IMG/VR virus record: IMGVR_UViG_3300032309_000977
Span: 1-61,021 of that record
Source of the DNA: a virus
Reading direction: 5' to 3' (one strand)
DNA: 61,021 nucleotides
Under the pieces are notes generated by a model that searched no databases, was not told the origin of the DNA, and was given only the letters and a program-made list of their open reading frames with translations. Shown here in pieces: positions 1-61,021 of this stretch. Both the position numbers and the translations under genes were made by a program. The number at the start of each line of letters is the position of its first letter. Positions within the stretch are counted from its first letter, which is position 1.

Positions 1-768
1 GCAATACCAGTTTCAAATACTCTTTGGCATCCAAACGTAGCCGTATACAAAAGTAGAGAAAAACAACCTGAGTGGTATAAGGAAGCCACTGGTGGGGTAA
101 GTGGTCTAAAGCGGTGCTACGGACTAGGTGACTACATGAAAGTTGGTTATATAGTCCCACTTTGGGCAAAACTTGACATCCGTTTACCAATCAGCAAGAT
201 GGATGAGGGTTGGGATGCTAGGTACGACATAATCAACTCAAGCACCTATGAACTAGAAACTCTTGATGAACATAAATTGCGTGAGTACTTTTCCAGAGAA
301 ACCTTGCTTGGTAACCAGTTTCCTGCGGCACAGGCTGGTAGTTGCCCAGTTGCTTCAGTTAAATCAAGGACAAATTCTTCATATTTAAAGTTGACTAACC
401 CTTGGTTGTTTAAAACTGCTCCAGGATATTCAACTCTGTTTGTTCACCCACAATGGGAGCCTAATGGTAACTACCATGTTATGTCTGGTGTGGTTAACAC
501 CGACTACTATCATCACTGTAATGTCGTTATGAACATAACAACAGCATCAGAGTTCTCCATAAAAGAAGGTACTCCGATGCTCCACGCAATACCTTTTAAG
601 CGTTCTGACGGGATAAAGAATTCTGAATTAATAAAAGGTGACGAAAGTTTACACAAGATACTTGACGGTTTGGGCTTTAACTCTGTACACAGAAGCACAA
701 ATTGGGAAGGTGGTTACAAACATGAGCAGTCAAAACTAGATAAAAAACTAGGTGAAAACAATGGATAG
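1..768 (+). CDS. Conserved phage protein, unknown function, 5'-truncated
   Basis: The frame is open from base 1 to a TAG at 766-768, so the start lies before the window. An ATG at 136 exists, but the residues before it (including RCYGLGDYMKVGYIVPLW) read as one continuous domain. The stretch NPWLFKTAPGYSTLFVHP recalls hypothetical proteins I know from cyanophages and pelagiphages; I cannot give a function. A later part, FSIKEGTPMLHAIPFKR, matches in layout the GEP(I/M)L..F.TD part of the protein at 1901-2641, so the two may share a fold. The next gene starts inside its end, consistent with one operon. I see no membrane segment or catalytic motif. Confidence 0.8.
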   Translation, partial: AIPVSNTLWHPNVAVYKSREKQPEWYKEATGGVSGLKRCYGLGDYMKVGYIVPLWAKLDIRLPISKMDEGWDARYDIINSSTYELETLDEHKLREYFSRETLLGNQFPAAQAGSCPVASVKSRTNSSYLKLTNPWLFKTAPGYSTLFVHPQWEPNGNYHVMSGVVNTDYYHHCNVVMNITTASEFSIKEGTPMLHAIPFKRSDGIKNSELIKGDESLHKILDGLGFNSVHRSTNWEGGYKHEQSKLDKKLGENNG

Positions 769-1219
769 AGTTGTATTTTGTCAATCTGAAGAGTTCATAA
801 ATGACGCTGTGAAGATTGCCGAGGAGTGGAGATTGCCAATCCAGGTTGGCGACTCAGATAGAACAAAGAATCTTGATTTTGATAGGACACAAATTAGCGT
901 TATACAAATACCTATACACAATGGTTTTGGTCCATTTCCAAGTGTAATAATGCCCCTCAAATCAATTGTGTTGGAGTATTTTAACGACTACATTGACTGT
1001 TCGTCTTTAGAGTTTTTTCTTTCTACAGAAAACTCAATGATAACAAAAACAGTAAAAATGGAAATCTTTATGAATGATATCCACCACATCTCCGTGCCTA
1101 TTTACATAGACCTCATCGGTTACTATGCTGTATCTGTTCATGACGAAAACGGGCAGTTAGCCAAAGTACACTTTGGTGTGAGCAACGGAGAAATGGGAGA
1201 CATAACCGCATATGATTAG
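761..1219 (+). CDS. Hypothetical protein
   Basis: A 152-residue protein that I do not recognise. I chose the ATG at 761 over an in-frame GTG at 752 because an AGGTG purine run at 749-753 sits a normal distance before 761 and the ATG overlaps the previous TAG. The protein is mildly acidic, has alternating beta-like hydrophobic stretches (for example QISVIQIPIHNGFGPFPSV) and no signal peptide or obvious catalytic residues. It overlaps the next gene, a 2OG-Fe(II) oxygenase, by 8 bases, which suggests translational coupling and a shared role. Confidence 0.65.
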   Translation: MDRVVFCQSEEFINDAVKIAEEWRLPIQVGDSDRTKNLDFDRTQISVIQIPIHNGFGPFPSVIMPLKSIVLEYFNDYIDCSSLEFFLSTENSMITKTVKMEIFMNDIHHISVPIYIDLIGYYAVSVHDENGQLAKVHFGVSNGEMGDITAYD

Positions 1220-1898
1220 TTTCGCTGGTCACAAATCTCAGCATATTGCTTATGCTGACAACTTAATCCCTAGCGAAGATTGCGATGCTCTTTTAGAAGA
1301 ATGCAGATTAAATTACGGAAAACTGTTTGCACCTGGTCCAACGATTAGTGGAGTGAACACATCTATAAAGTCTTCTATGGACTTTAACTTTTCTCCAGAG
1401 TCGTGCAGAGAAGCAGGAGTTGGTTCCAGCGTTTTTGATTCAACTTATGCATCAATACGAGATGGGTTACAGTCAGCAATGTCTCTTTACATAGAAGCGT
1501 ACCCAGAACTACATCATTCTGAAGGTCTTTACGATAGTGGGTTTAGGCTTCAACATTACCCAAAAAATGGTGGACATTACAGAAGACACCATGATGGAGC
1601 GCCGTGGGACCAAGACCCGTTTAACAGACGGGTTATAGCAGTAATCATTTATTTAAACGATGTTTCTCGTGGTGGTGGAACAGCATTTTTAGAGCATGGC
1701 ATAACAGTTGATGCTGTAAAGGGAAGGATTGCGCTATTTCCATCAACGTGGACACATCCCCATTCTGGGTGCGTACCTGTTTCTGGTGATAAGTGGATTA
1801 TTAGTACGTTTATACACTGCTACAGGCGTGGTGAAAACGTAGTTACTCCAACACAGATGTCTGAAGAGGAAATAGCAAAAATTGTTGATATGGTTTGA
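1212..1898 (+). CDS. 2OG-Fe(II) oxygenase, prolyl 4-hydroxylase-like
   Basis: A 228-residue protein with the double-stranded beta-helix signature of P4H-type 2-oxoglutarate/Fe(II) dioxygenases. The HxD iron ligands lie in RRHHDGAPW near residue 125 and the distal His is in WTHPHSG near residue 182. A downstream basic residue (GDKW) is a candidate for binding the 2-oxoglutarate carboxylate. GGGTAFLEHG between them is typical of the family. Such enzymes hydroxylate protein side chains, sugars or nucleobases; nothing in the sequence fixes the substrate. It lies between unknown proteins and a Cys-cluster protein at the left of the fibre region, so a virion protein or surface glycan is a plausible target (inference). 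Confidence 0.88.
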   Translation: MISFAGHKSQHIAYADNLIPSEDCDALLEECRLNYGKLFAPGPTISGVNTSIKSSMDFNFSPESCREAGVGSSVFDSTYASIRDGLQSAMSLYIEAYPELHHSEGLYDSGFRLQHYPKNGGHYRRHHDGAPWDQDPFNRRVIAVIIYLNDVSRGGGTAFLEHGITVDAVKGRIALFPSTWTHPHSGCVPVSGDKWIISTFIHCYRRGENVVTPTQMSEEEIAKIVDMV

Positions 1899-1900
1899 CC

Positions 1901-2641
1901 ATGAAGAAAAACAACGAATATATAGACGTTTATTGGTCACCATATTGGAATGCTGCAATAACCTACGACTTAAATCATCTTTTTCCATCTCCTCTTTCTT
2001 TACACGAGGATTGTATGAAGAAGTACACACCTCAAAGAAGGCCAGATGTGTTTTTTAATTGTCCAGCAGTAGCAAACAAAATGAAGAACACTTTTGTGTT
2101 TGAAAACATAGTTGATACCCACGTTACATTTGAAAATGGGAATACCATATATGCAGAACCTGAGAGACTCCAAAGAATCGGACACCTTCTCCACGAGCCA
2201 ACGCTAGATAATAACTTGCTAGTAAATTACGATTATTCGCTTCTTTTCTTTTCAAGCGAGAGTCTTACCGCTTCAATGACTTCTCCATACTTTCACAATG
2301 TGCAAAGCAATAAATATGGAATGCTTGTTCCTGGAGAGTTTGATATTGGTAAATGGTATAGGCCAATGAACGCAGAATTTAACCTATGGGATGGGGTAAA
2401 TGAACTGCATGTTGCTGCAAATGAGCCAATTTTGTATGTTCAATTCCACACGGATAAGCGTATTAGGCTCCACAGATACCAAGTAACAAAACGGTTGAAC
2501 ACCATTGCTACTTCACTTATTCACATAAACCCGTTAAAACGGTTTGCAAAACTTACAGAAAAGTACGAGTTGTTTAACAGGTCACAACTACGTTCACAAA
2601 TACTAACTGAAATAAGAAACAACATAGTGGAGAGTTCGTGA
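1901..2641 (+). CDS. Conserved phage protein, unknown function
   Basis: A 246-residue protein with no named function. I chose ATG 1901 over the in-frame TTG at 1895; no strong ribosome site is visible before either. Key stretches are PGEFDIGKWYRP (mid-protein) and NEPILYVQFHTD, followed by a basic helical C-terminus. The second stretch resembles the end of the truncated protein at 1-768, suggesting a related jelly-roll-like fold on both sides of the 2OG oxygenase gene. The stop TGA overlaps the GTG of the next gene (GTGA), so expression is coupled to the Cys-cluster protein. Confidence 0.7.
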   Translation: MKKNNEYIDVYWSPYWNAAITYDLNHLFPSPLSLHEDCMKKYTPQRRPDVFFNCPAVANKMKNTFVFENIVDTHVTFENGNTIYAEPERLQRIGHLLHEPTLDNNLLVNYDYSLLFFSSESLTASMTSPYFHNVQSNKYGMLVPGEFDIGKWYRPMNAEFNLWDGVNELHVAANEPILYVQFHTDKRIRLHRYQVTKRLNTIATSLIHINPLKRFAKLTEKYELFNRSQLRSQILTEIRNNIVESS

Positions 2642-3120
2642 AAATAGAACTTACAAAGAAACCAACAAGAGAATGTGGTACTTGCACAAGATGTTGTGAA
2701 GGGTACATGTTTGGTGAAGTCTATGGAAACCAGTTTTATAACGGCAGACCTTGCCATTATGTAAGCCCAGGTAAAGGTTGCACAATACATGAAGAGCGAC
2801 CAGACATGTGTAGAGGCTTTAAATGTGGCTGGTTAATTGATTCACGTATTCCAGAATGGATGAAACCAGAACTAACAAATGCGATGCCCTTTTTTACATC
2901 AGTAAATGGTATTCCGTACCTGTCTTTAATGGAGGTAGGGGCTAAATTAGATTCAAAAGTTCTAAGTTGGGTTTTGTTATTTGCTTTAGAAAACAACTAT
3001 AATTTTGTATACCAAGTTGATGGTGGACTAAACGTCATAGGAACCAAAGACTTTGTAGAGGCTTTTAATAGCACCATGAATAAACCATATCCACAATACG
3101 TAAAAATGGAGGAATTGTAA
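2638..3120 (+). CDS. YkgJ-like zinc/iron-chelating Cys-cluster protein
   Basis: A 160-residue protein whose N-terminal half carries a Cys-rich metal-binding pattern: CGTCTRCC at residues 13-20, a further Cys before HYVSPGKGC, then CTIHEERPDMCRGFKCGW. This spacing (CxxCxxCC ... C ... C.IH..RP..CR) is that of the YkgJ family of putative zinc- or iron-binding proteins. The family's biochemical role is uncertain; members are often encoded beside oxygenases or modification enzymes. Start is GTG 2638 in a GTGA overlap with the previous stop. Its neighbour at 1212 also needs iron, which hints at a metal-dependent modification module (inference). Confidence 0.75.
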   Translation: MKIELTKKPTRECGTCTRCCEGYMFGEVYGNQFYNGRPCHYVSPGKGCTIHEERPDMCRGFKCGWLIDSRIPEWMKPELTNAMPFFTSVNGIPYLSLMEVGAKLDSKVLSWVLLFALENNYNFVYQVDGGLNVIGTKDFVEAFNSTMNKPYPQYVKMEEL

Positions 3121-3405
3121 ATGCTAAAACCATCTGAAATAGTAGAAGTCACCAAGCGATGGGGTGATAAGGACTATTGGAACAAGGTAAACACTATTGA
3201 GGCTTGGGCGTTTATGACCAAGATTTCAATTATCTTTCCAGGTCTTATTTTTGGTAAACAATGGTGGTGGTTGTACATTTTTGCGCTTGTGTCAAGCCTT
3301 GCCCTGATTATTACCTCAACAATCAAGACCATGCCAACCATCATCTGGTTCAACATCTGTTGGGTAGTTCTGGCGACCACGGCTATCTTGAAGCACTTTT
3401 TATAA
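3121..3405 (+). CDS. Small membrane protein with two membrane segments
   Basis: A 94-residue protein starting directly after the previous TAA, with GAGGA about seven bases upstream. After a polar N-terminus of roughly 30 residues there are two or three hydrophobic stretches (ISIIFPGLIFG, WLYIFALVSSLALIIT, IIWFNICWVVLATTAI). That architecture could suit a holin or an unrelated membrane protein. No lysis gene is adjacent, since the endolysin lies near 23 kb, so a holin role is not supported by context. It closes the oxygenase operon; a likely promoter for the fibre region follows. Confidence 0.65.
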   Translation: MLKPSEIVEVTKRWGDKDYWNKVNTIEAWAFMTKISIIFPGLIFGKQWWWLYIFALVSSLALIITSTIKTMPTIIWFNICWVVLATTAILKHFL

Positions 3406-3414
3406 GATTGATGG

Positions 3415-3420
3415 TAAAAT
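3415..3420 (+). promoter_or_regulatory. Probable -10 box of fibre-region promoter
   Basis: TAAAAT in the context ATGGTAAAATAGG, 30 bases before GTG 3451, with AAGGAG at 3440-3445. No good -35 match is visible at the usual spacing. Confidence 0.4.
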
Positions 3421-3450
3421 AGGGGCATTACAGACTTCTAAGGAGCGCCC

Positions 3451-3780
3451 GTGGCCCAAGCATATAAGGTTCTTGCCCAATCTGCACCATCAGCAACCAC
3501 TAATACAGACCTTCTCACCGTAGGTTCTGGTAAATCGGTAGTGGCTTCAACGCTGTCAGTGTGCAACCGTGGCACTTCGGCAGCCACCTACCGTGTGGCT
3601 ATTCGCCCTGCTGGTACGTCAATTGCTAACCAGCACTACATCATTTACGATGCAAACATCTTGCCAAAAGATACCGCTACTTTGAGCGTTGGTTTTACCT
3701 TGGCGGCTACAGATGTGGTAACAATTTACGCATCTAGTGCCAACCTTTCCTTCTCAATCTTTGGAGTAGAAATTTCGTGA
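3451..3780 (+). CDS. Small virion/tail appendage protein
   Basis: A 109-residue, beta-rich protein starting at GTG 3451 with AAGGAG five bases upstream. It has a Ser/Thr/Ala-rich composition and a hydrophobic C-terminus (LSFSIFGVEIS). Small proteins of this type are common in phage fibre clusters, and its layout (TYRVAIRPAG, then DTATLSVGFTLAATDVV) parallels the small proteins at 11836 and 16515 here. They are probably accessory virion proteins or fibre connectors (inference from position). Its TGA overlaps the GTG start of the next fibre gene. Confidence 0.65.
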   Translation: MAQAYKVLAQSAPSATTNTDLLTVGSGKSVVASTLSVCNRGTSAATYRVAIRPAGTSIANQHYIIYDANILPKDTATLSVGFTLAATDVVTIYASSANLSFSIFGVEIS

Positions 3781-4724
3781 TTTCACGCCTTTCTGAGGTA
3801 AGCGCAAGTAGGAATTTGTCAGGAATTAATCTTTCTATTAACACCCAAACTGGCACTACCTACACACTCGTACTTGAAGACCGTGGGAAGATGCTTGAGT
3901 TTAATAACTCCAGCGCAATTACTGTAACTGTTCCTGCTGATTCATCTGTTCCCTTTTATGAAGGAGATGTGATTGAAGTAATCCAATCAGGAACTGGTGG
4001 TGTTACTTTTTCCCCAGCAGGTGGAGTCACAATAAATGCATTCAATGATTATTTAAACCTAAATGGTCAATGGTCTTCAGCAACACTTGTAAAACGTGCT
4101 GCAAATAGTTGGGAATTTCTTTCAAAAAATACCACCGCATCTACGCTGACAACTAAAGGTGACATGCTTGTTACTTCAGGATCATCGTTAAGCCGACTTC
4201 CTATCGGCACAAATGATTACGCTTTACTTGCTGATTCTTCGGCTACCTACGGTGTTTCATGGAAGCAAATCCCTGCTGCTGGGTTGGCTTCAGATTCAGT
4301 TACCACAGTAAAGATTCTAAACTCAAACGTAACAGAAGCAAAGATTGCTGATAATGCTGTTACCCAAGCGAAACTATCTGACCGTGCCGTTGGTTCTGCT
4401 GAACTGGCTAGTCTTACGTTAAACGCACAAACTGTCTCATACACACCCGTGCTTACCGATGCACACAAACTTGTGACTATGAATAGCAGTTCTGCATTGA
4501 ACTTTACTATCCCCACAGATGCTTCTGTTAACTTCCAAGTAGGTGACCAAATTAACATTTTGCAACTTGGTTCTGGAGTAGTAACCATTTCTGCTGTAAC
4601 ACCAGGTACTACTAGTGTTGTTTCCCAAGGTTCAAAACTTAAGACAAATGGTCAATATGCAATGGCTACGGCAGTTAAAGTCGCTGCAAACAACTGGGTG
4701 GTTGTCGGAAACCTAGCGGTGTAA
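3777..4724 (+). CDS. Tail fibre protein with duplicated beta domain
   Basis: A 315-residue fibre protein starting at GTG in a GTGA overlap. Two related beta domains, at about residues 25-115 and 215-315, share the pattern of a TYTLVL-like strand, a Ser-rich ITVTVP-like strand, GD.I...Q.G.G.VT, a NG.W or NGQY turn and ATLVKRAANSWEF or ATAVKVAANNWVV. Between them lies a repeat built on AKI(A)DNAVTQAKL, a heptad-like shaft also seen at 15170 and 29960. The second domain closely resembles the C-terminus of the protein at 29960-30901. Probable host-recognition appendage; the exact particle location cannot be read from sequence. Confidence 0.75.
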   Translation: MISRLSEVSASRNLSGINLSINTQTGTTYTLVLEDRGKMLEFNNSSAITVTVPADSSVPFYEGDVIEVIQSGTGGVTFSPAGGVTINAFNDYLNLNGQWSSATLVKRAANSWEFLSKNTTASTLTTKGDMLVTSGSSLSRLPIGTNDYALLADSSATYGVSWKQIPAAGLASDSVTTVKILNSNVTEAKIADNAVTQAKLSDRAVGSAELASLTLNAQTVSYTPVLTDAHKLVTMNSSSALNFTIPTDASVNFQVGDQINILQLGSGVVTISAVTPGTTSVVSQGSKLKTNGQYAMATAVKVAANNWVVVGNLAV

Positions 4725-4726
4725 CC

Positions 4727-5269
4727 ATGCAAATACTCGCTGGAATTGGTTCTGCGGAAAGTACACCAACACCAACGCTGTCTAGTAGTGGTGACCTTGG
4801 CTCGATAGTTACCACCATTACTAACTACGATTCAGCAGCCACATACTATGTAAGTACAACTGCTGGTAGCGCAAGTCGCAGTGGTGCAACTATTACTGTT
4901 TCTGGACTAAATAACTCCCAATCAGCAACTGTAAGCGTATACGCTACAAAACCTGGGTTTAACAACTCAGCAACTGCAACATCTTCCGCCACCGCCATAC
5001 CTGGTTGTACGTATACAGGTTCTGGACCTAATGAAATTGCTGGTGGAAACTGCGGTACTTGTGGAATTATTTGTTGCGAATCTGGTGTCCCAGCCTATGA
5101 GTTCTGCACAAACTACTACAGCCCAAGTACCTGTAACTTAAACGGAACTAAGATAACAACTGGTTCGTATTCCTACCCTTGTGTTGGTTGGTACTGCCTT
5201 ACTACAGGCACGGGTTCTGGTCTATCTTGTGGACCTGGGACTATATGTGGTGGTGTGAACGGTTGTTAA
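4727..5269 (+). CDS. Ig-like, Cys-rich appendage protein (cassette copy A)
   Basis: A 180-residue protein. Residues about 15-95 form an Ig/fibronectin-like domain (ITNYDSAATYYVSTTAG, then TITVSGLNNSQSATVSVYATK). The last 85 residues are Cys- and Gly-rich with about 14 Cys, including GGNCGTCGIICC and PCVGWYCL. The proteins at 16892 and 30905 have the same two-part build and share NCGTCGI-type and GWY.C motifs. The Cys density suggests a disulfide-stabilised, outward-facing tip, possibly a receptor-binding or decoration domain (inference). It directly follows a fibre gene and precedes a small DGEV-type gene, the same order as at 30 kb. Confidence 0.75.
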   Translation: MQILAGIGSAESTPTPTLSSSGDLGSIVTTITNYDSAATYYVSTTAGSASRSGATITVSGLNNSQSATVSVYATKPGFNNSATATSSATAIPGCTYTGSGPNEIAGGNCGTCGIICCESGVPAYEFCTNYYSPSTCNLNGTKITTGSYSYPCVGWYCLTTGTGSGLSCGPGTICGGVNGC

Positions 5270-5273
5270 TATG

Positions 5274-5279
5274 TAGACT
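5274..5279 (+). promoter_or_regulatory. Possible leaderless -10 box (TAGACT)
   Basis: TAGACT ends 6 bases before ATG 5286, the spacing seen at several other starts here. The intervening GAGGAC could instead act as a ribosome site. Confidence 0.3.
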
Positions 5280-5285
5280 GAGGAC

Positions 5286-5522
5286 ATGACAGAAATAAAC
5301 GAATTTCCACCCGTTCCAGACTTTTATTCAAGACCACATTCATTCTTTGCATTTGTAATCGATGGTGAAGTAACTTGGATTCACACGGTTCCAAATGAGA
5401 TAGAACACCTTATTGCGGTTCTTCAATCTGATCCAAAGATCATAGAAATACCTTCTGACATGACAAGGGATGTTGCTATGGGTTGGAGATATGATGGTAA
5501 TTCTTTTACAAAAGGGGAATAA
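5286..5522 (+). CDS. Small 'DGEV' family protein (copy A)
   Basis: A 78-residue protein with a clear family pattern: FAFVIDGEVTWIHTV, then a helix, then a strand with IIEIPSD and a closing GWRYDGNSF. The same pattern occurs at 17471, 17666 and 31430. Each copy follows, or lies one gene after, an Ig-like Cys-rich gene. The closing GW(R/K)Y.G..F motif is reminiscent of small partner domains of tail fibre proteins, so it may be a fibre partner or assembly protein; this is inference. It is followed after two bases by the CxxC protein gene. Confidence 0.7.
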   Translation: MTEINEFPPVPDFYSRPHSFFAFVIDGEVTWIHTVPNEIEHLIAVLQSDPKIIEIPSDMTRDVAMGWRYDGNSFTKGE

Positions 5523-5524
5523 AC

Positions 5525-5755
5525 ATGGCATCAGCATGGCAGGAATATAAAAAGAAGTTAGGTGACACACGACCTTGGGATGTTATAAACCCAAGTGTTG
5601 AACGTGCTTCAGAAGAAGAAGCAGAGTCACGCATGAACATTTGCTTGGAATGTCCTGAACTTATTGGGTTAACTAAACAATGCAAACAATGTGGTTGTTT
5701 GATGTCAGCAAAAACAAAGTTGCTTAAAGCAGTTTGTCCCATAGGTAAGTGGTAA
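5525..5755 (+). CDS. Small CxxC zinc-ribbon-like protein (copy A)
   Basis: A 76-residue protein with an N-terminal basic/amphipathic part (SAWQEYKKKLGDTRPWD) and a C-terminal four-Cys site: CLECPEL, then CKQCGCLM, then CPIGKW at the end. The protein at 17950-18180 is a close paralogue with the same ending (CPLNKW). Similar short proteins ending in CP.GKW are known to me from many marine and freshwater phages, without an assigned function. Probable structural zinc site. The stop is followed within five bases by a TATAAT box for the next gene. Confidence 0.75.
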   Translation: MASAWQEYKKKLGDTRPWDVINPSVERASEEEAESRMNICLECPELIGLTKQCKQCGCLMSAKTKLLKAVCPIGKW

Positions 5756-5759
5756 CGGC

Positions 5760-5765
5760 TATAAT
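5760..5765 (+). promoter_or_regulatory. -10 box of a probable leaderless promoter
   Basis: TATAAT lies five bases before GTG 5771, so a transcript would begin at or next to the start codon. No ribosome site fits in this space. Confidence 0.5.
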
Positions 5766-5770
5766 GGGCC

Positions 5771-7315
<1,545 letters not shown>

Positions 7316-7336
7316 ATCTGATTTTCTAGGAGACCT

Positions 7337-7510
7337 GTGAAGAAACTTATTGATGAACTGCATGCCTTGGCGTGGACATTGGGCGGTACAGGCATGGTCC
7401 TGATTACCCTTAGCGGACAGACGTTAAAGTGGGGCATTTGGATTTCAATTGCCTCTCTTGGCGTACACCTTGTTGGTGCTTTGCTAAAAAGTGATGGCTC
7501 TGTAGAGTAA
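7337..7510 (+). CDS. Small membrane protein, holin-like
   Basis: A 57-residue protein found in the gap between two larger genes. Start is GTG 7337 with AGGAG at 7328-7332; stop is TAA 7508-7510. After an amphipathic start (KKLIDELHALAWTL) come two hydrophobic stretches, GGTGMVLITLSG and WGIWISIASLGVHLVGALL, then a short polar tail. Size and layout fit a small phage membrane protein. I call it holin-like only by shape; the endolysin gene is 15 kb away. The TAA doubles as part of a TAAACT box for the next gene. Confidence 0.75.
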   Translation: MKKLIDELHALAWTLGGTGMVLITLSGQTLKWGIWISIASLGVHLVGALLKSDGSVE

Positions 7511-7513
7511 ACT
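7508..7513 (+). promoter_or_regulatory. Possible leaderless -10 box (TAAACT)
   Basis: TAAACT ends six bases before ATG 7520, and no ribosome site is visible before this start. Confidence 0.35.
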
Positions 7514-7519
7514 TAATAC

Positions 7520-8245
7520 ATGCCTCATGTAGTAAATTACTCATTAGACCGTGGCTTACCGTTTGAGCGCATTATTTCGGTAAAAAGTCGTCGTACTCAT
7601 AACCGTGTAGCCGTAACTGACCCGTCTGCTTTTATCAAACTTAGTACTACGCATAAAAAGCAAATTACTGCTGAAGTGCGTTCTGACGGTACAATTAAAC
7701 TATCTTTGGAAAAAGATGAGACTATTGACCTTCCAGCAGGCACCTATGACTACGACGTATGGGCTAACTGTTATGGAAATGACAATGTTGCTATATACCA
7801 ACCTGTATCTAGCGGTAAAATTAAAGTAAATACTTACGAAAACATTACTCCCTTGGAGGATACGGACTTTATGGAAATTCGCTACAAGCAACGTACCGAT
7901 TACCGTCGTACCTTCACTTGGAAAGATTCAGAAGGCGTTCTTATCTCTGTTACAGATGCCTTTATGCAAGCCAAAAACTCGGCAGGTACTACGGTCATTG
8001 ATTTGCGCTGGTACAGCACAGCCCCAAATGAATCAACGGTAGTTGCGCTAACTCCTGCAAGCAAGCGAGGTTACCTTGCTCCTGCTAATGGTGGTACTTT
8101 GGTAATGCACATTTCAGACAAAAATGATGTTGCAGCAGGCACGTATACGTTTGACCTATTTGTAAAAGACAGCGCTGGAGACTGGGATTGTTTAGTGCAG
8201 GGTGCTCTAGTCGTTGAAGCCGCCATTTCCGCACCTCCCGCATGA
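7520..8245 (+). CDS. Two-domain baseplate/fibre-adaptor-like protein
   Basis: A 241-residue protein made of two related beta domains, about residues 1-108 and 115-235. The second opens with QRTDYRRTFTWKDSEG, followed by a VTDAFMQAK strand, and closes with GTYTFDLFVKDSAGDWDCL. The first has the parallel AGTYDYDVWANC. This strand pattern (a 'DYRRTFTWKD' opening, a polar middle, 'aGtY.fDl' closing) is that of BppU-like N-terminal or upper-baseplate domains in phage fibres. Its stop overlaps the ATGA start of the next fibre gene. It is likely to attach fibres to the baseplate (inference). Confidence 0.65.
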   Translation: MPHVVNYSLDRGLPFERIISVKSRRTHNRVAVTDPSAFIKLSTTHKKQITAEVRSDGTIKLSLEKDETIDLPAGTYDYDVWANCYGNDNVAIYQPVSSGKIKVNTYENITPLEDTDFMEIRYKQRTDYRRTFTWKDSEGVLISVTDAFMQAKNSAGTTVIDLRWYSTAPNESTVVALTPASKRGYLAPANGGTLVMHISDKNDVAAGTYTFDLFVKDSAGDWDCLVQGALVVEAAISAPPA

Positions 8246-8670
8246 GTAAAACACTTACAGTCACCAAACCTAAAAATGTCACTGTTGTAACAAAGCCGTT
8301 AGCCGAAACGGTAACAACTCAAGAGACACCTAAAGACCTTGTAGAGTTCCACGACCCAGGTGTTGCTGGTCCTCCAAACGTCCTTAGTATTGGAACAGTC
8401 ACAGTTGCTAGCGAAGCAAGCGCCAGTATTACGGGTGTTGCCCCAAATCAAGTACTAAACCTTGTTTACCCAACGTCAGTACGACATATACACACACAAG
8501 GAACGGCTACAACTACATGGACAATTACCCATGCTTTGGGCGGTTACCCGTCTGTTTCTGTTGTTGACAGTGCAAAAACGGTTGTATTCGGAGAAGTCAC
8601 ATATACCAGCACCACACAAGTTGTAGTAAACTTTTCATCAGCGTTCTCAGGCTATGCCTACCTCACGTAA
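8242..8670 (+). CDS. Small fibre-tip-like protein
   Basis: A 142-residue protein in an ATGA overlap with the gene before. The first 60 residues are Thr/Val/Lys-rich and extended. Residues about 85-142 form a beta domain (TTWTITHALGGYPSVSVVD, then FGEVTYTSTTQVVVNFSSA) of the type found at the end of many phage fibres. The C-terminus of the 431-residue fibre that follows has a similar layout (THNFGTTDVKVEIYE, then GDVTRSNGNTLSIVL). Probably a fibre tip or accessory tip. Confidence 0.65.
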   Translation: MSKTLTVTKPKNVTVVTKPLAETVTTQETPKDLVEFHDPGVAGPPNVLSIGTVTVASEASASITGVAPNQVLNLVYPTSVRHIHTQGTATTTWTITHALGGYPSVSVVDSAKTVVFGEVTYTSTTQVVVNFSSAFSGYAYLT

Positions 8671-8679
8671 GGATTTTTA

Positions 8680-9975
8680 ATGGCTCAGAAGTTTCTAACT
8701 AATATTGACCTCAACCAGAATCAACTGGTCAACGCTAAATTTGAGGTTTTGGGCACTGACCCATCAAGTGGCAACTTTGAAGGCCGCCTTATCTATAACA
8801 GCACTGAAGACACCATCAAGGTGTACTCAGGTAGCGCATGGCGCAAAATGCTTCATGCCGTACAATCCAGTGGTACATACTCCACTGCTCTTAGCGTTAG
8901 TGAGTCTAACGGTACAATAAGCCTTACCTTAAACCTTGCTGACACTAGCAACGCTGGTCTACTTTCTAGCACTTTTTGGAACCTTCTTAATGGTGCTACT
9001 GATGCCGCTACAGTCAATACACTTGCCAAACGTGATGGTAACGGCAATATTAGTGTTGCTACTCCTACGGCTGACGGTCATGCCGCAACTAAAGGTTATG
9101 TAGATGCCGCTCGTTCAGGTCTTGATGTTAAGCAGTCAGTTCGTGCCGCTACAACTGCTGCTGGAACCCTTACTACTAGTTTTGTAAACGGGTCAGTTGT
9201 TGACACGAACGTAACACTTGCTACTGGTGACCGAATCCTTATTAAAGACCAAGTAACTGCTTCTGAAAATGGTATTTACACAGTTAACGCTACAGGAGCA
9301 CCAACTCGTGCAACTGACTTTGACTCTAACGCAGAAGTAACTCCTGGTGCATTTACCTTTGTTGAAGAAGGTACTGTCAACGCAGACAGTGGTTGGGTTC
9401 TCACAAACAATGGCACTGTAAACGTAGGCGTTACAGGGCTTACATTTGCACAATTCTCAGGTGCTGGTCAAATTACAGCAGGTGCTGGTCTTACTAAGAC
9501 TGGTAACACTATTGATGCGGTAGGTACTTCTAACCGCATTACTGTAAACGCTGACAGCATTGACATTGCATCTACTTATGTTGGTCAAACCAGCATTACT
9601 ACTCTGGGTACGGTTGCAACTGGTACGTGGAGCGCAACAACCATTGCTGTTAACAAGGGTGGTACAAACGCAACAACGGAGTCTGGTGCTCGTACTAACT
9701 TGGCTTCAGCAGCATCAGAAGCAACTGGACGCACAACAAGCACTCCTTCCCTTGCTCGTATTGCCAAGCAGGGTTGTGCTGCAAGTAGCACAGGTGTTTC
9801 AACCACCACAGTTACCCATAACTTTGGAACAACTGATGTAAAAGTGGAGATTTATGAAGTCTCAACTGGTGCTACGGTAATTGGAGATGTAACCCGTTCA
9901 AACGGCAACACGTTGTCTATCGTACTTTACGGCACTATTGCTGCTAACGATTACACTATCGTTGTAGTAGGTTAA
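8680..9975 (+). CDS. Tail fibre protein
   Basis: A 431-residue fibre protein with AAGG before ATG 8680. N-terminal MAQKFLTNIDLNQNQLVNA is a common fibre attachment opening. Middle motifs LAKRDGNGNISV and TADGHAATKGYVDAARSG, then KQSVRAATTA, GDRILIKDQVTASENGIYTV and QITAGAGLTKTGNTID, are familiar from cyanophage and other myovirus fibre repeats. The C-terminus is a small beta tip. The combination is confidently a long or short tail fibre; receptor specificity cannot be read. Confidence 0.85.
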   Translation: MAQKFLTNIDLNQNQLVNAKFEVLGTDPSSGNFEGRLIYNSTEDTIKVYSGSAWRKMLHAVQSSGTYSTALSVSESNGTISLTLNLADTSNAGLLSSTFWNLLNGATDAATVNTLAKRDGNGNISVATPTADGHAATKGYVDAARSGLDVKQSVRAATTAAGTLTTSFVNGSVVDTNVTLATGDRILIKDQVTASENGIYTVNATGAPTRATDFDSNAEVTPGAFTFVEEGTVNADSGWVLTNNGTVNVGVTGLTFAQFSGAGQITAGAGLTKTGNTIDAVGTSNRITVNADSIDIASTYVGQTSITTLGTVATGTWSATTIAVNKGGTNATTESGARTNLASAASEATGRTTSTPSLARIAKQGCAASSTGVSTTTVTHNFGTTDVKVEIYEVSTGATVIGDVTRSNGNTLSIVLYGTIAANDYTIVVVG

Positions 9976-10023
9976 CAATTAAATAGACCTTGAGGGGTCA
10001 CAACATAGGAAGCGATTGAGGTC

Positions 10024-11835
10024 GTGGCACAGAAATTTACAGTACCTATTACTGTTAAGCAGTTAACATCTGCTAGTTCTGACGCTGTAACCGTTTTTGT
10101 TGATGCCGATACCTTTGCTCGCCTTAAAGTTGAAGCAGGTGGTCGTCTTGTTTGGGGTTCTGGTTCTGGGGCTGGTGATACCAACCTTTATCGTGCATCT
10201 GCTGACGTATTACAAACAGACGACACTTTTAAAACTCCTGTTCTTTTTGTAGACAACATTGAGATTGACCCAACAGGTGCAACCACAGATCAAGTTTTAA
10301 AGTTTAATGGTACTAAGTTTATTGCAAGCACTGTTAGTAGTGGTGGTGCTACAAACCTTGATGGTCTTACTGATGTTGTTATTACATCTCCACTTCAATT
10401 CCAAGGATTGATGTATGACGGAACCAACTGGGTAAACAGCAACATCCCAGATGTATACCTTGTCAGAAACAATACTGGCTCAACCATACTCAAAGGAACA
10501 TTAGTTAGTGCTGTTGGCGCAGAACCTAGCGGAAGAATAGATGTTGCACCGTTTCAAGTAACAGGTTTACAAGACTCCGAACTTCGTATAATGGGCATTG
10601 TCACAGCAAACATCAGCAATGGTGTTAATGGCGAAGTGATGAGTTTTGGAACACTTACCAATGTTGATACAAGAGGAGATGTTACAAGCGCACTTGCGGT
10701 AGGAGATGAGACTTGGGCCGCTGGTGACATGCTCTATGCTCATCCAACCGTTGCTGGCAAGTTGACCAAAGTAAGACCAACCCATGACTTGGCTGTTGCA
10801 TTCATAACCATACGACACGCATCGTCTGGACAAATTGCAATAAAAATTATCCCAGGAAATCATCATCTTGAATGGATGCACGATGTTTCATTGACATCTG
10901 CATCAGTAGGAGACTTCCTCAAATACAACGGAACTCTTTGGGTTAATGACGCAATCAACCTAGGTACAGACACTGTTGGTAACTATGTTCAAAACCTAGT
11001 TGCTGGAACGGGTATTACCCTCACCAATGGAACTGCTTCTGAGGGTGGTACTCCTACTGTTGCTGTAACTGCAAACACTTATCAACCACTTGACGGAGAC
11101 CTTACAGCAATTGCTGGTCTTGCTGGTACCTCTGGTATCCTTAAAAAGACAGCCGCAGATACATGGGCGCTAGACACTTCTACGTTTGTAACAACCTCTG
11201 ATACTGGTTCTGTAACCAGCACTATGATTGCAAATGGCACCATCGTTGATGCCGATATTAATGCTTCTGCTGGTATTGCATTGTCAAAACTTGCAACCAG
11301 TACTGCTGGAAACATAATTGTTTACAATGCCTCTGGAGTTCCGACTTCGGTTACTGAAACAGGTGATGTCACCATCTCTGATACTGGTGTTACTGCAATT
11401 GCTTCTGGAGTAATCGTAAACGCAGATATAAACGCTTCTGCTGCAATTGCACTGTCTAAACTAAGTACAACAGGGGCTTCTACAGGTAACGTAATTACTT
11501 ACAATGGTTCAACATGGGCAGCCGCATCAGTGGCTAGTGGTGGAGCGAGTGTTACGATTTCGGATACTCCACCAGCGTCCCCAACTGCTGGAAACTTGTG
11601 GTTTGAGTCAGACACCACTAAAACGTATATTAGGTATAACTCAGCATGGGTAGAAATAGGCTCAATCCCTACAATTCAGTATTTAAATGACATTGGTGAT
11701 GTGCAAGCACCCACACCAACAACGGGTCAAGTATTACAATGGAACGGAACCTACTGGGTTCCAGCAGTTGCGGCTGGTGGTGGGCTAAATACCACTACTG
11801 ATGGTGCAATTATAACTATGGCTATAGGAGCGTAA
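10024..11835 (+). CDS. Large tail fibre protein
   Basis: A 603-residue protein starting at GTG 10024, sharing the MAQKF opening with the preceding fibre. It is rich in Gly, Thr and Ser, with repeated fibre motifs: DQVLKFNGTKFI, LKYNGTLWVND, VITYNGSTWAAA and VLQWNGTYWVPA, four versions of a 'v.k.NGt.W' turn. The shaft-like SKL(A/S)T and DADINASAGIALSKL repeats come in two copies near residues 400-490. It ends five residues after TTTDGAIITMA, and the next gene begins directly after its TAA. It acts in host contact, most likely as the principal fibre. Confidence 0.8.
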   Translation: MAQKFTVPITVKQLTSASSDAVTVFVDADTFARLKVEAGGRLVWGSGSGAGDTNLYRASADVLQTDDTFKTPVLFVDNIEIDPTGATTDQVLKFNGTKFIASTVSSGGATNLDGLTDVVITSPLQFQGLMYDGTNWVNSNIPDVYLVRNNTGSTILKGTLVSAVGAEPSGRIDVAPFQVTGLQDSELRIMGIVTANISNGVNGEVMSFGTLTNVDTRGDVTSALAVGDETWAAGDMLYAHPTVAGKLTKVRPTHDLAVAFITIRHASSGQIAIKIIPGNHHLEWMHDVSLTSASVGDFLKYNGTLWVNDAINLGTDTVGNYVQNLVAGTGITLTNGTASEGGTPTVAVTANTYQPLDGDLTAIAGLAGTSGILKKTAADTWALDTSTFVTTSDTGSVTSTMIANGTIVDADINASAGIALSKLATSTAGNIIVYNASGVPTSVTETGDVTISDTGVTAIASGVIVNADINASAAIALSKLSTTGASTGNVITYNGSTWAAASVASGGASVTISDTPPASPTAGNLWFESDTTKTYIRYNSAWVEIGSIPTIQYLNDIGDVQAPTPTTGQVLQWNGTYWVPAVAAGGGLNTTTDGAIITMAIGA

Positions 11836-12174
11836 ATGGCAATCGGAGACAGAAGCGAATCACGACTTGGTGGTCCAGTTCAATTAGGAACTACTACAAC
11901 TACTATTTGTACTGCCGCTACAGGTTATGCTGAAATCATTAAACAAATTATTATTTGTAATACAGACACGGTTGATCGTACTGTGACATTGGCTATTGGT
12001 TCAGCCGCAACAGCCGCAAACCGCCTCATGTCTGCGCTACCTATTGGCGCAAACGACATTATGGTGTTTGATACCGCTATTGTATTAGCCGCTGGTGAGA
12101 CATTACAAGGTTTGTCAGATACAGCCGCCAAAGTAAATGTCACAGTCGTTGGCTGGGAGAAACAAACAGCGTAA
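11836..12174 (+). CDS. Small virion-associated protein
   Basis: A 112-residue protein starting immediately after the stop of the large fibre, with AGGAG at its upstream edge. It is mostly beta: TTTTTICTAATGYAEIIKQI, then VDRTVTLAIGSA, ending in VVGWEKQTA. Its plan matches the small proteins at 3451 and 16515 (I-I-x-N-T strand, then LAAGETL). Such proteins occur singly or in sets in phage fibre clusters. I infer an accessory virion role. Its TAA overlaps the ATG of the glycine-rich protein downstream. Confidence 0.65.
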   Translation: MAIGDRSESRLGGPVQLGTTTTTICTAATGYAEIIKQIIICNTDTVDRTVTLAIGSAATAANRLMSALPIGANDIMVFDTAIVLAAGETLQGLSDTAAKVNVTVVGWEKQTA

Positions 12175-13001
12175 TGGGTATATCCGTTGGTAATAAAGGG
12201 TACACGTACACGTACACCACGATTAGAACTTTTCCCTATGGTGTAGGTAGTGGTGGAACATCATCTAACATAACTGTTGATGGTTTGTCGTATACGATGT
12301 TGACGTTTACCAGTACAGGAACTTTTACTGTTACAACTGCTGGGATTTTTGATTGCATGATTATGGGTGGGGGAGCATCAGGAAACGGACCTATTAACAC
12401 CAACGGTGGTGGAGGTGGCGGTGCAGGAGCAATCGTGATTTCTCAAGAAGCATACTTTGCTGTTGGGACATACGCTGTTGCCATTGGTGCTGGTGGTGGA
12501 AATATTTCCTATGTTGGAAAATATGCTAGTGGTCGTCCATTGGGTCCTAGTCAGGGTGGAAATGCAAACCTTGCGGCTGGTGCTCCAATTGTTAGTGGCT
12601 TTAGTGGTGGCAGTGGTATTGGCGCTGGACCAAATAACGGCTCTAACGGTGGCGGTGGTGGCGGTGGAATGGGCGGAGTAGGTGCAGTTCCATCACTAGA
12701 TAGGGGATACAACAACATGGTGAACGGCGGCAACGGTGGTGCAGGAATTGACTGGTCTGCATGGCGTGGTCAATCAGCAGGGACAACATTTTATGCCGCA
12801 GGTGGCGGTGGTGGAGGCGGTTACGGTTCAAGCATAACCGCCACAGGAGGAACAGGTGGTGGAGGTAGCGGAGCCAGGTATTATGGTGTTGCTGCAACCG
12901 CTGGAACAGCAAACACTGGAAGCGGTGGTGGCGGCGGTTCCGAAGCAGCAGGTGCTGCTCTTGGTGGTTCAGGTTTAGTATTAATTAGGTGGCAAGTATG
13001 A
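12174..13001 (+). CDS. Glycine-rich adhesin-like protein (copy 1)
   Basis: A 275-residue protein: a beta-rich N-terminus with LTFTSTGTFTVTTAGIFDCMIMGGG, then poly-Gly loops through residues about 70-265 and a closing GSGLVLIRWQV. This architecture (a strand ending in a GGGG core of many loops, closed by G.G(L/I)(V/I).IRW) is that of the glycine-rich domain in phage adhesins, in which a poly-Gly-II sandwich displays variable loops for receptor binding. The start lies in a TAATG overlap. The gene at 12998 is a tandem paralogue. The loops can vary without changing the core. Confidence 0.8.
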   Translation: MGISVGNKGYTYTYTTIRTFPYGVGSGGTSSNITVDGLSYTMLTFTSTGTFTVTTAGIFDCMIMGGGASGNGPINTNGGGGGGAGAIVISQEAYFAVGTYAVAIGAGGGNISYVGKYASGRPLGPSQGGNANLAAGAPIVSGFSGGSGIGAGPNNGSNGGGGGGGMGGVGAVPSLDRGYNNMVNGGNGGAGIDWSAWRGQSAGTTFYAAGGGGGGGYGSSITATGGTGGGGSGARYYGVAATAGTANTGSGGGGGSEAAGAALGGSGLVLIRWQV

Positions 13002-13816
13002 CAATATCTAATGCTCGTTCACCACGTCTTTTAACTCCTTATGGCGCTGCTGCGGGTGGAACACCTGTAACTATTAACGGTCTTAATTATCAGTATGTAG
13101 CAATAACGGCAACAGGTAGTTTTACGCCAACCACAGCAGGTTTATTTGATGTCTATATTTTTGGTGGCGGTGCAGCAGGTGGAACAGGAACCGACACAGT
13201 ATCGGTCGGTTCATCAGGTGGTGGTGGTGCAGGTGGAAGCCAACAAACAACTGTTTCTTTAGATGCGACTTCATACACCGTTACGATTGGTGCAGGTGGC
13301 GCAGCAGGTTTGTTTGGTAACTCAACAAAGTTGGGTTCAGTTCTTACTGCTGTTGGCGGCGGCCCAGGTTACGGAACTTTCCCAGGTGGAGAGCGTATTC
13401 CTGGTTTGGCTGGTGGTTGTGGCGGTGGTGGCGGTCGTGCGGCTGCTGGTGCAGGTACAGGTATGCAAGGTTTTGACGGCGCAGTAGGCACAGCACTAAA
13501 CGTAAACCATGCTGGCGGTGGTGGCGGTGCAGGTTCAGCAGGTAGCACAGGTTCAGGAACTACTGGCGGTGCAGGTGGCACAGGAGTTCAACTAAACACT
13601 TTTATCGGTGGCTCGTCTTTGTTCAAGGCTGGCGGTGGCGGTTCTGGTGGTTCTGGTACAGGTGGAACTGGCGGTTCAGGTGTTGGTGGCAACGGTGGAA
13701 CCTTGAACGGCACAGCAGCAGCAGCAAATACTGCTTCGGGTGGTGGTGGCGCATACAACGGCGGCACTGGCGGTGCTGGCGGTTCAGGTATTATTTATAT
13801 TAGGTGGAGGGTGTAA
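12998..13816 (+). CDS. Glycine-rich adhesin-like protein (copy 2)
   Basis: A 272-residue paralogue of the protein before it. I chose ATG 12998 in an ATGA overlap over the in-frame GTG 12989. It shares the N-terminal TATGSFTPTTAGLFDVYIFGGG and the end GGSGIIYIRWRV, with different loop sequences between. The tandem copies look like duplication followed by loop divergence. Alternating adhesins would let one particle, or related particles, bind more than one surface structure (inference). Stop TAA overlaps the next ATG (TAATG). Confidence 0.8.
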   Translation: MTISNARSPRLLTPYGAAAGGTPVTINGLNYQYVAITATGSFTPTTAGLFDVYIFGGGAAGGTGTDTVSVGSSGGGGAGGSQQTTVSLDATSYTVTIGAGGAAGLFGNSTKLGSVLTAVGGGPGYGTFPGGERIPGLAGGCGGGGGRAAAGAGTGMQGFDGAVGTALNVNHAGGGGGAGSAGSTGSGTTGGAGGTGVQLNTFIGGSSLFKAGGGGSGGSGTGGTGGSGVGGNGGTLNGTAAAANTASGGGGAYNGGTGGAGGSGIIYIRWRV

Positions 13817-14502
13817 TGCCATTTTCTTCAGTTTTAGGTGCAAGCACAGTAATAAAACCAGGTGTATGTACGTCTACGACTCGTCCTGCGTCACCATATG
13901 ACGGTCAGGTTATTTATGAGACTGACACGGACAGGACGTTGGTTTATAACGGAAATGGCTGGGTATTCCTATCTACGAGTAGGGCAAACCCTATAGGAAT
14001 TGACTTTATAGCATCTGGTTCTTTTACTTCGGTCAACTCCGTAAGTCTACCTAATAATACCTTTACCGCAACATACAGAAACTATATGTTGAATATAAAC
14101 TTAACTGCTAACTCATCAGACTCCAACCCTTTATGGTGGAGAGGTAGGGTTAGTGGTTCAGACAACTCAACATCAAACTATTTTTATGGTTTACGAGGAA
14201 CTAGGTTTTCTGATGGTTTGACTACATCTGGTGGTTTTGGAGCAAGTCAAACTGTTGGTATGTTAACTAGGTTGCAAAACCCATTTACAACTGGTTCAGT
14301 TACTGCTACATTTTTTGGACCTCAGTTAACGAGTAACACAACATATATTACACAAGCAACTGGTCGTGGCAACGGCGACCCTGATGCGGTATTGAATGGT
14401 GGAGGTTATTTTGGTGCATCCACATCGTTTGATTCATTAAGTTTTATTGCTAACGTTGGGACAATCTCTGGCACATACGAAGTTTATGGATATGCAATTT
14501 AG
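13816..14502 (+). CDS. Fibre/receptor-binding protein
   Basis: A 228-residue protein. I chose ATG 13816 (TAATG overlap) over upstream GTG 13804. The N-terminus carries the small domain CTSTTRPASPYDGQVIYETD, then DRTLVYNGNGWVFL, a familiar pre-tip module also present at residues 55-85 of the protein at 15170. The rest is beta-rich with the order of a lectin- or jelly-roll-like tip (YRNYMLNINLTANSSDS, then WWRGRVSGSD). It likely sits at a fibre end. Confidence 0.65.
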   Translation: MPFSSVLGASTVIKPGVCTSTTRPASPYDGQVIYETDTDRTLVYNGNGWVFLSTSRANPIGIDFIASGSFTSVNSVSLPNNTFTATYRNYMLNINLTANSSDSNPLWWRGRVSGSDNSTSNYFYGLRGTRFSDGLTTSGGFGASQTVGMLTRLQNPFTTGSVTATFFGPQLTSNTTYITQATGRGNGDPDAVLNGGGYFGASTSFDSLSFIANVGTISGTYEVYGYAI

Positions 14503-14509
14503 GTAACCA

Positions 14510-14704
14510 ATGGCTGTAACATTTCCGTCTTCCCCAACACTTGGCGATCAATATACAATTGGTCAACGTGTTTATGAATACGATGGCTCTGCATGGTTTC
14601 TAATCAGTAACGTTGTACTCAGTAAGTATGTGATTGATGGGGGAGACCCTACAATCATTCAGTTCTATATTCAAATGGCTCCCGTAGACGGTGGTGGTGT
14701 GTAA
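14510..14704 (+). CDS. Small fibre-associated protein
   Basis: A 64-residue protein built on the common module FPSSPTLGDQYTIG, then VYEYDGSAWFLISN, which in other phages is repeated along fibre proteins. Here it stands alone, followed by a short polar tail with PVDGGGV. It may be a trimmed fragment of a longer fibre gene or an independent accessory protein. It starts seven bases after the previous stop with weak AGG pairing. Confidence 0.6.
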   Translation: MAVTFPSSPTLGDQYTIGQRVYEYDGSAWFLISNVVLSKYVIDGGDPTIIQFYIQMAPVDGGGV

Positions 14705-14726
14705 TGGCTGCAAATAGTCAGTGCGG

Positions 14727-14732
14727 TATAAT
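14727..14732 (+). promoter_or_regulatory. Probable -10 box (TATAAT)
   Basis: TATAAT in an 85-base non-coding gap before ATG 14790; a ribosome site AGGAG lies just before the gene. No clear -35 is visible. Confidence 0.4.
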
Positions 14733-14789
14733 TACAGGAACAATTGTATAAACTGCGTCTGGCAGTATTACTTTCTAGGAGAAACTTAA

Positions 14790-15170
14790 ATGGCACATTT
14801 TGCAGAACTTGGCGAAGACAATGTTGTATTGCGAGTCATTGTTGTATCTAACGATGATTGTAAAGACTCAGAGGGCACCGAATCAGAAGCCGTAGGCGCT
14901 GAATTCTGTCGCAATCTTTTGGGTGGTACATGGAAACAGACCTCATACAACGGCAACATGCGTGCTCGTTATGCAGGTATTGGTTACACATACCGATCAG
15001 ACTTGAACGCATTTATTGCTCCAAAGCCTTACCCATCATGGTCACTTGATACAGAAACCACTGAATGGGAAGCCCCAGTTGCCCGTCCTAACGTGGCTCG
15101 CCCACATGAAGCATCTTACGTATGGAACGAAACAACACAAACTTGGGATGAAGTAGAACTTCCTGCCTAA
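14790..15170 (+). CDS. Conserved phage virion/fibre-region protein
   Basis: A 126-residue protein with TAGGAG at 14775-14780. The opening MAHFAELGEDNVVLRVIVVS, the middle YNGNMRARYAGIGYTY, and IAPKPYPSW are highly recognisable from many marine and freshwater phages, where the protein sits beside fibre genes. No experimental function is known to me. The end (YVWNETTQTWDEVEL) is a small W-rich strand pair. Its stop overlaps the start of the third glycine-rich protein. Confidence 0.8.
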   Translation: MAHFAELGEDNVVLRVIVVSNDDCKDSEGTESEAVGAEFCRNLLGGTWKQTSYNGNMRARYAGIGYTYRSDLNAFIAPKPYPSWSLDTETTEWEAPVARPNVARPHEASYVWNETTQTWDEVELPA

Positions 15171-16240
15171 TGGACCCACTTGACTTTGAACTAAAGTTTG
15201 TAGAGAACAAGGATAAATATAACCTTGGTGCTGTAACAGACGGTTCAATCACCACGGCAAAACTAGCCGATGGTGCGGTGACTACTGCAAAGATTGCGGC
15301 TGGTGCTGGTGGTATGGCTGTAGTTACGTCTACTACTAGACCAGCGTCACCAACAGTTGGTCAGATGATTTTTGAAACTGATACGAATTATGTTCGTGTA
15401 TATACCGCAGCAGGCTGGTCTGTTGGTATGCGTCAAAGTGCCTCGTTTGTAGTGACCTACCTTGTAGTTGGCGGTGGCGGTGGCGGTGGAAACACAATGG
15501 GTGGAGGTGGTGGTGCTGGTGGTTATTTAACAAGTACAGCAACACTTACATCTGGGACTACATATACCGTAACAGTTGGTGCAGGTGGCACTGGAACACC
15601 AAATAGAAACGTGGCGGGAGGACTGGGCGGAAACTCCATTATTCAAGGTGTTGTAACAGCACTTGGAGGTGGAGGTGGTGGAAGTTGGGGAGTTGGTTCA
15701 GCAGGGCAAACTGGTGGTAGCGGTGGTGGTGCCTGTCAAGGAAGTTATTACAGTGGTACGTCACCAGGTGGTGCAGGTACTGCTGGTCAAGGCTTCGCAG
15801 GAGCAAACTCAACTGCCTACAACACATATCACCGTGGAGGTGGAGGTGGTGGTGCCGCAGAAGCAGGAAATACAGATGCCGCCAGTGAAGGTGGAGATGG
15901 TCTAACAAGCACTATTACAGGTGTTTCTACTACATATGCTGGTGGTGGTGGTGGCGGTAGCATGGGAGCAGCAGCAGCGGGTGGAGCAGGCGGTGGTGGT
16001 GCAAGTACAGGTAACGCAACTCTTGCAACTGCTGGTACCACAAACACTGGAGGTGGCGGCGGTGGAGGTGGCTACAACGGTGGGGACGGTCAAGGAGCCG
16101 CTGGAGGTTCTGGAATTGTCGTAATCCGATATGCAACCGCTGATGGGGTTGGTAAAACAATTAGTGGTGGTACAAAAACCACAGATGGAACAGATACAAT
16201 CCATACATTTACAACATCTGGTTCTCTTTCAATTGCATAA
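15170..16240 (+). CDS. Glycine-rich adhesin-like fibre protein (copy 3)
   Basis: A 356-residue protein starting in a TAATG overlap. It has a short shaft (ITTAKLADGAVTTAKIAAGA), then a TRPASPTVGQMIFETDTNY pre-tip module, then a long glycine-rich region at residues about 95-320 that opens with VVTYLVVGGGGGGG and closes with GSGIVVIRYA. The final TISGGTKTTDG, then TIHTFTTSGSLSI, is a typical end for these adhesins. Compared with the two copies at 12-14 kb it is a full fibre with its own shaft. Probable receptor-binding protein. Confidence 0.82.
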   Translation: MDPLDFELKFVENKDKYNLGAVTDGSITTAKLADGAVTTAKIAAGAGGMAVVTSTTRPASPTVGQMIFETDTNYVRVYTAAGWSVGMRQSASFVVTYLVVGGGGGGGNTMGGGGGAGGYLTSTATLTSGTTYTVTVGAGGTGTPNRNVAGGLGGNSIIQGVVTALGGGGGGSWGVGSAGQTGGSGGGACQGSYYSGTSPGGAGTAGQGFAGANSTAYNTYHRGGGGGGAAEAGNTDAASEGGDGLTSTITGVSTTYAGGGGGGSMGAAAAGGAGGGGASTGNATLATAGTTNTGGGGGGGGYNGGDGQGAAGGSGIVVIRYATADGVGKTISGGTKTTDGTDTIHTFTTSGSLSIA

Positions 16241-16257
16241 GGTAAACTGGTAGCACT

Positions 16258-16506
16258 ATGGCTGTTCAAATTCAATTTAGGCGTGGTACTGCGTCTGCGT
16301 GGACTACTGCTAACCCAGTACTTGCTGATGGTGAAATGGGCATTGAATCAGACACCGCTAAGTTTAAAGTTGGAAATGGTACAACTTACTGGAATAGTCT
16401 TGCTTATGGCGGTATTACTGGACCTACTGGACCTACTGGACCTAACGGTACAAATGCTTCATATGAAACAGACCAAGCAATAATTAGCGCACGAGTATTT
16501 AGTTAG
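16258..16506 (+). CDS. Mtd-N-like protein with collagen-like tail
   Basis: An 82-residue protein. IQFRRGTASAWTTANPVLAD, then GEMGIESDTAKFKVGNG and TYWNSLAYGG, is the known small domain at the start of major tropism determinant and many fibre proteins. It is followed by three TGP triplets, a tiny collagen-like stretch, and ASYETDQAIISARVFS. The short length suggests a stand-alone attachment module. TAAACT lies nine bases before ATG 16258, near but not at the leaderless spacing seen elsewhere. Confidence 0.75.
   Translation: MAVQIQFRRGTASAWTTANPVLADGEMGIESDTAKFKVGNGTTYWNSLAYGGITGPTGPTGPNGTNASYETDQAIISARVFS
16417..16443 (+). repeat. Three 9-base tandem repeats (TGP codons)
   Basis: The 9-base unit ACTGGACCT occurs three times in a row and encodes TGP three times, a miniature collagen-like segment. 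Confidence 0.85.
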
Positions 16507-16514
16507 GAGCAACT

Positions 16515-16886
16515 ATGGCAACATTTACAAAATTAGCATTACAACCAGCAGGAACTACAGGAACAGGTCTTGGTATTCTTGTTGCTGCTACCGCTACTGC
16601 TGGTACTGCGGTGCACACTGCATCAACAACTGCAACAACTATTGATGAGATTTGGTTATATGCGGTCAATACTTCGGCATCTAACGTAAAGTTGACAATT
16701 GAGTGGGGAGAAGTGACTGCACCTAACGGTCACATTGAGTATACCGTAGCGGCTGAAAACGGTCTGTATCTGATTGTCCCTGGCTTACTTTTACAAGGTA
16801 ATGCAACTGCAAGAGTAGTGAGAGCGTTTGCTGCTACAACTAACGTAATTACTATTCATGGGTACGTAAACCGCATTACGGCTTAA
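16515..16886 (+). CDS. Small virion-associated protein
   Basis: A 123-residue beta-rich protein with TTAGGAG before ATG 16515. TIDEIWLYAVNTSASNVKLT, then LYLIVPGLLLQGN, then NVITIHGYVNRITA, repeats the plan of the small proteins at 3451 and 11836: a strand with aN.s....vtl, a 'lvpg..l.g..' turn, and a final strand. Proteins with this plan are frequent beside fibres. The Ig-like protein gene follows after five bases. Confidence 0.65.
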   Translation: MATFTKLALQPAGTTGTGLGILVAATATAGTAVHTASTTATTIDEIWLYAVNTSASNVKLTIEWGEVTAPNGHIEYTVAAENGLYLIVPGLLLQGNATARVVRAFAATTNVITIHGYVNRITA

Positions 16887-16891
16887 TTTAC

Positions 16892-17461
16892 ATGCCGTCT
16901 ATTAACCGTAATACACGAGGTGGAATATCCGTATCTGGCGGTAGTTTAGCCCCCAGAACTGATAGAGCAGGTACTGGTCAAGTAGATACAAGGTGGGTTG
17001 GTGCATTGCCACCATTTACAACACCAACATTAAGCGCATATTCGTATGGTGCTAACGGAGCATTTCAATTTACTATTACAAACTATGATGCGACTGCAAC
17101 ATATATACTTGCAACAACCGCAGGAACTATTGCTAGGACAACAAATACTGTAACTGTTTCTGGTTTGTCTAATGGTCAAACAGCAACGGCCTCTGTAACT
17201 GCACAGAAGTCTGGGTTTTCTAACTCAGCCACAGCAACCGTGGTTGGACAAGCAAAACCTGCATGTGTTTCTTGTGGTGCTGGAACAGTTGGAACTGAAG
17301 GGTGCAATGGTGCAACCTGTGGGATTATTCCTTGTGGTTCAGGGTCTTGTCCTGCATATGACATTGTTTATTACAATAATCCTTCACCTAATCCGTGTGT
17401 TGGATGTGCTGCGTCTATCGGTGGATGGTATTGTTGTGGGTGCGGTGGAGCCTGCGGATAG
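16892..17461 (+). CDS. Ig-like, Cys-rich appendage protein (cassette copy B)
   Basis: A 189-residue protein: an extended N-terminus (about 45 residues), an Ig-like domain (ITNYDATATYILATTAG, then TVTVSGLSNGQTATASVTAQK), then a Cys-rich end with about 14 Cys, including CVSCGAG, CNGATCGIIPCG, CPAYDI and GGWYCCGCGG. It is the middle of three related proteins (4727, 30905). The Ig part is more similar between this copy and the 30905 copy (RTTNTVTVSGLSNG shared) than to the first. Its TAG serves as part of the -10-like TAGGAT of the next gene. Confidence 0.75.
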   Translation: MPSINRNTRGGISVSGGSLAPRTDRAGTGQVDTRWVGALPPFTTPTLSAYSYGANGAFQFTITNYDATATYILATTAGTIARTTNTVTVSGLSNGQTATASVTAQKSGFSNSATATVVGQAKPACVSCGAGTVGTEGCNGATCGIIPCGSGSCPAYDIVYYNNPSPNPCVGCAASIGGWYCCGCGGACG

Positions 17462-17464
17462 GAT
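17459..17464 (+). promoter_or_regulatory. Possible leaderless -10 box (TAGGAT)
   Basis: TAGGAT overlaps the previous stop and ends six bases before ATG 17471. The 31418 copy has the same arrangement. Confidence 0.35.
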
Positions 17465-17470
17465 ATAGGT

Positions 17471-17653
17471 ATGAATACATATAAAGGATATGCTTTTGTA
17501 AACAATGGAATAGTGTCTAGTGTTCACTATTACGATTTAGCAATTGATACAAGTCCACAAGATAATCACCCTCAAGTTTTTGTAATTCCTGAAGATAAGT
17601 TAAATGCTGTTTTTGTAGGATGGAAATACGAAAATGGAGAATTTAGTCAATAG
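17471..17653 (+). CDS. Small 'DGEV' family protein, short copy
   Basis: A 60-residue member of the family at 5286, 17666 and 31430. It keeps the first strand as GYAFVNNGIVSSVHYYD, the FVIPEDKL strand and the closing VGWKYENGEFSQ, but has N-N-G in place of the D-G-E turn and a shorter middle. It may be a decayed or specialised copy. It sits immediately before a full copy. Confidence 0.65.
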   Translation: MNTYKGYAFVNNGIVSSVHYYDLAIDTSPQDNHPQVFVIPEDKLNAVFVGWKYENGEFSQ

Positions 17654-17665
17654 CAAGGAAAACAT

Positions 17666-17953
17666 ATGGAAGAACAAATTGAACGACCACAAGTAACCTG
17701 GGACCCAGACCTGGGAAAGTATGTAAGTAATTTTCCAATTAAATGGTATGCCTTTATTATTGACGGAGAAGTTGTATTTACTCAACATGTTGACGTTAAA
17801 TTAGAGTATCTAACCGCTGTATTTAGTTCACGACCACAAATTATTGAAATACCAGAACAGTACGCTGGAATGGTAAAAGAAGGGTGGAAGTGGGATGAAT
17901 CTCGTGGACATAACGCATTTCAACCAGCAGACCCAACGGTAATACAACAATGA
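17666..17953 (+). CDS. Small 'DGEV' family protein (copy B)
   Basis: A 95-residue protein with AAGGAAAAC before ATG 17666. It carries WYAFIIDGEVVFTQHVD, a helix, IIEIPEQYAG and GWKWDESRGHNAF. It has an extra N-terminal arm (about 25 residues, RPQVTWDPDLGKYVS) that the first copy lacks. The stop overlaps the ATGA start of the CxxC protein, the same neighbour order as at 5286-5755. The function is unknown; a link to the Ig-like Cys-rich appendage is inferred from conserved order. Confidence 0.7.
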   Translation: MEEQIERPQVTWDPDLGKYVSNFPIKWYAFIIDGEVVFTQHVDVKLEYLTAVFSSRPQIIEIPEQYAGMVKEGWKWDESRGHNAFQPADPTVIQQ

Positions 17954-18180
17954 CCTCAGCATGGCAAAAGTACAAAGAAAAACTTGGAACTACCCGACCT
18001 TGGGATATGTTAAACCCAAATGCTTCAAAAGTAGATGATTCTATTTCTGAGCACAGAATGGCACTTTGTAAAAAATGCCCAGAACTATTACCAATAACTA
18101 ACCAGTGTAAGCAATGCGGTTGTTTTATGGCGGCAAAAGTAAAACTTGAGGCAGCAACTTGCCCATTAAACAAATGGTAA
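17950..18180 (+). CDS. Small CxxC zinc-ribbon-like protein (copy B)
   Basis: A 76-residue close paralogue of the protein at 5525: SAWQKYKEKLGTTRPWDMLN, then CKKCPELLPITNQCKQCGC and CPLNKW at the end. Four of the paired Cys fit a zinc ribbon. Both copies have the same length and the same position at the end of the cassette. The stop is followed by a TAAAAT box for the next gene, as with copy A and its TATAAT. Confidence 0.75.
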   Translation: MTSAWQKYKEKLGTTRPWDMLNPNASKVDDSISEHRMALCKKCPELLPITNQCKQCGCFMAAKVKLEAATCPLNKW

Positions 18181-18188
18181 TTTTGTTG

Positions 18189-18194
18189 TAAAAT
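18189..18194 (+). promoter_or_regulatory. -10 box of a probable leaderless promoter
   Basis: TAAAAT ends six bases before ATG 18201; the intervening AGCCGT holds no ribosome site. It probably starts the packaging operon. Confidence 0.5.
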
Positions 18195-18200
18195 AGCCGT

Positions 18201-18797
18201 ATGGCACGACGTAAACCTGGGATAGACCCTGCATCACTACAAAAATGGCGTGATGAAATGGCGGCTATTGCCTCTGGCAATGACCCTCAGTTACTAGCAG
18301 CACAGCGTGAAAAAGAAGCAGCAGAGGCGGCTAGAAGCGCTGGATTTGCAGGTGAGGTTCCAGAGTTTGATGAAAATGGACGAGTACGCACAGAAGACTT
18401 AGGTATTTACCAACCAACAGCAGTTGCACAAGTTGCTAACAAGCCAGATAACCCACAGAACTATGGGCAAGGTCCTGGAGCAAGTACTCGGCTATGTGGT
18501 CACGTTTTTGTAAAAGATGCTAGTTTGACTATGGCTAAAACTAGTGGCGTAATTATGGGGTATGCCTATGTGCGCTTTCACAAAAATGGTACAAAAGGAC
18601 CTAACTGGCGTTATGGTCCTATGACCTATCAAGAATACGTAGATTTTGCTCGTAGTAACTCTAAAGGGCATCACATTAACGCCATATTAAACAGTTACCC
18701 ACGTAGACCAGCAACTGGTGAAGAAGTCGGAGGGTATATGGGCGGTATCCCACAGAACAGCGGAACTGACAACGCAGGTATTAGACTACAACGATAA
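18201..18797 (+). CDS. Hypothetical protein, possible KTSC-like domain
   Basis: A 198-residue protein. The first 65 residues are helical and charged (REKEAAEAARSAGFAG). The C-terminal half has VIMGYAYVRFHKNG, then WRYGPMTYQEYVDFARSNSK and INAILNSYPRR, which fits the strand-strand-helix pattern of the small KTSC domain (a beta pair, 'Y.Y..v....y..f..A.S.G..in..I...Y'). The match is by eye and weak at the first strand. It is the first gene of the terminase operon. Confidence 0.6.
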   Translation: MARRKPGIDPASLQKWRDEMAAIASGNDPQLLAAQREKEAAEAARSAGFAGEVPEFDENGRVRTEDLGIYQPTAVAQVANKPDNPQNYGQGPGASTRLCGHVFVKDASLTMAKTSGVIMGYAYVRFHKNGTKGPNWRYGPMTYQEYVDFARSNSKGHHINAILNSYPRRPATGEEVGGYMGGIPQNSGTDNAGIRLQR

Positions 18798-19072
18798 TGA
18801 AAAAACTAAACGTAGTACAAGGTTTTGGAAAGATTTACTGGATTTACAGGGACATCGCAAATGAAAGTACTCCACGAGTGTGTAAAGCATGGGTACATGA
18901 AATTGGTGGTTACTGGAGAAAAGGTAAAGGAATACAAATCAAATTTAAAAAGTACATATTCCAAATTGGCGTCTGTAAAAAGCACAAAGTAAATAATGAA
19001 GAAGAAGGTTTACTCTCTGCTGTAGGTGGTCGTCACTTGAATTATGACCCAACAGAAATAGGAAATTGGTAA
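18797..19072 (+). CDS. Hypothetical basic protein
   Basis: A 91-residue basic protein that I do not recognise, beginning in a TAATG overlap. It has IYWIYRDIANESTPRVCKAW, then KGKGIQIKFKKYIFQIGVC, a pair of basic beta strands, and an acidic end. It resembles no packaging protein I know. The gene lies between the KTSC-like gene and a small helical protein just before the large terminase. Confidence 0.55.
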   Translation: MKKLNVVQGFGKIYWIYRDIANESTPRVCKAWVHEIGGYWRKGKGIQIKFKKYIFQIGVCKKHKVNNEEEGLLSAVGGRHLNYDPTEIGNW

Positions 19073-19290
19073 TGTTCTGGAAAAAGAAAGAAGAAAAACC
19101 AGCAACTCCAGCAAGAATTGCTCGTTTAGACACCCCATCACTGATGTCTTGGTTTGATACAGGGATTATGGAACTTGGTTCATCCTTTGATAAATGGCGT
19201 TATCACAACGGGGATATCAAAGAAGTGGGAGAATTAGTAACCATATTAAACAATTTGTATACAGAACTAGAGAGAAGAAACGATGCTTGA
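19072..19290 (+). CDS. Hypothetical small protein before the terminase
   Basis: A 72-residue protein; ATG 19072 in a TAATG overlap is preferred to in-frame TTG 19066. A basic N-terminus (MFWKKKEEKPATPARIARL) is followed by helices (LMSWFDTGIMELGSS, then GELVTILNNLYTELERRN). Its position immediately before the large terminase is where a small terminase subunit is often encoded, but it is much shorter than usual and no HTH is clear, so that role is only a possibility. Overlaps the terminase start by 8 bases. Confidence 0.6.
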   Translation: MFWKKKEEKPATPARIARLDTPSLMSWFDTGIMELGSSFDKWRYHNGDIKEVGELVTILNNLYTELERRNDA

Positions 19291-20842
19291 AATTGAAGAC
19301 GAGGGTCTATTAGACATTGAAGAATTAGCAGAGGAACTTGATGAGACCTCTGCTGAGTTCATTGATGGGCTAGTAAATAGACTCATTGTTTTCACTGAAG
19401 AATTCTGTGACGTAGAATTCTTTCCCTACCAGTTACCTATTGCATACAGAATGATTGAGTCAATTGTTTTGGGAGATGGTGACGAACTTACCATTATTGC
19501 AACTCGTCAGTCTGGTAAGTCAGAAGTAATGTCAGCAGTAATGGCATCCATGATGGTTATTCTTCCAAAACTTGCTCCCGTATATCCAACATGGTTATCT
19601 AAGTTTGAGAAAGGTTTTTGGTGCGGAGTGTTTGCCCCAACCGAAGACCAAGCAGATACAGTGTTTAGCCGTATCGTCAGCAAACTTACAAGTGACCATG
19701 CCCTTGAGTTTTTGCTTGACCCAGAAATTGACGATAAAGCAGCATCGGGTGGTACTCGTGGTAAGGGTCGCATCATCACTTTAAAGCACGCAGGTTCCCT
19801 TTGCCGTATGCAAACCTGTAACCCTAAAGCAAAGATTGAATCAAAAACTTATCACTTTGTCATGATTGACGAGGCTCAAGAAGCCGACGAAACCATGATT
19901 GCTAAGTCAATTAAACCAATGTTGGCGTTTAACAACGGAAGTATTTGCCTGACTGGTACGGCTAATCGTAATAAATCTTACTTCTATAAGATGATTCAAT
20001 TCAACAAGCGTCGTGCTGTAAACGGTGGAAAACGACATCGCCAAGCCCATTTTGAGTACGACCACAAAATGGCATCTAAATACAACCCTAACTATGCAAA
20101 ATTTATTGCTAAAGAAAAAATGCGTATCGGTGAAGATTCAGACGAATTCCAAATGTCGTACTGTAATAAATGGATTCTTGAAAAGGGTATGTTTATTACC
20201 GAAGAAAGAATGGAACGGTTGTATGACCAATCCATGCCACTTGTAAAACAATGGTGGCGTACTCAGGTAGTTGTAGGAATTGACGTAGCAAGACAAACCG
20301 ACTCTACAGTAGTAACCGTTGTGTGGGTTGATTGGGACCACCCAGACCCATTTGGGTTTTACGAACACCGTATTCTCAACTGGTTGGAAATTAATAACCA
20401 AGAATGGGAAAGTCAATATTTTGAAATCATTGACTTCCTACGAAATTATGAAGTTCTTCGTGTGGGCGTAGACTCACAGGGTGTTGGTGGTGCTGTAGCA
20501 GAACGACTCCAATTACTGATGCCTGATATAGATGTACTTGCTGTGTCTTCTGACGCCAAAGCGCAACACGAGCGCTGGGTTCACCTAACAGAACTAATTC
20601 AACGTGAACAGTTAATTATTCCAGCCCACTCTAAGGCTCGCCGTACCAGAACTTGGAAACGATTTAATCAACAAATGTCAGACCTTGAAAAGGTGTACAA
20701 AGGTCCTTACCTTTTAGCATCCGCACCAGAAGAAAAAGGTGCGTTTGACGACTATCCAGACTCCCTTGCTTTGGCTTGTTCCATGACAGTTTTTGAGACA
20801 ATGCCAGAGGTCCAAGTGGGTATGTCACCATTTTTCCGATAA
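19283..20842 (+). CDS. terL: Terminase large subunit
   Basis: A 519-residue DNA-packaging ATPase/nuclease. It has an adenine-binding/Q-like stretch (FFPYQLPIAYRM), a Walker-A-type ATRQSGKS near residue 75, Walker B HFVMIDEAQEAD near residue 195, and LTGTANRNKS as the coupling motif. The RNase-H-like nuclease begins at VVGIDVARQTDSTVV near residue 330 and contains VGVDSQGVGG; the late Asp pair is in AFDDYPDSLALA. Length is normal for the family. It cuts concatemers and powers filling of the prohead through the portal at 25953. Confidence 0.93.
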   Translation: MLEIEDEGLLDIEELAEELDETSAEFIDGLVNRLIVFTEEFCDVEFFPYQLPIAYRMIESIVLGDGDELTIIATRQSGKSEVMSAVMASMMVILPKLAPVYPTWLSKFEKGFWCGVFAPTEDQADTVFSRIVSKLTSDHALEFLLDPEIDDKAASGGTRGKGRIITLKHAGSLCRMQTCNPKAKIESKTYHFVMIDEAQEADETMIAKSIKPMLAFNNGSICLTGTANRNKSYFYKMIQFNKRRAVNGGKRHRQAHFEYDHKMASKYNPNYAKFIAKEKMRIGEDSDEFQMSYCNKWILEKGMFITEERMERLYDQSMPLVKQWWRTQVVVGIDVARQTDSTVVTVVWVDWDHPDPFGFYEHRILNWLEINNQEWESQYFEIIDFLRNYEVLRVGVDSQGVGGAVAERLQLLMPDIDVLAVSSDAKAQHERWVHLTELIQREQLIIPAHSKARRTRTWKRFNQQMSDLEKVYKGPYLLASAPEEKGAFDDYPDSLALACSMTVFETMPEVQVGMSPFFR

Positions 20843-20860
20843 TGGTGCTATGAAAAATGG

Positions 20861-20866
20861 TACAGT
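20861..20866 (+). promoter_or_regulatory. Possible -10 box (TACAGT)
   Basis: TACAGT lies 38 bases before ATG 20905, in the 62-base gap after the terminase, with GGAGG at 20891-20895. Confidence 0.35.
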
Positions 20867-20904
20867 AGTAGAAAGTTAAATCCCCTATTTGGAGGCATTT
20901 CATA

Positions 20905-21306
20905 ATGAATGTATCACCAGCACCAATGTTCCCAGAGCGTTCGCCAGTCATGTTTGAAACTGACTACGCACCAAGCATTCCTGGAAACAAAGGACCGCTT
21001 CGCTTTGAAGAAGGTGTAGCAACAGACACAGACGTACCTAACGATTTTGCTGTAGGTGCATATGTTGACACTGCATCGGCTCCTGGTCGTCAGAACCACA
21101 ACAACCCAGAAATGTTCTACAAGCACCCTGAAGACACCATGCGTGAGCGTGCTCATGTTGGTTCGGCTTCGTGGATTGAGGCTCCTGTAGTTCTTTCAGA
21201 CTTTGTACAAGGTGCAATGGCAGGCGACGGCATGCCACAATTTGAGCGTGAAATGAACTCAGGCGCTCACATGAACCGTCCAAACCCAACAGTCGTATTT
21301 GACTGA
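20905..21306 (+). CDS. Hypothetical protein, possible virion component
   Basis: A 133-residue protein with strong GGAGG ten bases before ATG 20905 and its own likely promoter. It is polar, rich in Pro, Asn, Met and His, with few hydrophobic runs (SAPGRQNHNNPEMFYKHPED, then GMPQFEREMNSGAHMNRP). The codons are richer in C-ending forms than neighbouring genes, similar to the major capsid gene, which suggests high expression. An abundant virion or scaffold-associated protein is therefore plausible. I do not recognise a family. Confidence 0.6.
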   Translation: MNVSPAPMFPERSPVMFETDYAPSIPGNKGPLRFEEGVATDTDVPNDFAVGAYVDTASAPGRQNHNNPEMFYKHPEDTMRERAHVGSASWIEAPVVLSDFVQGAMAGDGMPQFEREMNSGAHMNRPNPTVVFD

Positions 21307-21332
21307 TTAGCCAGTAGAACTGGCGGCACACT

Positions 21333-21827
21333 ATGCGTGGTGGGGAACCTAGACGCCTGAACTTATCATTAAGTTCTGGTATCTCTGGGTCCCCTATCGC
21401 AAGTAGCCCAAGAAGTGGTGGATTATACGACTTTTCTGCAATGCGTCGTGCTCGTTGGTCAGAGTTTTATTCCGACCAACACACAGGCAGAAACCTTGGT
21501 TATGACTACAACTTTCAAAATAAGTATGTAGCAAAATCTCCAGGTGGGCGAACAGGCTTTATTGGAAACAAATATCAGTCTGCCCGTCGTGAATCTAGTT
21601 CGGCTCAAATTGTAAAAGACCCACTAGATGCGTTTAAACCGCACAGGCCAATGACCAAACTAAAAGGTGCTGGTGTACAACCTCGCATTCGTTTTATTGA
21701 TACAAAACGTATGCGTAATCGTGCTCAATTTTTGTATAACAAGGCTAACCCTCAAAACATTAATGAGTTAGACCTACAGCGTAAGTATGACTATCAAGAA
21801 TTAAAGCACTTAAAAGGAAATAACTAA
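21333..21827 (+). CDS. Hypothetical basic protein
   Basis: A 164-residue basic protein with many Arg, Ser and Tyr (SSPRSGGLYDFSAMRRARWS, then YDYNFQNKYVAKSPGGRTG). It seems mostly unstructured, with a helical end (LDLQRKYDYQELKHLKG). No ribosome site is evident before ATG 21333; a six-pair hairpin at 21310-21324 lies in the gap. Its stop overlaps the start of the VDTH protein (TAATG). Possibly a DNA- or head-bound minor protein, as its charge suggests; unproven. Confidence 0.6.
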   Translation: MRGGEPRRLNLSLSSGISGSPIASSPRSGGLYDFSAMRRARWSEFYSDQHTGRNLGYDYNFQNKYVAKSPGGRTGFIGNKYQSARRESSSAQIVKDPLDAFKPHRPMTKLKGAGVQPRIRFIDTKRMRNRAQFLYNKANPQNINELDLQRKYDYQELKHLKGNN

Positions 21828-22507
21828 TGGCTGTAGACCCACGTTTGTTTAGCCGTCAACACGGTTTACGCCCTGTATATGCAGCAGAAGGCTCTAACTT
21901 TATTGGTATTGAAGGCAAAAATTTAAGACCTCATGAATTAGGCAATTTAAGGCACAACATTAAGACGATTGCTCAAATGGCTACTCCAGAACAAGTGCAG
22001 GCTGGAGATGAATGGTACGACATAGCGCAAGACGAGGCTGACAGACTATCTCCACGTGATTTAAATATGGGTGCTGGAATTATTGCTGCTGCAAGTCCTC
22101 AAAAAGAATGGACTAATAACTTAGAAATTGCAAAAAGAGTTATGAAAAGTGGAGACATCAGAGGATTAACTGGTCAAAATGCTATAAAAGCATTAAGAAT
22201 TCGCAGTGGAGAAAATCCAGAGGATGTGCTTCCTATGCGAATTAAGACTGGTCAGTTTTATCACAATATTAAAGACCCAAATAATCCACATTTTTTAACT
22301 GTAGATACACATGCTCACAACATTGCAGTTGGTCATGTATATAACAAAGAAGACCTTGGACTTGATTCTTACGGGCGATATGACACTGTTAAAAACGCAT
22401 ATATGCACGTAGCAAATCAACTAGGAATAACTAATCCTAACCGACTTCAGGCTCGTACATGGGTTACATGGAAAGGGCTTGACCGACCTAAAAGGACCTA
22501 TAGATGA
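21827..22507 (+). CDS. HhH-GPD-like or DUF7178-type protein with VDTH motif
   Basis: A 226-residue protein. GAGIIAAASPQKEWTNNLEI, then a Gly-rich helix-loop stretch, and FLTVDTHAHNIAVGHVYN, recall helix-hairpin-helix DNA glycosylases, in which a (V/A)DTHV..R..(N)R motif carries the catalytic Asp. Similar proteins occur in actinophages under names such as DUF7178. The end (ARTWVTWKG) is also conserved in that group as I remember it. The Lys of a bifunctional glycosylase is not evident. The function is inferred; it could be a base-excision or modification-linked protein, or a structural relic of the fold. Confidence 0.6.
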   Translation: MAVDPRLFSRQHGLRPVYAAEGSNFIGIEGKNLRPHELGNLRHNIKTIAQMATPEQVQAGDEWYDIAQDEADRLSPRDLNMGAGIIAAASPQKEWTNNLEIAKRVMKSGDIRGLTGQNAIKALRIRSGENPEDVLPMRIKTGQFYHNIKDPNNPHFLTVDTHAHNIAVGHVYNKEDLGLDSYGRYDTVKNAYMHVANQLGITNPNRLQARTWVTWKGLDRPKRTYR

Positions 22508-22722
22508 GTGACGCATGGGCAATCATTATTGCGGCTGCTATACCCGTAGTTGGAACAGGAGTCGGTTTTCTTATACGGGAATTCAAGAATTTCAGAATAG
22601 AAAATCGCCAAGACCACGCAAACGTAATGTCCGAACTTCGCAAAGTTCGTCAAGGTGTTGAAAACGTAGCAGGTCGTTTAAACAGCCACATTGACTGGCA
22701 CATGGATAAAGGAAAGAAATGA
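22504..22722 (+). CDS. Small protein with N-terminal membrane segment and coiled coil
   Basis: A 72-residue protein. Residues 4-24 are hydrophobic (AWAIIIAAAIPVVGTGVGFL); the remainder is a charged helix (ELRKVRQGVENVAGRL). One membrane segment with a long charged helix is the layout of some phage lysis-associated proteins, and it overlaps the holin-like gene (ATGA-type), which itself overlaps the endolysin gene. I infer a lysis role, possibly as a holin partner. Confidence 0.65.
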   Translation: MSDAWAIIIAAAIPVVGTGVGFLIREFKNFRIENRQDHANVMSELRKVRQGVENVAGRLNSHIDWHMDKGKK

Positions 22723-22967
22723 AACAACTTCAAAATATTCTATTACGAATTCTTGCAACTTTTGCAGCGTCTGGTTTAGGTGTAATTGGTGCAGGAGCCA
22801 TCGCTGGCGTTCCTTTGTGGAAAGCCATGTTTATGGCTGGTATTGCTGGGGTCGCATTTGTAGTAGAAGGTTTGTCTAGGGCATTCCTTGACGATGGTAA
22901 ACTTAGTCTTGACGAAATCAACGCCGTGTTCAACAAAGTTGACGGGAAGGATAAAGAAGAAAAATGA
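22719..22967 (+). CDS. Probable holin
   Basis: An 82-residue protein with two hydrophobic segments (ILATFAASGLGVIGAGAIAG and MFMAGIAGVAFVVEGL) joined by a short turn, then a charged tail (KVDGKDKEEK). The tail length, two segments and position directly before an M15 peptidase endolysin gene (overlap of 4 bases) fit a class II holin. I call it by context and shape; there is no sequence signature unique to the family. Confidence 0.7.
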   Translation: MKQLQNILLRILATFAASGLGVIGAGAIAGVPLWKAMFMAGIAGVAFVVEGLSRAFLDDGKLSLDEINAVFNKVDGKDKEEK

Positions 22968-23515
22968 GCAAAGTTGCTTGGGATTATATTGTTCCTGTAA
23001 AAATGCCTCTTGACTTACAAGGGGTACAACCTGGAAAACTTCCAGATAAGTTGTTGAAGCCTGCCGTAGGCGGTGGAAGGTTACACCATCTTGCCGCAGA
23101 CGCATGGGCTGCTATGGTGGCTAAGGCTAAATCTGAGGGTGTTGAACTAAAACCGACTTCCGCAGGCGACACATATAGAGAATACGAGTTGCAAAAAAAA
23201 GGATTCCTCCAACGCTACAGCCTTGAGGATACGGGAACTGGTAAGACCAAGACCTTTGAAGGCAAGACGTGGTACTTGAAGAAGGGCATGGCGACCTTGG
23301 CTACCCCAGGAAAATCGCAGCATAACCTTGGCTTGGCGGTTGACGTGCATTCAGCAGCCGAACCTAAGCGTTTGAACTGGCTCATTGCTAATGTTAAATT
23401 GTTTGGCTTCTCATGGGAAGTTGTCCCTGAAGAACCTTGGCACTTGCGCTATGTAGCAGGTAACAATGTTCCCCCAGCAGTGGTAGAGTTTACGCAGCAA
23501 CAGAAAGCAGTGTAG
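22964..23515 (+). CDS. Endolysin, M15/VanY D-Ala-D-Ala-type peptidase
   Basis: A 183-residue single-domain peptidase. The metal site shows as SQHNLGLAVDVH (SxHxxGxAxD; His and Asp bind zinc) near residues 117-128 and EPWHLRYV near residue 160 with the third His. Upstream GDTYREYELQKKGFLQRY is typical of the fold. M15 enzymes cleave the peptide stems or cross-links of peptidoglycan. No cell-wall binding domain is present. The preceding genes are holin-like, forming a compact lysis set. The tape measure protein carries a second M15 domain with very similar motifs. Confidence 0.88.
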   Translation: MSKVAWDYIVPVKMPLDLQGVQPGKLPDKLLKPAVGGGRLHHLAADAWAAMVAKAKSEGVELKPTSAGDTYREYELQKKGFLQRYSLEDTGTGKTKTFEGKTWYLKKGMATLATPGKSQHNLGLAVDVHSAAEPKRLNWLIANVKLFGFSWEVVPEEPWHLRYVAGNNVPPAVVEFTQQQKAV

Positions 23516-23542
23516 TTACCCGAATACAATTTGGAGCACAAT

Positions 23543-23827
23543 TTGTCTAAAGAATCGTTAATAGAAGACTTACAAAACCCATTACGAAGTGTAAAAACAA
23601 CTCCTTGCAAATTAGGCAGGATACTGTTAGACATCTCTGATGCGGAACGTGAGCAATTAAATAAATCAATTGAGACTATCCGTAACGATAGCGCACAAGC
23701 CAAAAACAAGGTCTACAGTTCCGTATGGCTTTCTAAGGTGTTGCGTAGTCACGGATATGGCATTAGTGTAAGTACTGTACAACGACATGTAAACAAGGAG
23801 TGTTTCTGTGACCAGTCTGATAAATGA
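23543..23827 (+). CDS. Hypothetical protein with possible HTH
   Basis: A 94-residue protein starting at TTG 23543, chosen because GGAG (23533-23536) lies 6 bases upstream; TTG 23531 is also in frame. It is charged and helical, with VWLSKVLRSHGYGISVSTVQRHVN near the end resembling a helix-turn-helix of small site-specific or transcription regulators. The preceding TACAAT at 23525-23530 could be a -10 box. The gene overlaps the metallophosphoesterase start by 20 bases. A regulator is possible, not shown. Confidence 0.6.
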   Translation: MSKESLIEDLQNPLRSVKTTPCKLGRILLDISDAEREQLNKSIETIRNDSAQAKNKVYSSVWLSKVLRSHGYGISVSTVQRHVNKECFCDQSDK

Positions 23828-24962
23828 TTTAAGTGCGCCTGCACAAGATAAGACCAAATTGCTTGGCAAATTGGTTGAAATGCTTGAAAGTAAAAACATT
23901 GATATCAACGAAATTGGTGATATCAAACGTGTAAAACTTTACCAAGCACTTACTAAAGACTCTGAGGGTGAAGCACAAATTCATGACCTTGCTGCAATTC
24001 AGTTTTCTCCCAAGTGGGAAACTGGTCCTGAGTGGCCTGTAGTCCAACAAGGTCCAGCAATTAAATTGCCTGCATTTAAAGCAAAGGCTAAGAAAGCAAC
24101 GACCTTTAAGACTTGTTTAGTTCCACCAGATATTCAAATTGGTTATTACCGAAATCGTGAAGGGCAACTAGAACCTACACATGATGAAAAGGCATTAGAG
24201 ATTTGCCTAAAGGTTGCTAAAGATTTACAACCAGAAACCATTGTTCTTGTAGGTGACAACCTTGACTTTCCTGAGATGGGTAAGTATGTGACATACCCTG
24301 CATATGCACAAACTACTCAAGCATCTATTGACCGTGCAACCTTGTTCTGCGCTCAACTTCGTGCTGCTGCTCCTGAAGCAAAGATTATCTGGCTTGCAGG
24401 AAACCATGAAGAACGAATGCCTAAGTACCTTGTGCAAAATGCGGCTGCTGCTTATGGTCTTCGTAAAGGTAATACTCCAGACTCATGGCCTGTACTTTCA
24501 GTTCCATACCTTTGCCGTATGGACGATTTTGGAATTGAATATCGTCCAGGTTATCCAGCATCTGACTATTGGGTCAATGAGAAGTTGCGAATCATTCACG
24601 GTGACCGTGTAAAGTCGTCAGGCTCAACTGCACATGTTTATCTCAACAATGAGAAGACAAGTGTTATCTATGGGCATATTCACCGCATTGAAACGGCATT
24701 CAAAACTCGTGAAGACTTTGATGGTCCTCGCACTATCATGGCGGCTTCACCTGGTTGCCTTGCCCGAATTGATGGAGCCATTCCGTCTACTAAAGGCGGC
24801 GTAGACCTTGACGGACGCCCATTGACTCGCCATGAAAATTGGCAACAAGGGTTGGGTGTTGTTCGTTACGAAGACGATGGCGCTCACCGCTTCTCATATG
24901 ACGTAATTCCCATCTATAATGGCTGGGCTATTTATCAGGGCACTGAGTACTCAGCCGAATAG
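23808..24962 (+). CDS. Calcineurin-like metallophosphoesterase
   Basis: A 384-residue protein starting at GTG 23808 with AAGGAG at 23795-23800. After a helical N-terminal region (about 105 residues) the catalytic domain shows PDIQIGYY (D-x-H/Q site), VLVGDNLDFPEM (GD-x2-D), WLAGNHEERMP (GNHE), IIHGDRV (H) and YGHIHRIE (GH-x-H). These are the metal ligands of the calcineurin-like phosphoesterase superfamily. The substrate is unknown; possibilities include nucleic acids, nucleotides or protein phosphates. It directly precedes the Ntn hydrolase gene in the same operon. Confidence 0.85.
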   Translation: MTSLINDLSAPAQDKTKLLGKLVEMLESKNIDINEIGDIKRVKLYQALTKDSEGEAQIHDLAAIQFSPKWETGPEWPVVQQGPAIKLPAFKAKAKKATTFKTCLVPPDIQIGYYRNREGQLEPTHDEKALEICLKVAKDLQPETIVLVGDNLDFPEMGKYVTYPAYAQTTQASIDRATLFCAQLRAAAPEAKIIWLAGNHEERMPKYLVQNAAAAYGLRKGNTPDSWPVLSVPYLCRMDDFGIEYRPGYPASDYWVNEKLRIIHGDRVKSSGSTAHVYLNNEKTSVIYGHIHRIETAFKTREDFDGPRTIMAASPGCLARIDGAIPSTKGGVDLDGRPLTRHENWQQGLGVVRYEDDGAHRFSYDVIPIYNGWAIYQGTEYSAE

Positions 24963-24964
24963 CC

Positions 24965-25600
24965 ATGACTACCATTGTGGGTGTGCAGGGAGATGGATTC
25001 GCAGTAATCTGCGTAGATTCACGTATCTCTACCATGTTCGCTGGTGGTCTATCCCAGATAAGCACACTCAAAGAAGGGTCTAGCAAGGTATCAACTAATG
25101 GAAAATATTTACTCGGTGCTGCTGGAGATGTACGGGCCATCAACATTCTCCATCATGTGTTCCAACCGCCAACACCACCGCCAAACCTTAAAGGGAAGAA
25201 ACTTGACCAGTTCTTTACGGCAAAGTTTATACCAGCACTCCGTGAATGCTTTGATGCACAAGGCTACTCAATCCCAGACCTCAACGAAAACAAAGAGCAC
25301 ATCGCAGAACAAGGCTCAAGCATCCTCGTAGTAATCAACGGTACTATTTACATAGTTGATGGGGATTACTCTTGGGCTTCTGATGCCAGTGGTATTTACA
25401 CCATAGGGTCTGGTTCTGCCTATGCGCTGGGTGCATTGCAAGTCTTAGCAAACAATAAAAAACTGACTGTTCAGCAGTCAAAAACCCTTGCATTAAAGGC
25501 TCTCACTATCGCTGCCAAATATGACCCCCATACTGGCGCACCATACCAAACATTCATTCAAGAGTGTGAGGCAAACAACAAAAGGCGCAAGCCTGTATAA
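24965..25600 (+). CDS. HslV/proteasome beta-like Ntn hydrolase
   Basis: A 211-residue protein beginning M-T-T-I-V, so removal of Met exposes an N-terminal Thr nucleophile with no propeptide, as in HslV. Counting from that Thr, Asp falls at position 17 (CVDSRIS), and LKEGSSKV fits the catalytic Lys site (HslV: MKGNARKV). LLGAAGD, then YTIGSGSAYALGALQVL and ALKALTIAAKYDPHT follow the HslV order of strands and helices. No HslU-like unfoldase is visible in the window. Position between phosphoesterase and portal suggests a role in head assembly, possibly prohead maturation; a role in host takeover is also open. Confidence 0.75.
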   Translation: MTTIVGVQGDGFAVICVDSRISTMFAGGLSQISTLKEGSSKVSTNGKYLLGAAGDVRAINILHHVFQPPTPPPNLKGKKLDQFFTAKFIPALRECFDAQGYSIPDLNENKEHIAEQGSSILVVINGTIYIVDGDYSWASDASGIYTIGSGSAYALGALQVLANNKKLTVQQSKTLALKALTIAAKYDPHTGAPYQTFIQECEANNKRRKPV

Positions 25601-25601
25601 T
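25596..25601 (+). promoter_or_regulatory. Possible -10 box (TATAAT)
   Basis: TATAAT overlaps the end of the Ntn hydrolase gene and lies about 26 bases before ATG 25627, which has TTAGGAG just upstream. Confidence 0.4.
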
Positions 25602-25626
25602 CAAAGTACACAACTTAGGAGAAATC

Positions 25627-25914
25627 ATGTCAGACCTTAAGAAAAATCACGCAGATGCAGCAATCAAGGGTGCAGCCCTTGGTGTATTGACCTACGTAGG
25701 CACTCAGTTCAACCTTTCGGCAGAACTCATTGCCTTGCTAGTTCCAGTAGTTGCTACCGCTTTGTCGGTAGTTTCCACCAAAATTGGTGACAAAAACACT
25801 GCTCTATTGTTGAAGGTTGCTACTCAGGCAATTGACTTTGCCCCTGTCAAAAAGGATGTTGCCCCTGCAAAGAAGGCTCCAGCCAAGAAAACAACAGCAG
25901 CAAAAAAGAAGTAA
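25627..25914 (+). CDS. Small membrane-anchored protein with Lys/Ala-rich tail
   Basis: A 95-residue protein. Residues 10-50 hold hydrophobic segments (GAALGVLTYVG and LIALLVPVVATALSVVST); the tail is Lys/Ala/Pro-rich (KKAPAKKTTAAKKK), like the disordered arms of histone H1-type proteins. This layout suits a small membrane protein or holin with a basic tail that could bind DNA or phospholipid. It precedes the portal gene and is followed by a hairpin terminator that overlaps its stop. Function unknown. Confidence 0.65.
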   Translation: MSDLKKNHADAAIKGAALGVLTYVGTQFNLSAELIALLVPVVATALSVVSTKIGDKNTALLLKVATQAIDFAPVKKDVAPAKKAPAKKTTAAKKK

Positions 25915-25934
25915 TATCTTATTACTTCGTTTTT
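25908..25934 (+). terminator. Rho-independent terminator
   Basis: A 9-pair stem (GAAGTAATA with TATTACTTC) and TCT loop, followed by GTTTTT. The stop codon TAA lies inside the stem. Confidence 0.7.
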
Positions 25935-25952
25935 CCATGCAAAGGGTAACTA

Positions 25953-27635
25953 ATGCCGATTGACTTCTGGTCTCCCTCATATAGAGCAGCATCTAGTGAC
26001 CTTACTGTATCTATCTCTCCGCTTGGCTTAGTAGAACTTGCCGACGAAGAATTTGAAGTCCATGGTCCACGTCTAAACCGATATGCTTCGGCTTGGGCGT
26101 GGTACCTAGGACATCACTGGTCGTACCGCCGTGAGATGGGCGAATCACAGTTCTACATGAATTATGTCCGAACTATGTCGGACTACATCACTAACTTTTG
26201 CTTTGGTAAAGGTATTCAATTCAAAGTACCTGAGCAAAACGGTGCAATCATTCCACACCTTCTCCACAAAGTATGGGAAGGGCACAACAATAAACACTAT
26301 GTTTTGTGGGAATTAGGACAACTTGCTTCTGTAACTGGTGATGCTTTTGTTAAGGTTGCCTATGAGGAACCGTATCAAGACGCTTCGGGAATCATCAACG
26401 AGGGTCGTATTCGCATTATCCCGTTGAACCCAGCGCACTGTTTCCCTGAATATCATCCACATGACCGTGACAGAATTATTAGATTTAAACTTAAGTATCG
26501 TTTCTGGGGTACATCTCCAGAAGGTACTCGTCAGGTATACACCTTTACAGAAATCCTTACAGAGGAAATGGTTCAACAGTACATCAACGATGAATTGATT
26601 GACCAATACCCTAATGCTCTTGGGACTATCCCAATCGTGCATATTCCAAACGCAACGATTTCTTCATCGCCTTGGGGTCAGTCAGATATCTGGGACATCA
26701 TTCCTCTTAACCGTGAACTTAATGAGAAGATGATTGAAGTTTCTGACATCATCAACTATCACGCCGCACCTGTAACGATTATTACAGGCGCTAAGGCTTC
26801 ACAATTAGAGCGTGGACCTAAGAAAGTTTGGGCTGGTCTTCCAAAAGACGCTAGTGTATTTAACCTTGAATCTCGTGGAGAGATGGCTGGTGCTTTAGAG
26901 TATGTCAACTTCCTAAAGCGCACAATGCACGAGATTACTGGAGTACCTGAGACTGCTCTAGGACAAGCACAACCAGTGTCTAACACTTCTGGTGTTGCTT
27001 TGGCTATTCAGTACCAGCCAATGATGAATCGTTTCATGATGAAAAAGATTCATTTTACAAAGGGTCTTGAGCGTCTAAACGAAATCATTATTCGTACTGC
27101 GGCTATATTCCGACCAGAAATGCTGATGTATGACCCAAGTCAAGCAGCCCAAATGGAACGGGATAACCTCCCACAACTAGACCCAATGGACCCTTTGACT
27201 TATAAAACAGAGGTTCATTGGCCTGAACCGTTGCCTGTTGATGTGCTTATCAAACTTAACGAAGTACAGTCAAAGATGGCATTGGGTCTGGAATCCAAGC
27301 GTGGCGCTCTTAGAATCCTCGGTGAGGAGTTCCCGAACGAGAAGATGTCTGAAATCTTTGAAGAACTTATGGACGACGCTATAGACCAAGGAGCCTTGGA
27401 CATGCTCCGCTCGCAGATTGGTCAGGCGGTAATGATGGCAACAGGAATGCTCCCAACAGAGGGAGGTCCACAGCCAGCAAGCGCAGGTGGTTCTGATGTA
27501 TCATCTGCACAGGGTTCTTCAGGACCAATGCCAGGAACGGCAGTAAATCCTGTAGAAGCCGATTTGATGAATCAATTGGTTAGCAGGACCTACGGTGCTC
27601 GTTTTGCACAACGTAGAGTCCCAGACGAAGAATAA
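25953..27635 (+). CDS. Portal protein
   Basis: A 560-residue protein with the fold pattern of SPP1-type portals: YVRTMSDYITNFCFGKGIQF in the wing, ELGQLASVTGDAFVKVAY, then PLNPAHCFPEYHPHDRDRI and VHIPNA. The stem/clip area is SDIWDIIPLNRELNEKM with the crown helix EFVNFLKR-type region (EYVNFLKRTMHEITG, VPETALG). The last 60 residues are disordered and Gly/Ser/Pro-rich. It forms the dodecamer at the head vertex and is the docking site for the terminase encoded at 19283. AAAGGG lies before ATG 25953. Confidence 0.9.
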   Translation: MPIDFWSPSYRAASSDLTVSISPLGLVELADEEFEVHGPRLNRYASAWAWYLGHHWSYRREMGESQFYMNYVRTMSDYITNFCFGKGIQFKVPEQNGAIIPHLLHKVWEGHNNKHYVLWELGQLASVTGDAFVKVAYEEPYQDASGIINEGRIRIIPLNPAHCFPEYHPHDRDRIIRFKLKYRFWGTSPEGTRQVYTFTEILTEEMVQQYINDELIDQYPNALGTIPIVHIPNATISSSPWGQSDIWDIIPLNRELNEKMIEVSDIINYHAAPVTIITGAKASQLERGPKKVWAGLPKDASVFNLESRGEMAGALEYVNFLKRTMHEITGVPETALGQAQPVSNTSGVALAIQYQPMMNRFMMKKIHFTKGLERLNEIIIRTAAIFRPEMLMYDPSQAAQMERDNLPQLDPMDPLTYKTEVHWPEPLPVDVLIKLNEVQSKMALGLESKRGALRILGEEFPNEKMSEIFEELMDDAIDQGALDMLRSQIGQAVMMATGMLPTEGGPQPASAGGSDVSSAQGSSGPMPGTAVNPVEADLMNQLVSRTYGARFAQRRVPDEE

Positions 27636-27685
27636 TACAGAACATTAATTAAGCCCTAATAAGCCCAACTAACGAGGTAGTACAT

Positions 27686-28480
27686 ATGAGTAAGAAGAAT
27701 ACCCCTGAAGGGGATGTAATCCTATTTGAAGAAGCAGCACAGGAAGTAAGTAACCCAGTGCCTGCTACAAAAGAAACTCCAACATTCACACCAGATGATG
27801 TTGAGAAAATCCGTCAGCAAGAAAAAGACAAGATGTACAAGCGTCTTGAAGATGCTGACAACCGTGTAAAGAGCATGGAACAACAAATGGCTGTTATTGC
27901 CGCAGAGCGTGAAGAAGCCATTAAAAAGGCTGAAGAACAGGCTCGTAAAGAGGCTGAAATCATTCGTCAGCGTGAAGTTGAAGAACTCTCTGCTAAAGAA
28001 CTTTTGATTAAGCGTGAAGATGAATTCAATCAAAAAATAAATGCTATGCAAAATGATTGGCAATCTCGCCTAGATGCTATTGAAGCAGAGCGTCAGGCTT
28101 CTGCTGCTTTGCTTGAAAAAGAGCGTGAGCATCAGCAATTAATCTCTTACCTACAGCGCCGTGTGCAGGAAGAACAGGAATCAATCATTCCTGAACTTCT
28201 TGACCTCGTTGCTGGAAATACGGTAGAAGAAATTGAAAACTCAATCAGCGTACTTCGTGAACGAAGTTCTGCTATTCTGGAATCAATCCAACAAGCGTCT
28301 TCGCAACAGCGTGGAAACTTGAGGGGGGCGCTGGTAACAGCACCCGCCGTTGGGCCAATGGAAACTCAATCGGAGCAGCAAACGTTGACAGCGGAAGATA
28401 TCCGCAATATGTCCATGGAACAGTACCAAAAAATGCGTGACAGGCTCTTAAACGCACGTTCTTCTAGGGGTCGTTTCTAA
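27686..28480 (+). CDS. Capsid scaffold/assembly protein
   Basis: A 264-residue protein located between the portal and major capsid genes. It is a long acidic coiled coil (DKMYKRLEDADNRVKSMEQQ, then EEQARKEAEIIRQREVEEL) with a disordered Ser/Gln-rich end and a short C-terminal helix (MSMEQYQKMRDRLLNA). That combination (acidic start, coiled coil, short basic end) is typical of phage scaffolds, which direct shell assembly and are then removed. No protease domain is visible, so removal would need another enzyme; the Ntn hydrolase upstream is a candidate (inference). Confidence 0.8.
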   Translation: MSKKNTPEGDVILFEEAAQEVSNPVPATKETPTFTPDDVEKIRQQEKDKMYKRLEDADNRVKSMEQQMAVIAAEREEAIKKAEEQARKEAEIIRQREVEELSAKELLIKREDEFNQKINAMQNDWQSRLDAIEAERQASAALLEKEREHQQLISYLQRRVQEEQESIIPELLDLVAGNTVEEIENSISVLRERSSAILESIQQASSQQRGNLRGALVTAPAVGPMETQSEQQTLTAEDIRNMSMEQYQKMRDRLLNARSSRGRF

Positions 28481-28495
28481 CACGGTGTTAGAAAC
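28473..28495. other. Near-perfect 11-bp inverted repeat over scaffold stop codon
   Basis: Arms GTTTCTAACAC and GTGTTAGAAAC are separated by one G. As RNA it forms about ten pairs with a CGG loop but has no U run. It sits just before the TAGAAT box for the capsid gene, so it could be an operator or an RNA processing/attenuation site. Confidence 0.6.
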
Positions 28496-28500
28496 TCTAG

Positions 28501-28506
28501 TAGAAT
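28501..28506 (+). promoter_or_regulatory. Probable -10 box of capsid gene promoter
   Basis: TAGAAT lies 44 bases before ATG 28550, with GGAGG just upstream of the gene. Confidence 0.4.
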
Positions 28507-28549
28507 TTACATACAACCAATAACCCTTTCCTAACGGAGGAAAAAACAC

Positions 28550-29638
28550 ATGGCATATCCAGGCCCAGCAGGTGGTTCTATCACTGGTGCAGACCTCTCG
28601 TCAATCACGACGACTGGCTACTCAAGTGATTCAACACTTTCACCTGCAATTCAAACAATCTGGTCCAAGGAAATCTTGTTCCAGGCAATGCCCGTTCTGC
28701 GCTTTGAGCAGTTCGCAGTAAAGAAGACCGAACTTGGTGTTATGCCAGGTTTGACCATCAACTTCATGCGTTACAACAACCTTGATGTTGCTTCCAACGG
28801 TTCAGAACTTGTTGAAGGTGTCCGCATGGACCCAACAGCATTGTCGGCATCGCAAATCCAAATCACAGTGAAGGAACAGGGTAAGTCGGTTGCAGTAACT
28901 GAACTTCTCTTGAACGCTTCGTTTGACGACGTTATGGCATCGTCAAGCCGTTTGCTTGGTCGTCACATGGCACAGTCCATGGACGTACAGGCACGCAACA
29001 CCTTGTACGCCGCAGGCGTTCCATTCGGTGGTGGTGCAGCAGTTGCTCCGTCGGTAGTCTTTGGTCGCAAGACCAACGGTTCTACCCGTGGTTCAATCGC
29101 TCCTTACGAGTACTCGGCAGCAGGTTCGGCTTCGGCTCCTGGCTACCTCTCACCAGCAACCATTAAGGATGCTGTTGAAGTACTTGCAGGTCAGAACATC
29201 CCACGCCTTGGCGACACCTACGTTTGCTTCGTTCACCCATCACAAAGCCGTTCGCTCCGTGACTGGCCTGAATTTATTGAAGTAACGAAGTATGCCGCTC
29301 CTGGCAACTTCATGCTCGGTGAAATTGGTCGCATCTACGACGTAGTATTCATTGAAACCACCCAAGTTCTTAAGGGTGGCACAAGCATTGTTGACTTGGC
29401 TCCAGGAACCGCTGGTTACCAAGACCCAACCGCAACCTCATACAGCGCAATTATGATCGGTGACAACGCATTTGGTCAGGCAATCGCCTTGCCAGTTGAA
29501 CTCCGTGACGGTGGCGTCATTGACTTTGGTCGTGAGCATGGTCTTGCTTGGTACGCAATCTGGGGCTTCGGCGTAATTACCGCAGAATCCCGTGTGATTT
29601 TGAACACCAAGGGTGGAGCAATTAACGACACCTTCTAA
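28550..29638 (+). CDS. Major capsid protein, N4-gp56-like
   Basis: A 362-residue protein with CGGAGG before ATG 28550. TIWSKEILFQAMPVLRFEQF, then KTELGVMPGLTINFMRYNNL and LLLNASFDDVM, are typical of the N4-gp56 family major capsid proteins, which have the HK97 shell fold. The family is seen in podoviruses, siphoviruses and several myoviruses. Codons are much richer in C-ending forms (TTC, AAC, CGC) than those of neighbouring genes, as for a very highly expressed gene. It has its own probable promoter and a strong terminator behind it. No cleaved propeptide (delta domain) is visible. Confidence 0.92.
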   Translation: MAYPGPAGGSITGADLSSITTTGYSSDSTLSPAIQTIWSKEILFQAMPVLRFEQFAVKKTELGVMPGLTINFMRYNNLDVASNGSELVEGVRMDPTALSASQIQITVKEQGKSVAVTELLLNASFDDVMASSSRLLGRHMAQSMDVQARNTLYAAGVPFGGGAAVAPSVVFGRKTNGSTRGSIAPYEYSAAGSASAPGYLSPATIKDAVEVLAGQNIPRLGDTYVCFVHPSQSRSLRDWPEFIEVTKYAAPGNFMLGEIGRIYDVVFIETTQVLKGGTSIVDLAPGTAGYQDPTATSYSAIMIGDNAFGQAIALPVELRDGGVIDFGREHGLAWYAIWGFGVITAESRVILNTKGGAINDTF

Positions 29639-29656
29639 TCTTTAGAGGTTAGAATC

Positions 29657-29693
29657 AAGGGGCGATGGTGGTGTAAACTACCATCGCCCCTTT
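29657..29693 (+). terminator. Rho-independent terminator after the capsid gene
   Basis: A GC-rich stem (GGGGCGATGGT with ACCATCGCCCC, extended by two A-T pairs) with a 10-base loop and TTT after it. It would insulate high capsid expression from the following genes. Confidence 0.75.
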
Positions 29694-29723
29694 AGCATTA
29701 CACGTACAACACTAGGAGAAAAC

Positions 29724-29951
29724 ATGACAAAGAAAACTAATCAATTTGCTGAACCAATTGAAGAAGCAGAAGAAATTGCAGTGCCTGTTCCTGAAAAAGG
29801 AAGCGACCTTAAGCAAGCACGTATCAAGGGAACTTGGAACATGTACTGGGGTGGCAAAGTGTATAATTTTGTGGATGGTAAAACGTTTAACATTCCACAA
29901 GAATTGTTTGACCATCTGAAGAATTACGGAAACATCTACGACACTCTGTAA
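29724..29951 (+). CDS. Small protein, possible head-associated
   Basis: A 75-residue protein with TAGGAG before ATG 29724. The first 28 residues are acidic and disordered (EPIEEAEEIAVPVPEKG); the rest has short strands (IKGTWNMYWGGKVYNFVDGK) and a helix (PQELFDHLKNYG). The pattern resembles small head-to-tail or decoration proteins in other phages, which often have a 'w.v.g..y.f.d g' core, but I cannot assign a family. Confidence 0.6.
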   Translation: MTKKTNQFAEPIEEAEEIAVPVPEKGSDLKQARIKGTWNMYWGGKVYNFVDGKTFNIPQELFDHLKNYGNIYDTL

Positions 29952-29959
29952 GGAGTAAC

Positions 29960-30901
29960 ATGCCTGGGTTTACAATTCCCAACGCACCAGATACAGATAA
30001 ATCTGGTTTAGACCAATCAGAACCAGACCGTCTTGATTTTGAGGTTCTTGGAAACCGTCGTAAAGGAATTGTTACTGGTTGTGCAGTAACGGCATCATCA
30101 GGTAGCACTGTTTCAGTTTCGTCTGGAACGGCCTACCTGAATGATGCTTTTTACGCTGTCTCTGCTAACGCTGCTTTGGCTTTAACTGCGGCTCCATCTA
30201 CTGGAAACCGCTTTGACTTAGTAGTTGCTAGGTTGGCTACTGGAACAGTTACCGTTACCTTTATCACTGGTACCGCAAGCACAACCAACCCAACTTTCCC
30301 AACAATTACCGACAACGATGTGGTTCTTGCTGCTATCTACCGAAGGACAAGTCAATCAATTGTGTCAAATGACATTATTGATAAAAGAACATTTGTTCCT
30401 TCGCAAACAACCCTTTCAATTGTAAATGCCGACGTAAGCGCTTCAGCCGCAATTGCTTACAGCAAACTGAATCTTGCAAGCAGTATTACTTCAGCAGACA
30501 TTGTTAATGGAACTATTGCTACAGCAGATATTGCTGATAGTGCTATTACCACTGGAAAACTTGCTACTGGTGCAGCACAGGCTGGGTTTAGGTCTGTAGC
30601 AAACCAACAAACTGGGACAACTTATACACTTGGATTAGGTGACTTAGGTGGAATGGTTGAACTTAGTAACACTTCTCCAATTACCGTCACAGTCCCCTTA
30701 AATAGTGCGGTTGCCTTTGCAATCGGTGACCGAATTGATTTACTACAAACCAATACAGGCCAAGTAACTATACAAGGCGCTTCTGGTGTCACAGTAACCT
30801 CAGAAAGCAGTAAGACTAAATTAAATGGTCGTTGGGCTGCTGCAACGCTAATCAAGCGTGATACTAACAGTTGGGTCCTTATCGGAAACATTGTAGTGTG
30901 A
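29960..30901 (+). CDS. Fibre-like protein (second cassette)
   Basis: A 313-residue protein with AAGGAG before ATG 29960. Residues 30-145 resemble the repeated N-terminal module of fibres (VLGNRRKGIVTGCAVTASSG, then NRFDLVVARLATG). The heptad shaft ITSADIVNGTIATADIADSA follows. The C-terminal beta domain (TYTLGLGDLGGMVELSN, then GDRIDLLQTNTGQVTI, and LNGRWAAATLIKRDTNSWVL) is closely related to those of the fibre at 3777. The gene lies among head genes, between capsid and connector, which is unusual for a fibre. Confidence 0.75.
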   Translation: MPGFTIPNAPDTDKSGLDQSEPDRLDFEVLGNRRKGIVTGCAVTASSGSTVSVSSGTAYLNDAFYAVSANAALALTAAPSTGNRFDLVVARLATGTVTVTFITGTASTTNPTFPTITDNDVVLAAIYRRTSQSIVSNDIIDKRTFVPSQTTLSIVNADVSASAAIAYSKLNLASSITSADIVNGTIATADIADSAITTGKLATGAAQAGFRSVANQQTGTTYTLGLGDLGGMVELSNTSPITVTVPLNSAVAFAIGDRIDLLQTNTGQVTIQGASGVTVTSESSKTKLNGRWAAATLIKRDTNSWVLIGNIVV

Positions 30902-30904
30902 TAT

Positions 30905-31420
30905 ATGATTCCTGGAATCGTTTCTGCTTCAGGAGCAATAGGTCTTGACACTCCTACACTAAGTACTGCTTCAGGTGCTTATGGTGGCTTTACCTTTACT
31001 ATCACTAATTACGATTCCACCGTTACCTATGTACTGAGTACAAACTCAGGAAGTATTTCACGAACAACCAACACAGTTACTGTGTCTGGTTTGTCTAACG
31101 GTTCGTCTGCTACTGCATCAGTTACTGCTACTAAAACTGGCTACCTAAACTCAACAACGGCAACTAGAACTGGTACCGCATACCCAACCTGTTCATACAG
31201 TTCTTCGTATACGACTACAGAAGGTGGTAACTGCGGTACTTGTGGAATATTTGGAGGTGGGCAACCATCGTCAATCTCTTGTTACGACATACTTCACTAT
31301 GTAGCAAGCAACGCTCCATGTATGCAGGGAACTACAGTTATTACCAGTGAATGGACCTCTATTGGTGGTTGGTACACCTGTGGTGGTTCATGCTGTGCAA
31401 CCTGTGGAACTCTTTGTTAG
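30905..31420 (+). CDS. Ig-like, Cys-rich appendage protein (cassette copy C)
   Basis: A 171-residue protein of the same build as those at 4727 and 16892: Ig-like domain (ITNYDSTVTYVLSTNSG, then TVTVSGLSNGSSATASVT) and a Cys-rich end (GGNCGTCGIFGGG, then CYDILHYV and GGWYTCGGSCCATCG). It follows the fibre gene with three bases between, like the first cassette. This copy is placed between the capsid and connector genes, so it may decorate the head or neck, or be a transferred fibre unit. No ribosome site precedes it, which suits translational coupling. Confidence 0.75.
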   Translation: MIPGIVSASGAIGLDTPTLSTASGAYGGFTFTITNYDSTVTYVLSTNSGSISRTTNTVTVSGLSNGSSATASVTATKTGYLNSTTATRTGTAYPTCSYSSSYTTTEGGNCGTCGIFGGGQPSSISCYDILHYVASNAPCMQGTTVITSEWTSIGGWYTCGGSCCATCGTLC

Positions 31421-31423
31421 GCT
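31418..31423 (+). promoter_or_regulatory. Possible leaderless -10 box (TAGGCT)
   Basis: TAGGCT overlaps the previous TAG and ends six bases before ATG 31430, as at 17459. Confidence 0.35.
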
Positions 31424-31429
31424 TTAAAC

Positions 31430-31654
31430 ATGGAAGAACCTAGAGACATGTTAAACCGTCCATATAATGCTTATGCTTACGTGCTAGATGGCGAAGTAGT
31501 ATGGATGCACAGAGTGGACACAGACATGGAAATGATTAACGCCATAATGTCGTCAGGCCCCACCATTGTGCCCGTTCCTGATGAAATTAAAGCAGACATC
31601 ATGCAGGGATGGGTTTACAATAAAAAAACTGGTACCTTTAGCAACCCTGCATAA
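31430..31654 (+). CDS. Small 'DGEV' family protein (copy C)
   Basis: A 74-residue member of the family at 5286, 17471 and 17666: NAYAYVLDGEVVWMHRVD, a helix, IVPVPDEIKAD and GWVYNKKTGTF. It is the fourth copy and the second that directly follows an Ig-like Cys-rich gene and a fibre. No CxxC partner gene follows in this copy; a different small gene takes that place. Function unknown. Confidence 0.7.
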   Translation: MEEPRDMLNRPYNAYAYVLDGEVVWMHRVDTDMEMINAIMSSGPTIVPVPDEIKADIMQGWVYNKKTGTFSNPA

Positions 31655-31685
31655 CTTTAATAAGAATCAGGGTTATGAACCCTAG

Positions 31686-31691
31686 TACAAT
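31686..31691 (+). promoter_or_regulatory. -10 box of a probable leaderless promoter (TACAAT)
   Basis: TACAAT ends six bases before GTG 31698 with no ribosome site between, the recurrent spacing. Confidence 0.4.
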
Positions 31692-31697
31692 TGGACA

Positions 31698-31856
31698 GTG
31701 GAAGAACGACCAATCCCTAGACCATCTGGAACCGTAACGGATATTACCCGTATTCGTAGGACTATGACAAAACGACAAAGGGACGAACATCCAAGCGTCA
31801 ATTTCCCAGAACAAGACACCCTTCCAGGAACCGACTCTAGAGGAGAAATTGTATGA
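31698..31856 (+). CDS. Small protein before the connector gene
   Basis: A 52-residue protein not obvious by length alone. GTG 31698 is preceded by TACAAT at leaderless spacing, and its TGA overlaps the ATG of the next gene (ATGA), the junction type used throughout this genome. The sequence is polar and basic then acidic (MEERPIPRPSGTVTDIT, then TRIRRTMTKRQRDEHPS and FPEQDTLPGTDSRG). It resembles a disordered linker; small proteins that sit before a head-tail connector sometimes serve as head-neck factors. Function unknown. Confidence 0.65.
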   Translation: MEERPIPRPSGTVTDITRIRRTMTKRQRDEHPSVNFPEQDTLPGTDSRGEIV

Positions 31857-32656
31857 GCACTACTAACGAAGTATTGTCTGAAGTTGTTGAAATTGCCCGT
31901 AACTTCCTTCGTGATTTCCCTAAGTTCTTTCAAACTGCTTTTGATGTACAAACAAGAACATTTGAGTTAGGCCACCCTAACATTGATAAAGATTCTTTGT
32001 ACATTGCCATATACACATCCAATACACCTGTTGAGTTGGCTGCGTCGGCTTTTAGTCTTGACCAAAGAAATGGCATTGTTCGGTTAAATAGTACCCCTCC
32101 TGCCAATAGTCGCCTTATGGTTGAGGGTTACCACTATGAATGGGTACTTCCAAGTGACCTTGAATTTTATGCTAAACACGCTATGGAAGCACACAGTCAC
32201 AACCTTGATATTCCATTAGAACTTGCTACTCCAGCAGTTATTGACGTAGTGGGTATAGCAGCCCTTCTAGGGGCTTTGTGGGCGCTTATGACGGAGTATA
32301 GCCGTGATATTGACGTAATGACCTCAGAGTCTGTACACATTCCAGGAAGTCAGCGATACAATATGGTTCGCAGCCTAATTGAAAGTTGGGAACAAGAGTA
32401 TCGCACAAATGCAAAAGCCCTTAATATTGGACCTGAGCGCATAGAGGTAATGAACCTTCGCCGTGTTTCTCGTACTACTAACCGCTACGTACCTATTTAC
32501 AAAGCAAAAGAACTTGGTGACTATGGCCCAATTGAGCGCATATTCCCAGACCAAGATAACCAACATATTAAGTATCAAGTAGAAGAACCATTGCGTGAGG
32601 ACGTCTTTGTAGACGTAGACCCACCAATTGGTATTACCACGAATGCGTTTTACTAA
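31853..32656 (+). CDS. Head-tail connector/adaptor protein
   Basis: A 267-residue protein. The position, just after the capsid region and before other neck genes, and the content (a long amphipathic helix EVLSEVVEIARNFLRDFPKF, then beta strands with DKDSLYIAIYTSNTPVELA, and a helix bundle with PAVIDVVGIAALLGALWALM) fit a connector or adaptor that docks on the portal. The last third is extended (GPIERIFPDQ) with the end GITTNAFY. I assign it by order and gene size; sequence families of connectors diverge too far for a firm name. Confidence 0.65.
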   Translation: MSTTNEVLSEVVEIARNFLRDFPKFFQTAFDVQTRTFELGHPNIDKDSLYIAIYTSNTPVELAASAFSLDQRNGIVRLNSTPPANSRLMVEGYHYEWVLPSDLEFYAKHAMEAHSHNLDIPLELATPAVIDVVGIAALLGALWALMTEYSRDIDVMTSESVHIPGSQRYNMVRSLIESWEQEYRTNAKALNIGPERIEVMNLRRVSRTTNRYVPIYKAKELGDYGPIERIFPDQDNQHIKYQVEEPLREDVFVDVDPPIGITTNAFY

Positions 32657-33189
32657 TGGATGTTCGCACTGAATTAGGTTTAATCCAAAAGCGTTATCGG
32701 GAGTACGCCCGTCACGTTGGTGAATCTATTATTTGGTATGAATTCTTGCCACTTGGTGCAGCCAGTGCGGGTTCAAAGTTTGATGACGTCTACGACGAAG
32801 GCGTTTATGGAACAGGTGGGCGTAAGTACAAAACGGGAGTTGTTATCCCAGTCCTAATGATTACCGAAACTGAAGACCAAAAGCGTTCTATTCCTGAAGG
32901 TCGTCAACCTGTAGAAGTAACTAACTTTGTGGCATCCGTAGAAGAATTTCGTTCCGCAGGCGTTTCAGAACCATGGGAATATCGCAGACACTTGAACGAC
33001 ATGTTTTTATACGATGGAAGATACTTTACAGTAACTTCCTATAAGATTCGTGGTAGGGCTAAAGACGACATTGTGGTTGTGATTGAAGGTCTAGAAGTCT
33101 ACTATCAGCAAGAATTTGTATTTGACCCAAACATGACATTTAATTCTATTTATAACCTTCCTTGGCCTTCCAGCCTTCCTAATCTTTGA
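32656..33189 (+). CDS. Head closure/neck protein
   Basis: A 177-residue protein starting in a TAATG overlap. Beta-rich with LMITETEDQKRSIPEGRQPV, VTNFVASVEEFRSAGV and FTVTSYKIRGRAKDDIVVVI. The latter recalls the small SH3-like or OB-like fold of head closure (stopper) proteins, with a 'Y.v.s....r....i.v...e' strand set. It lies between connector and tail-completion genes, so it is probably the stopper. Name based on order and strand pattern, not on a close match. Confidence 0.6.
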   Translation: MDVRTELGLIQKRYREYARHVGESIIWYEFLPLGAASAGSKFDDVYDEGVYGTGGRKYKTGVVIPVLMITETEDQKRSIPEGRQPVEVTNFVASVEEFRSAGVSEPWEYRRHLNDMFLYDGRYFTVTSYKIRGRAKDDIVVVIEGLEVYYQQEFVFDPNMTFNSIYNLPWPSSLPNL

Positions 33190-33248
33190 TAAACTTCATA
33201 TAACCTTGATGAGCGTCAAGGGGTCACTTGCCTAGAGTTTGGAGCGTT

Positions 33249-33671
33249 ATGAGCGATGCTATTGCGTATACCCCCCAATACTCTAAAGGCTTTATACAAG
33301 GTCTTCCTGACATTGTAAATTACGCTAAGTTTCTTCAAAATGAGTTTCCAGAAGCGTTTGCAATTGCTTTACAAGAAACACTTAGGGAAGAACAATCAAT
33401 GCTTCAAGAAGACGCTTATGATTCTACCGCTGGCTGGTCAAACCTAAGTAGTGCTCTTTCCGTAGATTTTGATACGGCTACTGAGTACATCGTACACGGT
33501 ATTCCAGGAGATAAAAAAGAATCACGTAAGGCCACTGATTTGGAGTATGGAGTTCCAGGGCGAAATGCTCCAGCCCCACTAATCCGTTCTTTTGTAAAAG
33601 ACCGTGAATTAGATTTGGGGGAAAGTGTGGCAAAAAGGATTGACAACATCCTTAAGGACAAGTACAAATGA
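33249..33671 (+). CDS. Neck/tail completion protein (HK97 gp10-like)
   Basis: A 140-residue protein. I chose ATG 33249 with GGAG at 33241-33244; an in-frame TTG at 33228 is possible. It has helices (VNYAKFLQNEFPEAFAIALQ) then strands around WSNLSSALSVDFDTATEYIV, and GVPGRNAPAPLIRSFVKDRE near the end. The pattern 'W.....l........ s..Y...v..G' is common for the HK97 gp10-type neck or tail-end proteins. Stop overlaps the next start. It should complete the head-tail junction. Confidence 0.65.
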   Translation: MSDAIAYTPQYSKGFIQGLPDIVNYAKFLQNEFPEAFAIALQETLREEQSMLQEDAYDSTAGWSNLSSALSVDFDTATEYIVHGIPGDKKESRKATDLEYGVPGRNAPAPLIRSFVKDRELDLGESVAKRIDNILKDKYK

Positions 33672-34345
33672 GTCGTACTGGGTTTTTGCTCGCTGAAGAC
33701 GAGGCTCTAAAGAAACTATTTAACGGCATGACCGTGTATGATGATAGGAATGCCGCTAGACCCGTACAAGTTTTCTTCCGTTACCCAGAAGGTGAAACCG
33801 AACGTGAATATCCTTTTATTACTATTGAGCATATTGATATTGTTCACGCTCGCAATCGCCAGCATTCTGAGAATACTATTTACTACCAAACTGACGGACT
33901 GGGAGCGTCCTCTGGACCAGACGCCATGTACTACTGGCCCAGTTACTCCACAAACTTTGACTTCATCACCAACAAAGACGACTACGCCTTATTAGAAGCA
34001 AACGAATTTGTTCCTGTAGACCTGCTTTACCAGATATCTACGTTTACAAGAACAGTATTGCATGACCGTCAATTGTCACAACAGATGCTAATTAGAACCC
34101 TTCCCTTTAGAAGGGGCTTCATTGAGATTCCTGCTGACAACACTATTCGCCGTTTAGACCTACTTGATTGGACTACGGCTGACCTTCTTGACCCTGAAGC
34201 AGGTTATCGCAAGCGTATTTTTCGTAAAGTTTATACAGTTCAGATGTCGGCTGAAATACCTTCATCTGTTCTTACAGGTGTTCGTAGTGTTCAAACTACG
34301 AATATTACTATCCAGAGCACACCGTCGGGCGCATTGCCCACCTAA
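33668..34345 (+). CDS. Probable tail terminator
   Basis: A 225-residue protein. VQVFFRYPEGETEREYPFIT, then IEHIDIVHARNRQHSEN, has the strand-helix pattern seen in tail terminator proteins ('v.Vf...p....r..pfi.i'), and DLLYQISTFTRTVLHDRQLS followed by MLIRTLPFRR adds the helices. It lies between neck genes and the sheath gene, where the terminator is normally encoded in myoviruses. Terminators cap the tail and bind the neck. A disordered end (QSTPSGALPT) follows. Confidence 0.65.
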   Translation: MSRTGFLLAEDEALKKLFNGMTVYDDRNAARPVQVFFRYPEGETEREYPFITIEHIDIVHARNRQHSENTIYYQTDGLGASSGPDAMYYWPSYSTNFDFITNKDDYALLEANEFVPVDLLYQISTFTRTVLHDRQLSQQMLIRTLPFRRGFIEIPADNTIRRLDLLDWTTADLLDPEAGYRKRIFRKVYTVQMSAEIPSSVLTGVRSVQTTNITIQSTPSGALPT

Positions 34346-34367
34346 AGCGGCTGAACACTATTTGAGG

Positions 34368-34373
34368 CATAAT
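34368..34373 (+). promoter_or_regulatory. Probable -10 box of tail operon (CATAAT)
   Basis: CATAAT within GGCATAATGG, 49 bases before the sheath ATG 34422; AAGGAG sits just before the gene. Confidence 0.35.
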
Positions 34374-34421
34374 GGTAAGCAAACACTTTCAAGCAAAGTA
34401 TCTTTTTTCTAAGGAGCAATA

Positions 34422-35933
34422 ATGCCAGCATATACACGACCAGGGGTTTACGTCACCGAAGGTCCTTTCTCAACAACGGCTGCTACTGGTGCGTCTACAG
34501 TTGCCGCTGCTTTTGTTGGGCCTGTTGCACGAGGACCAATCACTCCAACATTGGTAACTTCATGGACCGCTTACAAAGCGTTGTTTGGTGATTTGAGTTC
34601 ATCTTACGAACTTCCTTACGCTGTCTACCATTACTTTGCTAATGGTGGTCGCAATGCGTACATTTCTCGTGTGTACAACGGAACTACTACAACTGCTGCA
34701 TCAACTGCATTTGTAAACATTACAGGAACTGTTAACGGTGGTTCATCAACTACTGTATTTAAACTTTCAGCAGATAACCCAGGTGCTTGGGGCAATAGCC
34801 TAACCGCAACTGTTACTGCTGGTTTGGTAACAGGAAATACACCAACGTTTACATTAACTATTCTTCTTTCTGGCGTAGAAGTTGAACGATGGTCAGAACT
34901 TAGTTTAGACCCTGCTTCTAATCGTTTTGTATCTACCATTGTTAACAACTACTCCACATACGTATCTGTTTCTGCTGTTGCTGTATACACATCTAGTTAT
35001 ACGTTGGCAACTGTAACTGCCAGTGCTTTTGCAAGTGGTAGTGATGGAACTGCTGCAAACGGAACTGAAACTAGCACTCAGTGGTCTAACGCAGTAAGTC
35101 GTTTGGACCTTGTAAGCCAAGAATTAGTTCTTAACCTTCCAGGAATGACTACTGCTGCAATTGTTAACTCCACTTTGAGTTATGCAGAAGGTCGTGGTGA
35201 CGTTTTTGTAGTAATTGACCCAGCAACAGTAACTTCTGGTGCCGATGCTTTGACCGCAGTGTCTGGTTATAACGCTTCGTCTTATGGCGCTGTGTATTAT
35301 CCAAAACTTATGATGGTTGACCCAGCAAAAACTGGAACCGCATCTATTCGTTCAACTTTTCCAGGTGGTGCAATCCTTGGTTTGTACAGCCGTGTAGAAA
35401 CTGAACGAACGGTAGCCAAGGCTCCTGCTGGATACGCTTACGATGTCCGTGGAGCATTTGGTGTTGAAACCAAATTCACAGAAGCGGAAGAAGGTTCACT
35501 GTACTCAGGCCATGTAAACACCCTAAAGGCAATTGCAGGTAGTGGTGTAATTATCAATGGTGCTCGTACCTTGAAGAAAACAGACATTACAAAGTTTGTA
35601 CCAACTCGCCGTAGTCTCAACTACATTAAGGCTCAAAGCAAGTTGCTTACACAGTTTGCACTGTTTGAACCAAACAACGAACGACTTTGGACCAGTATCC
35701 AAAGCACCCTTTCAAAGTTCCTGTCGGCTTTCTGGGCTGCTGGTGGACTCAAGGGACGTACTACATCGGAAGCGTTCTACATTATTTGTGATTCGTCAAA
35801 CAACACGCAATCAAGTATTGAAAATGGAGAAGTCCGAATTGAAGTAGGTGTTGCTTTGCAAACGCCTGCTGAATTTATCGTAATCAACGTAACACAGTTC
35901 ACAGGTGGCACTTCAGCCGCTGAGAATGTGTAA
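34422..35933 (+). CDS. Contractile tail sheath protein
   Basis: A 503-residue protein with TAAGGAG before ATG 34422. The start PAYTRPGVYVTEGPFSTTA and AAFVGPVARGPITPTLVTSW are classic for sheath proteins (YKTPGVY..E, then f.G....Gp...P..v.s), as is AVYHYFANGGRNAYISRVY. The C-terminal half has FEPNNERLWTSIQSTLSKFL, AFWAAGGLKG and YIICDSSNNT, as in gp18-like proteins. It polymerises around the tail tube and contracts to drive it into the cell. The presence of this gene defines the phage as a myovirus. Confidence 0.95.
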   Translation: MPAYTRPGVYVTEGPFSTTAATGASTVAAAFVGPVARGPITPTLVTSWTAYKALFGDLSSSYELPYAVYHYFANGGRNAYISRVYNGTTTTAASTAFVNITGTVNGGSSTTVFKLSADNPGAWGNSLTATVTAGLVTGNTPTFTLTILLSGVEVERWSELSLDPASNRFVSTIVNNYSTYVSVSAVAVYTSSYTLATVTASAFASGSDGTAANGTETSTQWSNAVSRLDLVSQELVLNLPGMTTAAIVNSTLSYAEGRGDVFVVIDPATVTSGADALTAVSGYNASSYGAVYYPKLMMVDPAKTGTASIRSTFPGGAILGLYSRVETERTVAKAPAGYAYDVRGAFGVETKFTEAEEGSLYSGHVNTLKAIAGSGVIINGARTLKKTDITKFVPTRRSLNYIKAQSKLLTQFALFEPNNERLWTSIQSTLSKFLSAFWAAGGLKGRTTSEAFYIICDSSNNTQSSIENGEVRIEVGVALQTPAEFIVINVTQFTGGTSAAENV

Positions 35934-35942
35934 GGAGAAGCC

Positions 35943-36590
35943 ATGGCTTTAGCAACACGCACAGACCCACTACGCAACTTTAAGTTCCTTATTCAGATTG
36001 TTCCAAGCAGTGGTCTTCAGACCCATGCACCGAACCTTCCAAAATTGGGCTTTATGGAAATGAGTGGCCTCAGTGTCACCAATGAACTGATTGCTTACCG
36101 TGAAGGTGGAATGAATACCCACCCACACAAGATGGTAGGTCAGTCAGACTTCCCACCTGTTTCATTCTCACGTGGCGTATTTGCTACCGAAGGTGGAACT
36201 GCTGGAGATGGAGACAAAGGTCTATGGAACTGGCAAACCTTTATTCACGCTTGGCAACAGGGCGTCCCTACAGGTAGTGCTGGATTGGCTCAGTCCAATG
36301 GCGACAGTGACTACCGTTGTGACATCATTGTAAAAGTTTACGACCACCCATACACACGAACTGGTACATCGTATCTAGATAGTGACGTTGTTGGTGAAGG
36401 TCAAAGCATCAAGCCAGGAAATGTTCGTTTGGCATTCAAACTGTTCAACACCTGGCCTGGAGTTTTTGCAATGAACGGATTGAACGCTGGAGACAACGGA
36501 ATCCTCATTCAACAAATGACCCTCCACCACGAAGGTTTTTACATCGCTTGGAACCAATCAGAAATTGATAACATCGCAGCAATTCGCTGA
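35943..36590 (+). CDS. Tail tube protein (gp19-like)
   Basis: A 215-residue protein directly after the sheath with AGGAG before ATG 35943. DPLRNFKFLIQIVPSS, then LGFMEMSGLSVTNELIAYREGG, then NWQTFIHAWQ are typical of T4 gp19-type tube proteins ('dPl..f.F.v.i', 'f.evsGl..e.e...yreG', '..w.w...v'). It builds the inner tube through which DNA passes. An insertion of about 30 residues (TEGGTAGDGDKG) lengthens a loop relative to the usual family size. Confidence 0.93.
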   Translation: MALATRTDPLRNFKFLIQIVPSSGLQTHAPNLPKLGFMEMSGLSVTNELIAYREGGMNTHPHKMVGQSDFPPVSFSRGVFATEGGTAGDGDKGLWNWQTFIHAWQQGVPTGSAGLAQSNGDSDYRCDIIVKVYDHPYTRTGTSYLDSDVVGEGQSIKPGNVRLAFKLFNTWPGVFAMNGLNAGDNGILIQQMTLHHEGFYIAWNQSEIDNIAAIR

Positions 36591-36632
36591 TACATTACAT
36601 AAATAATAATTGTTAACTAGTAGGAGTAGTAC

Positions 36633-37427
36633 ATGAGTAAATCAATAGCGTCTGATGCCGAAGCAGTAAATCAAGCAATTCAAGACCCCGCACCTCAAAT
36701 TGCAAGCCCTAAAAGTTTGCAAGTTGAGTTGTTGCGGGGATTCTTTGATGGAACTGAGTGGCAAACCAGTGCGTCAGTTAAAGAACTAACTGGAGTAGAT
36801 GAAGAAGCACTTGCGGCTTTTGATATTCGCAATGGAGTTTCATATTCAGAATATATGACCCATTTGCTTAAACGTTCAGTGGTAGACATTGGTGCTACCC
36901 GTGTTGAGGACAACCCAGCAATACTAGATAATCTTATTATCGGTGACCGTGACGTTTTGTTCCTAGGAACACTAAAAGCAACATATGGTCGTTACCGTGA
37001 GTTTGAATTGATTTGTCGGGAATGTGAAGGACACAACGACATTAAGATTGACCTTGAAGATGATTTTAAAGTAGACGAATCATCGGAAGATTTAAGGGTG
37101 CCTTTATCTGCAACGCTTCGTGACGGTACAGTTATCCAATTAAATTACCCTACTGGGGCAGACAGTCAATACGTATCTAAGAAGGCTAAAACAACGGCTG
37201 AACAAAACACATTAATGCTTGCTCGTTGTGCAGTACTCCCAGGAATGGACCGACCTCAAGCAGAGGTGTGGGCAAAGAATCTCAATCTGGCTGACCGTAA
37301 CAAGTTGGTTAAGACGCTTCTTTCTGCACAGCCAGGACCTCGTATGGAGGAGGTGGAGACCCAATGCGCCCACTGTAATGCTAAACTTGTTCTAGCCTTA
37401 GATTGGGTCTCCCTTTTATTTGGCTAA
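36633..37427 (+). CDS. Tape-measure chaperone/baseplate hub assembly protein (gp26-like)
   Basis: A 264-residue protein with TAGGAG before ATG 36633. It has two CxxC sites, LICRECEGHND in the middle and ETQCAHCNAKL near the end, which together could bind a zinc. The core (VTRVEDNPAILDNLIIGDRD-like helical area, then VIQLNYPTGADS) resembles the T4 gp26/gp51-type baseplate hub or tape measure chaperone family of myoviruses. Its place between tube and tape measure fits. A second small frame overlaps its end (37420), as in the gpG/gpGT arrangement of other tails. Confidence 0.75.
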   Translation: MSKSIASDAEAVNQAIQDPAPQIASPKSLQVELLRGFFDGTEWQTSASVKELTGVDEEALAAFDIRNGVSYSEYMTHLLKRSVVDIGATRVEDNPAILDNLIIGDRDVLFLGTLKATYGRYREFELICRECEGHNDIKIDLEDDFKVDESSEDLRVPLSATLRDGTVIQLNYPTGADSQYVSKKAKTTAEQNTLMLARCAVLPGMDRPQAEVWAKNLNLADRNKLVKTLLSAQPGPRMEEVETQCAHCNAKLVLALDWVSLLFG

Positions 37428-37569
37428 TTTGGTAAACGTTTATTGGGAATACGAAACGATTGCCTCTACGTATAGAGGTTTTGGTCTGGGGGATATCCAG
37501 ACTATGACAGTTCGTCAGCGAGCATTTTGGGTATCCATGGCTCGTTGGAGAAACTCCTCTAAAGGATAA
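37420..37569 (+). CDS. Small gpT-like protein, possible frameshift partner
   Basis: A 49-residue coding frame in the 144-base gap before the tape measure: MANLVNVYWEYETIASTYRG, then GFGLGDIQTMTVRQRAFWVS, and a short basic end. Proteins of this kind ('w....i...yG....di..mt..e...') commonly follow the tube in myoviruses and siphoviruses as the T part of the tape-measure chaperone. Start could be TTG 37420 or TTG 37429; neither has a clear ribosome site. The frame is +1 relative to the gene before, which ends with a CTTTTATTT stretch, so a +1 shift giving a fused longer protein is a real option. Confidence 0.7.
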   Translation: MANLVNVYWEYETIASTYRGFGLGDIQTMTVRQRAFWVSMARWRNSSKG

Positions 37570-37571
37570 CT

Positions 37572-40322
37572 ATGGCAGAAGATTCCCTATTAGGTTTAGG
37601 CGCAGGAACACCCCCAGGTGGGGCATCTAGCGCTGTAGGTAGTTCTACTGTTAACTCACGCCTAAACGTTGATTTAAAAATTCTAAAAGGTCTTAATGAT
37701 GAACTTAAGACCATGGGTACAACTGCCAAAAGCATTGAAAAGAACTTTGATTCTTTAATCAAAAAGACTAAAGAACTTACTAAAGAACTTCAAGCCGCTG
37801 GTAAGGCTGGACGAAATCTAAACGGAAACACGTCTAACTCATACATTCCTAAAAACGGCATGCCTCCAGCAGCCGATTTGCACTCACTGCAAAAACAACA
37901 ACTAGGAATGTTCCAGCAATTCCAAGGTAGCCAAATTGCTATGGCTCAATCCCTTATGGGTGGAGCAGGCGGTATGGGAGGCGGTGGGGGCGGTGCTGGT
38001 GGCCCATGGGCAATGGTTGCCCAAAAGATTGTAGACGGTATACAAAAAGCAGGAGCAATGATTGATGCACGGGTTGACCGTGGTCGTCAGTATGCACTTC
38101 CAGCAGACCGTTTATCTGTACTACTACAGCAACAGAATGGTATCTCACAAAACCAGGTGATGAACCAAATGCGTATGCCATTGACCAATTACAGGTTGGG
38201 CGCTGATGGTATTAATGAATTGCTTGCACTGCAATCACGCACTGGATTAAAAGCAAATGCTCAAATGGGCGCTGCAACAGAAGCACTAAGAACAGTTAGT
38301 GGTTACGGTTATAGCACTGCTGATATTGCCAATATGACTGAATCTATGGCTGGCCCTAACACGGCTAACCGCATGTTCATGATGATGGGCACTGGTATCT
38401 ATGGCATTGGCGGTAAGCAAAAAGACCCAATGCAAGTTATTAAAGATACTGTAAATCGTTTAGGACTTACTAGTAAAGACATCGTTGACAGCGGCTTGCA
38501 AAAAGGTTCAGTTGCTCGTCAAAAATTAGAGATGGCTGGGTTTGATGAAAACATGCAAACCATGGTTCTCCAATACGCCCAGTCTAACCTTAATTATCGG
38601 GACAAAGGTGGGAAGGGTATGTATGACCCTTCTAAAAAGGCTGACCGTGAGCGCATGGGGATTGAAAATAACTATGCAACTCAAGTTGAAGAAACACAAC
38701 GTGTAGAAGGAAAACGTGAGGAAAACTTCTATAAGCGTCAGGCTGATAATTTTTCACAGTTAGAAAAGAACATGCAAAAAGTTACCAAACTATTTGGTGA
38801 ACTTGAAGATTCTCTTTCTACAATTATTGGAGCAAAAACAAGTACTCGTGGCTTTGGAAAGATATTTAATACCCTTGGTGATTTAGGTATTCCAGGAATG
38901 AACTCTCTTGGAAACTTCATTGGTGACCCTGCTGGAGCGAGTGCCGAGACTTCACGAATTGCTAGTACTAAACCTACATCTGCTCCTAAGTATGGTGCAA
39001 TGTTAGAAAAACTTAAACCACAAATGCGTGAGCCTTTGGAAAGAATGCTTAAAGATGCTGGTGGTCGTGTAGGTATTGGGCAAACTTATCGCAGCGCAGA
39101 TGACCAAAAAAAGATGTTCTTAGAACGGTATTACAAAACCGATAAGAAAACAGGAACATTTTGGAATGGTTCATACTGGGAAAAGAAGCCAGGAGTTGCA
39201 GCAGCCACTCCTCCAGGAATGTCTATGCACGAAATTGGACTTGCAGCAGACCTTACTGGTGACCTTGAGTGGGTTAAAAAGAATGCTGGTCGTTATGGTT
39301 TGGAGTCATTTGATTTCATGGGAGAACCATGGCACATTCAACTAAAGGGTATACCAAGGAGTCGTAGTCAGTATGAAAAGGCTGGCGCACCTTTGGGAAC
39401 CAATAACAGCGGAGACACTGCTTACAGCCCAACTACTACTGGAACTACTAAAGAAGTTGGACCATATGGTCAAACATCTGTTACGGGTGGAGCAAGTAAT
39501 GAGATTGGACTGCGAGCAAACTCCATGGGTGCAATGTCTATGGGAGCAGCAATGGCTACCTTTGCTTCCAGCAGAATTGTTTATGGAGAAAATGGAAATA
39601 CTTCAGTAGGTTCTGCTGGTGGTTCTGGAGCAACGGTATCGGCTCAAAGTGCTGCTGGTGTTGTTGGTAATAACGTAAAGGCAACTGATGAAGCAGGGTT
39701 ACGTTCATACTATGGAAATTTGTATAAAAACCTAAGCCGAAACAATATTGGTAAGGAAGGTGTACGAAGTCTATTAAGTGGTTTAACTGTAAGAGGAAGA
39801 CGACTTACTCCAGAAGAAATTAATGGATTTGTACAGATTGCAGGACGTGAGTCTGGATATAACTCCAACGCATACAATCCAACAGTAAGAACTGATGATA
39901 TTTCTTTTGGATTGTTCCAATTAAATATGGACCCTAGCGCTGGTGGAACAGACGCTTTTAGGAAGTTTCCATGGCTTAAAGGAAACTACGACAAACTTTG
40001 GGACCCAAAAACTAACGTAGACGTTGCTGCTGGTTGGAAAATGGCAGATGGCGTAGGTCGTGGAAATATCTTTTACCATTGGGGTGGTACTCCTGAAAAC
40101 CCTATGGCAGGTAGTGCTGGGTACAAACAAGGTGACCCTGCGTATCCATCTTCTCCTGGTCCACTTCCCCGTAGTGGTGGTAGTACTAATGTTATTACTG
40201 TTGCTCCCGTAATCCATATCAACACAACTGGAAGCACCAGTATGGATATTAACCAAATGGCTAAGGAAGTTTCGCATATGCTTGAAAAAGAAATTCACTT
40301 AACAATGATGAGGGCTAAGTAA
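37572..40322 (+). CDS. Tape measure protein with M15 peptidase and lytic transglycosylase domains
   Basis: A 916-residue protein with AAAGGA before ATG 37572. Residues 30-70 are coiled coil; residues 120-330 carry the helical and Gly-rich tape measure core (QNGISQNQVMNQMRMPLTNY). Residues about 470-600 are a M15/VanY domain: GIGQTYRSADDQKKMFLERY, MSMHEIGLAADL (zinc His/Asp) and EPWHIQL (zinc His). Residues about 715-850 are an SLT-type transglycosylase, with Glu in AGRESGYNSNAYNP and SFGLFQLNM. Both domains cut peptidoglycan. The tape measure sets tail length and is delivered early, so the two domains are likely to open the cell wall at infection. Confidence 0.92.
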   Translation: MAEDSLLGLGAGTPPGGASSAVGSSTVNSRLNVDLKILKGLNDELKTMGTTAKSIEKNFDSLIKKTKELTKELQAAGKAGRNLNGNTSNSYIPKNGMPPAADLHSLQKQQLGMFQQFQGSQIAMAQSLMGGAGGMGGGGGGAGGPWAMVAQKIVDGIQKAGAMIDARVDRGRQYALPADRLSVLLQQQNGISQNQVMNQMRMPLTNYRLGADGINELLALQSRTGLKANAQMGAATEALRTVSGYGYSTADIANMTESMAGPNTANRMFMMMGTGIYGIGGKQKDPMQVIKDTVNRLGLTSKDIVDSGLQKGSVARQKLEMAGFDENMQTMVLQYAQSNLNYRDKGGKGMYDPSKKADRERMGIENNYATQVEETQRVEGKREENFYKRQADNFSQLEKNMQKVTKLFGELEDSLSTIIGAKTSTRGFGKIFNTLGDLGIPGMNSLGNFIGDPAGASAETSRIASTKPTSAPKYGAMLEKLKPQMREPLERMLKDAGGRVGIGQTYRSADDQKKMFLERYYKTDKKTGTFWNGSYWEKKPGVAAATPPGMSMHEIGLAADLTGDLEWVKKNAGRYGLESFDFMGEPWHIQLKGIPRSRSQYEKAGAPLGTNNSGDTAYSPTTTGTTKEVGPYGQTSVTGGASNEIGLRANSMGAMSMGAAMATFASSRIVYGENGNTSVGSAGGSGATVSAQSAAGVVGNNVKATDEAGLRSYYGNLYKNLSRNNIGKEGVRSLLSGLTVRGRRLTPEEINGFVQIAGRESGYNSNAYNPTVRTDDISFGLFQLNMDPSAGGTDAFRKFPWLKGNYDKLWDPKTNVDVAAGWKMADGVGRGNIFYHWGGTPENPMAGSAGYKQGDPAYPSSPGPLPRSGGSTNVITVAPVIHINTTGSTSMDINQMAKEVSHMLEKEIHLTMMRAK

Positions 40323-42283
40323 TGGCTGACCAAGACCCTACAGTTCCACGTTCTGCTATTAACTATAGTAACTCTGTATTTACAGACCGTAATGCTTTTT
40401 ATAATTACGATAGAACTACACCTGCACAAGATAAAGAAACAGTAGTAAAACAAAATCCACCGTTTAAGTTTCCAGGAAATACTTACCGAGATATTGCTAA
40501 TAACACGCAAATCATGCGTCGTGGGTTTATGAGAAGTATTTTATTTGACGATAAGATTTTTAAAAAGTATTACGATGCTGCTCATACTGGAGAAAACAAT
40601 AATGGAAACTCCTCTGCAAAGTATGTGGGTGCTGGATTTACTGGTACGGCTCCAGGAAATAGAAAACTTAACTTTCAATTTAATCCTGACTACCTAGAAC
40701 GCTCTGTCAGTCAATCCGTTGGAAGTATGAACCCACTGCTTCAAAACCCTGCACAATTGCGTCAATCAGTTCCAGGAACCGCTAAGTTTGGTTTTTCTAT
40801 GACATTTAATCGTGAAATGGAAGTTGCTGCTGGTGGTTTTAAACGCAAACAATTGCAATATGATTACAATAAGTTTCAAGACGATTATGCGGCTTTTAGT
40901 AAAAACCCAGACCCAGAAGTATTGGGCGTACTTGCAGACTTAATGATATTTGACACAATCATTGGTCAAGGTATTTCTCCAGACATTGTAGAAGCAGTGT
41001 CGTTGTTTACGGAGCGTTCAGTTGTTCAGCAACAAAAGTATGAACAAGAAACAATAGACGATTATAAGAAAAATAATCCAAAAGGAACAGAAGTACCAGA
41101 AGCAAGTACTACGGACTTTAACGTAAACACCTTAATGGATAATGTTAATTTTGGTAACTCTGCTTTTCTTAACCCTCTCCCTGTTCGTATTGTTTTTTCA
41201 GATTATTTTATGATTGAAGGTGTAGTTACTGCTTCAAACGTAGGTTTTCAAAAGTTTTCAAAAGACCTTATCCCTACTGTATGTCAAGTGAACGTATCTG
41301 TAGATGCTTTGTATATCGGGTTTGCTCAACGAAATGCGTACCTAACTAAACAGTTAGAAGAATCCGCAACAGAAGCAGCAAACCAAAAAGAAGCAGACGA
41401 CGCAGAAATTAAAGCAATTCAACAAAAACTTGATGCAAAAGTTGGAAGAATTGACACTTACTACAATATACTATTTACTACAGGAATTAATTATGATATC
41501 CAAGTAGCACCACCTGGTGCTACTCCTTGCGCTGAAGTACCCGCATCTTCAAGTGCTCTTTGGAAGTATCAATGGGATACCTCAACTAACTATGGTGGGT
41601 ACTCAAACAATGTTCCATTAGAGATGTGGTACAACCATAGGTTTTTATATAGTGATTACAATGGAGATACCGCACAATACCGATGGAACGATAACTTACC
41701 AATTAGTTCTCTTTTCTTTTTTGCTAACACTATTGATTTAGGTATTGAAAATTTTGATACAAACAATATACGAGTAGTTGCACAAAATCCAGTGTTTTAT
41801 TTTAAGTATATAAAACCAGATAAGACTACAGTTAATTATTCAATTTCAGGTTCCATTGTAGAAACTGAAGCAATAGTTGGAAAAGTTCCAGGAGTAACAG
41901 ATAACTCACCTCTTAACCCAAACAGTCCAACTCCTATTCCTGTTGATCTTCAACCGTTATATAGTTATGGTTATGCTTATAACTATTTAATTACCATGAA
42001 CACAGATAAAAAATTGCCAGACCAAGGGTATGCAAAAGAAACCTTAATGAAGGGTGCAAGTCAAATGACACTTCTAGAATCTGGTCTTAGTGTTGATTTT
42101 TACTTTGAAGTAGACATTACAACTAAAGCAACAGGAACTCCAACTACTGTTAGAAGCAATGTTAAAAAAATAACTAAACGGTTGAAGTGGGGTGAGAAGT
42201 TTTTTTACACTTATGTATTAAATGAGTACATTGAATTAGGTAAGAAAATTGGGCCAAACACACCACGTGGACAATACACCTAA
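40322..42283 (+). CDS. Baseplate hub/tube-cap protein (CIS-tube-like)
   Basis: A 653-residue protein starting in a TAATG overlap. LNFQFNPDYLERSVSQSVG, then FGFSMTFNREMEV and PVRIVFSDYFMIEGVVTASN, together with IPTVCQVNVSVDAL, follow the order of the CIS tube/LysM-associated family (f.FNP..., l.f.m.fd, P..v.f.w....G.v.s, r..v.v.f). That family caps or starts the tube and binds the hub. A long linker with a helix (QLEESATEAANQKEADDAE) leads to a 260-residue beta-rich C-terminal part not in the usual family, which may be a receptor-facing or hub-extension domain (inference). Confidence 0.75.
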   Translation: MADQDPTVPRSAINYSNSVFTDRNAFYNYDRTTPAQDKETVVKQNPPFKFPGNTYRDIANNTQIMRRGFMRSILFDDKIFKKYYDAAHTGENNNGNSSAKYVGAGFTGTAPGNRKLNFQFNPDYLERSVSQSVGSMNPLLQNPAQLRQSVPGTAKFGFSMTFNREMEVAAGGFKRKQLQYDYNKFQDDYAAFSKNPDPEVLGVLADLMIFDTIIGQGISPDIVEAVSLFTERSVVQQQKYEQETIDDYKKNNPKGTEVPEASTTDFNVNTLMDNVNFGNSAFLNPLPVRIVFSDYFMIEGVVTASNVGFQKFSKDLIPTVCQVNVSVDALYIGFAQRNAYLTKQLEESATEAANQKEADDAEIKAIQQKLDAKVGRIDTYYNILFTTGINYDIQVAPPGATPCAEVPASSSALWKYQWDTSTNYGGYSNNVPLEMWYNHRFLYSDYNGDTAQYRWNDNLPISSLFFFANTIDLGIENFDTNNIRVVAQNPVFYFKYIKPDKTTVNYSISGSIVETEAIVGKVPGVTDNSPLNPNSPTPIPVDLQPLYSYGYAYNYLITMNTDKKLPDQGYAKETLMKGASQMTLLESGLSVDFYFEVDITTKATGTPTTVRSNVKKITKRLKWGEKFFYTYVLNEYIELGKKIGPNTPRGQYT

Positions 42284-42292
42284 GAGAACCTT

Positions 42293-42553
42293 ATGTCTTT
42301 ACCTACCTCATCTAGATACCTAACCATCACAGAAGAAAAAGACAATACGGTAGTACTTGCTGCTAACCGTAAAAAGTTTACGTTTAGTTCTTACCTAATC
42401 CACGTTGCTGTAGACGGTCAAACTTTTTCCTCATTAGCAGAACTCTACTTTGGGAATGAAAGTTTATTTTGGATAATTGCAGACGCTAATCCTCAAATAA
42501 AATTCCCAGATGTGATAAATGCAGGTACGTCTGTCCGTGTGCCTATCTTATGA
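42293..42553 (+). CDS. LysM-domain baseplate protein (gp53-like)
   Basis: An 86-residue protein. FTFSSYLIHVAVDGQTFSSL, then AELYFGNESLFWIIADANP, then VINAGTSVRVPIL is a single LysM-type fold ('y.V.....ls.iA..ygn...w..i...N......l..G..l.iP'). In myoviruses this small protein (T4 gp53-like, P2 X-like) binds the hub. It overlaps the hub gene by 4 bases. Confidence 0.88.
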   Translation: MSLPTSSRYLTITEEKDNTVVLAANRKKFTFSSYLIHVAVDGQTFSSLAELYFGNESLFWIIADANPQIKFPDVINAGTSVRVPIL

Positions 42554-43725
42554 TTACTACGGGTATTTCTCCATTAGGGATTAACTGGAATGTAATCATT
42601 AATGATTCTCCAGTGGACGCACGACATATTAACCGTGTAACAATTGATTATGCTGAAAACACCCATGATATTGCAACAGTTGATTTTGTAGGAACTCCGT
42701 CGGTAATTATTGCTGACTACTTAGACAAGCCTGTTGCTATCTCTATGGTAGTCGGTGGGGGTATTAAACAATCTTTTTTTGGGTACATTAAAAACATTGA
42801 CGCAATATCTTTAACATCTGTTGGTTTAATTGATGCTTCTCCTTTTCAAACCATGCGTGCTGTTTGTTTTGGAGCAAGTTACTTTTTAAAAGAAACTAAT
42901 AACAGAATTTGGACAAACGTTACTTTAAATAATATTATTCAACAATTAGCAAACCCATACCGTTTCTCCTATTCAGTTCCTGAAGATTCCTTTAAGTTTT
43001 CACGAGTGGTGCAAAATCAAAATACTAATTGGGAATTTTTAGTAAAAGTATGTAACCAATTAGGCTATAGAGTTTCTTGCCATGGAGCACACATACACGT
43101 TTGGGACCCACTAAAGGCTTTGGCTCACCAACCTTCATACACTGTAATTCGTGGTTTAATTGGAAAAAATAAAAACTATAATCCATCTCCAGGAGACATC
43201 CTTAAGTTTGAACCTGTAATTGGTACACACACAATAAGTGGAACTAATACTACTAATAGCGTTAGTTATATCACTCCAGAAGGAACTATCGGAACAGTAT
43301 CTGACTCTGACCTATATGCGTTGGGAACGTACCTAAATGATAATCCAACACAGACTAATCAAACCCTATCTATAAATGCACAATCTCACGAGATGGCTCA
43401 ACGCATAGTCAAAGCAGAAAAATTAAATCAATCATTTTCATATCACGCCCGTGCAGAAATTATGAGTGACCCTTCTATTATTCCAGGAGGAATTGTAAAG
43501 GTAGAAGGGTATGGAAATAATTTTGATGGATATTGGTATGTTAATAAAGTAGTACATGAACTTGTTTCTGAATCTATGATTAGTAACTTAAGCCTTAGTA
43601 AAAATACACCTGACGAAGACTTTGATAAATTTCCAAAAGTTAGAAAATACCGACTTGCACCAGAACCAATATTATTGAATAACCGATGGGTTGCTCAAAC
43701 GGAGTATGCCGATGTCTACTCTTAA
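42550..43725 (+). CDS. Baseplate hub protein (gpD/gp27-like)
   Basis: A 391-residue protein. LGINWNVIINDSPVDARHIN, then TIDYAENTHDIATVDFVGTP, then FFGYIKNIDA, NTNWEFLVKVCNQLGYRVSC and HGAHIHVWDP are the features of phage late control gene D/T4 gp27 hubs ('v.i.G.....v..v.i......s..d.a.i', 'w.fl..la...G....v....l.i.dp'). The last 120 residues hold another repeat-like part and GGIVKVEGYGNNFDGYWYV, then KVVHELV. The hub joins the tube to the spike gene product, encoded next. Confidence 0.88.
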   Translation: MITTGISPLGINWNVIINDSPVDARHINRVTIDYAENTHDIATVDFVGTPSVIIADYLDKPVAISMVVGGGIKQSFFGYIKNIDAISLTSVGLIDASPFQTMRAVCFGASYFLKETNNRIWTNVTLNNIIQQLANPYRFSYSVPEDSFKFSRVVQNQNTNWEFLVKVCNQLGYRVSCHGAHIHVWDPLKALAHQPSYTVIRGLIGKNKNYNPSPGDILKFEPVIGTHTISGTNTTNSVSYITPEGTIGTVSDSDLYALGTYLNDNPTQTNQTLSINAQSHEMAQRIVKAEKLNQSFSYHARAEIMSDPSIIPGGIVKVEGYGNNFDGYWYVNKVVHELVSESMISNLSLSKNTPDEDFDKFPKVRKYRLAPEPILLNNRWVAQTEYADVYS

Positions 43726-44122
43726 TACACTATTTACTCAGACAACAACTGGTCCATACCGTGCAATTGTTACCTATGCAAACAGTACTACTGGAGAAAT
43801 AAGAATACTAATTCCATCGGTATTTACTGATGGGTATGAAGCAACCGTATCTTTTATTGGTAGAAAACCATACAATTCTGTGTGGCCTATTCCTTCTGTA
43901 AATGAGCAAATAATAGTAATAGCAGATGATGAAAATTTATCAAACATATTTTGGGTACAGGTTAACCCAGACCCTTCTACATCCTTAACTGGTGTACAGT
44001 CTCAAATAGACACAAATACTACAAACATTGCAACAAATACTGCAAACATCTCTGCACTGACCGCCCGTATTACTGTATTAGAAGCAAACCAAGATGCTTT
44101 ATTCTTAGGAGTATTTAAATAA
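43712..44122 (+). CDS. Baseplate spike/gp5-like OB-fold protein
   Basis: A 136-residue protein. I chose ATG 43712 (CGGAG seven bases upstream) over in-frame TTG 43691 and ATG 43706. GPYRAIVTYANSTTGEIRIL, then YEATVSFIGRKPYNSVWPIP and VNEQIIVIADDENLSNIFWV, show the OB-fold of gp5/gpV hub-spike proteins. The C-terminal coiled coil (DTNTTNIATNTANISALT) probably trimerises the shaft. No lysozyme domain is present; the tape measure carries those activities instead. Confidence 0.82.
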   Translation: MSTLNTLFTQTTTGPYRAIVTYANSTTGEIRILIPSVFTDGYEATVSFIGRKPYNSVWPIPSVNEQIIVIADDENLSNIFWVQVNPDPSTSLTGVQSQIDTNTTNIATNTANISALTARITVLEANQDALFLGVFK

Positions 44123-44530
44123 ATGAAAGCCATTGCCGTCCCTTTTTCTTTTTCTGATGGAAAAGTACAAACTATTTCTGACATAGAAAAACTAGTAAAG
44201 CAAGAAATTATTGATTTCTTTTCTACTAGCGCTGGTCAGAGGATTCGCCATTACCGATACGGTGGGAATATTCAAGCGTTGGCTTTTGAGTTATTAGACA
44301 AATTAGCCTTAGCAGATTACAAGGTGGATGCCTTAACAGAGGTAAACCGCCATTTGACTAGGGGCAAGGTTATTGATATAGCAGTAACCCCTAGTAACGA
44401 CCTTCCTGGTGGATTTGACGAAGAAAACACATTAGTTTTATCTATTAAGTTTGCCGTCACTGCCGCCAGGGTTTCTACGGTAAAATTATTAATTCAAGGA
44501 ACTATACTGACTGAGGAAAGTGACCTGTAA
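44123..44530 (+). CDS. Baseplate wedge protein (gp25/W-like)
   Basis: A 135-residue protein starting immediately after the previous TAA. VPFSFSDGKVQTISDIEKLV, then GQRIRHYRYGGNIQALAFEL are diagnostic of the GPW/gp25 family ('PF.....G.....d..e.i.q.i...l.T..GeR......yG..l....f'). It belongs to the wedge core with gp6. It does not have lysozyme activity despite the older name. Confidence 0.9.
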   Translation: MKAIAVPFSFSDGKVQTISDIEKLVKQEIIDFFSTSAGQRIRHYRYGGNIQALAFELLDKLALADYKVDALTEVNRHLTRGKVIDIAVTPSNDLPGGFDEENTLVLSIKFAVTAARVSTVKLLIQGTILTEESDL

Positions 44531-44532
44531 TT

Positions 44533-45993
44533 ATGGCAACAATTGATTATTCTAATAGGGACTATGCCACTATTAAGCAAGACCTACTTTCTCGTGCATC
44601 CACATTAATACCTGAGTGGACGTCTAGAGACACCTCAGATTTTGGTGTACTCATGGTGGATTTGTGGGCGTACATGGGCGACGTTCTTCATTACTATGTT
44701 GACCGTGCCGCCGCAGAAGCCTTTGTGGATACGGCAACGCAACGAGAGTCCATTTTAGCGATTGCTAACTTGTATGACTATGTTCCTCATTTACAAACTG
44801 CTGCTAGGGCAACAATTACTGTAACTGGAAACAACATACCTGCTGGGACTACTATTTCTATACCTGCTGGGACTATGTTTGTATCTCCAGCAACAGCAGA
44901 CCGTCCCATAGTTTATTTTACGTCTACAGCAGGTGCATCTGTTACAAGTGCTAGTTCTTCGGCAGTACTGTCTGTTGTTGAGGGAGAACCTATTACAGAA
45001 GAATACGTTGGAAGAAGTAATGGTCTTCCAAGCCAACGTTTTAAACTTTATAATAAAGGTGTTATTGGAGACAGTGTAGTTGTAAATGTTTATGAAGGAA
45101 CTATTGTTTCTGGAACCCCTTCAGCGGTGTCCTACCGTTATGTAGAGCGACTACTTGATTATGGTTCAATAGATAAAGTATTTACTTTAGAAGTAAACGC
45201 AAATAATGAAACAACTGTTATTTTTGGTAATGACCTCTATGGAAAAATACCAAGCAACGGTCAAAAGGTTACGGTGTCTTACCGAAAAGGTAAAGGAACA
45301 TATGGAAATCTTCCAGCAGGAAGTATCAACCAATTTGCTCAATCAATTAGTCCTTACCTTTCATCAGTAGTATCTACGGCTGCTGTAGGTGGAGACACTG
45401 TAGAAAGTATTACTAACTTAAAAGTAAACATTCCAGCAGCGTTTTCTACACAAAGCCGTGCGGTTTCATTGCAAGACTATAAATCATTAGCCTTGTTTGT
45501 TGCTGGTATTGCTAAAGCAACTGCAACATATAACTCAACTACACAAGTGGTATCTATTTATCCAGTAGGTTTTGCTACTGACTACCTTAATACTGTTGGC
45601 TCAACTTTAACTTTAGATTCATCTTTAGTTACTAATTTAATAAACTACTATGAGCCACGAACTATGGTTGGAGCAAGTGTGTCTATTGTAAATAGTGTCA
45701 GTCTCACAGCAGTAAACATTACTGGTACTGTGTATGTGAATGATGGGTACATTGCAAGTAATGTGCAGTCAGATGTTGAAGATGCACTTGATAGTTTGTT
45801 TACATTTGAAAATGTTTCGTTTAACCAAACTCTTTCAAAGGCACAAATATACAAAACAATAATGGGAGTAGAAGGGGTTTATTACGTAACCTTAAGCAGC
45901 CCAAGTACAGAAACAGTTTCATCTGGAGCAACTGGTTTGTTTAAAAAAGGAACATACACATTAACCACCAGTGGTGGAGTAACAGGTAGTTAA
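44533..45993 (+). CDS. Baseplate wedge protein (gp6/J-like)
   Basis: A 486-residue protein. IDYSNRDYATIKQDLLSRAS, then LIPEWTSRDTSDFGVLMVD, LWAYMGDVLHYYVDRAAAE and AFVDTATQRESILAIANLY are the standard N-terminal motifs of the baseplate J/gp47-type wedge family ('dy...d...i...l........ w.......d.g..l.....a...d.l.y..dr.a.E..l.tA..r.s'). The middle and C-terminal part has repeated IYPVGF and YYEPRTMVGASVSI pieces of the same family. It forms the wedge ring around the hub. Confidence 0.9.
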   Translation: MATIDYSNRDYATIKQDLLSRASTLIPEWTSRDTSDFGVLMVDLWAYMGDVLHYYVDRAAAEAFVDTATQRESILAIANLYDYVPHLQTAARATITVTGNNIPAGTTISIPAGTMFVSPATADRPIVYFTSTAGASVTSASSSAVLSVVEGEPITEEYVGRSNGLPSQRFKLYNKGVIGDSVVVNVYEGTIVSGTPSAVSYRYVERLLDYGSIDKVFTLEVNANNETTVIFGNDLYGKIPSNGQKVTVSYRKGKGTYGNLPAGSINQFAQSISPYLSSVVSTAAVGGDTVESITNLKVNIPAAFSTQSRAVSLQDYKSLALFVAGIAKATATYNSTTQVVSIYPVGFATDYLNTVGSTLTLDSSLVTNLINYYEPRTMVGASVSIVNSVSLTAVNITGTVYVNDGYIASNVQSDVEDALDSLFTFENVSFNQTLSKAQIYKTIMGVEGVYYVTLSSPSTETVSSGATGLFKKGTYTLTTSGGVTGS

Positions 45994-47958
45994 ATGCCCT
46001 CAGTATCCTTTCGCCTGCGTAGAGATGATGATATTGGTTCACTTGTTCGTCAAGTAAGCCGAGATGATTCTGCTATCAGGTCAGACTCTTATGTTCAACC
46101 TATTGCTAACAGCGCTTTTTCTACATTTACAGTTTCTGTAATTGATGGACAATTTACTAACGTTGTAGATTCAAATAGGGTTAATGGTTATTATACGGCT
46201 TATCAATCTACAGTTGATTTATCGTTTAGTCTAGACCAACCATTGCAAACTAATCCTTCTGGAACTTCAGTTCCTGTGGGTGTGAGCATCGTTGTCTCCT
46301 CAGAAGGAGAACCATTAACAGTAGAAGATGGGACGATTGTATACACGTGTGATGCAAATAACTACAGTGAGTTTTATACACACGTTAGTACTGATTACAC
46401 AGAAAATACTTGGTTATATTATTCAATGTTTGTAAAGTACTCAAATGGAACAACTACTTGGTACGAACGAGTTGCTGACACCTTTGTACTTCTTCCAACT
46501 TTATATTTTTCTGTAAATAACTTATGGGACAAAATTCCAGCATATTATCAAGGTCTAGATACCACTCAAGCAAATAATTCTTTGTATAAGTTTGTTTCAT
46601 TGTTTGGTTGGGAACTAGACAAAACAAGGTCATTAATTGATTCTTTAATGTTAGTAAATGACCCCATGATTGCACCACCATCAGCATTGGAACAACTTGC
46701 TAAACAAGTGGGTTTAGAGATATCAGTAAATGATTTAGGCACTAAAAAAGTACGTGCAGTATTAAACAATATCTTTGAGTTGCGTAAACGAAAAGGCACT
46801 TCATATGGCACAAGTGCGTACATCTCAGCAATGAGCGGCTCAAAAGTAGATTACATTATTGGAACTAATACCTTTAAAATTTTTACCCATAGAGTAAACC
46901 TTATATCTGACCCTAAGTTTAAAAATACAACAACTACTACGGTTGCAGGCTCTCCAGCAACTATTAGTAGAACACCTTTTACTTTGCGTGGTACTTCGGA
47001 TGGTTCTTCTTTGCGAAATACCGCACGAACAGACTTAACTATTCGTGGAGAAACTACAAACTCAAGTGGATACTTAAGTTACGCCTACACCACTAACCAA
47101 TATATTTCTACTGCTGCATCTGTGGGTTGGGGAGTATACACATATGGTCCAACAATGTCAGGGGCAGCGTCAGTTCCTGTTATTGAACGTATTCAATACT
47201 ACGGCAATAATCTCAATGGTTCTTCAGTTCCTGTTGTTGTATCTGGTGGCAATGGTTTAAAGATAAGCATTCCAGCAACTGCAAGTGGACCACAAAATGT
47301 GGTGGTATACGGTAGAAGGCCGTTTAGGTACGCAGAAGGCGTTCAGTACTACACATCGTTTAATTGTGTATTAAGTGATGCAACATTTAACAACATGAGG
47401 TTTATTAAATACAGCAACATTGGAACATATCTAGAAGTAACTACTCCAGATGCTTTGGGTAATGATTTATACTTTGACCAATGGAATGACGTAAACGCAT
47501 CTACCGCTAGTCATTTTATTAACTCACCTGATACTTTTTATAGTAATGCTGACCCGTCACTATCAACTTACGGTAGGTTCGCTGTAGAGCATCCATTGCA
47601 TGACTTTACAACTTTTGAGTCTGCCTATGTTGTTCCTGTACTTACTTTTACTATAAACCCTGGTGGCTATGCAGTTGTGTCAAATTGGTTAGTTGAACCT
47701 AATGGGCTTAGTAACTACTTTGATGGAGATACCGAGACTGGGGGGTTTGTTCGTCAAGCAAATCAAACATCTCCTATTGGTATATCAGACTACCGTTGGG
47801 GTGCTAATGGTGGTTCAACAAACGTTGACTTTTCCTACTACACTCTTGATTACGCAAGGGTGGTGAACACGGTCACAAGGGTTGTAGAAAATGACCTTAT
47901 ACCCGTAGATATGATTGGCAATTACACGCTTGCTTGGAACAAAATACCAGGAGAATAA
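45994..47958 (+). CDS. Baseplate/tail protein I-like, with long C-terminal extension
   Basis: A 654-residue protein starting directly after the previous TAA. The middle part (residues about 165-290: LWDKIPAYYQGLDTTQANNS, then FVSLFGWELDKTRSLIDSL, then LEQLAKQVGLEI and LRKRKGTSYGTSAYI) matches the tail protein I family (gpI), which links wedges to fibres. The first 150 residues (EGEPLTVEDG and VADTFVLLP) and the last 360 residues are beta-rich and specific to this phage, with a run of Gly/Ser/Tyr. The extension may dock the many fibres encoded at the left end (inference). Confidence 0.8.
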   Translation: MPSVSFRLRRDDDIGSLVRQVSRDDSAIRSDSYVQPIANSAFSTFTVSVIDGQFTNVVDSNRVNGYYTAYQSTVDLSFSLDQPLQTNPSGTSVPVGVSIVVSSEGEPLTVEDGTIVYTCDANNYSEFYTHVSTDYTENTWLYYSMFVKYSNGTTTWYERVADTFVLLPTLYFSVNNLWDKIPAYYQGLDTTQANNSLYKFVSLFGWELDKTRSLIDSLMLVNDPMIAPPSALEQLAKQVGLEISVNDLGTKKVRAVLNNIFELRKRKGTSYGTSAYISAMSGSKVDYIIGTNTFKIFTHRVNLISDPKFKNTTTTTVAGSPATISRTPFTLRGTSDGSSLRNTARTDLTIRGETTNSSGYLSYAYTTNQYISTAASVGWGVYTYGPTMSGAASVPVIERIQYYGNNLNGSSVPVVVSGGNGLKISIPATASGPQNVVVYGRRPFRYAEGVQYYTSFNCVLSDATFNNMRFIKYSNIGTYLEVTTPDALGNDLYFDQWNDVNASTASHFINSPDTFYSNADPSLSTYGRFAVEHPLHDFTTFESAYVVPVLTFTINPGGYAVVSNWLVEPNGLSNYFDGDTETGGFVRQANQTSPIGISDYRWGANGGSTNVDFSYYTLDYARVVNTVTRVVENDLIPVDMIGNYTLAWNKIPGE

Positions 47959-48213
47959 ATGGAACTCATAATTGGAGCATTAGCCGTATACAAAGTGGTT
48001 CAACTACTTGACATGTTTACCCCAAAAGAAGCCATGGCTTGGGTGAAGGTTGTTGTTACCTTAGCGCTGTCCTATGCTATTGTGCTCATCCTCTGGACAA
48101 GTAACCCTTGGATGGATGGACTCGCAGTAGCAACATTGGCTGGCGCAACACATGCTGTCATACGAATGTTTCTTCTTATGGGTGATATGGCAAGACACAA
48201 ATCAGTACGTTAG
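47959..48213 (+). CDS. Small membrane protein
   Basis: An 84-residue protein starting right after the baseplate gene stop. Three hydrophobic stretches are visible (LIIGALAVYKVVQLL, WVKVVVTLALSYAIVLIL, GLAVATLAGATHAVIRMFLL), with a basic C-terminus (MARHKSVR). Layout fits a holin-type or general phage membrane protein. It ends the tail module; the next gene has a separate ribosome site (TAGGAG). Confidence 0.65.
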   Translation: MELIIGALAVYKVVQLLDMFTPKEAMAWVKVVVTLALSYAIVLILWTSNPWMDGLAVATLAGATHAVIRMFLLMGDMARHKSVR

Positions 48214-48222
48214 GAGCATAAA

Positions 48223-48930
48223 ATGAAGGACAAATACCTCATCGCAGGTACAGGAAACGCTAAGAAAAATGTCATTGAGGACGGTTTGGCAGATGTCATT
48301 TCGTCACGTGATGTCACATTCTTACTAAGTGCAAGGCGTGGTGCGTCAGAGGGAGAGAAGCGTGTTTACGATTATCTGCTTGACCACAATGCAAAGTTTT
48401 ACCTTATTGGTAACGCAGAAGTTCCAACTGTATTAGAGAAAGCAGCGCTTGGAAAGATTGATGTGATTGCTGAATCACCTGAGTCTCTTGAAGTTCTTTA
48501 CTTGTGGGACGAAACCGATGAAGAAACATCCGAAGAAGATGTCGCACGTTGGTGCGAAGGTGGATATGTAGTTAAAGACTTGACACAAGGTCTTACTCCA
48601 TTGCGTCTTGCTGATGCAATTGAACCAGTAGATACTGCAACAAAAACAGATGAAGAACTACAACCGTTTACTAAAGCGGAACTTAGCAGTATGGCTATTG
48701 GTGTTTTACGCAAACAAGCAGAAGCACAAGGTATTCAACACAAGGCATTAACGAAAGAAGAACTAGTGGAAAAGTTATTAGGTGAAGAACCTGTAGTTAA
48801 GTCAAGCACTCGCCCTACGCAAGAGATTGAAGAAGGCGTAATGATTGTTGTTGTATTCCCTAACGGAACAGTTGTGTCCACTCCAGGAACAATGGCAGAA
48901 GCACGTGTGTTACTTGGAATGACTAACTAA
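48223..48930 (+). CDS. Hypothetical protein with possible SAP/Rho-N-like end
   Basis: A 235-residue protein. The first 130 residues look like an alpha/beta nucleotide-binding-like fold (KYLIAGTGNAKKNVIEDGL, then VTFLLSARRGASEGEKRVYD, then NAKFYLIGN). The middle is acidic (ETDEETSEEDVAR). Residues about 145-185 form two short helices, KAELSSMAIGVLRKQAEAQG, followed by ALTKEELVEKLLG, the pattern of Rho-N or SAP-type nucleic-acid-binding modules. The last 35 residues form two strands (VMIVVVFPNGTVVSTPG). I do not recognise the whole protein; a DNA- or RNA-associated role is possible. Confidence 0.65.
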   Translation: MKDKYLIAGTGNAKKNVIEDGLADVISSRDVTFLLSARRGASEGEKRVYDYLLDHNAKFYLIGNAEVPTVLEKAALGKIDVIAESPESLEVLYLWDETDEETSEEDVARWCEGGYVVKDLTQGLTPLRLADAIEPVDTATKTDEELQPFTKAELSSMAIGVLRKQAEAQGIQHKALTKEELVEKLLGEEPVVKSSTRPTQEIEEGVMIVVVFPNGTVVSTPGTMAEARVLLGMTN

Positions 48931-48942
48931 ACGAGGGGGGTC

Positions 48943-48976
48943 GGAGGAGGAAGAAAGGAGGTAAAAAGCCTCCTCC
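48943..48976 (+). other. Structured leader with perfect Shine-Dalgarno inside hairpin
   Basis: GGAGGAGG pairs with CCTCCTCC, or AGGAGG with CCTCCT across a 7-base loop. AAAGGAGGT at 48954-48962 is a perfect ribosome-site sequence yet has no start codon nearby. The 124-base gap at 48931-49054 also holds CCTCA..TGAGG and a GGCATGCC palindrome, but I see no gene in it. Confidence 0.45.
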
Positions 48977-49054
48977 AACCCACACCCTCAAGGCATGAGG
49001 ACAGGCATGCCAGAACAAAGTGTAGCACGCAACAATCAGACTGAGGATAGGCAT

Positions 49055-49573
49055 ATGACAAAAAAATCAAGCAAGTTTGGTGGACCCTTTTTACCGTTCC
49101 CTAGGTGGGCACTTGAGTACCTACAGGGTGACGATGTTGGAATTGTAGTTTTAGTAACAATTCTGCAATACATGGATTCTGATACTCAGGAGTTAACTAC
49201 TTCGTACCAGTGGATTGGGAAGTTGATTAAACGGGATAGGCGCACAGTTATCCGTGCCATGAACCGTCTGGTTTCTATTGGGGTCATTTATCGGACCCCT
49301 AGGGTTGGAAAGAAAGGGAGCCTTTCCAATCGCTACTTGGTCAACTTTAATAATCCAAATGTGAATAAAGAAATGACATCTAAGAAGACCCCAGTGTCAC
49401 GGGTGACACCCCCCCTAGTGTCACTGGAGACACTACCTAGTGACACGGGTGACACTCCCCCCAGTGTCACGGGTGACACCCAATCAAGAATAACCAATAA
49501 CAAGAATAACTCTTTCAAGAAGGGAACCGAAGGGATTGACCCTCGTTTAAAGAGGAAAAAGGATAATGGCTAA
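49055..49573 (+). CDS. Winged-helix replication initiator-like protein
   Basis: A 172-residue protein. I chose ATG 49055 with GAGGA at 49043-49047, over an in-frame ATG at 48995 with no such site. Residues about 10-100 form a winged helix: FPRWALEYLQGDDVGIVVL, then ELTTSYQWIGKLIKRDRRTV, then IRAMNRLVSIGVIYRTP and a wing with KGSLSNRYLVNF. That is the layout of the lambda O/plasmid Rep N-terminal DNA-binding domain. Residues about 114-142 are Pro/Thr/Val-rich, and their codons hold the four iteron-like repeats. Then comes a polar basic end. Downstream are the helicase loader and helicase genes. Confidence 0.78.
   Translation: MTKKSSKFGGPFLPFPRWALEYLQGDDVGIVVLVTILQYMDSDTQELTTSYQWIGKLIKRDRRTVIRAMNRLVSIGVIYRTPRVGKKGSLSNRYLVNFNNPNVNKEMTSKKTPVSRVTPPLVSLETLPSDTGDTPPSVTGDTQSRITNNKNNSFKKGTEGIDPRLKRKKDNG
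49394..49479. repeat. Four iteron-like repeats inside the initiator gene
   Basis: Four units based on GTGTCAC-N2-GTGACAC start at 49394, 49418, 49440 and 49464 (spacing 24, 22, 24 bases). The first and last are identical perfect palindromic pairs; the second has GAGACAC as its right arm, and the third has GTGACAC in both positions. The following bases 49481-49522 are AT-rich. Confidence 0.8.
49394..49522. other. Candidate replication origin
   Basis: The iteron array, followed immediately by an AT-rich stretch (about 70% A+T) inside the initiator gene, has the layout of the lambda O gene origin: protein-binding repeats, then a melting region. Upstream lies the winged-helix DNA-binding domain; downstream are loader, helicase and primase genes. 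This is a prediction from arrangement. Confidence 0.55.
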
Positions 49574-49955
49574 GAAGCAACCAGCAGACGACTGGGGCAC
49601 AGCACTAGGACAAAGCCCCGAAAAGGAGACACCAGTGATTAAGACCAGCACCGTAGGACTTCCCTACTATTTTAGGGATGCGCTACCAGCAAACATGTCA
49701 AGCCTGTACTCAACGATTAACGGTCCTGCATTGTCTAAAGGTTTTTCCCATATGCGTGCACAAGGGCTAACTACCGAAGATATCAAAGCAACCATTGACA
49801 AATTCATGCAGGACATTGTTGCTAAACCGTTGCCAAGCCATGTTGTACCTTGGAGAGGCTTCCTTGCTCGGATTGACGAACTTGTTTCATGGTCTAAGAC
49901 AAACCAAGCAGAGGATTTTACTTCTTACAAAATTGACCCAAGGTTGAAAAAATGA
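49566..49955 (+). CDS. Hypothetical replication-region protein
   Basis: A 129-residue protein that overlaps the initiator gene by 8 bases. It starts disordered (DDWGTALGQSPEKETPV), then has a helical core (GFSHMRAQGLTTEDIKATID, then KFMQDIVAKPLPSHV and PWRGFLARIDELVSW). I see no known family. By place (between initiator and helicase loader) it could bridge the two, like an adaptor or the C-terminal part of a split initiator (inference). Confidence 0.6.
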   Translation: MAKKQPADDWGTALGQSPEKETPVIKTSTVGLPYYFRDALPANMSSLYSTINGPALSKGFSHMRAQGLTTEDIKATIDKFMQDIVAKPLPSHVVPWRGFLARIDELVSWSKTNQAEDFTSYKIDPRLKK

Positions 49956-50155
49956 AAGAGTTTTGGAACAAGTTCTTTGGAAAAGTCAATGACCTGTCAT
50001 TAAACGACTACGACTTAGATGAATACACATGTGAACTATGTAACGTTGTTTTCTCTGAGTACAACAAGTATCTTCTACACTTCGCAAAAGAGCAATGTGT
50101 ATTAGTTTTTACAGGACTACCAGACAGATTAGAAATTAGGTTGAAAGATGAGTGA
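49952..50155 (+). CDS. Small zinc-finger-like protein
   Basis: A 67-residue protein in an ATGA overlap. It carries YTCELCNVVFSEYNKYLLHF, then AKEQCVL: a C-x2-C ... H-x5-C arrangement reminiscent of a C2HC finger. The N-terminal end is helical (EFWNKFFGKVNDL). It could bind nucleic acid or a replication partner. Its stop overlaps the helicase loader start. Confidence 0.6.
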   Translation: MKEFWNKFFGKVNDLSLNDYDLDEYTCELCNVVFSEYNKYLLHFAKEQCVLVFTGLPDRLEIRLKDE

Positions 50156-50795
50156 GTGGAAAAGCGCAAAGTATTGGAAGAACCGTCCAGTAGCAGAACG
50201 TCTAGACAACTTAAAGATTCCTCGTAGGTACAAAAACACCACTATGGATACATACAATCCAAAGATTGGTGATAATAATGCTTACGAAGCACTTCTTACT
50301 TGGAAACAAGAAGCACTTACGCACATCTCCGAAGGCATGGGTCTTTTTATTTATGGAGATTCAGGAGTAGGTAAAACTCACCTTGCCCAAGCCTTGCTTA
50401 AAGACCTTGTTACTGAACACACATTGAGCGGAATGTTTATCCCAACAACAACTTACATTGAGATGATGTATGACGAAATCCGCAATGATGGGGAATTGCC
50501 AGAAGAATACGCAGACCAAAACGTGGCTAAATACCTTCGCCGTATTTACGATGTTGTCGTACTGGATTCACTAGGTGAAGAACATGACAGTGACTTTACA
50601 AAGCGCTCATTGATGTCATTCTTAGAGAACCGATACAATTGTAAATTGACAACCATTATTACTTCTAACCTAAGTCCAATGCGTATCAAGTCTCGTTACG
50701 GTGAACGCTTCCATTCAATTTTACACGACTGCTGTATGTCTATTCCAGTTCTTGGGGACAACCAAAGGATTACACAAGACTATGCAGGGCAATGA
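50148..50795 (+). CDS. DnaC-like helicase loader (AAA+)
   Basis: A 215-residue AAA+ protein: FIYGDSGVGKTHLAQALLK (Walker A near residue 70), VVVLDSLGEEHDSDF (Walker B near residue 138), TIITSNLSPMRIKSRYGERF (sensor 1 and the Arg-containing turn). It has the length and motifs of DnaC/IstB-type loaders, which open and place a DnaB ring on DNA. Its partner helicase is encoded at 51225. It lacks the usual long N-terminal DnaB-binding arm and instead has about 60 residues of basic helices. Confidence 0.88.
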   Translation: MSEWKSAKYWKNRPVAERLDNLKIPRRYKNTTMDTYNPKIGDNNAYEALLTWKQEALTHISEGMGLFIYGDSGVGKTHLAQALLKDLVTEHTLSGMFIPTTTYIEMMYDEIRNDGELPEEYADQNVAKYLRRIYDVVVLDSLGEEHDSDFTKRSLMSFLENRYNCKLTTIITSNLSPMRIKSRYGERFHSILHDCCMSIPVLGDNQRITQDYAGQ

Positions 50796-51225
50796 CCTAC
50801 TAGATTTTTCATCTGTTACGCAAGGCGTGATTTTTGAAGGAGTCTTAGCAATACCACCAACTAATACAGTTGCTTCAACAAAGGCTGCATTTTTTAAGAA
50901 CCGTGAAAATTGGTCAGCGTATTTGCGTCTGTGGGAACCAAATGAGTTACCACTTAAAGCAATGATAGATAGTGCAACACGCTTAGGTGTTGGTACAGAT
51001 GTGTACACTTTTGTCTCACAAGGTTTTGCAGAAGAAGTAGATAAATGGTTGATGCGTAAAGGAATCTCAGTCGCAGTCCTGTACTATGGCTCCGTTGAAG
51101 AACTCGCATATGATTTACGGTTTCAACGACAAATTAGGACAATATACACAGCAACAGAGGAACAGGCATCCGTAATCGGAATCCGTTCTCATGTTGTTGA
51201 CCCAAAGAAAGCATGGATTTCATAA
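50782..51225 (+). CDS. Hypothetical protein, HAD-like layout
   Basis: A 147-residue protein; ATG 50782 is the start in line with an overlap of the preceding gene end. It has VTQGVIFEGVLAIPPTNTVA, then KAMIDSATRLGVGTDVYTFV, then EEVDKWLMRKGISVAVLYYG and IRTIYTATEEQASVIGIRS. Strand-helix order recalls HAD-fold phosphatases, but the DxD motif is missing, so the enzyme role is doubtful. It sits between the loader and the helicase. Confidence 0.6.
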   Translation: MQGNDLLDFSSVTQGVIFEGVLAIPPTNTVASTKAAFFKNRENWSAYLRLWEPNELPLKAMIDSATRLGVGTDVYTFVSQGFAEEVDKWLMRKGISVAVLYYGSVEELAYDLRFQRQIRTIYTATEEQASVIGIRSHVVDPKKAWIS

Positions 51226-52481
51226 TGGCTAGTGCCGAACACTTACTCATTAGTAAGGTCATTAACGACAACGACATCTCACATGTTGTTGAGGCTGGTA
51301 TTCGTCCTAACCACTTCAGCCCACAATGGGAAGGAGTTTGGTTGTGGGTATTGGATTACTGGAGGACGCATGCCGCCATTCCAAGTATTCGTGCACTTAA
51401 CCAAGAGTTTGCCGACTTAGAACTTGCGGATTCAAACCGTGAACAGTTCTCCAATCTGATTGACGAGGTACTCAACTCCTACCGTCACCAGAAGTTAGTT
51501 GAGACTATCTCATCAGCAATGCCACTGCTGAATAACAACAGCACCAATGAAGCAATTCAAATGCTCTCAGATGGTTTGCAGACAGCCTCTGCTGAGGTGG
51601 CTCGTCTTCGTGACGTTGACTTGATTCAGTCATGGGAAGAACGTATTGCTCGTTACAACCTAATGAGGGAAACACCTAATGCTATTCGTGGTATCCCTAC
51701 AGGCTTTACTGGGTTAGACAGGATTACTGCTGGCCTTCGTCCACAACAATTGATTACTTTTGTGGGTGAAGCAAAGAAAGGTAAGTCACTCATTACCTTG
51801 ATTATTGCTAATGCAGTTCACACACACGGCAAGGTTCCAATGTTCATCTCATTTGAAATGAGTATTGAGGAACAGGCTGCTCGTTATGACGCCATTGTTT
51901 CTAACATTTCTCACACCAAGATTATTCGTGGAGACCTGACTAAAAAAGAAGTTGAAAAGATTGAGACAACACTTCGCATGCGTAAGAACATGCACCCATT
52001 CTTGATGTCAGAAGACAGTTCATCTTTGACAACCGTAAGCGCCATTGCTGGCAAGATTCAACAACACCGTCCAGACATGCTGATTGTTGACGGTGTGTAC
52101 CTCATGGATGATGAGCAAGGAGAACCAAAGGGTTCACCACAAGCGCTCACCAACATCACTCGTTCTTTGAAGCGCATTGCACAGCGCTTTGATATTCCTA
52201 TCATTGGAACTACACAGGTACTTGGTTGGAAGTTGGGGAATAAGAAGTCACGCAAGATTACGGCAGACTCAATTGGTTACACCTCGTCATTCTCTCAAGA
52301 CTCTGACTTGGTTATCGGTGTTGAGTCTGACCCTGATATTGATAATCAAGCAATCTTGCGTGTAGTACTTGCTCGCTCTGCCCCAATGGGCGAAGTCAAG
52401 ATTAAATGGGACTGGGAAAACATGGACTTTTCGGAGGTATTTGAGGATGAGTCAGGCGACAGCGACGACTGGTATTACTGA
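51225..52481 (+). CDS. dnaB: DnaB-like replicative helicase
   Basis: A 418-residue protein; I chose ATG 51225 (TAATG with the previous stop) over ATG 51213. The N-terminal part is a DnaB-like helical domain (EHLLISKVINDNDISHVVEA). The RecA-like motor has GFTGLDRITAGLRPQQLITF, FVGEAKKGKS (Walker A), FISFEMSIEEQAARY, MLIVDGVYLMDD (Walker B) and IIGTTQVLGWK. The end is acidic and disordered (EDESGDSDDW). It unwinds DNA at the fork and pairs with the primase encoded right after it. Confidence 0.9.
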   Translation: MASAEHLLISKVINDNDISHVVEAGIRPNHFSPQWEGVWLWVLDYWRTHAAIPSIRALNQEFADLELADSNREQFSNLIDEVLNSYRHQKLVETISSAMPLLNNNSTNEAIQMLSDGLQTASAEVARLRDVDLIQSWEERIARYNLMRETPNAIRGIPTGFTGLDRITAGLRPQQLITFVGEAKKGKSLITLIIANAVHTHGKVPMFISFEMSIEEQAARYDAIVSNISHTKIIRGDLTKKEVEKIETTLRMRKNMHPFLMSEDSSSLTTVSAIAGKIQQHRPDMLIVDGVYLMDDEQGEPKGSPQALTNITRSLKRIAQRFDIPIIGTTQVLGWKLGNKKSRKITADSIGYTSSFSQDSDLVIGVESDPDIDNQAILRVVLARSAPMGEVKIKWDWENMDFSEVFEDESGDSDDWYY

Positions 52482-53373
52482 CCTACCGAACATTCTTCGT
52501 TCAATCGGAGTAGATGTTCGTAAGGAAAATGGAAAAGAGATTGTGGGCTGTTGCCCTGTGCATGAAAAGCGCACTGGTAAAGCAGACAGGTCTCCATCAT
52601 GGTCAATGAATAGCACTAATGGGCTATGGATTTGTCATTCCTGTGGTGCTCGTGGAAACCTACCTATCCTCGTATCAGAGGTAACAGGTGAGACTGACGC
52701 AATTATGGCGGTGCATAATCTCATCATTAGTGCAGGTCTTAATCAATTACAGAACCCAGTGTTTGATAACACCCCAGCCCAGCCAGTGGACTGGCTTACC
52801 TTCAGCGCCTTTGAAAAGCCACCAGTAGAAGAACTGACTAATCGTAGGATTACCAAAGAGGCTTCCGATGAATATGGGCTTAGGTGGAATACATCTAGGC
52901 AAGCGTGGGTTTTGCCTATCGTTTCACCATTAGGAGAATTATGGGGCTGGCAGGAAAAAGGTACGGACTACGTTCGCAACTACCCAGTAGGTATAACCAA
53001 GAGTCACACTTTATTTGGGATTGAGCGTTTTAGGAGTAGCACTGTAGTACTAGTGGAGTCACCACTGGACGTAGTTAGGTTTGCCTCATCTTTTTCAGGA
53101 GTGCAGTGCCTATCTAGTTTTGGAGTGAACGTAAGTACACAGCAGTTACATCTACTGGCTTCTGTAGCCAACAAGTTAATCGTTGCCCTAGATAACGATG
53201 TGGCTGGATTGACTAAGAGTAAAGAATTATTTAAAGTTATGCCTTTGTTTAGGAAAGGCGTATGTTGGTTTGACTACAACGGGACAGATGCAAAGGATAT
53301 TGGGGAAATGACAGATTCTGAAATTGAGGTTGCTTTGAGCGCCTCCTCGGTTATACCTTGGTGGGTGCAATGA
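52447..53373 (+). CDS. DnaG-type primase (CHC2 zinc finger and Toprim)
   Basis: A 308-residue protein; I chose ATG 52447 with GGAGGT eight bases upstream, overlapping the helicase end by 35 bases. Zinc site: GCCPVHEKRTGK, then WICHSCGARGNL. Toprim: VVLVESPLDVVRFASSFSG (Glu) and KLIVALDNDVAGLTKS (DxD). The catalytic middle (WVLPIVSPLGELWGWQEKG) is shortened compared with bacterial DnaG. It makes RNA primers for the fork. Confidence 0.88.
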   Translation: MSQATATTGITDLPNILRSIGVDVRKENGKEIVGCCPVHEKRTGKADRSPSWSMNSTNGLWICHSCGARGNLPILVSEVTGETDAIMAVHNLIISAGLNQLQNPVFDNTPAQPVDWLTFSAFEKPPVEELTNRRITKEASDEYGLRWNTSRQAWVLPIVSPLGELWGWQEKGTDYVRNYPVGITKSHTLFGIERFRSSTVVLVESPLDVVRFASSFSGVQCLSSFGVNVSTQQLHLLASVANKLIVALDNDVAGLTKSKELFKVMPLFRKGVCWFDYNGTDAKDIGEMTDSEIEVALSASSVIPWWVQ

Positions 53374-54920
53374 CATTCAACGGCAAGTTATACCCATTCC
53401 AACAAGAGGCAGTAGAACACATGGCTGACCGTGGAAAGATGCTTCTTGCTGTTGTGATGGGTGGTGGCAAAACTGTAATCACTATTGCCACACTGGAACA
53501 TCTGATTGAGAACGGGGATGTGTCACGCATTATCGTTGTAGTTCCATCATCACTTAAGTTTCAGTGGCTTCGTGAAATCAATAAGTTCACCAAGTCTAAA
53601 GCGATAGTTATTGACGGCCCAGTAAAGAACCGTCATAACCTTTGGCGTGCTTCACTCAACGCCAAGTATGTAATTATCAATCCAGAAACATTGGTAAATG
53701 ACCAAGAGCATTTTGAGAAGGTTAAGTTTGATGCAATGGTGATTGATGAAGCCACCATGATTAAATCCCCCCGTGCAAAGCGCTCTAAGTTACTAAAGAA
53801 ACTAGGCAAGCGTTGCCAGTATCGGTTTGCATTGACTGGTCAGCCTATTGAGAATAAGCCCGAAGAACTGTTCTCCATCATGGAGTTTGTTGACCCAACA
53901 GTGCTAGGTCGCTTTGATGTCTTTGATAAGACCTTCATCATTCGCAACAGTTATGGCATGCCTATAAAGTACAGGAACCTAAAACAACTTAACGATTCAT
54001 TAGGGGAAGCAATGGTGCGTAAGACTCGTGCTGACATTGCAGACCAGTTGCCTAAAGTAGTTACGCAGGTAGTCCCTGTTGAGTTTGATAAAGCCTCAGC
54101 CAGTCTTTACAACTACATTTCAGACGACCTTCTTGACCAAATCCAAAAGGCTCTTGCACAACACGGTAAAGGTTTTGACCTGTGGTCACATTACAACGGT
54201 GGGTCAGGTGCTAATGAGGCACAAGGGCAAATCATGTCACGGCTTACTATCCTTCGCATGCTTTGTGACAACCCTTTGTTAATTACAGGCTCGGCTAAGG
54301 AATATATTGCCTCTGGAGGTGCTAGTGGTAGTCAGTATGCAGCCCAGTTGGTATCAAGGAAACTTCTTGCAGAAGAACCAGCGATGCCAAAACTTACTGC
54401 TGTGGTTGATTACATTACGGACATCCTTAATGAAGACCCTAACAACAAAGTAGTTTTATTTTCATTCTTTAAAAAGAACCTACATTTCATTCAACAAATG
54501 ACAGCCCAATTAACTAAGAGCGTGTTGTTCATGGGTGGTATGGATGCTAAGGCTCGTGACACGGCAAAGCAAACGTTCTCTACAGACCCAAAGACAAGGC
54601 TATTCCTGTCCTCAGATGCTGGTGGATACGGCGTGGACTTGCCTGGGGCTAACTACCTTATTTCGTATGACTTGCCTTGGAGTGCTGGAAAACTAGACCA
54701 GCGAGAGGCTCGTATCATCCGTCTATCTTCAACACACCCCCATGTTACGCTTACCTCGTTCGTTATGCACGGGAGTATTGAAGAACGTCAATACGAAATG
54801 CTCATGCAAAAGCGAGCAATCAATGAAGCGTTCATTGATAAAGGTTATGATACACAAGGCAAATTTGAACTAACGCTTAGTTCATTATCGGACTTCCTAC
54901 GGACATCGGAGATTAAATAA
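53370..54920 (+). CDS. SNF2/DEAD-type helicase
   Basis: A 516-residue protein; ATG 53370 (ATGA overlap) is preferred to in-frame TTG 53358. LYPFQQEAVEHMAD (Q-like), VMGGGKTVITIATLE (motif I), KFDAMVIDEATMIKS (DEAT, motif II), RFALTGQPIENKPEELFSIM (motif III region), then KARDTAKQTFST, FLSSDAGGYGVDLPGANYLI (motif V) and WSAGKLDQREARIIRL (motif VI). Like other phage SNF2-type proteins it may act as a translocase or recombination helicase. Confidence 0.88.
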   Translation: MTFNGKLYPFQQEAVEHMADRGKMLLAVVMGGGKTVITIATLEHLIENGDVSRIIVVVPSSLKFQWLREINKFTKSKAIVIDGPVKNRHNLWRASLNAKYVIINPETLVNDQEHFEKVKFDAMVIDEATMIKSPRAKRSKLLKKLGKRCQYRFALTGQPIENKPEELFSIMEFVDPTVLGRFDVFDKTFIIRNSYGMPIKYRNLKQLNDSLGEAMVRKTRADIADQLPKVVTQVVPVEFDKASASLYNYISDDLLDQIQKALAQHGKGFDLWSHYNGGSGANEAQGQIMSRLTILRMLCDNPLLITGSAKEYIASGGASGSQYAAQLVSRKLLAEEPAMPKLTAVVDYITDILNEDPNNKVVLFSFFKKNLHFIQQMTAQLTKSVLFMGGMDAKARDTAKQTFSTDPKTRLFLSSDAGGYGVDLPGANYLISYDLPWSAGKLDQREARIIRLSSTHPHVTLTSFVMHGSIEERQYEMLMQKRAINEAFIDKGYDTQGKFELTLSSLSDFLRTSEIK

Positions 54921-55318
54921 TGGAAACATTTGACGAAAACTATTACGCTAAGTTGGCAGACGACTTTAAAAAACAAAAGGCTTTTAGTGCCGACATTGAA
55001 AAGCGCCTAGAGGCGATGAAGAAAGAGTTGACTGTTGCTGTAGAAAAGTATGGACAACCAGATAGCAGTGGTCACATCTGGCTCAAGGTAGGGGACATTG
55101 AACTCAAGCGTGAGCGCCGTGTTTCTCGTTCCTTTGACGCTAACTCAGCAGAAGCATGGGCTAAAGAGAATGGCTTGTGGGAAGAACTTAAGCAGGTAGT
55201 AGTCATTGAAAGCATTAGTGAAGATGCACTGCTAGGTTACGCATGGAAAAACAAAGATGTCTCAGACACTGTTCAAGGTTTCTATGTAGAGAAAGAAACA
55301 TGGGCATTTAAGGCGTAA
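54920..55318 (+). CDS. Conserved actinophage-like hypothetical protein
   Basis: A 132-residue protein starting in a TAATG overlap. The middle and end (HIWLKVGDIELKRERRVSRS, then ANSAEAWAKENGLWEELKQV, then YVEKETWAFKA) resemble proteins I remember from mycobacteriophage and other actinophage replication regions. It starts with a charged coiled coil (KKQKAFSADIEKRLEAMKKE). No function is known. The resemblance supports an actinobacterial host, but is from memory. Confidence 0.65.
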   Translation: METFDENYYAKLADDFKKQKAFSADIEKRLEAMKKELTVAVEKYGQPDSSGHIWLKVGDIELKRERRVSRSFDANSAEAWAKENGLWEELKQVVVIESISEDALLGYAWKNKDVSDTVQGFYVEKETWAFKA

Positions 55319-55319
55319 C

Positions 55320-55754
55320 ATGAAGGACCCTCTGGACCTGTTCAAAGACTTTCCTGATTTTCCAGGAAAGCGTCAACCTAAGAACAGGGTTAAAGAAAAA
55401 GTAACTAAAGAACTCGCTATTGACCGTTTCAATGGTGCTACTTCTAAGAAGTACATCATCAATGGACAAGAGCATCAGATGTTTACACTAGGTGAAGTTG
55501 CTAAGGCACTTGGAAAGAGTGCAAGTACTTTACGGGTGTGGGAACACCGTGGCTGGCTACCTAAAGCCAGTTACCGAACTCCTCCACCAAAGAGTGAACA
55601 AATTCCAGGAAAAACTTCTCGTGGACGTAGGTTATACACCTTAGTGCAGGTAGAGTTTCTCCTAGAAGCAATGGAGCAGTTCAATATCTATGAGATTAAT
55701 CATGGGGACTGGGATGGCTTCCGAAAACATATAAGAAATAATTGGCCCAAATAA
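55320..55754 (+). CDS. MerR-like HTH protein
   Basis: A 144-residue protein. FTLGEVAKALGKSASTLRVW, then EHRGWLPKASYRTP, and GRRLYTLVQVEFLLEAME is the winged-helix DNA-binding domain of the MerR family ('ytigevA...g.s..tlr.we..gll....r....g.R.Y...'). Phages use such proteins as excisionases or regulators. The C-terminal effector part is very short. It could control the replication genes or act at DNA ends; the binding site is not evident. Confidence 0.8.
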   Translation: MKDPLDLFKDFPDFPGKRQPKNRVKEKVTKELAIDRFNGATSKKYIINGQEHQMFTLGEVAKALGKSASTLRVWEHRGWLPKASYRTPPPKSEQIPGKTSRGRRLYTLVQVEFLLEAMEQFNIYEINHGDWDGFRKHIRNNWPK

Positions 55755-55768
55755 CGAAAGAAAAAAAC

Positions 55769-56443
55769 ATGACACGGGATTACGACGAAGAAGAAACAAC
55801 AACACCAACAACAGAAGTAACACGCAAACCAAACGCAAGCGGAAACACCCCTCGTGCAAGCCGCATTGTTCGTGGTGGTTGGACAGCAGTAGACGCAGTG
55901 AAGAATGCAGATTCACCGTTTGCACAACGCTTGCGTGTAACAGAAGAAGTTCAATTGATTCAGTTCATTGATGATGAACCATATGCAGCATGGCGTCAGC
56001 ACTGGGTTGAGCGCACAGGTCAAAAGTCATTCACATGCCTTGCAGACCTTGATGAGCGTGGATGCCCACTTTGTGAAGCAGGTGACCGTCCGTCACTTCG
56101 TTTTGCATTCAACGTTGCACTACTCACTCCAGGTGAAGCACCTGTAAACAAGTCTCTTGAAGTTGGTCCTCGTGTGATTGACCAATTGAAGAACTTCCAC
56201 AACACTCCACACACTGGCCCACTTACAAAACACTACTGGGCTATCTCACGCACAGGTAAGGGTGCAACTAGCGCAACCAACTTGCAAGTAGTTCGTGAGC
56301 GTGACTTGGCTGAATGGAAGTGCGAACCTGCTGATGAACAAATTTCTGTGTACTTAAAGCACAGTGCTTATACAGCAGATGTTATTTCAATCCCTAATCG
56401 TGCAGATTTGGTGAGGATTGCAGCCGAAGAATTCGGCAACTGA
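55769..56443 (+). CDS. ssDNA-binding-like protein
   Basis: A 224-residue protein. I chose ATG 55769 with a weak purine-rich site over TTG 55742. The N-terminus is acidic/Thr-rich; the core has VQLIQFIDDEPYAAWRQHWV, then KSFTCLADLDERGCPLCEAG (three Cys) and LRFAFNVALLTPGE. That plan occurs in actinophage proteins annotated as ssDNA-binding, with a zinc site in place of a plain OB fold; the end is acidic-free with a short helix. Position before DNA polymerase fits. The name is inferred from position and recall. Confidence 0.72.
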   Translation: MTRDYDEEETTTPTTEVTRKPNASGNTPRASRIVRGGWTAVDAVKNADSPFAQRLRVTEEVQLIQFIDDEPYAAWRQHWVERTGQKSFTCLADLDERGCPLCEAGDRPSLRFAFNVALLTPGEAPVNKSLEVGPRVIDQLKNFHNTPHTGPLTKHYWAISRTGKGATSATNLQVVRERDLAEWKCEPADEQISVYLKHSAYTADVISIPNRADLVRIAAEEFGN

Positions 56444-56466
56444 TAGTCATAGTTTAGAAAGGACTT

Positions 56467-58521
56467 ATGACTACCTTGGACATCGTTACTACCCTTGACC
56501 AGTTACATACGCTGGTCAAGGTAGTACAAGACGCAGGAGCATTTGCTTTTGACATTGAAAGCCGTGCCGTATTAGAACGACATCCTGACCTTCAAAAGAT
56601 TATGGAGGATGAGTTCAAAAAGAAAGCCCTTAGCCTTAAGAGCAAGTCTCCTGACGTGCTGGAGAACTCTCGTAGGGTCATTGAGGAAGACTATAAAAAG
56701 GACATCGCAGTCAACCCACTTCGTAATGAGGTGTTTTGGATTGCTATAGCCACCTTTGGTCATTCTTGGGCTATCCCTATGGGTCACAAGTTAGGTACTC
56801 TCCTAGAGCCAGAGGAAGTCGGAGATGGCTCTACAGTGCCTCCAGAGGGCTATAGGAAGCGTTTAAAGAGCGGTGAGGAGTCCATGGCTAAGGCTCGCTA
56901 TATCAAGCCAGCCGTCTACGGAGAGCCTCCTAAACAGTTGAGCCGTTCTGAGGTCTTTGAGGCGCTTCGCCCCATATTCTTTAGTGACCTAGTAAAGGTT
57001 GGGCACAACGTAAAGTTTGACGCTCGGTCAATCAGTAAGTACTACGACCAGATACCACCTGGACCGTACTTGGACACAATGGTTCTTCAGCACATTGTTT
57101 CAGAGAACCTGATGAGTTACTCATTGGAAAAGGTTATTGCTCACAACTATGACGGACTAGAAGCCTACGCAAAAGGTGGAAAGTTGGGTAAGTTGATTAC
57201 CCAAGTACCTATAGAAGACGCAACAACTTATGTACACCGTGACGCTCGTTGGACATGGATGTTGTATCAGCGACTACACAAGCAGATTATTACTAAGCCT
57301 GACTTGTTATCTGCACTTCAATTAGACAGTGAGGTGCTTGAAGTTATTATGCACATGGAGAACAACGGTATTCCAGTAGATGTTAAGGACTTAAAGAACC
57401 TCAACCTAGAGTTAGACCAAGAACTTCGTGACATCCTATTTAAAATCTTTGAGCATGCTCCAGCAGGGTTTAATCCTGACTCCAATAAAAGTAAGCAGGA
57501 GTTTTTATTTAACCCTAAAAAAGAAGGTGGGCTAGGTCTAAAGCCATATAAGAAAACAGATAAGGGTGCACCGTCTGTAGACGAAGAATCGCTTCGCAAT
57601 CTACAGTCAAAGCACCCAATCATTCCATTGCTTTTAGAGTGGGCTGAAATGAAGAAGTTGAAGTCAACCTATGTTGATGGACTTCTGCCTAAGATGTACA
57701 AGAATAGGTTGCACCCCTCATTCCACCTACACCGTACAGCAACAGGTCGGTTGTCTTCATCTGACCCAAACCTTCAGAACATTCCCCGTGAATCCAGCAT
57801 TCGTAAACTGTTTGTTGCTCCACAGCACCACCAGTTGTTCGTGGCTGACTACGACCAAATTGAGTTGCGTATCATGGCAATGTTTAGCCAAGACCCACAA
57901 TTAGTTCGCATTTTTAACACTGGAGAAGACATTCACACGGCTACTGCGTCTGCGGTGTTTAAGAAAGACCCAAAAGATGTTACGTCTGAGGAACGCCAGA
58001 TTGGTAAGGGTGTTAACTTCCTTACAGCCTACGGTGGGGGTGCTGCAAAGTTGGCACGTACTACAGGTATTGAGGAGGAACATGCTATGGAAATCCTTAA
58101 CAATTACTATAAAAGTTTTGCTGGTCTGACTGCATGGAAGCAATCTGTGGTTGCTACTGGTCGCAAAAACGGCTATGTATCAACCCTTGAGGGTAGGCGT
58201 AGGCGGTTACCTGACTTGACTTCCAGCGATAATATGCTCCGTTCTAGGGCAGAACGCCAAGCCGTCAATGCTGTAATTCAAGGAAGTGCGGCAGACATCT
58301 GTAAAAAAGCCATGATTAATGTACACAAGGCTTTACATAACAAAGGCGTGCGCCTCTTAGTACAGGTTCATGACGAACTGATAGCCGCAGTTCCTGACAA
58401 AATTGTAGAAGAATCCACACAGCCCTTCTTAGAAGCCATGGGAGATGGTACGGTTATCCAGCAGATACCTCTAAAGGTGTCTTATGAATACGCAAGCAAC
58501 TGGGCTGAGGCTAAGGGATGA
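56467..58521 (+). CDS. polA: DNA polymerase, family A, with 3'-5' exonuclease
   Basis: A 684-residue protein with AAAGGA before ATG 56467. Exonuclease: AFDIESRA (DxE), then VGHNVKFDAR and YVHRDARWTW. Polymerase: TATGRLSSSDPNLQNIP, motif A VADYDQIELRIMA, motif B RQIGKGVNFLTAYGG, motif C LLVQVHDELIAA. Phe, not Tyr, is at the dNTP-selecting place in motif B. No 5'-3' exonuclease domain is present. It is the replicative polymerase of this phage. Confidence 0.94.
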   Translation: MTTLDIVTTLDQLHTLVKVVQDAGAFAFDIESRAVLERHPDLQKIMEDEFKKKALSLKSKSPDVLENSRRVIEEDYKKDIAVNPLRNEVFWIAIATFGHSWAIPMGHKLGTLLEPEEVGDGSTVPPEGYRKRLKSGEESMAKARYIKPAVYGEPPKQLSRSEVFEALRPIFFSDLVKVGHNVKFDARSISKYYDQIPPGPYLDTMVLQHIVSENLMSYSLEKVIAHNYDGLEAYAKGGKLGKLITQVPIEDATTYVHRDARWTWMLYQRLHKQIITKPDLLSALQLDSEVLEVIMHMENNGIPVDVKDLKNLNLELDQELRDILFKIFEHAPAGFNPDSNKSKQEFLFNPKKEGGLGLKPYKKTDKGAPSVDEESLRNLQSKHPIIPLLLEWAEMKKLKSTYVDGLLPKMYKNRLHPSFHLHRTATGRLSSSDPNLQNIPRESSIRKLFVAPQHHQLFVADYDQIELRIMAMFSQDPQLVRIFNTGEDIHTATASAVFKKDPKDVTSEERQIGKGVNFLTAYGGGAAKLARTTGIEEEHAMEILNNYYKSFAGLTAWKQSVVATGRKNGYVSTLEGRRRRLPDLTSSDNMLRSRAERQAVNAVIQGSAADICKKAMINVHKALHNKGVRLLVQVHDELIAAVPDKIVEESTQPFLEAMGDGTVIQQIPLKVSYEYASNWAEAKG

Positions 58522-58868
58522 TGAATAATATTAACAGAAGGTTTTTTTACCTCATGCTTTCAATAGCAAGAGGTCAGTCATACGCAAACTCTATGGGGTT
58601 TTCAAATCCGTCAGAAGACGTTGGGGATGCAGAAACTGTAGAGATACTCCAAAGATGGGCATTGTTTATCAATGAAGGTATTTTTGACGACGTGGTAGTT
58701 GCCACAGACTGGATACTTGATTTACTAGAAACAAACGATAAACTAGTAACTCCTCGTGAGGAACTGCACCCATTGTTTGTTTCTTTCGGGGTAGCCCTTA
58801 TCAATATGCTTTTAGATGTTGATAACCTAGCAATCGTATTACATAATCCAGAGGACTACTATGAGTGA
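58518..58868 (+). CDS. Hypothetical protein
   Basis: A 116-residue protein overlapping the polymerase stop (ATGATGA). It is mostly helical and acidic (DAETVEILQRWALFINEGIF, then DDVVVATDWILDLLETN, then FVSFGVALINMLLDVDNL). No family recognised. The gene order polymerase, this gene, zinc ribbon, RecA suggests a replication or repair accessory. Confidence 0.55.
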   Translation: MMNNINRRFFYLMLSIARGQSYANSMGFSNPSEDVGDAETVEILQRWALFINEGIFDDVVVATDWILDLLETNDKLVTPREELHPLFVSFGVALINMLLDVDNLAIVLHNPEDYYE

Positions 58869-59250
58869 TTGGTGGAGTAAAAAACTAGCAGGAGAGAAAC
58901 CATCTACCCCCCGTGTTTCTCCTACGCCCCCTACACAACCTGTAATTAGGCTTCCTGCAACACAACAGACTGTTCCACAAGAACAACAACGGCAAGAAGT
59001 CTTGAACCCAAATCGTGCACCAACGGAAAATATTTCTATGGGTGAAGCGATTCGCCTATGGAAAGGTGGGGAAGCCCATCGCCGTGACGGTGGTTTGACA
59101 TGCCCAGATTGTGGAAGTAACAATGTATTTTCACGAACTGGTCGTGGAGCCAATAGCATGGTAAACGGAGCACAACCAGCACCTCGTTGTTTTGAGTGTG
59201 GCTGGAACGGATTATATGACCAAGCGTCACAAGCGTCTTGGAATAGTTAA
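58861..59250 (+). CDS. Zinc-ribbon protein
   Basis: A 129-residue protein overlapping the preceding gene by 8 bases. The first 60 residues are Pro/Gln/Thr-rich and disordered. The end has a CxxC pair: LTCPDCGSNNVFSRTG, then PRCFECGWNGLYDQA, a typical zinc ribbon. Similar proteins are found in actinophages near DNA-metabolism genes. Possibly a nucleic-acid-binding or recruitment factor. Confidence 0.7.
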   Translation: MSDWWSKKLAGEKPSTPRVSPTPPTQPVIRLPATQQTVPQEQQRQEVLNPNRAPTENISMGEAIRLWKGGEAHRRDGGLTCPDCGSNNVFSRTGRGANSMVNGAQPAPRCFECGWNGLYDQASQASWNS

Positions 59251-59264
59251 CAAAAGGAATATAC

Positions 59265-60290
59265 ATGTCAGATTTTGAGTCGTTGCAATCCATCTTGTCT
59301 GCCCTTACTAAAAAGTATGGCGATGATGTAATCATTAAAGGTTCACAAGTCATTGAAGCAACACCACGTATTACTACTGGTGTTCTTGCTTATGACTTGA
59401 TGCTTGGTGGTGGCTGGCCTGTAAACCAATGGAGTGAAATCATTGGTGAGGAATCATCAGGTAAAACTGCATTGGCATACAAAACGATTGCGGCTAATCA
59501 AGCCCTTGACCCTGAGTACACAGCAATGTGGGTAGCCGCTGAAGCCTATGTACCAGAATATGCAAAGGCTATTGGTGTAGACCTTGACCGTCTATGGGTA
59601 GTAGAGACCAACATCATGGAAGAAGTGTACGACTTGGTTATCAGGGTTCTAGATAATCGTGCCGTTGACTTGATTGTAATTGATTCACTTCCATCATTAG
59701 TTCCTGGAGATGAATCAGAAAAAATGATGGAGGAGTTCACCGTGGGTCTAGGCGCTCGCCTTACAGGTAAGTTCTTCCGCAAAGCCTCTAAGTCACAGAA
59801 GCGTTCATTGATTCGTGAAGACCGTGGATGCACTGGACTTATTATTAACCAATGGCGTGAGAAGATTGGCGTCATGTGGGGAGACAACCGTACAACCCCA
59901 GGTGGTAAGGCTAAGAACTTCCACTACTTCTGTCGTGTTGAAGTAAAACGTGACGAATGGATTAAAGCCAAGGATGAGACTGTGGGTCAAACCATCAAGG
60001 CTCGTACCATGAAGAACAAGACTTACCGTCCACAACAAGTAGCAGTAGTTGACTTCTATTTTGCAGACTCACAAGGTTTTCAATTTGGTGACTTTGACAC
60101 TGTAAAAGACATTGTGAACATCGCTATCTCATCAGAACTGATTACTCGTGCAGGTGCTTACTACTCCTATGGAGACCAGAAGTGGCAGGGTAAGGATGGG
60201 GTTCTACAGGCAGTTCGTGAAGACCTTGACCTTCAAGCAAAAATTCGTGAGGCTGTATTCAAGAAGTTCAACATTGAGATGCCTTCGTGA
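59265..60290 (+). CDS. RecA/UvsX-like recombinase
   Basis: A 341-residue protein with AAAGGA before ATG 59265. ITTGVLAYDLMLGGGWPVNQ, then IIGEESSGKTALAYKTI (Walker A), LDRLWVVETNIMEEVYDLVI, VDLIVIDSLPSLVP (Walker B), then GLIINQWREKIGVMWGD are in RecA order. It also has an extended insertion around KSQKRSLIREDRG. It is closer to phage UvsX-type recombinases than to host RecA in size. It pairs homologous DNA for recombination-dependent replication and repair. Confidence 0.9.
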   Translation: MSDFESLQSILSALTKKYGDDVIIKGSQVIEATPRITTGVLAYDLMLGGGWPVNQWSEIIGEESSGKTALAYKTIAANQALDPEYTAMWVAAEAYVPEYAKAIGVDLDRLWVVETNIMEEVYDLVIRVLDNRAVDLIVIDSLPSLVPGDESEKMMEEFTVGLGARLTGKFFRKASKSQKRSLIREDRGCTGLIINQWREKIGVMWGDNRTTPGGKAKNFHYFCRVEVKRDEWIKAKDETVGQTIKARTMKNKTYRPQQVAVVDFYFADSQGFQFGDFDTVKDIVNIAISSELITRAGAYYSYGDQKWQGKDGVLQAVREDLDLQAKIREAVFKKFNIEMPS

Positions 60291-60625
60291 TATTTGGTTC
60301 AGACGCTGATAAGCAGCGAAGCATTATGAAGCGCTCTAAGAAACAAGAGCGACGCACAGCAGACCGCTACAAGGGAAGCCGTAATGCTGGCTCAGGCAGT
60401 GGATGGGTTCGTAAAAATGATGTACGAACACATGAATACCTTATTGAGAATAAGTTTACAGATAATAAGAAGTCGTATTCAATTAAATTTACAGACTTAA
60501 AGGAGTTGAACGAACGTGCAATATTGGAAGATCGCATTCCTGTCCTTCAGTTTGACTTGGGTGGCAATCGGTATATCATCCTTACTGAGGATGATTTTAT
60601 AATGATTTCGGAGCCACATGGCTGA
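60287..60625 (+). CDS. Holliday-junction-resolvase-like PD-(D/E)XK protein
   Basis: A 112-residue protein starting at GTG 60287 in a GTGA overlap. NAGSGSGWVRKNDVRTHEYL, then IENKFTDNKKSYSIKFTDL is the compact nuclease core: Asp in NDVRTHE and the E-x-K of IENK. The Ser/Lys-rich strand and the following IPVLQFDLGGNRYIIL complete it. Archaeal-type Hjc and phage resolvases have this size and motif order. It follows RecA, so resolution of recombination intermediates is a sensible role. Confidence 0.72.
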   Translation: MIFGSDADKQRSIMKRSKKQERRTADRYKGSRNAGSGSGWVRKNDVRTHEYLIENKFTDNKKSYSIKFTDLKELNERAILEDRIPVLQFDLGGNRYIILTEDDFIMISEPHG

Positions 60626-61021
60626 ACTAGGCGCAGTTGCTATGCAACAAGTAATTAAGACACAGGGTCGCTTAAAGCAACCTGTATATCAGTATGCTCT
60701 TGAGAACAACATCTTGTCGTCTGAAGAACGGGACACAGAGCACTTTCATCCAAGTGAGATTTGTAAGAAAGATTGGTGTCCTCGTTCAACTTGGTATAAA
60801 GCCAAAGGTTATACAGAAGATGTAACTTCCGTACCTCAGTTCACTACTTTAAACATTTTTCAAACAGGACATGACATTCATAACAAATGGCAACACTGGT
60901 TGATGATGGCTGGAGTGTTAGAAGAAGCCGAAGTTGCTATCTACGATGAAGAACATCACATCTTGGGTCATGCCGATGGAGTTGTAGCAGACGCTAAAGG
61001 TCGTGCTGTCCTAGAGATTAA
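60618..61021 (+). CDS. Cas4/RecB-like PD-(D/E)XK nuclease, 3'-truncated
   Basis: The frame starts at ATG 60618 (8-base overlap with the previous gene) and is cut by the window end. HFHPSEICKKDWCPRSTWYK near residue 45 has Cys as in Cas4/RecB-type nucleases; GHDIHNKWQHWL carries the H; and GHADGVVADAKGRAVLEI contains the Asp before a strand with the expected E-x-K. That is the order of the catalytic core H ... D ... E-x-K. It may degrade or process recombination DNA. Confidence 0.75.
   Translation, partial: MAELGAVAMQQVIKTQGRLKQPVYQYALENNILSSEERDTEHFHPSEICKKDWCPRSTWYKAKGYTEDVTSVPQFTTLNIFQTGHDIHNKWQHWLMMAGVLEEAEVAIYDEEHHILGHADGVVADAKGRAVLEI

Follow-up and report, generated by a model that had tools for sequence, protein, structure and literature searches.

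The window, i.e. the whole 61,021-nt stretch of freshwater phage DNA analyzed here (IMG/VR record IMGVR_UViG_3300032309_000977), carries upstream of its portal gene a gene for a proteasome-fold Ntn hydrolase (Table 1). We favor, with rather better than even confidence, the view that its product is an accessory N-terminal-threonine peptidase, probably similar to the beta-proteobacterial proteasome homolog (BPH), that has no unfoldase of its own and acts, in the infected cell, on proteins of the host or the phage. In such a mechanism, removal of Met1 would expose Thr2 as the nucleophile, and Asp18 and Lys41, whose conservation and place in the fold are described below, would activate it, with Gly51 in the oxyanion position. 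The subunits would assemble into a BPH-like ring particle, in which proteins of host or phage, either unfolded or specific ones, would be cut with no dedicated phage unfoldase. Comparative genomics points to an accessory infection gene in a variable slot beside the head genes, and not to a head-maturation protease.

The peptidase is probably an optional infection tool rather than a head-building protease, because close relatives appear to build the same head without the gene; action on host proteins is the better remaining option than the removal of head proteins. Phages that have one capsid and differ in this gene offer a ready comparison for the role of a viral proteasome homolog, and they show that, in this case, lying next to the portal says little about a role in the head.

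Table 1. Features of the window around the peptidase gene
Feature	Coordinates	Strand	Basis
Terminase large subunit	19283..20842	+	PHROG search
VanY-type D-Ala-D-Ala carboxypeptidase domain (endolysin-like)	22964..23515	+	PF02557
Calcineurin-like metallophosphoesterase, commonest upstream neighbor, 2-nt gap	23808..24962	+	PHROG 20266, PF00149
Proteasome-like (HslV/BPH-type) Ntn hydrolase, 211 aa, MTT start, no propeptide	24965..25600	+	Pfam, PHROG, PDB sequence match, AlphaFold2 model
Thr2 codon, mature Thr1, nucleophile by homology	24968..24970	+	T in 48/48
Asp18 codon, Asp17 equivalent	25016..25018	+	48/48 relatives; 22/22 wider set
Lys41 codon, Lys33 equivalent	25085..25087	+	48/48 relatives; 22/22 wider set
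Gly51 codon, Gly47 (oxyanion hole) equivalent	25115..25117	+	G in 47/48
Loop following helix H2, residues 99-118, at the pore-loop position	25259..25318	+	alignment, DSSP of model
95-aa protein with hydrophobic segment, downstream neighbor	25627..25914	+	no PHROG or Pfam match
Portal protein	25953..27635	+	PHROG 64, 1.2e-43
Scaffold candidate	27686..28480	+	position and composition only
Major capsid protein	28550..29638	+	PHROG 1357, 8.2e-62

A proteasome-fold Ntn hydrolase

The reading frame starts with ATG 2 nt past the stop codon of the metallophosphoesterase gene, and a strong ribosome site for the gene itself is not apparent. The product matched Pfam family PF00227 (Proteasome; 31.1 bits, E 2.4e-7, vs. 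a cut-off of 22.4), the sole Pfam family above cut-off, and PHROG 1040 ("peptidase HslV family") at E 2.4e-24; in a PDB sequence search the top match was BPH (5ovs). A PADLOC search returned no match for the peptidase or for the metallophosphoesterase. The protein is a proteasome-fold Ntn hydrolase, with a family match far above chance. The original prediction, made from the sequence alone, of an HslV/proteasome-like enzyme is borne out by Pfam, PHROG, the AlphaFold2 fold and a Thr1-Asp17-Lys33-type site, and the features on which it drew (the MTTIV start, Asp18 as mature Asp17, LKEGSSKV with Lys41, GSGSAYALGAL and ALTIAAK) are all present in the frame. The proposed HMM search against HslV and T1 peptidase families gave a split result: PF00227 was above its cut-off, but the equivalog models were far below theirs, with 28.5 vs. 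157.75 bits for TIGR03692 and 30.1 vs. 137 bits for NF003964 (HslV), and 18.9 vs. 191.9 bits for TIGR03690 (20S proteasome beta, NCBIfam). By its sequence the protein is not HslV itself, since it scores far under the HslV cut-offs and no HslU-type unfoldase was found in the window.

A monomer model was built with AlphaFold2 from 48 window-type sequences (mean pLDDT 86.8, pTM 0.83). Foldseek against the PDB placed BPH (5ovt) first (E 9.4e-12) and HslV next; with VIA-align, the Z score was 19.4 for BPH (5ovs_A, 2.8 Å across 178 residues), 18.9 for an archaeal 20S chain and 18.2 for HslV, rows within 1 Z of each other being tied. Residue 2 of the model superposes on residue 1 of BPH 5ovs, the archaeal 20S chain and HslV. 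A fold without the alpha-beta-beta-alpha core, or the loss of the Thr1/Lys site, had been named as evidence against the assignment; the core is present in the model, and Thr2 and Lys41 are found in all 48 sequences. Asp187 is also invariant among the 48, and position 149 is Ser or Thr. In a wider set of 22 proteins, position 2 is Thr in 21 and Ser in Tenacibaculum phage pT24. Methionine removal, an ordinary processing step that would expose Thr2, is compatible with the MTT start. That the protein is an inactive structural or decoy subunit is hardly credible, given catalytic residues retained in 48 of 48 relatives under strong purifying selection (median dN/dS 0.029 for 448 pairs, and 0.06–0.16 in the four measurable pairs involving the window gene).

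A non-proteolytic Ntn enzyme, e.g. a connectase-like ligase or an amidohydrolase, is quite improbable. The proteasome-like family does include the ligase connectase, but connectase lacks helices H1 and H2, according to Fuchs et al. (2021; PMC8665760), and both helices (residues 56–65 and 77–98) are in the predicted structure of the peptidase, whose nearest folds are peptidases. The loop that follows H2, at the pore-loop position, is 16–20 residues long with a net charge of −1 to −4 in the 48 window-type sequences. The pore loop is described as short in the unfoldase-regulated HslV, and as long and acidic in BPH, which has no known unfoldase (PMC8665760). The long acidic loop, as in BPH, is the main structural hint that the peptidase may act independently of an unfoldase, and self-compartmentalization is plausible by analogy with the nearest fold, that of BPH.

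Likeness to BPH extends from fold and sequence match to the absence of a propeptide and this loop; the identity, however, is 21–22%, the gene here belongs to a phage, and the tetradecameric double ring is that of BPH, the window protein having been modeled as a monomer. HslV shares the fold, the catalytic layout and the MTTIV start, but the window protein stays far below the HslV equivalog cut-offs, no HslU was found in the window record, and the sequences differ (about 20–26% identity in structure alignments). Phage and host proteasome homologs have been published as PPH, AAH and CPH (Fuchs, Alva and Lupas, 2021; PMC8665760). These are likewise group I proteasome-like proteins in phages, and the authors too found no AAA+ partner. 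Identity with PPH was rejected: PPH is described there as ~140 aa long and devoid of H2, whereas the window protein has 211 aa and H2 at residues 77–98. As for AAH, a group of alpha-proteobacterial and actinobacterial homologs, the six plasmid proteins placed on our tree fall in another clade (support 99/98); five come from rhizobia or Streptomyces and one from Paraburkholderia, and they are putative AAH members by taxonomy only.

Phage proteasome homologs are already published and database-annotated, and the one described here adds a new clade to this known kind. As far as our searches show, what is new is the actinophage clade, its either/or slot and the set of capsid-matched phages with and without the gene, all described below. 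The survey by Fuchs et al. (2021) states that no Actinobacteria-specific phage encoding AAH was found, and no genomic context that hinted at function (PMC8665760). HslV without HslU is mentioned for a Salmonella jumbo phage (PMC7823757). No experimental test of what a phage HslV-like protein does was found in the literature searched, where subscription journals are thinly covered (including the available portions of PMC7823757, PMC10611076, PMC11841896 and PMC7552054).

Phages of the same capsid type with and without the gene

A head-maturation role, in which a self-compartmentalized peptidase would digest the scaffold or trim other proteins of the head, had been suggested for the window protein. 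We consider it very improbable. In its favor are the place of the gene between the terminase and portal genes, the presence of a portal gene downstream of it in 60 of the 88 loci with enough flank, and the failure to find S78, S49 and ClpP proteases in the window and its relatives. With the capsid protein of the window as query, at least 600 relatives were obtained, of which the best 80 were retained; 33 of these were left out because the stretch ahead of the portal was too short or because the portal was not matched, and 47 remained. These 47 phages have the same portal-scaffold-capsid block, and the peptidase gene is present in 29 and absent from 18. When the complete records of the 18 minus loci were searched with a profile, no peptidase copy was recovered (positive controls, two of two found), although a missing copy could lie outside these records, since IMG/VR records may be fragments and only 3 of the 18 exceed 80 kb.

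The lengths of the portal, scaffold and capsid proteins are alike in the plus and minus groups, as are many capsid N-termini. Presence or absence of the peptidase changed at least four times on the portal tree and on the capsid tree by a quick method, and two changes on the portal tree are forced by starred branches. One phage without the gene (L252) sits inside a starred group of carriers, and its portal-scaffold-capsid DNA is 81% identical over 4.3 kb to that of the carrier L246. With 18 of 47 same-capsid phages lacking the gene and having a similar scaffold and capsid, it is very unlikely that assembly of this head requires the peptidase. Related phages, moreover, have the peptidase gene away from the head genes. 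The suggested removal of scaffold or other head proteins is therefore not upheld, and the plus/minus comparison led us to reject the head-protease role.

The window and ten IMG/VR relatives yielded no S78 protease, and neither S49 nor ClpP was found in 11 records, three of which are gene-minus (G011, G021 and G025; these three were outside the S78 search). The control of the S77 search was silent, and S77 is not part of these negatives. A weak S78 match lies within an 869-aa frame of Actinomycetia phage DSL-LC01. The earlier remark that no standard prohead protease is visible holds in the window for S78, S49 and ClpP, and phages of this lineage apparently manage with no recognized head protease of these families, whether the peptidase is present or not. 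Membership of the peptidase among the prohead proteases was rejected: it is not obligate with the capsid lineage, and it has no S78, S49 or ClpP family match. The scaffold gene noted at the outset stands in part: the frame is in scaffold position, but it has no significant family (no Pfam match; best PHROG match at E 0.087, to an uncharacterized family).

The variable slot, its neighbors and candidate unfoldases

The metallophosphoesterase gene is directly upstream of the peptidase gene in 104 of 148 loci and separated from it by one small ORF in 11, and the gap between the two measures −4 to +6 nt in 104 of these 115. Among 88 well-flanked IMG/VR or MAG loci, 60 have the metallophosphoesterase upstream and the portal downstream, 9 have the metallophosphoesterase without the portal and 19 have neither, by a neighbor clustering that would miss strongly diverged portals. 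Co-expression of the peptidase with the head genes is likely in the window's lineage, given its steady placement between metallophosphoesterase and portal. Portal-free arrangements comprise endolysin, metallophosphoesterase, peptidase and WhiB in this order (L172), HAD and endonuclease V-like genes around the peptidase (L140), and thymidylate synthase, ferredoxin and endonuclease V around it (L143). In the annotated cultured phages examined, the peptidase gene lies among nucleotide-metabolism, tRNA or hypothetical genes. As side observations, L143 has a cytochrome P450 gene (6901–8133; PF00067, 1.9e-26) and then the ferredoxin gene (8015–8782) adjoining the peptidase gene, and in two lineages that are distant from each other a WhiB gene lies immediately 3′ of the peptidase gene (L172, 6646–6963; L085, 20715–20954).

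In same-capsid phages without the peptidase, an unrelated protein of ~100 aa, termed s98, lies between metallophosphoesterase and portal, where sister phages have the peptidase. It is present in 13 of the 18 minus loci (L205, L206, L207, L215, L218, L223, L230, L238, L239, L240, L242, L252 and L259), i.e. in 13 of the 14 minus loci that bear the metallophosphoesterase, and in 0 of the 29 plus loci; it was found in none of 150 peptidase loci. The metallophosphoesterase is detectable in 43 of the 47 same-capsid loci, and these have the peptidase only (29), s98 only (13) or neither (1, L257). Related rows inflate these counts, yet more than one change of state is seen on the portal tree. The predicted fold of s98 is small and beta-rich (model pLDDT 79.7). 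A PDB search with this model gave no significant match (best E 0.27, with Sm-like barrels among the weak ones), and s98 had no Pfam or PADLOC match; one copy weakly matched PHROG 25889. It is conceivable, if doubtful, that actinophages widely use an unfoldase-independent, ring-forming mini-proteasome for host takeover or counter-defense, which would alternate in the metallophosphoesterase-portal slot with a ~100-aa protein meeting the same need by different means.

The original observation that no unfoldase gene is visible holds for the window: no AAA_2 was found in its record, where the only AAA match is a DnaC/IstB-like protein of 215 aa. Likewise, AAA_2 was not found in seven relatives of 85–98 kb; all these records may be fragments. 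These absences weigh against the alternative that the protein is the peptidase half of an ATP-dependent protease, whose AAA+ unfoldase would come from the host or, for the largest relatives, from the phage itself. We judge this unlikely, even though HslV is the second-closest fold and a ClpB/A-like ATPase occurs in five of five peptidase-bearing records of at least 169 kb, two of which also have a PAN/FtsH-like ATPase. Clp-like ATPases were found at 28 loci, 18 of which had their records searched; among the seven records of at least 140 kb, four have the peptidase and three lack it. A Clp-like ATPase as dedicated, strict partner was rejected on this count (both genes in just four of seven). 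The PAN-like ATPase lies about 9 kb from the peptidase gene, and no HbYX-type end was found on it. An unfoldase partner supplied by the host, or encoded by the largest phages, is conceivable; a peptidase working without an unfoldase of its own is the reading we prefer. As a separate observation, peptidase-bearing records of ~170–216 kb have a single-ring ClpB/A-like ATPase (L082, 1171–2598, minus strand; L095, 667–2271, plus strand), two of them also with a PAN/FtsH-like one.

Distribution, probable host and other genes of the window

Relatives of the peptidase are encoded in at least 567 IMG/VR stretches by an alignment-based scan, 80 of which were retained; an earlier scan had found 257, 80 of which were likewise retained. 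A first scan of bacterial and archaeal genomes recovered no relatives, and among 84,980 such genomes a single contig was found at the sensitivity of a pattern scan; it belongs to a MAG (L179), and its metallophosphoesterase context is like that of phages. Plasmid homologs exist, with 26–31% identity. In INPHARED, 19 records have relatives, and the best is that of DSL-LC01, whose "ATP-dependent protease subunit HslV" (OQ999401) is 48.8% identical over 97%; its gene, however, is followed by WhiB, with the portal gene about 10 kb further on.

The peptidase belongs, by its phylogeny, to a virus-rich actinophage clade. The window-type proteins and that of DSL-LC01 form one clade (98/95), which Microbacterium phage Pumpernickel and Arthrobacter phage Pitbull adjoin (80/85). 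The separate clade (99/98) that contains the rhizobial, Streptomyces and Paraburkholderia plasmid proteins also includes Vibrio, Geobacillus, Moorella and Psychrobacter phages. BPH forms a very long branch (7.27) and HslV also a long one, and the positions of both are unsure. WhiB is an actinobacterial and actinophage protein. It was found in 18 of 20 records tested and not in the window record, a 61-kb fragment, or in G009, and to judge from these relatives the host is very likely an actinobacterium.

Three further observations concern the window. A 514-aa protein (5771–7315) matches a GatB/YqeY-like domain with 34 bits against a cut-off of 27, which is unusual in a phage. A 916-aa protein (37572–40322) has VanY and weak SLT matches, the VanY match being the second besides that upstream of the metallophosphoesterase. 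Two glycine-rich proteins (12174–13001 and 15170–16240) both match Pfam PF21722.

Follow-up and report, generated by a model that had tools for sequence, protein, structure and literature searches.

Replication origins in which the iterons lie inside the initiator gene itself have already been described for phage lambda, the Stx phages, P22 and phage L (PMC7466680, PMC8022706). The O protein of lambda and the Stx phages binds in dimeric form, and its binding does not depend on the AT-rich part of the origin, which is needed for unwinding (PMC7466680). The O-like proteins of lambda, P22 and L each have their own iterons within coding regions (PMC8022706). The lambda record contains four iterons in gene O, at spacings of 20, 24 and 23 bp and in mixed reading frames.

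Here we analyze a 61-kb virus record, referred to in its entirety as the window, for which an earlier note had proposed a lambda-like origin within a predicted initiator gene. Comparison with related genomes supports such a layout, in which in-gene iterons are followed by A-rich DNA and by genes for a helicase loader and a helicase. On the sequence evidence presented below, we give a probability of about 0.82 to the reading that the array is the phage's replication origin, of the lambda type and placed inside the gene of its own initiator.

The iteron array and its flank

The array consists of four 16-bp units at spacings of 24, 22 and 24 bp, the first and fourth of which are identical (Table 1), as the earlier note had described. 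The inner AC..GT of the unit it had given, GTGTCAC-N2-GTGACAC, varies among relatives, and comparison with these relatives gives a conserved unit of GTGWC-N6-GWCAC, a pair of 5-bp half-sites separated by 6 bp. The 61-kb window contains no other instance of this word, and its Markov copies contain a mean of 0.3 single sites; a four-unit array was found in 0 of 200 such copies. When 3 mismatches are allowed, the four matches in the window are an unremarkable count, so the evidence lies in the array and not in the number of matches.

Copies 1 and 2 are read in the register GTG TCA CGG GTG ACA C, while copies 3 and 4 are shifted by one base, because the middle step of 22 bp is not a multiple of three. 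As a result, copy 1 encodes VSRVT and copy 4 SVTGDT, although the two are identical in DNA. This frame change was absent from the earlier note. In the third frame, the iteron as it stands in the window would contain a TGA stop.

Table 1. Positions of the initiator gene, its iterons and the neighboring replication genes in the window.
Feature	Position	Strand	Sequence	Evidence or remarks
O-like replication initiator, 172 aa	49055-49573	+		Profile matches, AlphaFold model, start-codon evidence
Iteron 1	49394-49409		GTGTCACGGGTGACAC	GTGTC-ACGGGT-GACAC; frame 0 (VSRVT)
Iteron 2	49418-49433		GTGTCACTGGAGACAC	GTGTC-ACTGGA-GACAC; frame 0 (VSLET)
Iteron 3	49440-49455		GTGACACGGGTGACAC	GTGAC-ACGGGT-GACAC; frame 1 (SDTGDT)
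Iteron 4	49464-49479		GTGTCACGGGTGACAC	16-mer identical to iteron 1; frame 1 (SVTGDT)
A-rich flank, candidate unwinding element	49480-49535	+	Starts CCAATCAAGAATAAC	63-64% AT
129-aa helical protein	49566-49955	+		Overlaps initiator gene by 8 bp; ends IDPRLKK
DnaC/DnaA-like AAA+ helicase loader	50148-50795	+		phrog_50, 5e-34; IstB/Bac_DnaA Pfam
DnaB-like replicative helicase	51213-52481	+		PF03796, 3e-31
DnaG-type primase	52369-53373	+		CHC2 zinc finger, Toprim

The claim that AT-rich DNA directly follows the array stands in part. The step from the GC-rich array (62% GC) into the flank is sharp, falling within the top 0.25% of window positions, and the A-rich start of the flank is conserved: in 30 of 39 relatives the array is directly followed by CCAATCAAGA, which is read in two frames, and in the rest by CCAAA variants. 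The flank is nonetheless only moderately AT-rich: positions 49480-49560 are 63% AT (46% A, 17% T) against 57% for the window, and its duplex weakness ranks at about 12% of the window, which is weak in absolute terms and a point against the origin reading. In relatives, the first 50 bases past the array are mostly 64-77% AT, the values for L063 and L065 referring to a spurious fifth unit.

The initiator and its genomic neighborhood

The initiator most likely starts at 49055 and not at 48995, given an SD-like GAGGAT upstream and relatives that start at the same place. It comprises a winged-helix DNA-binding domain (approximately residues 10-100), a disordered linker containing the iterons and a short C-terminal tail, IDPRLK. 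The full protein matches PHROG families of O-like and replication initiation proteins with E-values down to 1e-11, and it still matches O-like families when its linker is removed (phrog_391, 1.7e-9; phrog_270, 2.9e-9). By these profiles it belongs to the O-like winged-helix phage initiators (PHROG 391/270/8540). The AlphaFold model is confident for the winged helix over residues 10-100 and has pLDDT values below 50 for residues 103-158, the stretch encoded by the iterons, which is Pro/Thr/Ser-rich and predicted to be disordered. The profile matches and the model bear out the placement of the units within a winged-helix initiator-like gene.

Membership of the lambda O family was considered and rejected: a Pfam search gave no match to PF04492 (Phage_rep_O), and hhalign detected no homology to lambda O (E 0.34). 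Among solved structures, only generic winged-helix regulators matched. The initiator also lacks a C-terminal domain of the size found in lambda O, which counts against a lambda-type origin.

The recognition helix spans residues 61-67 (DRRTV in the window), and the residue after its conserved Arg varies with the half-site, being Arg or Ser in initiators with GTG.. half-sites and Ile (L032) or Thr (L063, L067) in those with GTA.. half-sites. A swap at this residue could possibly reflect a change in specificity, of which there are only two independent cases. The start of the gene is flanked by a 19-nt inverted repeat with 84% identity (48960-48978 and 49077-49095), the left arm of which carries a GGAGG..CCTCC hairpin.

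The initiator gene is followed, in this order, by genes for the 129-aa protein, the helicase loader, the helicase and the primase. Synteny of the 129-aa protein gene is kept in relatives, and in Streptomyces phage LuckySocke a homologue is encoded directly upstream of the DnaC-like gene. The model of this protein is all-helical and gave no significant fold match, the best viral one being to a replisome organiser; the protein is a candidate for the second part of a replisome organiser that has been split in two. The initiator and the 129-aa protein have similar tails (IDPRLKR.. at 49540-49573 and IDPRLKK at 49930-49955, respectively), and most relatives have [IV]D.RL in both tails, which are alike within a clade (for example, VDGRLL/VDDRLL in L056 and VDERLK/LDGRLQ in L062). 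A form of this motif survives in the initiator alone in the L019 clade. The common tail suggests that the two proteins may share a docking partner.

The wider context is that of a myovirus with a family A polymerase and RecA, as had been stated, and a tail sheath and baseplate J are also present. Cumulative GC skew, which the earlier note had put forward as a check, has its minimum at 9344 and none at the array, and is uninformative about the origin, given that almost every gene is on one strand. A scan for sigma-70 promoters found nothing. Elsewhere in the window, the ORF list includes three similar proteins with a repeat domain and a Cys-rich end (4727-5269, 16892-17461 and 30905-31420), apparently paralogues, as well as a product (1212-1898) that by eye resembles a 2OG-Fe(II) oxygenase (HxD...H pattern).

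The iterons are conserved as DNA

An alignment-guided scan of viral contigs identified 53 loci representing approximately 38 distinct genes, nearly all of which carry units in the corresponding linker, the equivalent place at which the earlier note had suggested looking. The number is usually four, with three units and a degraded fourth in L022 and L025 and five units in L056 and L058. Every unit fits GTnnn-N6-nnnAC, although the unit finder demanded terminal GT and AC with at most 1 arm mismatch, and the fixed ends and N6 are thus partly imposed. Half-sites are mostly GTGTC or GTGAC, with GTATC in L032 and GTAGC or GTAGT in L063, L065 and L067. Across the 38 relatives, units are spaced 22-30 bp apart (18 bp once, in L056/L058), in patterns such as 24/22/24, 22/24/24, 30/22/24, 30/23/25 and 22/24/23, and frame patterns include 0011, 0111, 1101 and 0110. 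When mapped on an N-terminal domain tree, in which several deep forks are weakly supported, frame patterns group by clade, with at least 6 changes overall. At one locus (L053:5001-5500), a single iteron is left and the rest of the initiator is out of frame and meets stops, with the downstream gene intact; this could be either a real deletion between iterons or an assembly collapse.

A blastn search of cultured phages with the region gave no match. The nearest cultured relatives by terminase and DnaB are the Streptomyces phages LuckySocke and BRock, which have the loader operon but no O-like gene or array adjoining it, a point against the origin reading. The window record may be a fragment, since relatives reach 97 kb.

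To what extent the units are a property of the DNA as opposed to the protein can be seen from the synonymous-codon null. With the protein fixed, the three perfect units of the window were reached in 0 of 20,000 synonymous redraws, and across the 38 genes a mean of 2.8 perfect units was observed against 0.04 expected; the weakest cases, L062 and L064, have one perfect unit each, reached by approximately 3% of redraws. Among relatives, six different 16-mers are found in two reading frames, where they encode unrelated peptides. Between the clades in which copy 2 lies in frame 0 and frame 1, this copy has a mean DNA identity of 0.70 and a peptide identity of 0.05; for the same clade pairs, the winged-helix domain has a DNA identity of 0.54, and 0.32 at third positions.

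Taken together, the codon null, the frame switches and the copy-2 identities strongly support the earlier proposal that the DNA signal drives the protein sequence, with selection preserving the DNA signal and not the protein text. A linker peptide that was kept while the palindromes were lost had been named as the case that would argue otherwise; we found the opposite, a DNA word that is kept and a peptide that is lost. As the linker is disordered, the protein would tolerate whatever peptide the signal spells, and selection could keep the DNA word while frame and amino acids drift. The locus is a clear natural case of a regulatory DNA signal dictating protein sequence, in which 16 bases are kept and frame and peptide change.

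The same word occurs in divergent initiators

We also conducted a homology-free search for two tandem GTGTC-N6-GACAC units in a viral collection and in bacterial and archaeal genomes. This recovered at least 119 viral stretches and 52 in the bacterial and archaeal genomes. In the viral collection, the scrambled half-sites CTGTG/CACAG gave 0 matches and an N7 spacer gave 14, a single scrambled word being a small control set. Clustering by the protein sequence that precedes the first unit placed 95 of the stretches in the cluster of the window gene. Among the matches listed for this main cluster, units occur in more than one frame in 67 of 75 distinct ORFs, and in all three frames in 9 of them. 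The three frames of the word read as VSxxTP, (S/G)VxxDT or GCHxRH. A T before GACAC, which would create a stop in frame 2, is found in 0 of 9 frame-2 units and in 144 of 262 units in other frames, again among the matches listed.

From the divergent carriers, 34 representatives were chosen, leaving out spurious-looking ORFs; after removal of the linker, a replication-initiation profile is matched by 24 (24/34 is not a rate for all matches), Pfam HTH_36 likewise by 24, true Phage_rep_O by three and RepA_N by one. The N-termini of these initiators share only about 15-25% identity, and the carriers include prophage-like loci from Deltaproteobacteria, Alphaproteobacteria, Ruminococcus (RepA_N type) and Planctomycetes. 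Many other genome matches lie in ORFs that show no initiator features and may reflect chance or palindromes of another kind. Array architecture varies as well: a Ruminococcus initiator-like gene (L229:5255-6586, also L222) contains six to seven units with a constant spacing of 24 bp, each read in the same frame to give GVKTDTT repeats, where other arrays mix their frames, and seven-unit arrays in L097, L099, L113 and others have 23-bp steps and cycle through all three frames within one linker.

The earlier view of the iteron as this phage's own sequence does not survive this survey, as the half-site GTGWC is common to dozens of phages, including some with very divergent initiators. GTGWC-N6-GWCAC could be an old origin word, widely shared by divergent winged-helix phage initiators and carried in their linkers in any frame, a tentative reading to which we give slightly under even odds. 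If it is true, a large proportion of phage origins would rest on one recognition mode, and the word alone would be enough to locate origins in unassembled viral dark matter.

Origin function and alternative explanations

In the origin reading, each 16-bp unit would be occupied by a dimer of the winged-helix initiator, each GTGWC half-site taking one wing-helix. Half-site starts are 11 bp apart, or one helical turn, and the palindromic units and their N6 geometry are consistent with dimer binding. Four bound dimers, approximately two turns apart, would assemble into a complex resembling the O-some, melting would occur in the A-rich DNA on the right of the array, and the 129-aa protein and the DnaC-like loader would bring the phage's DnaB helicase and primase. 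The array might instead be an operator through which the winged-helix protein regulates its own operon, with replication starting elsewhere. The initiator fold is that of MarR/SlyA/CodY-type regulators and binding within the gene could block transcription, but the sequence families are replication initiators and not repressors, the neighbors are a helicase loader, a helicase and a primase, and a conserved A-rich element follows the array. We consider this unlikely, though operator and origin roles can coexist. A partition (centromere-like) site bound by a TubR-like protein is very improbable. The weak fold matches of the initiator include TubR, a winged-helix protein that acts in segregation by binding DNA repeats; however, no TubZ or other partition NTPase was assigned among the chosen genes searched and the ORF list, the family matches are O-like and the operon is a replication operon.

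Two further explanations dispense with a DNA-binding protein. RNA hairpins in the mRNA could be the selected feature, given that the array transcript folds more stably than shuffled sequences (z -3.4), although this follows for any array of palindromes. Pairing combinations are in mild excess (52 against approximately 43 expected from unit counts). In 24 of 76 distinct units, however, A-A or T-T at arm position 4 breaks the stem with GTGWC kept, G-U replacement is not used in the arms, and compensatory changes were not seen across relatives. Half-sites read in DNA by a protein explain the arm variation better than a hairpin, which we rate as very improbable, on a level with the partition site. 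The palindromes could, finally, be a by-product of simple low-complexity coding, as the Pro/Thr/Ser-rich, disordered linker would suggest. This explanation is contradicted by the synonymous-codon null and the frame test and refuted by the relatives in which palindromes are kept and the peptide is lost, and its probability is close to nil. With the origin reading, the locus indicates where a group of uncultured phages would have their origins, and it may also reveal an iteron word common to many phage initiators.

Comparison with known origins

We found no account in the literature of the GTGWC-N6-GWCAC word or of iteron frame switching, which is weak evidence of absence; it appears to be undescribed that the frame in which a conserved iteron is read changes repeatedly, and that very divergent initiators have a half-site and spacer in common.

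Among described systems, the PLE/ICP1 RepA_N initiator is similar in that the specificity of its N-terminal DNA-binding domain covaries with semi-palindromic iterons (PMC8263062), but these are intergenic and consist of three ~30-bp repeats. Vibrio phage D77 gp39 (O-like/HTH_36) has a homologous winged helix (hhalign probability 96.5%) and linker repeats of the AGTGAY...RTGTCACC type; it differs in having arms approximately 5 bp apart, a long C-terminal domain and no adjacent DnaC-like gene in its record. The gene 18 origins of P22 and phage L likewise combine O-like initiators and in-gene repeats with a phage DnaB-type helicase (PMC8022706), and, as described, are set apart by different repeat sequences.

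The closest parallel is the lambda ori in gene O, together with those of phages 21 and DE3 and the Stx phages, where approximately four palindromic iterons spaced 20-24 bp lie inside the initiator gene (PMC7466680). As in lambda, the linker that carries the iterons here follows a DNA-binding domain of the winged-helix type, the frames are mixed and A-rich DNA lies on the right. In contrast, lambda iterons have TCCCTC-type arms, lambda O is 299 aa long and has no detectable homology to the 172-aa initiator, and the loader here is DnaC/DnaA-like and not P, in a phage that has its own DnaB and primase. In our best reading, this locus would work like the lambda ori, even though its protein is not a detectable homologue of lambda O.
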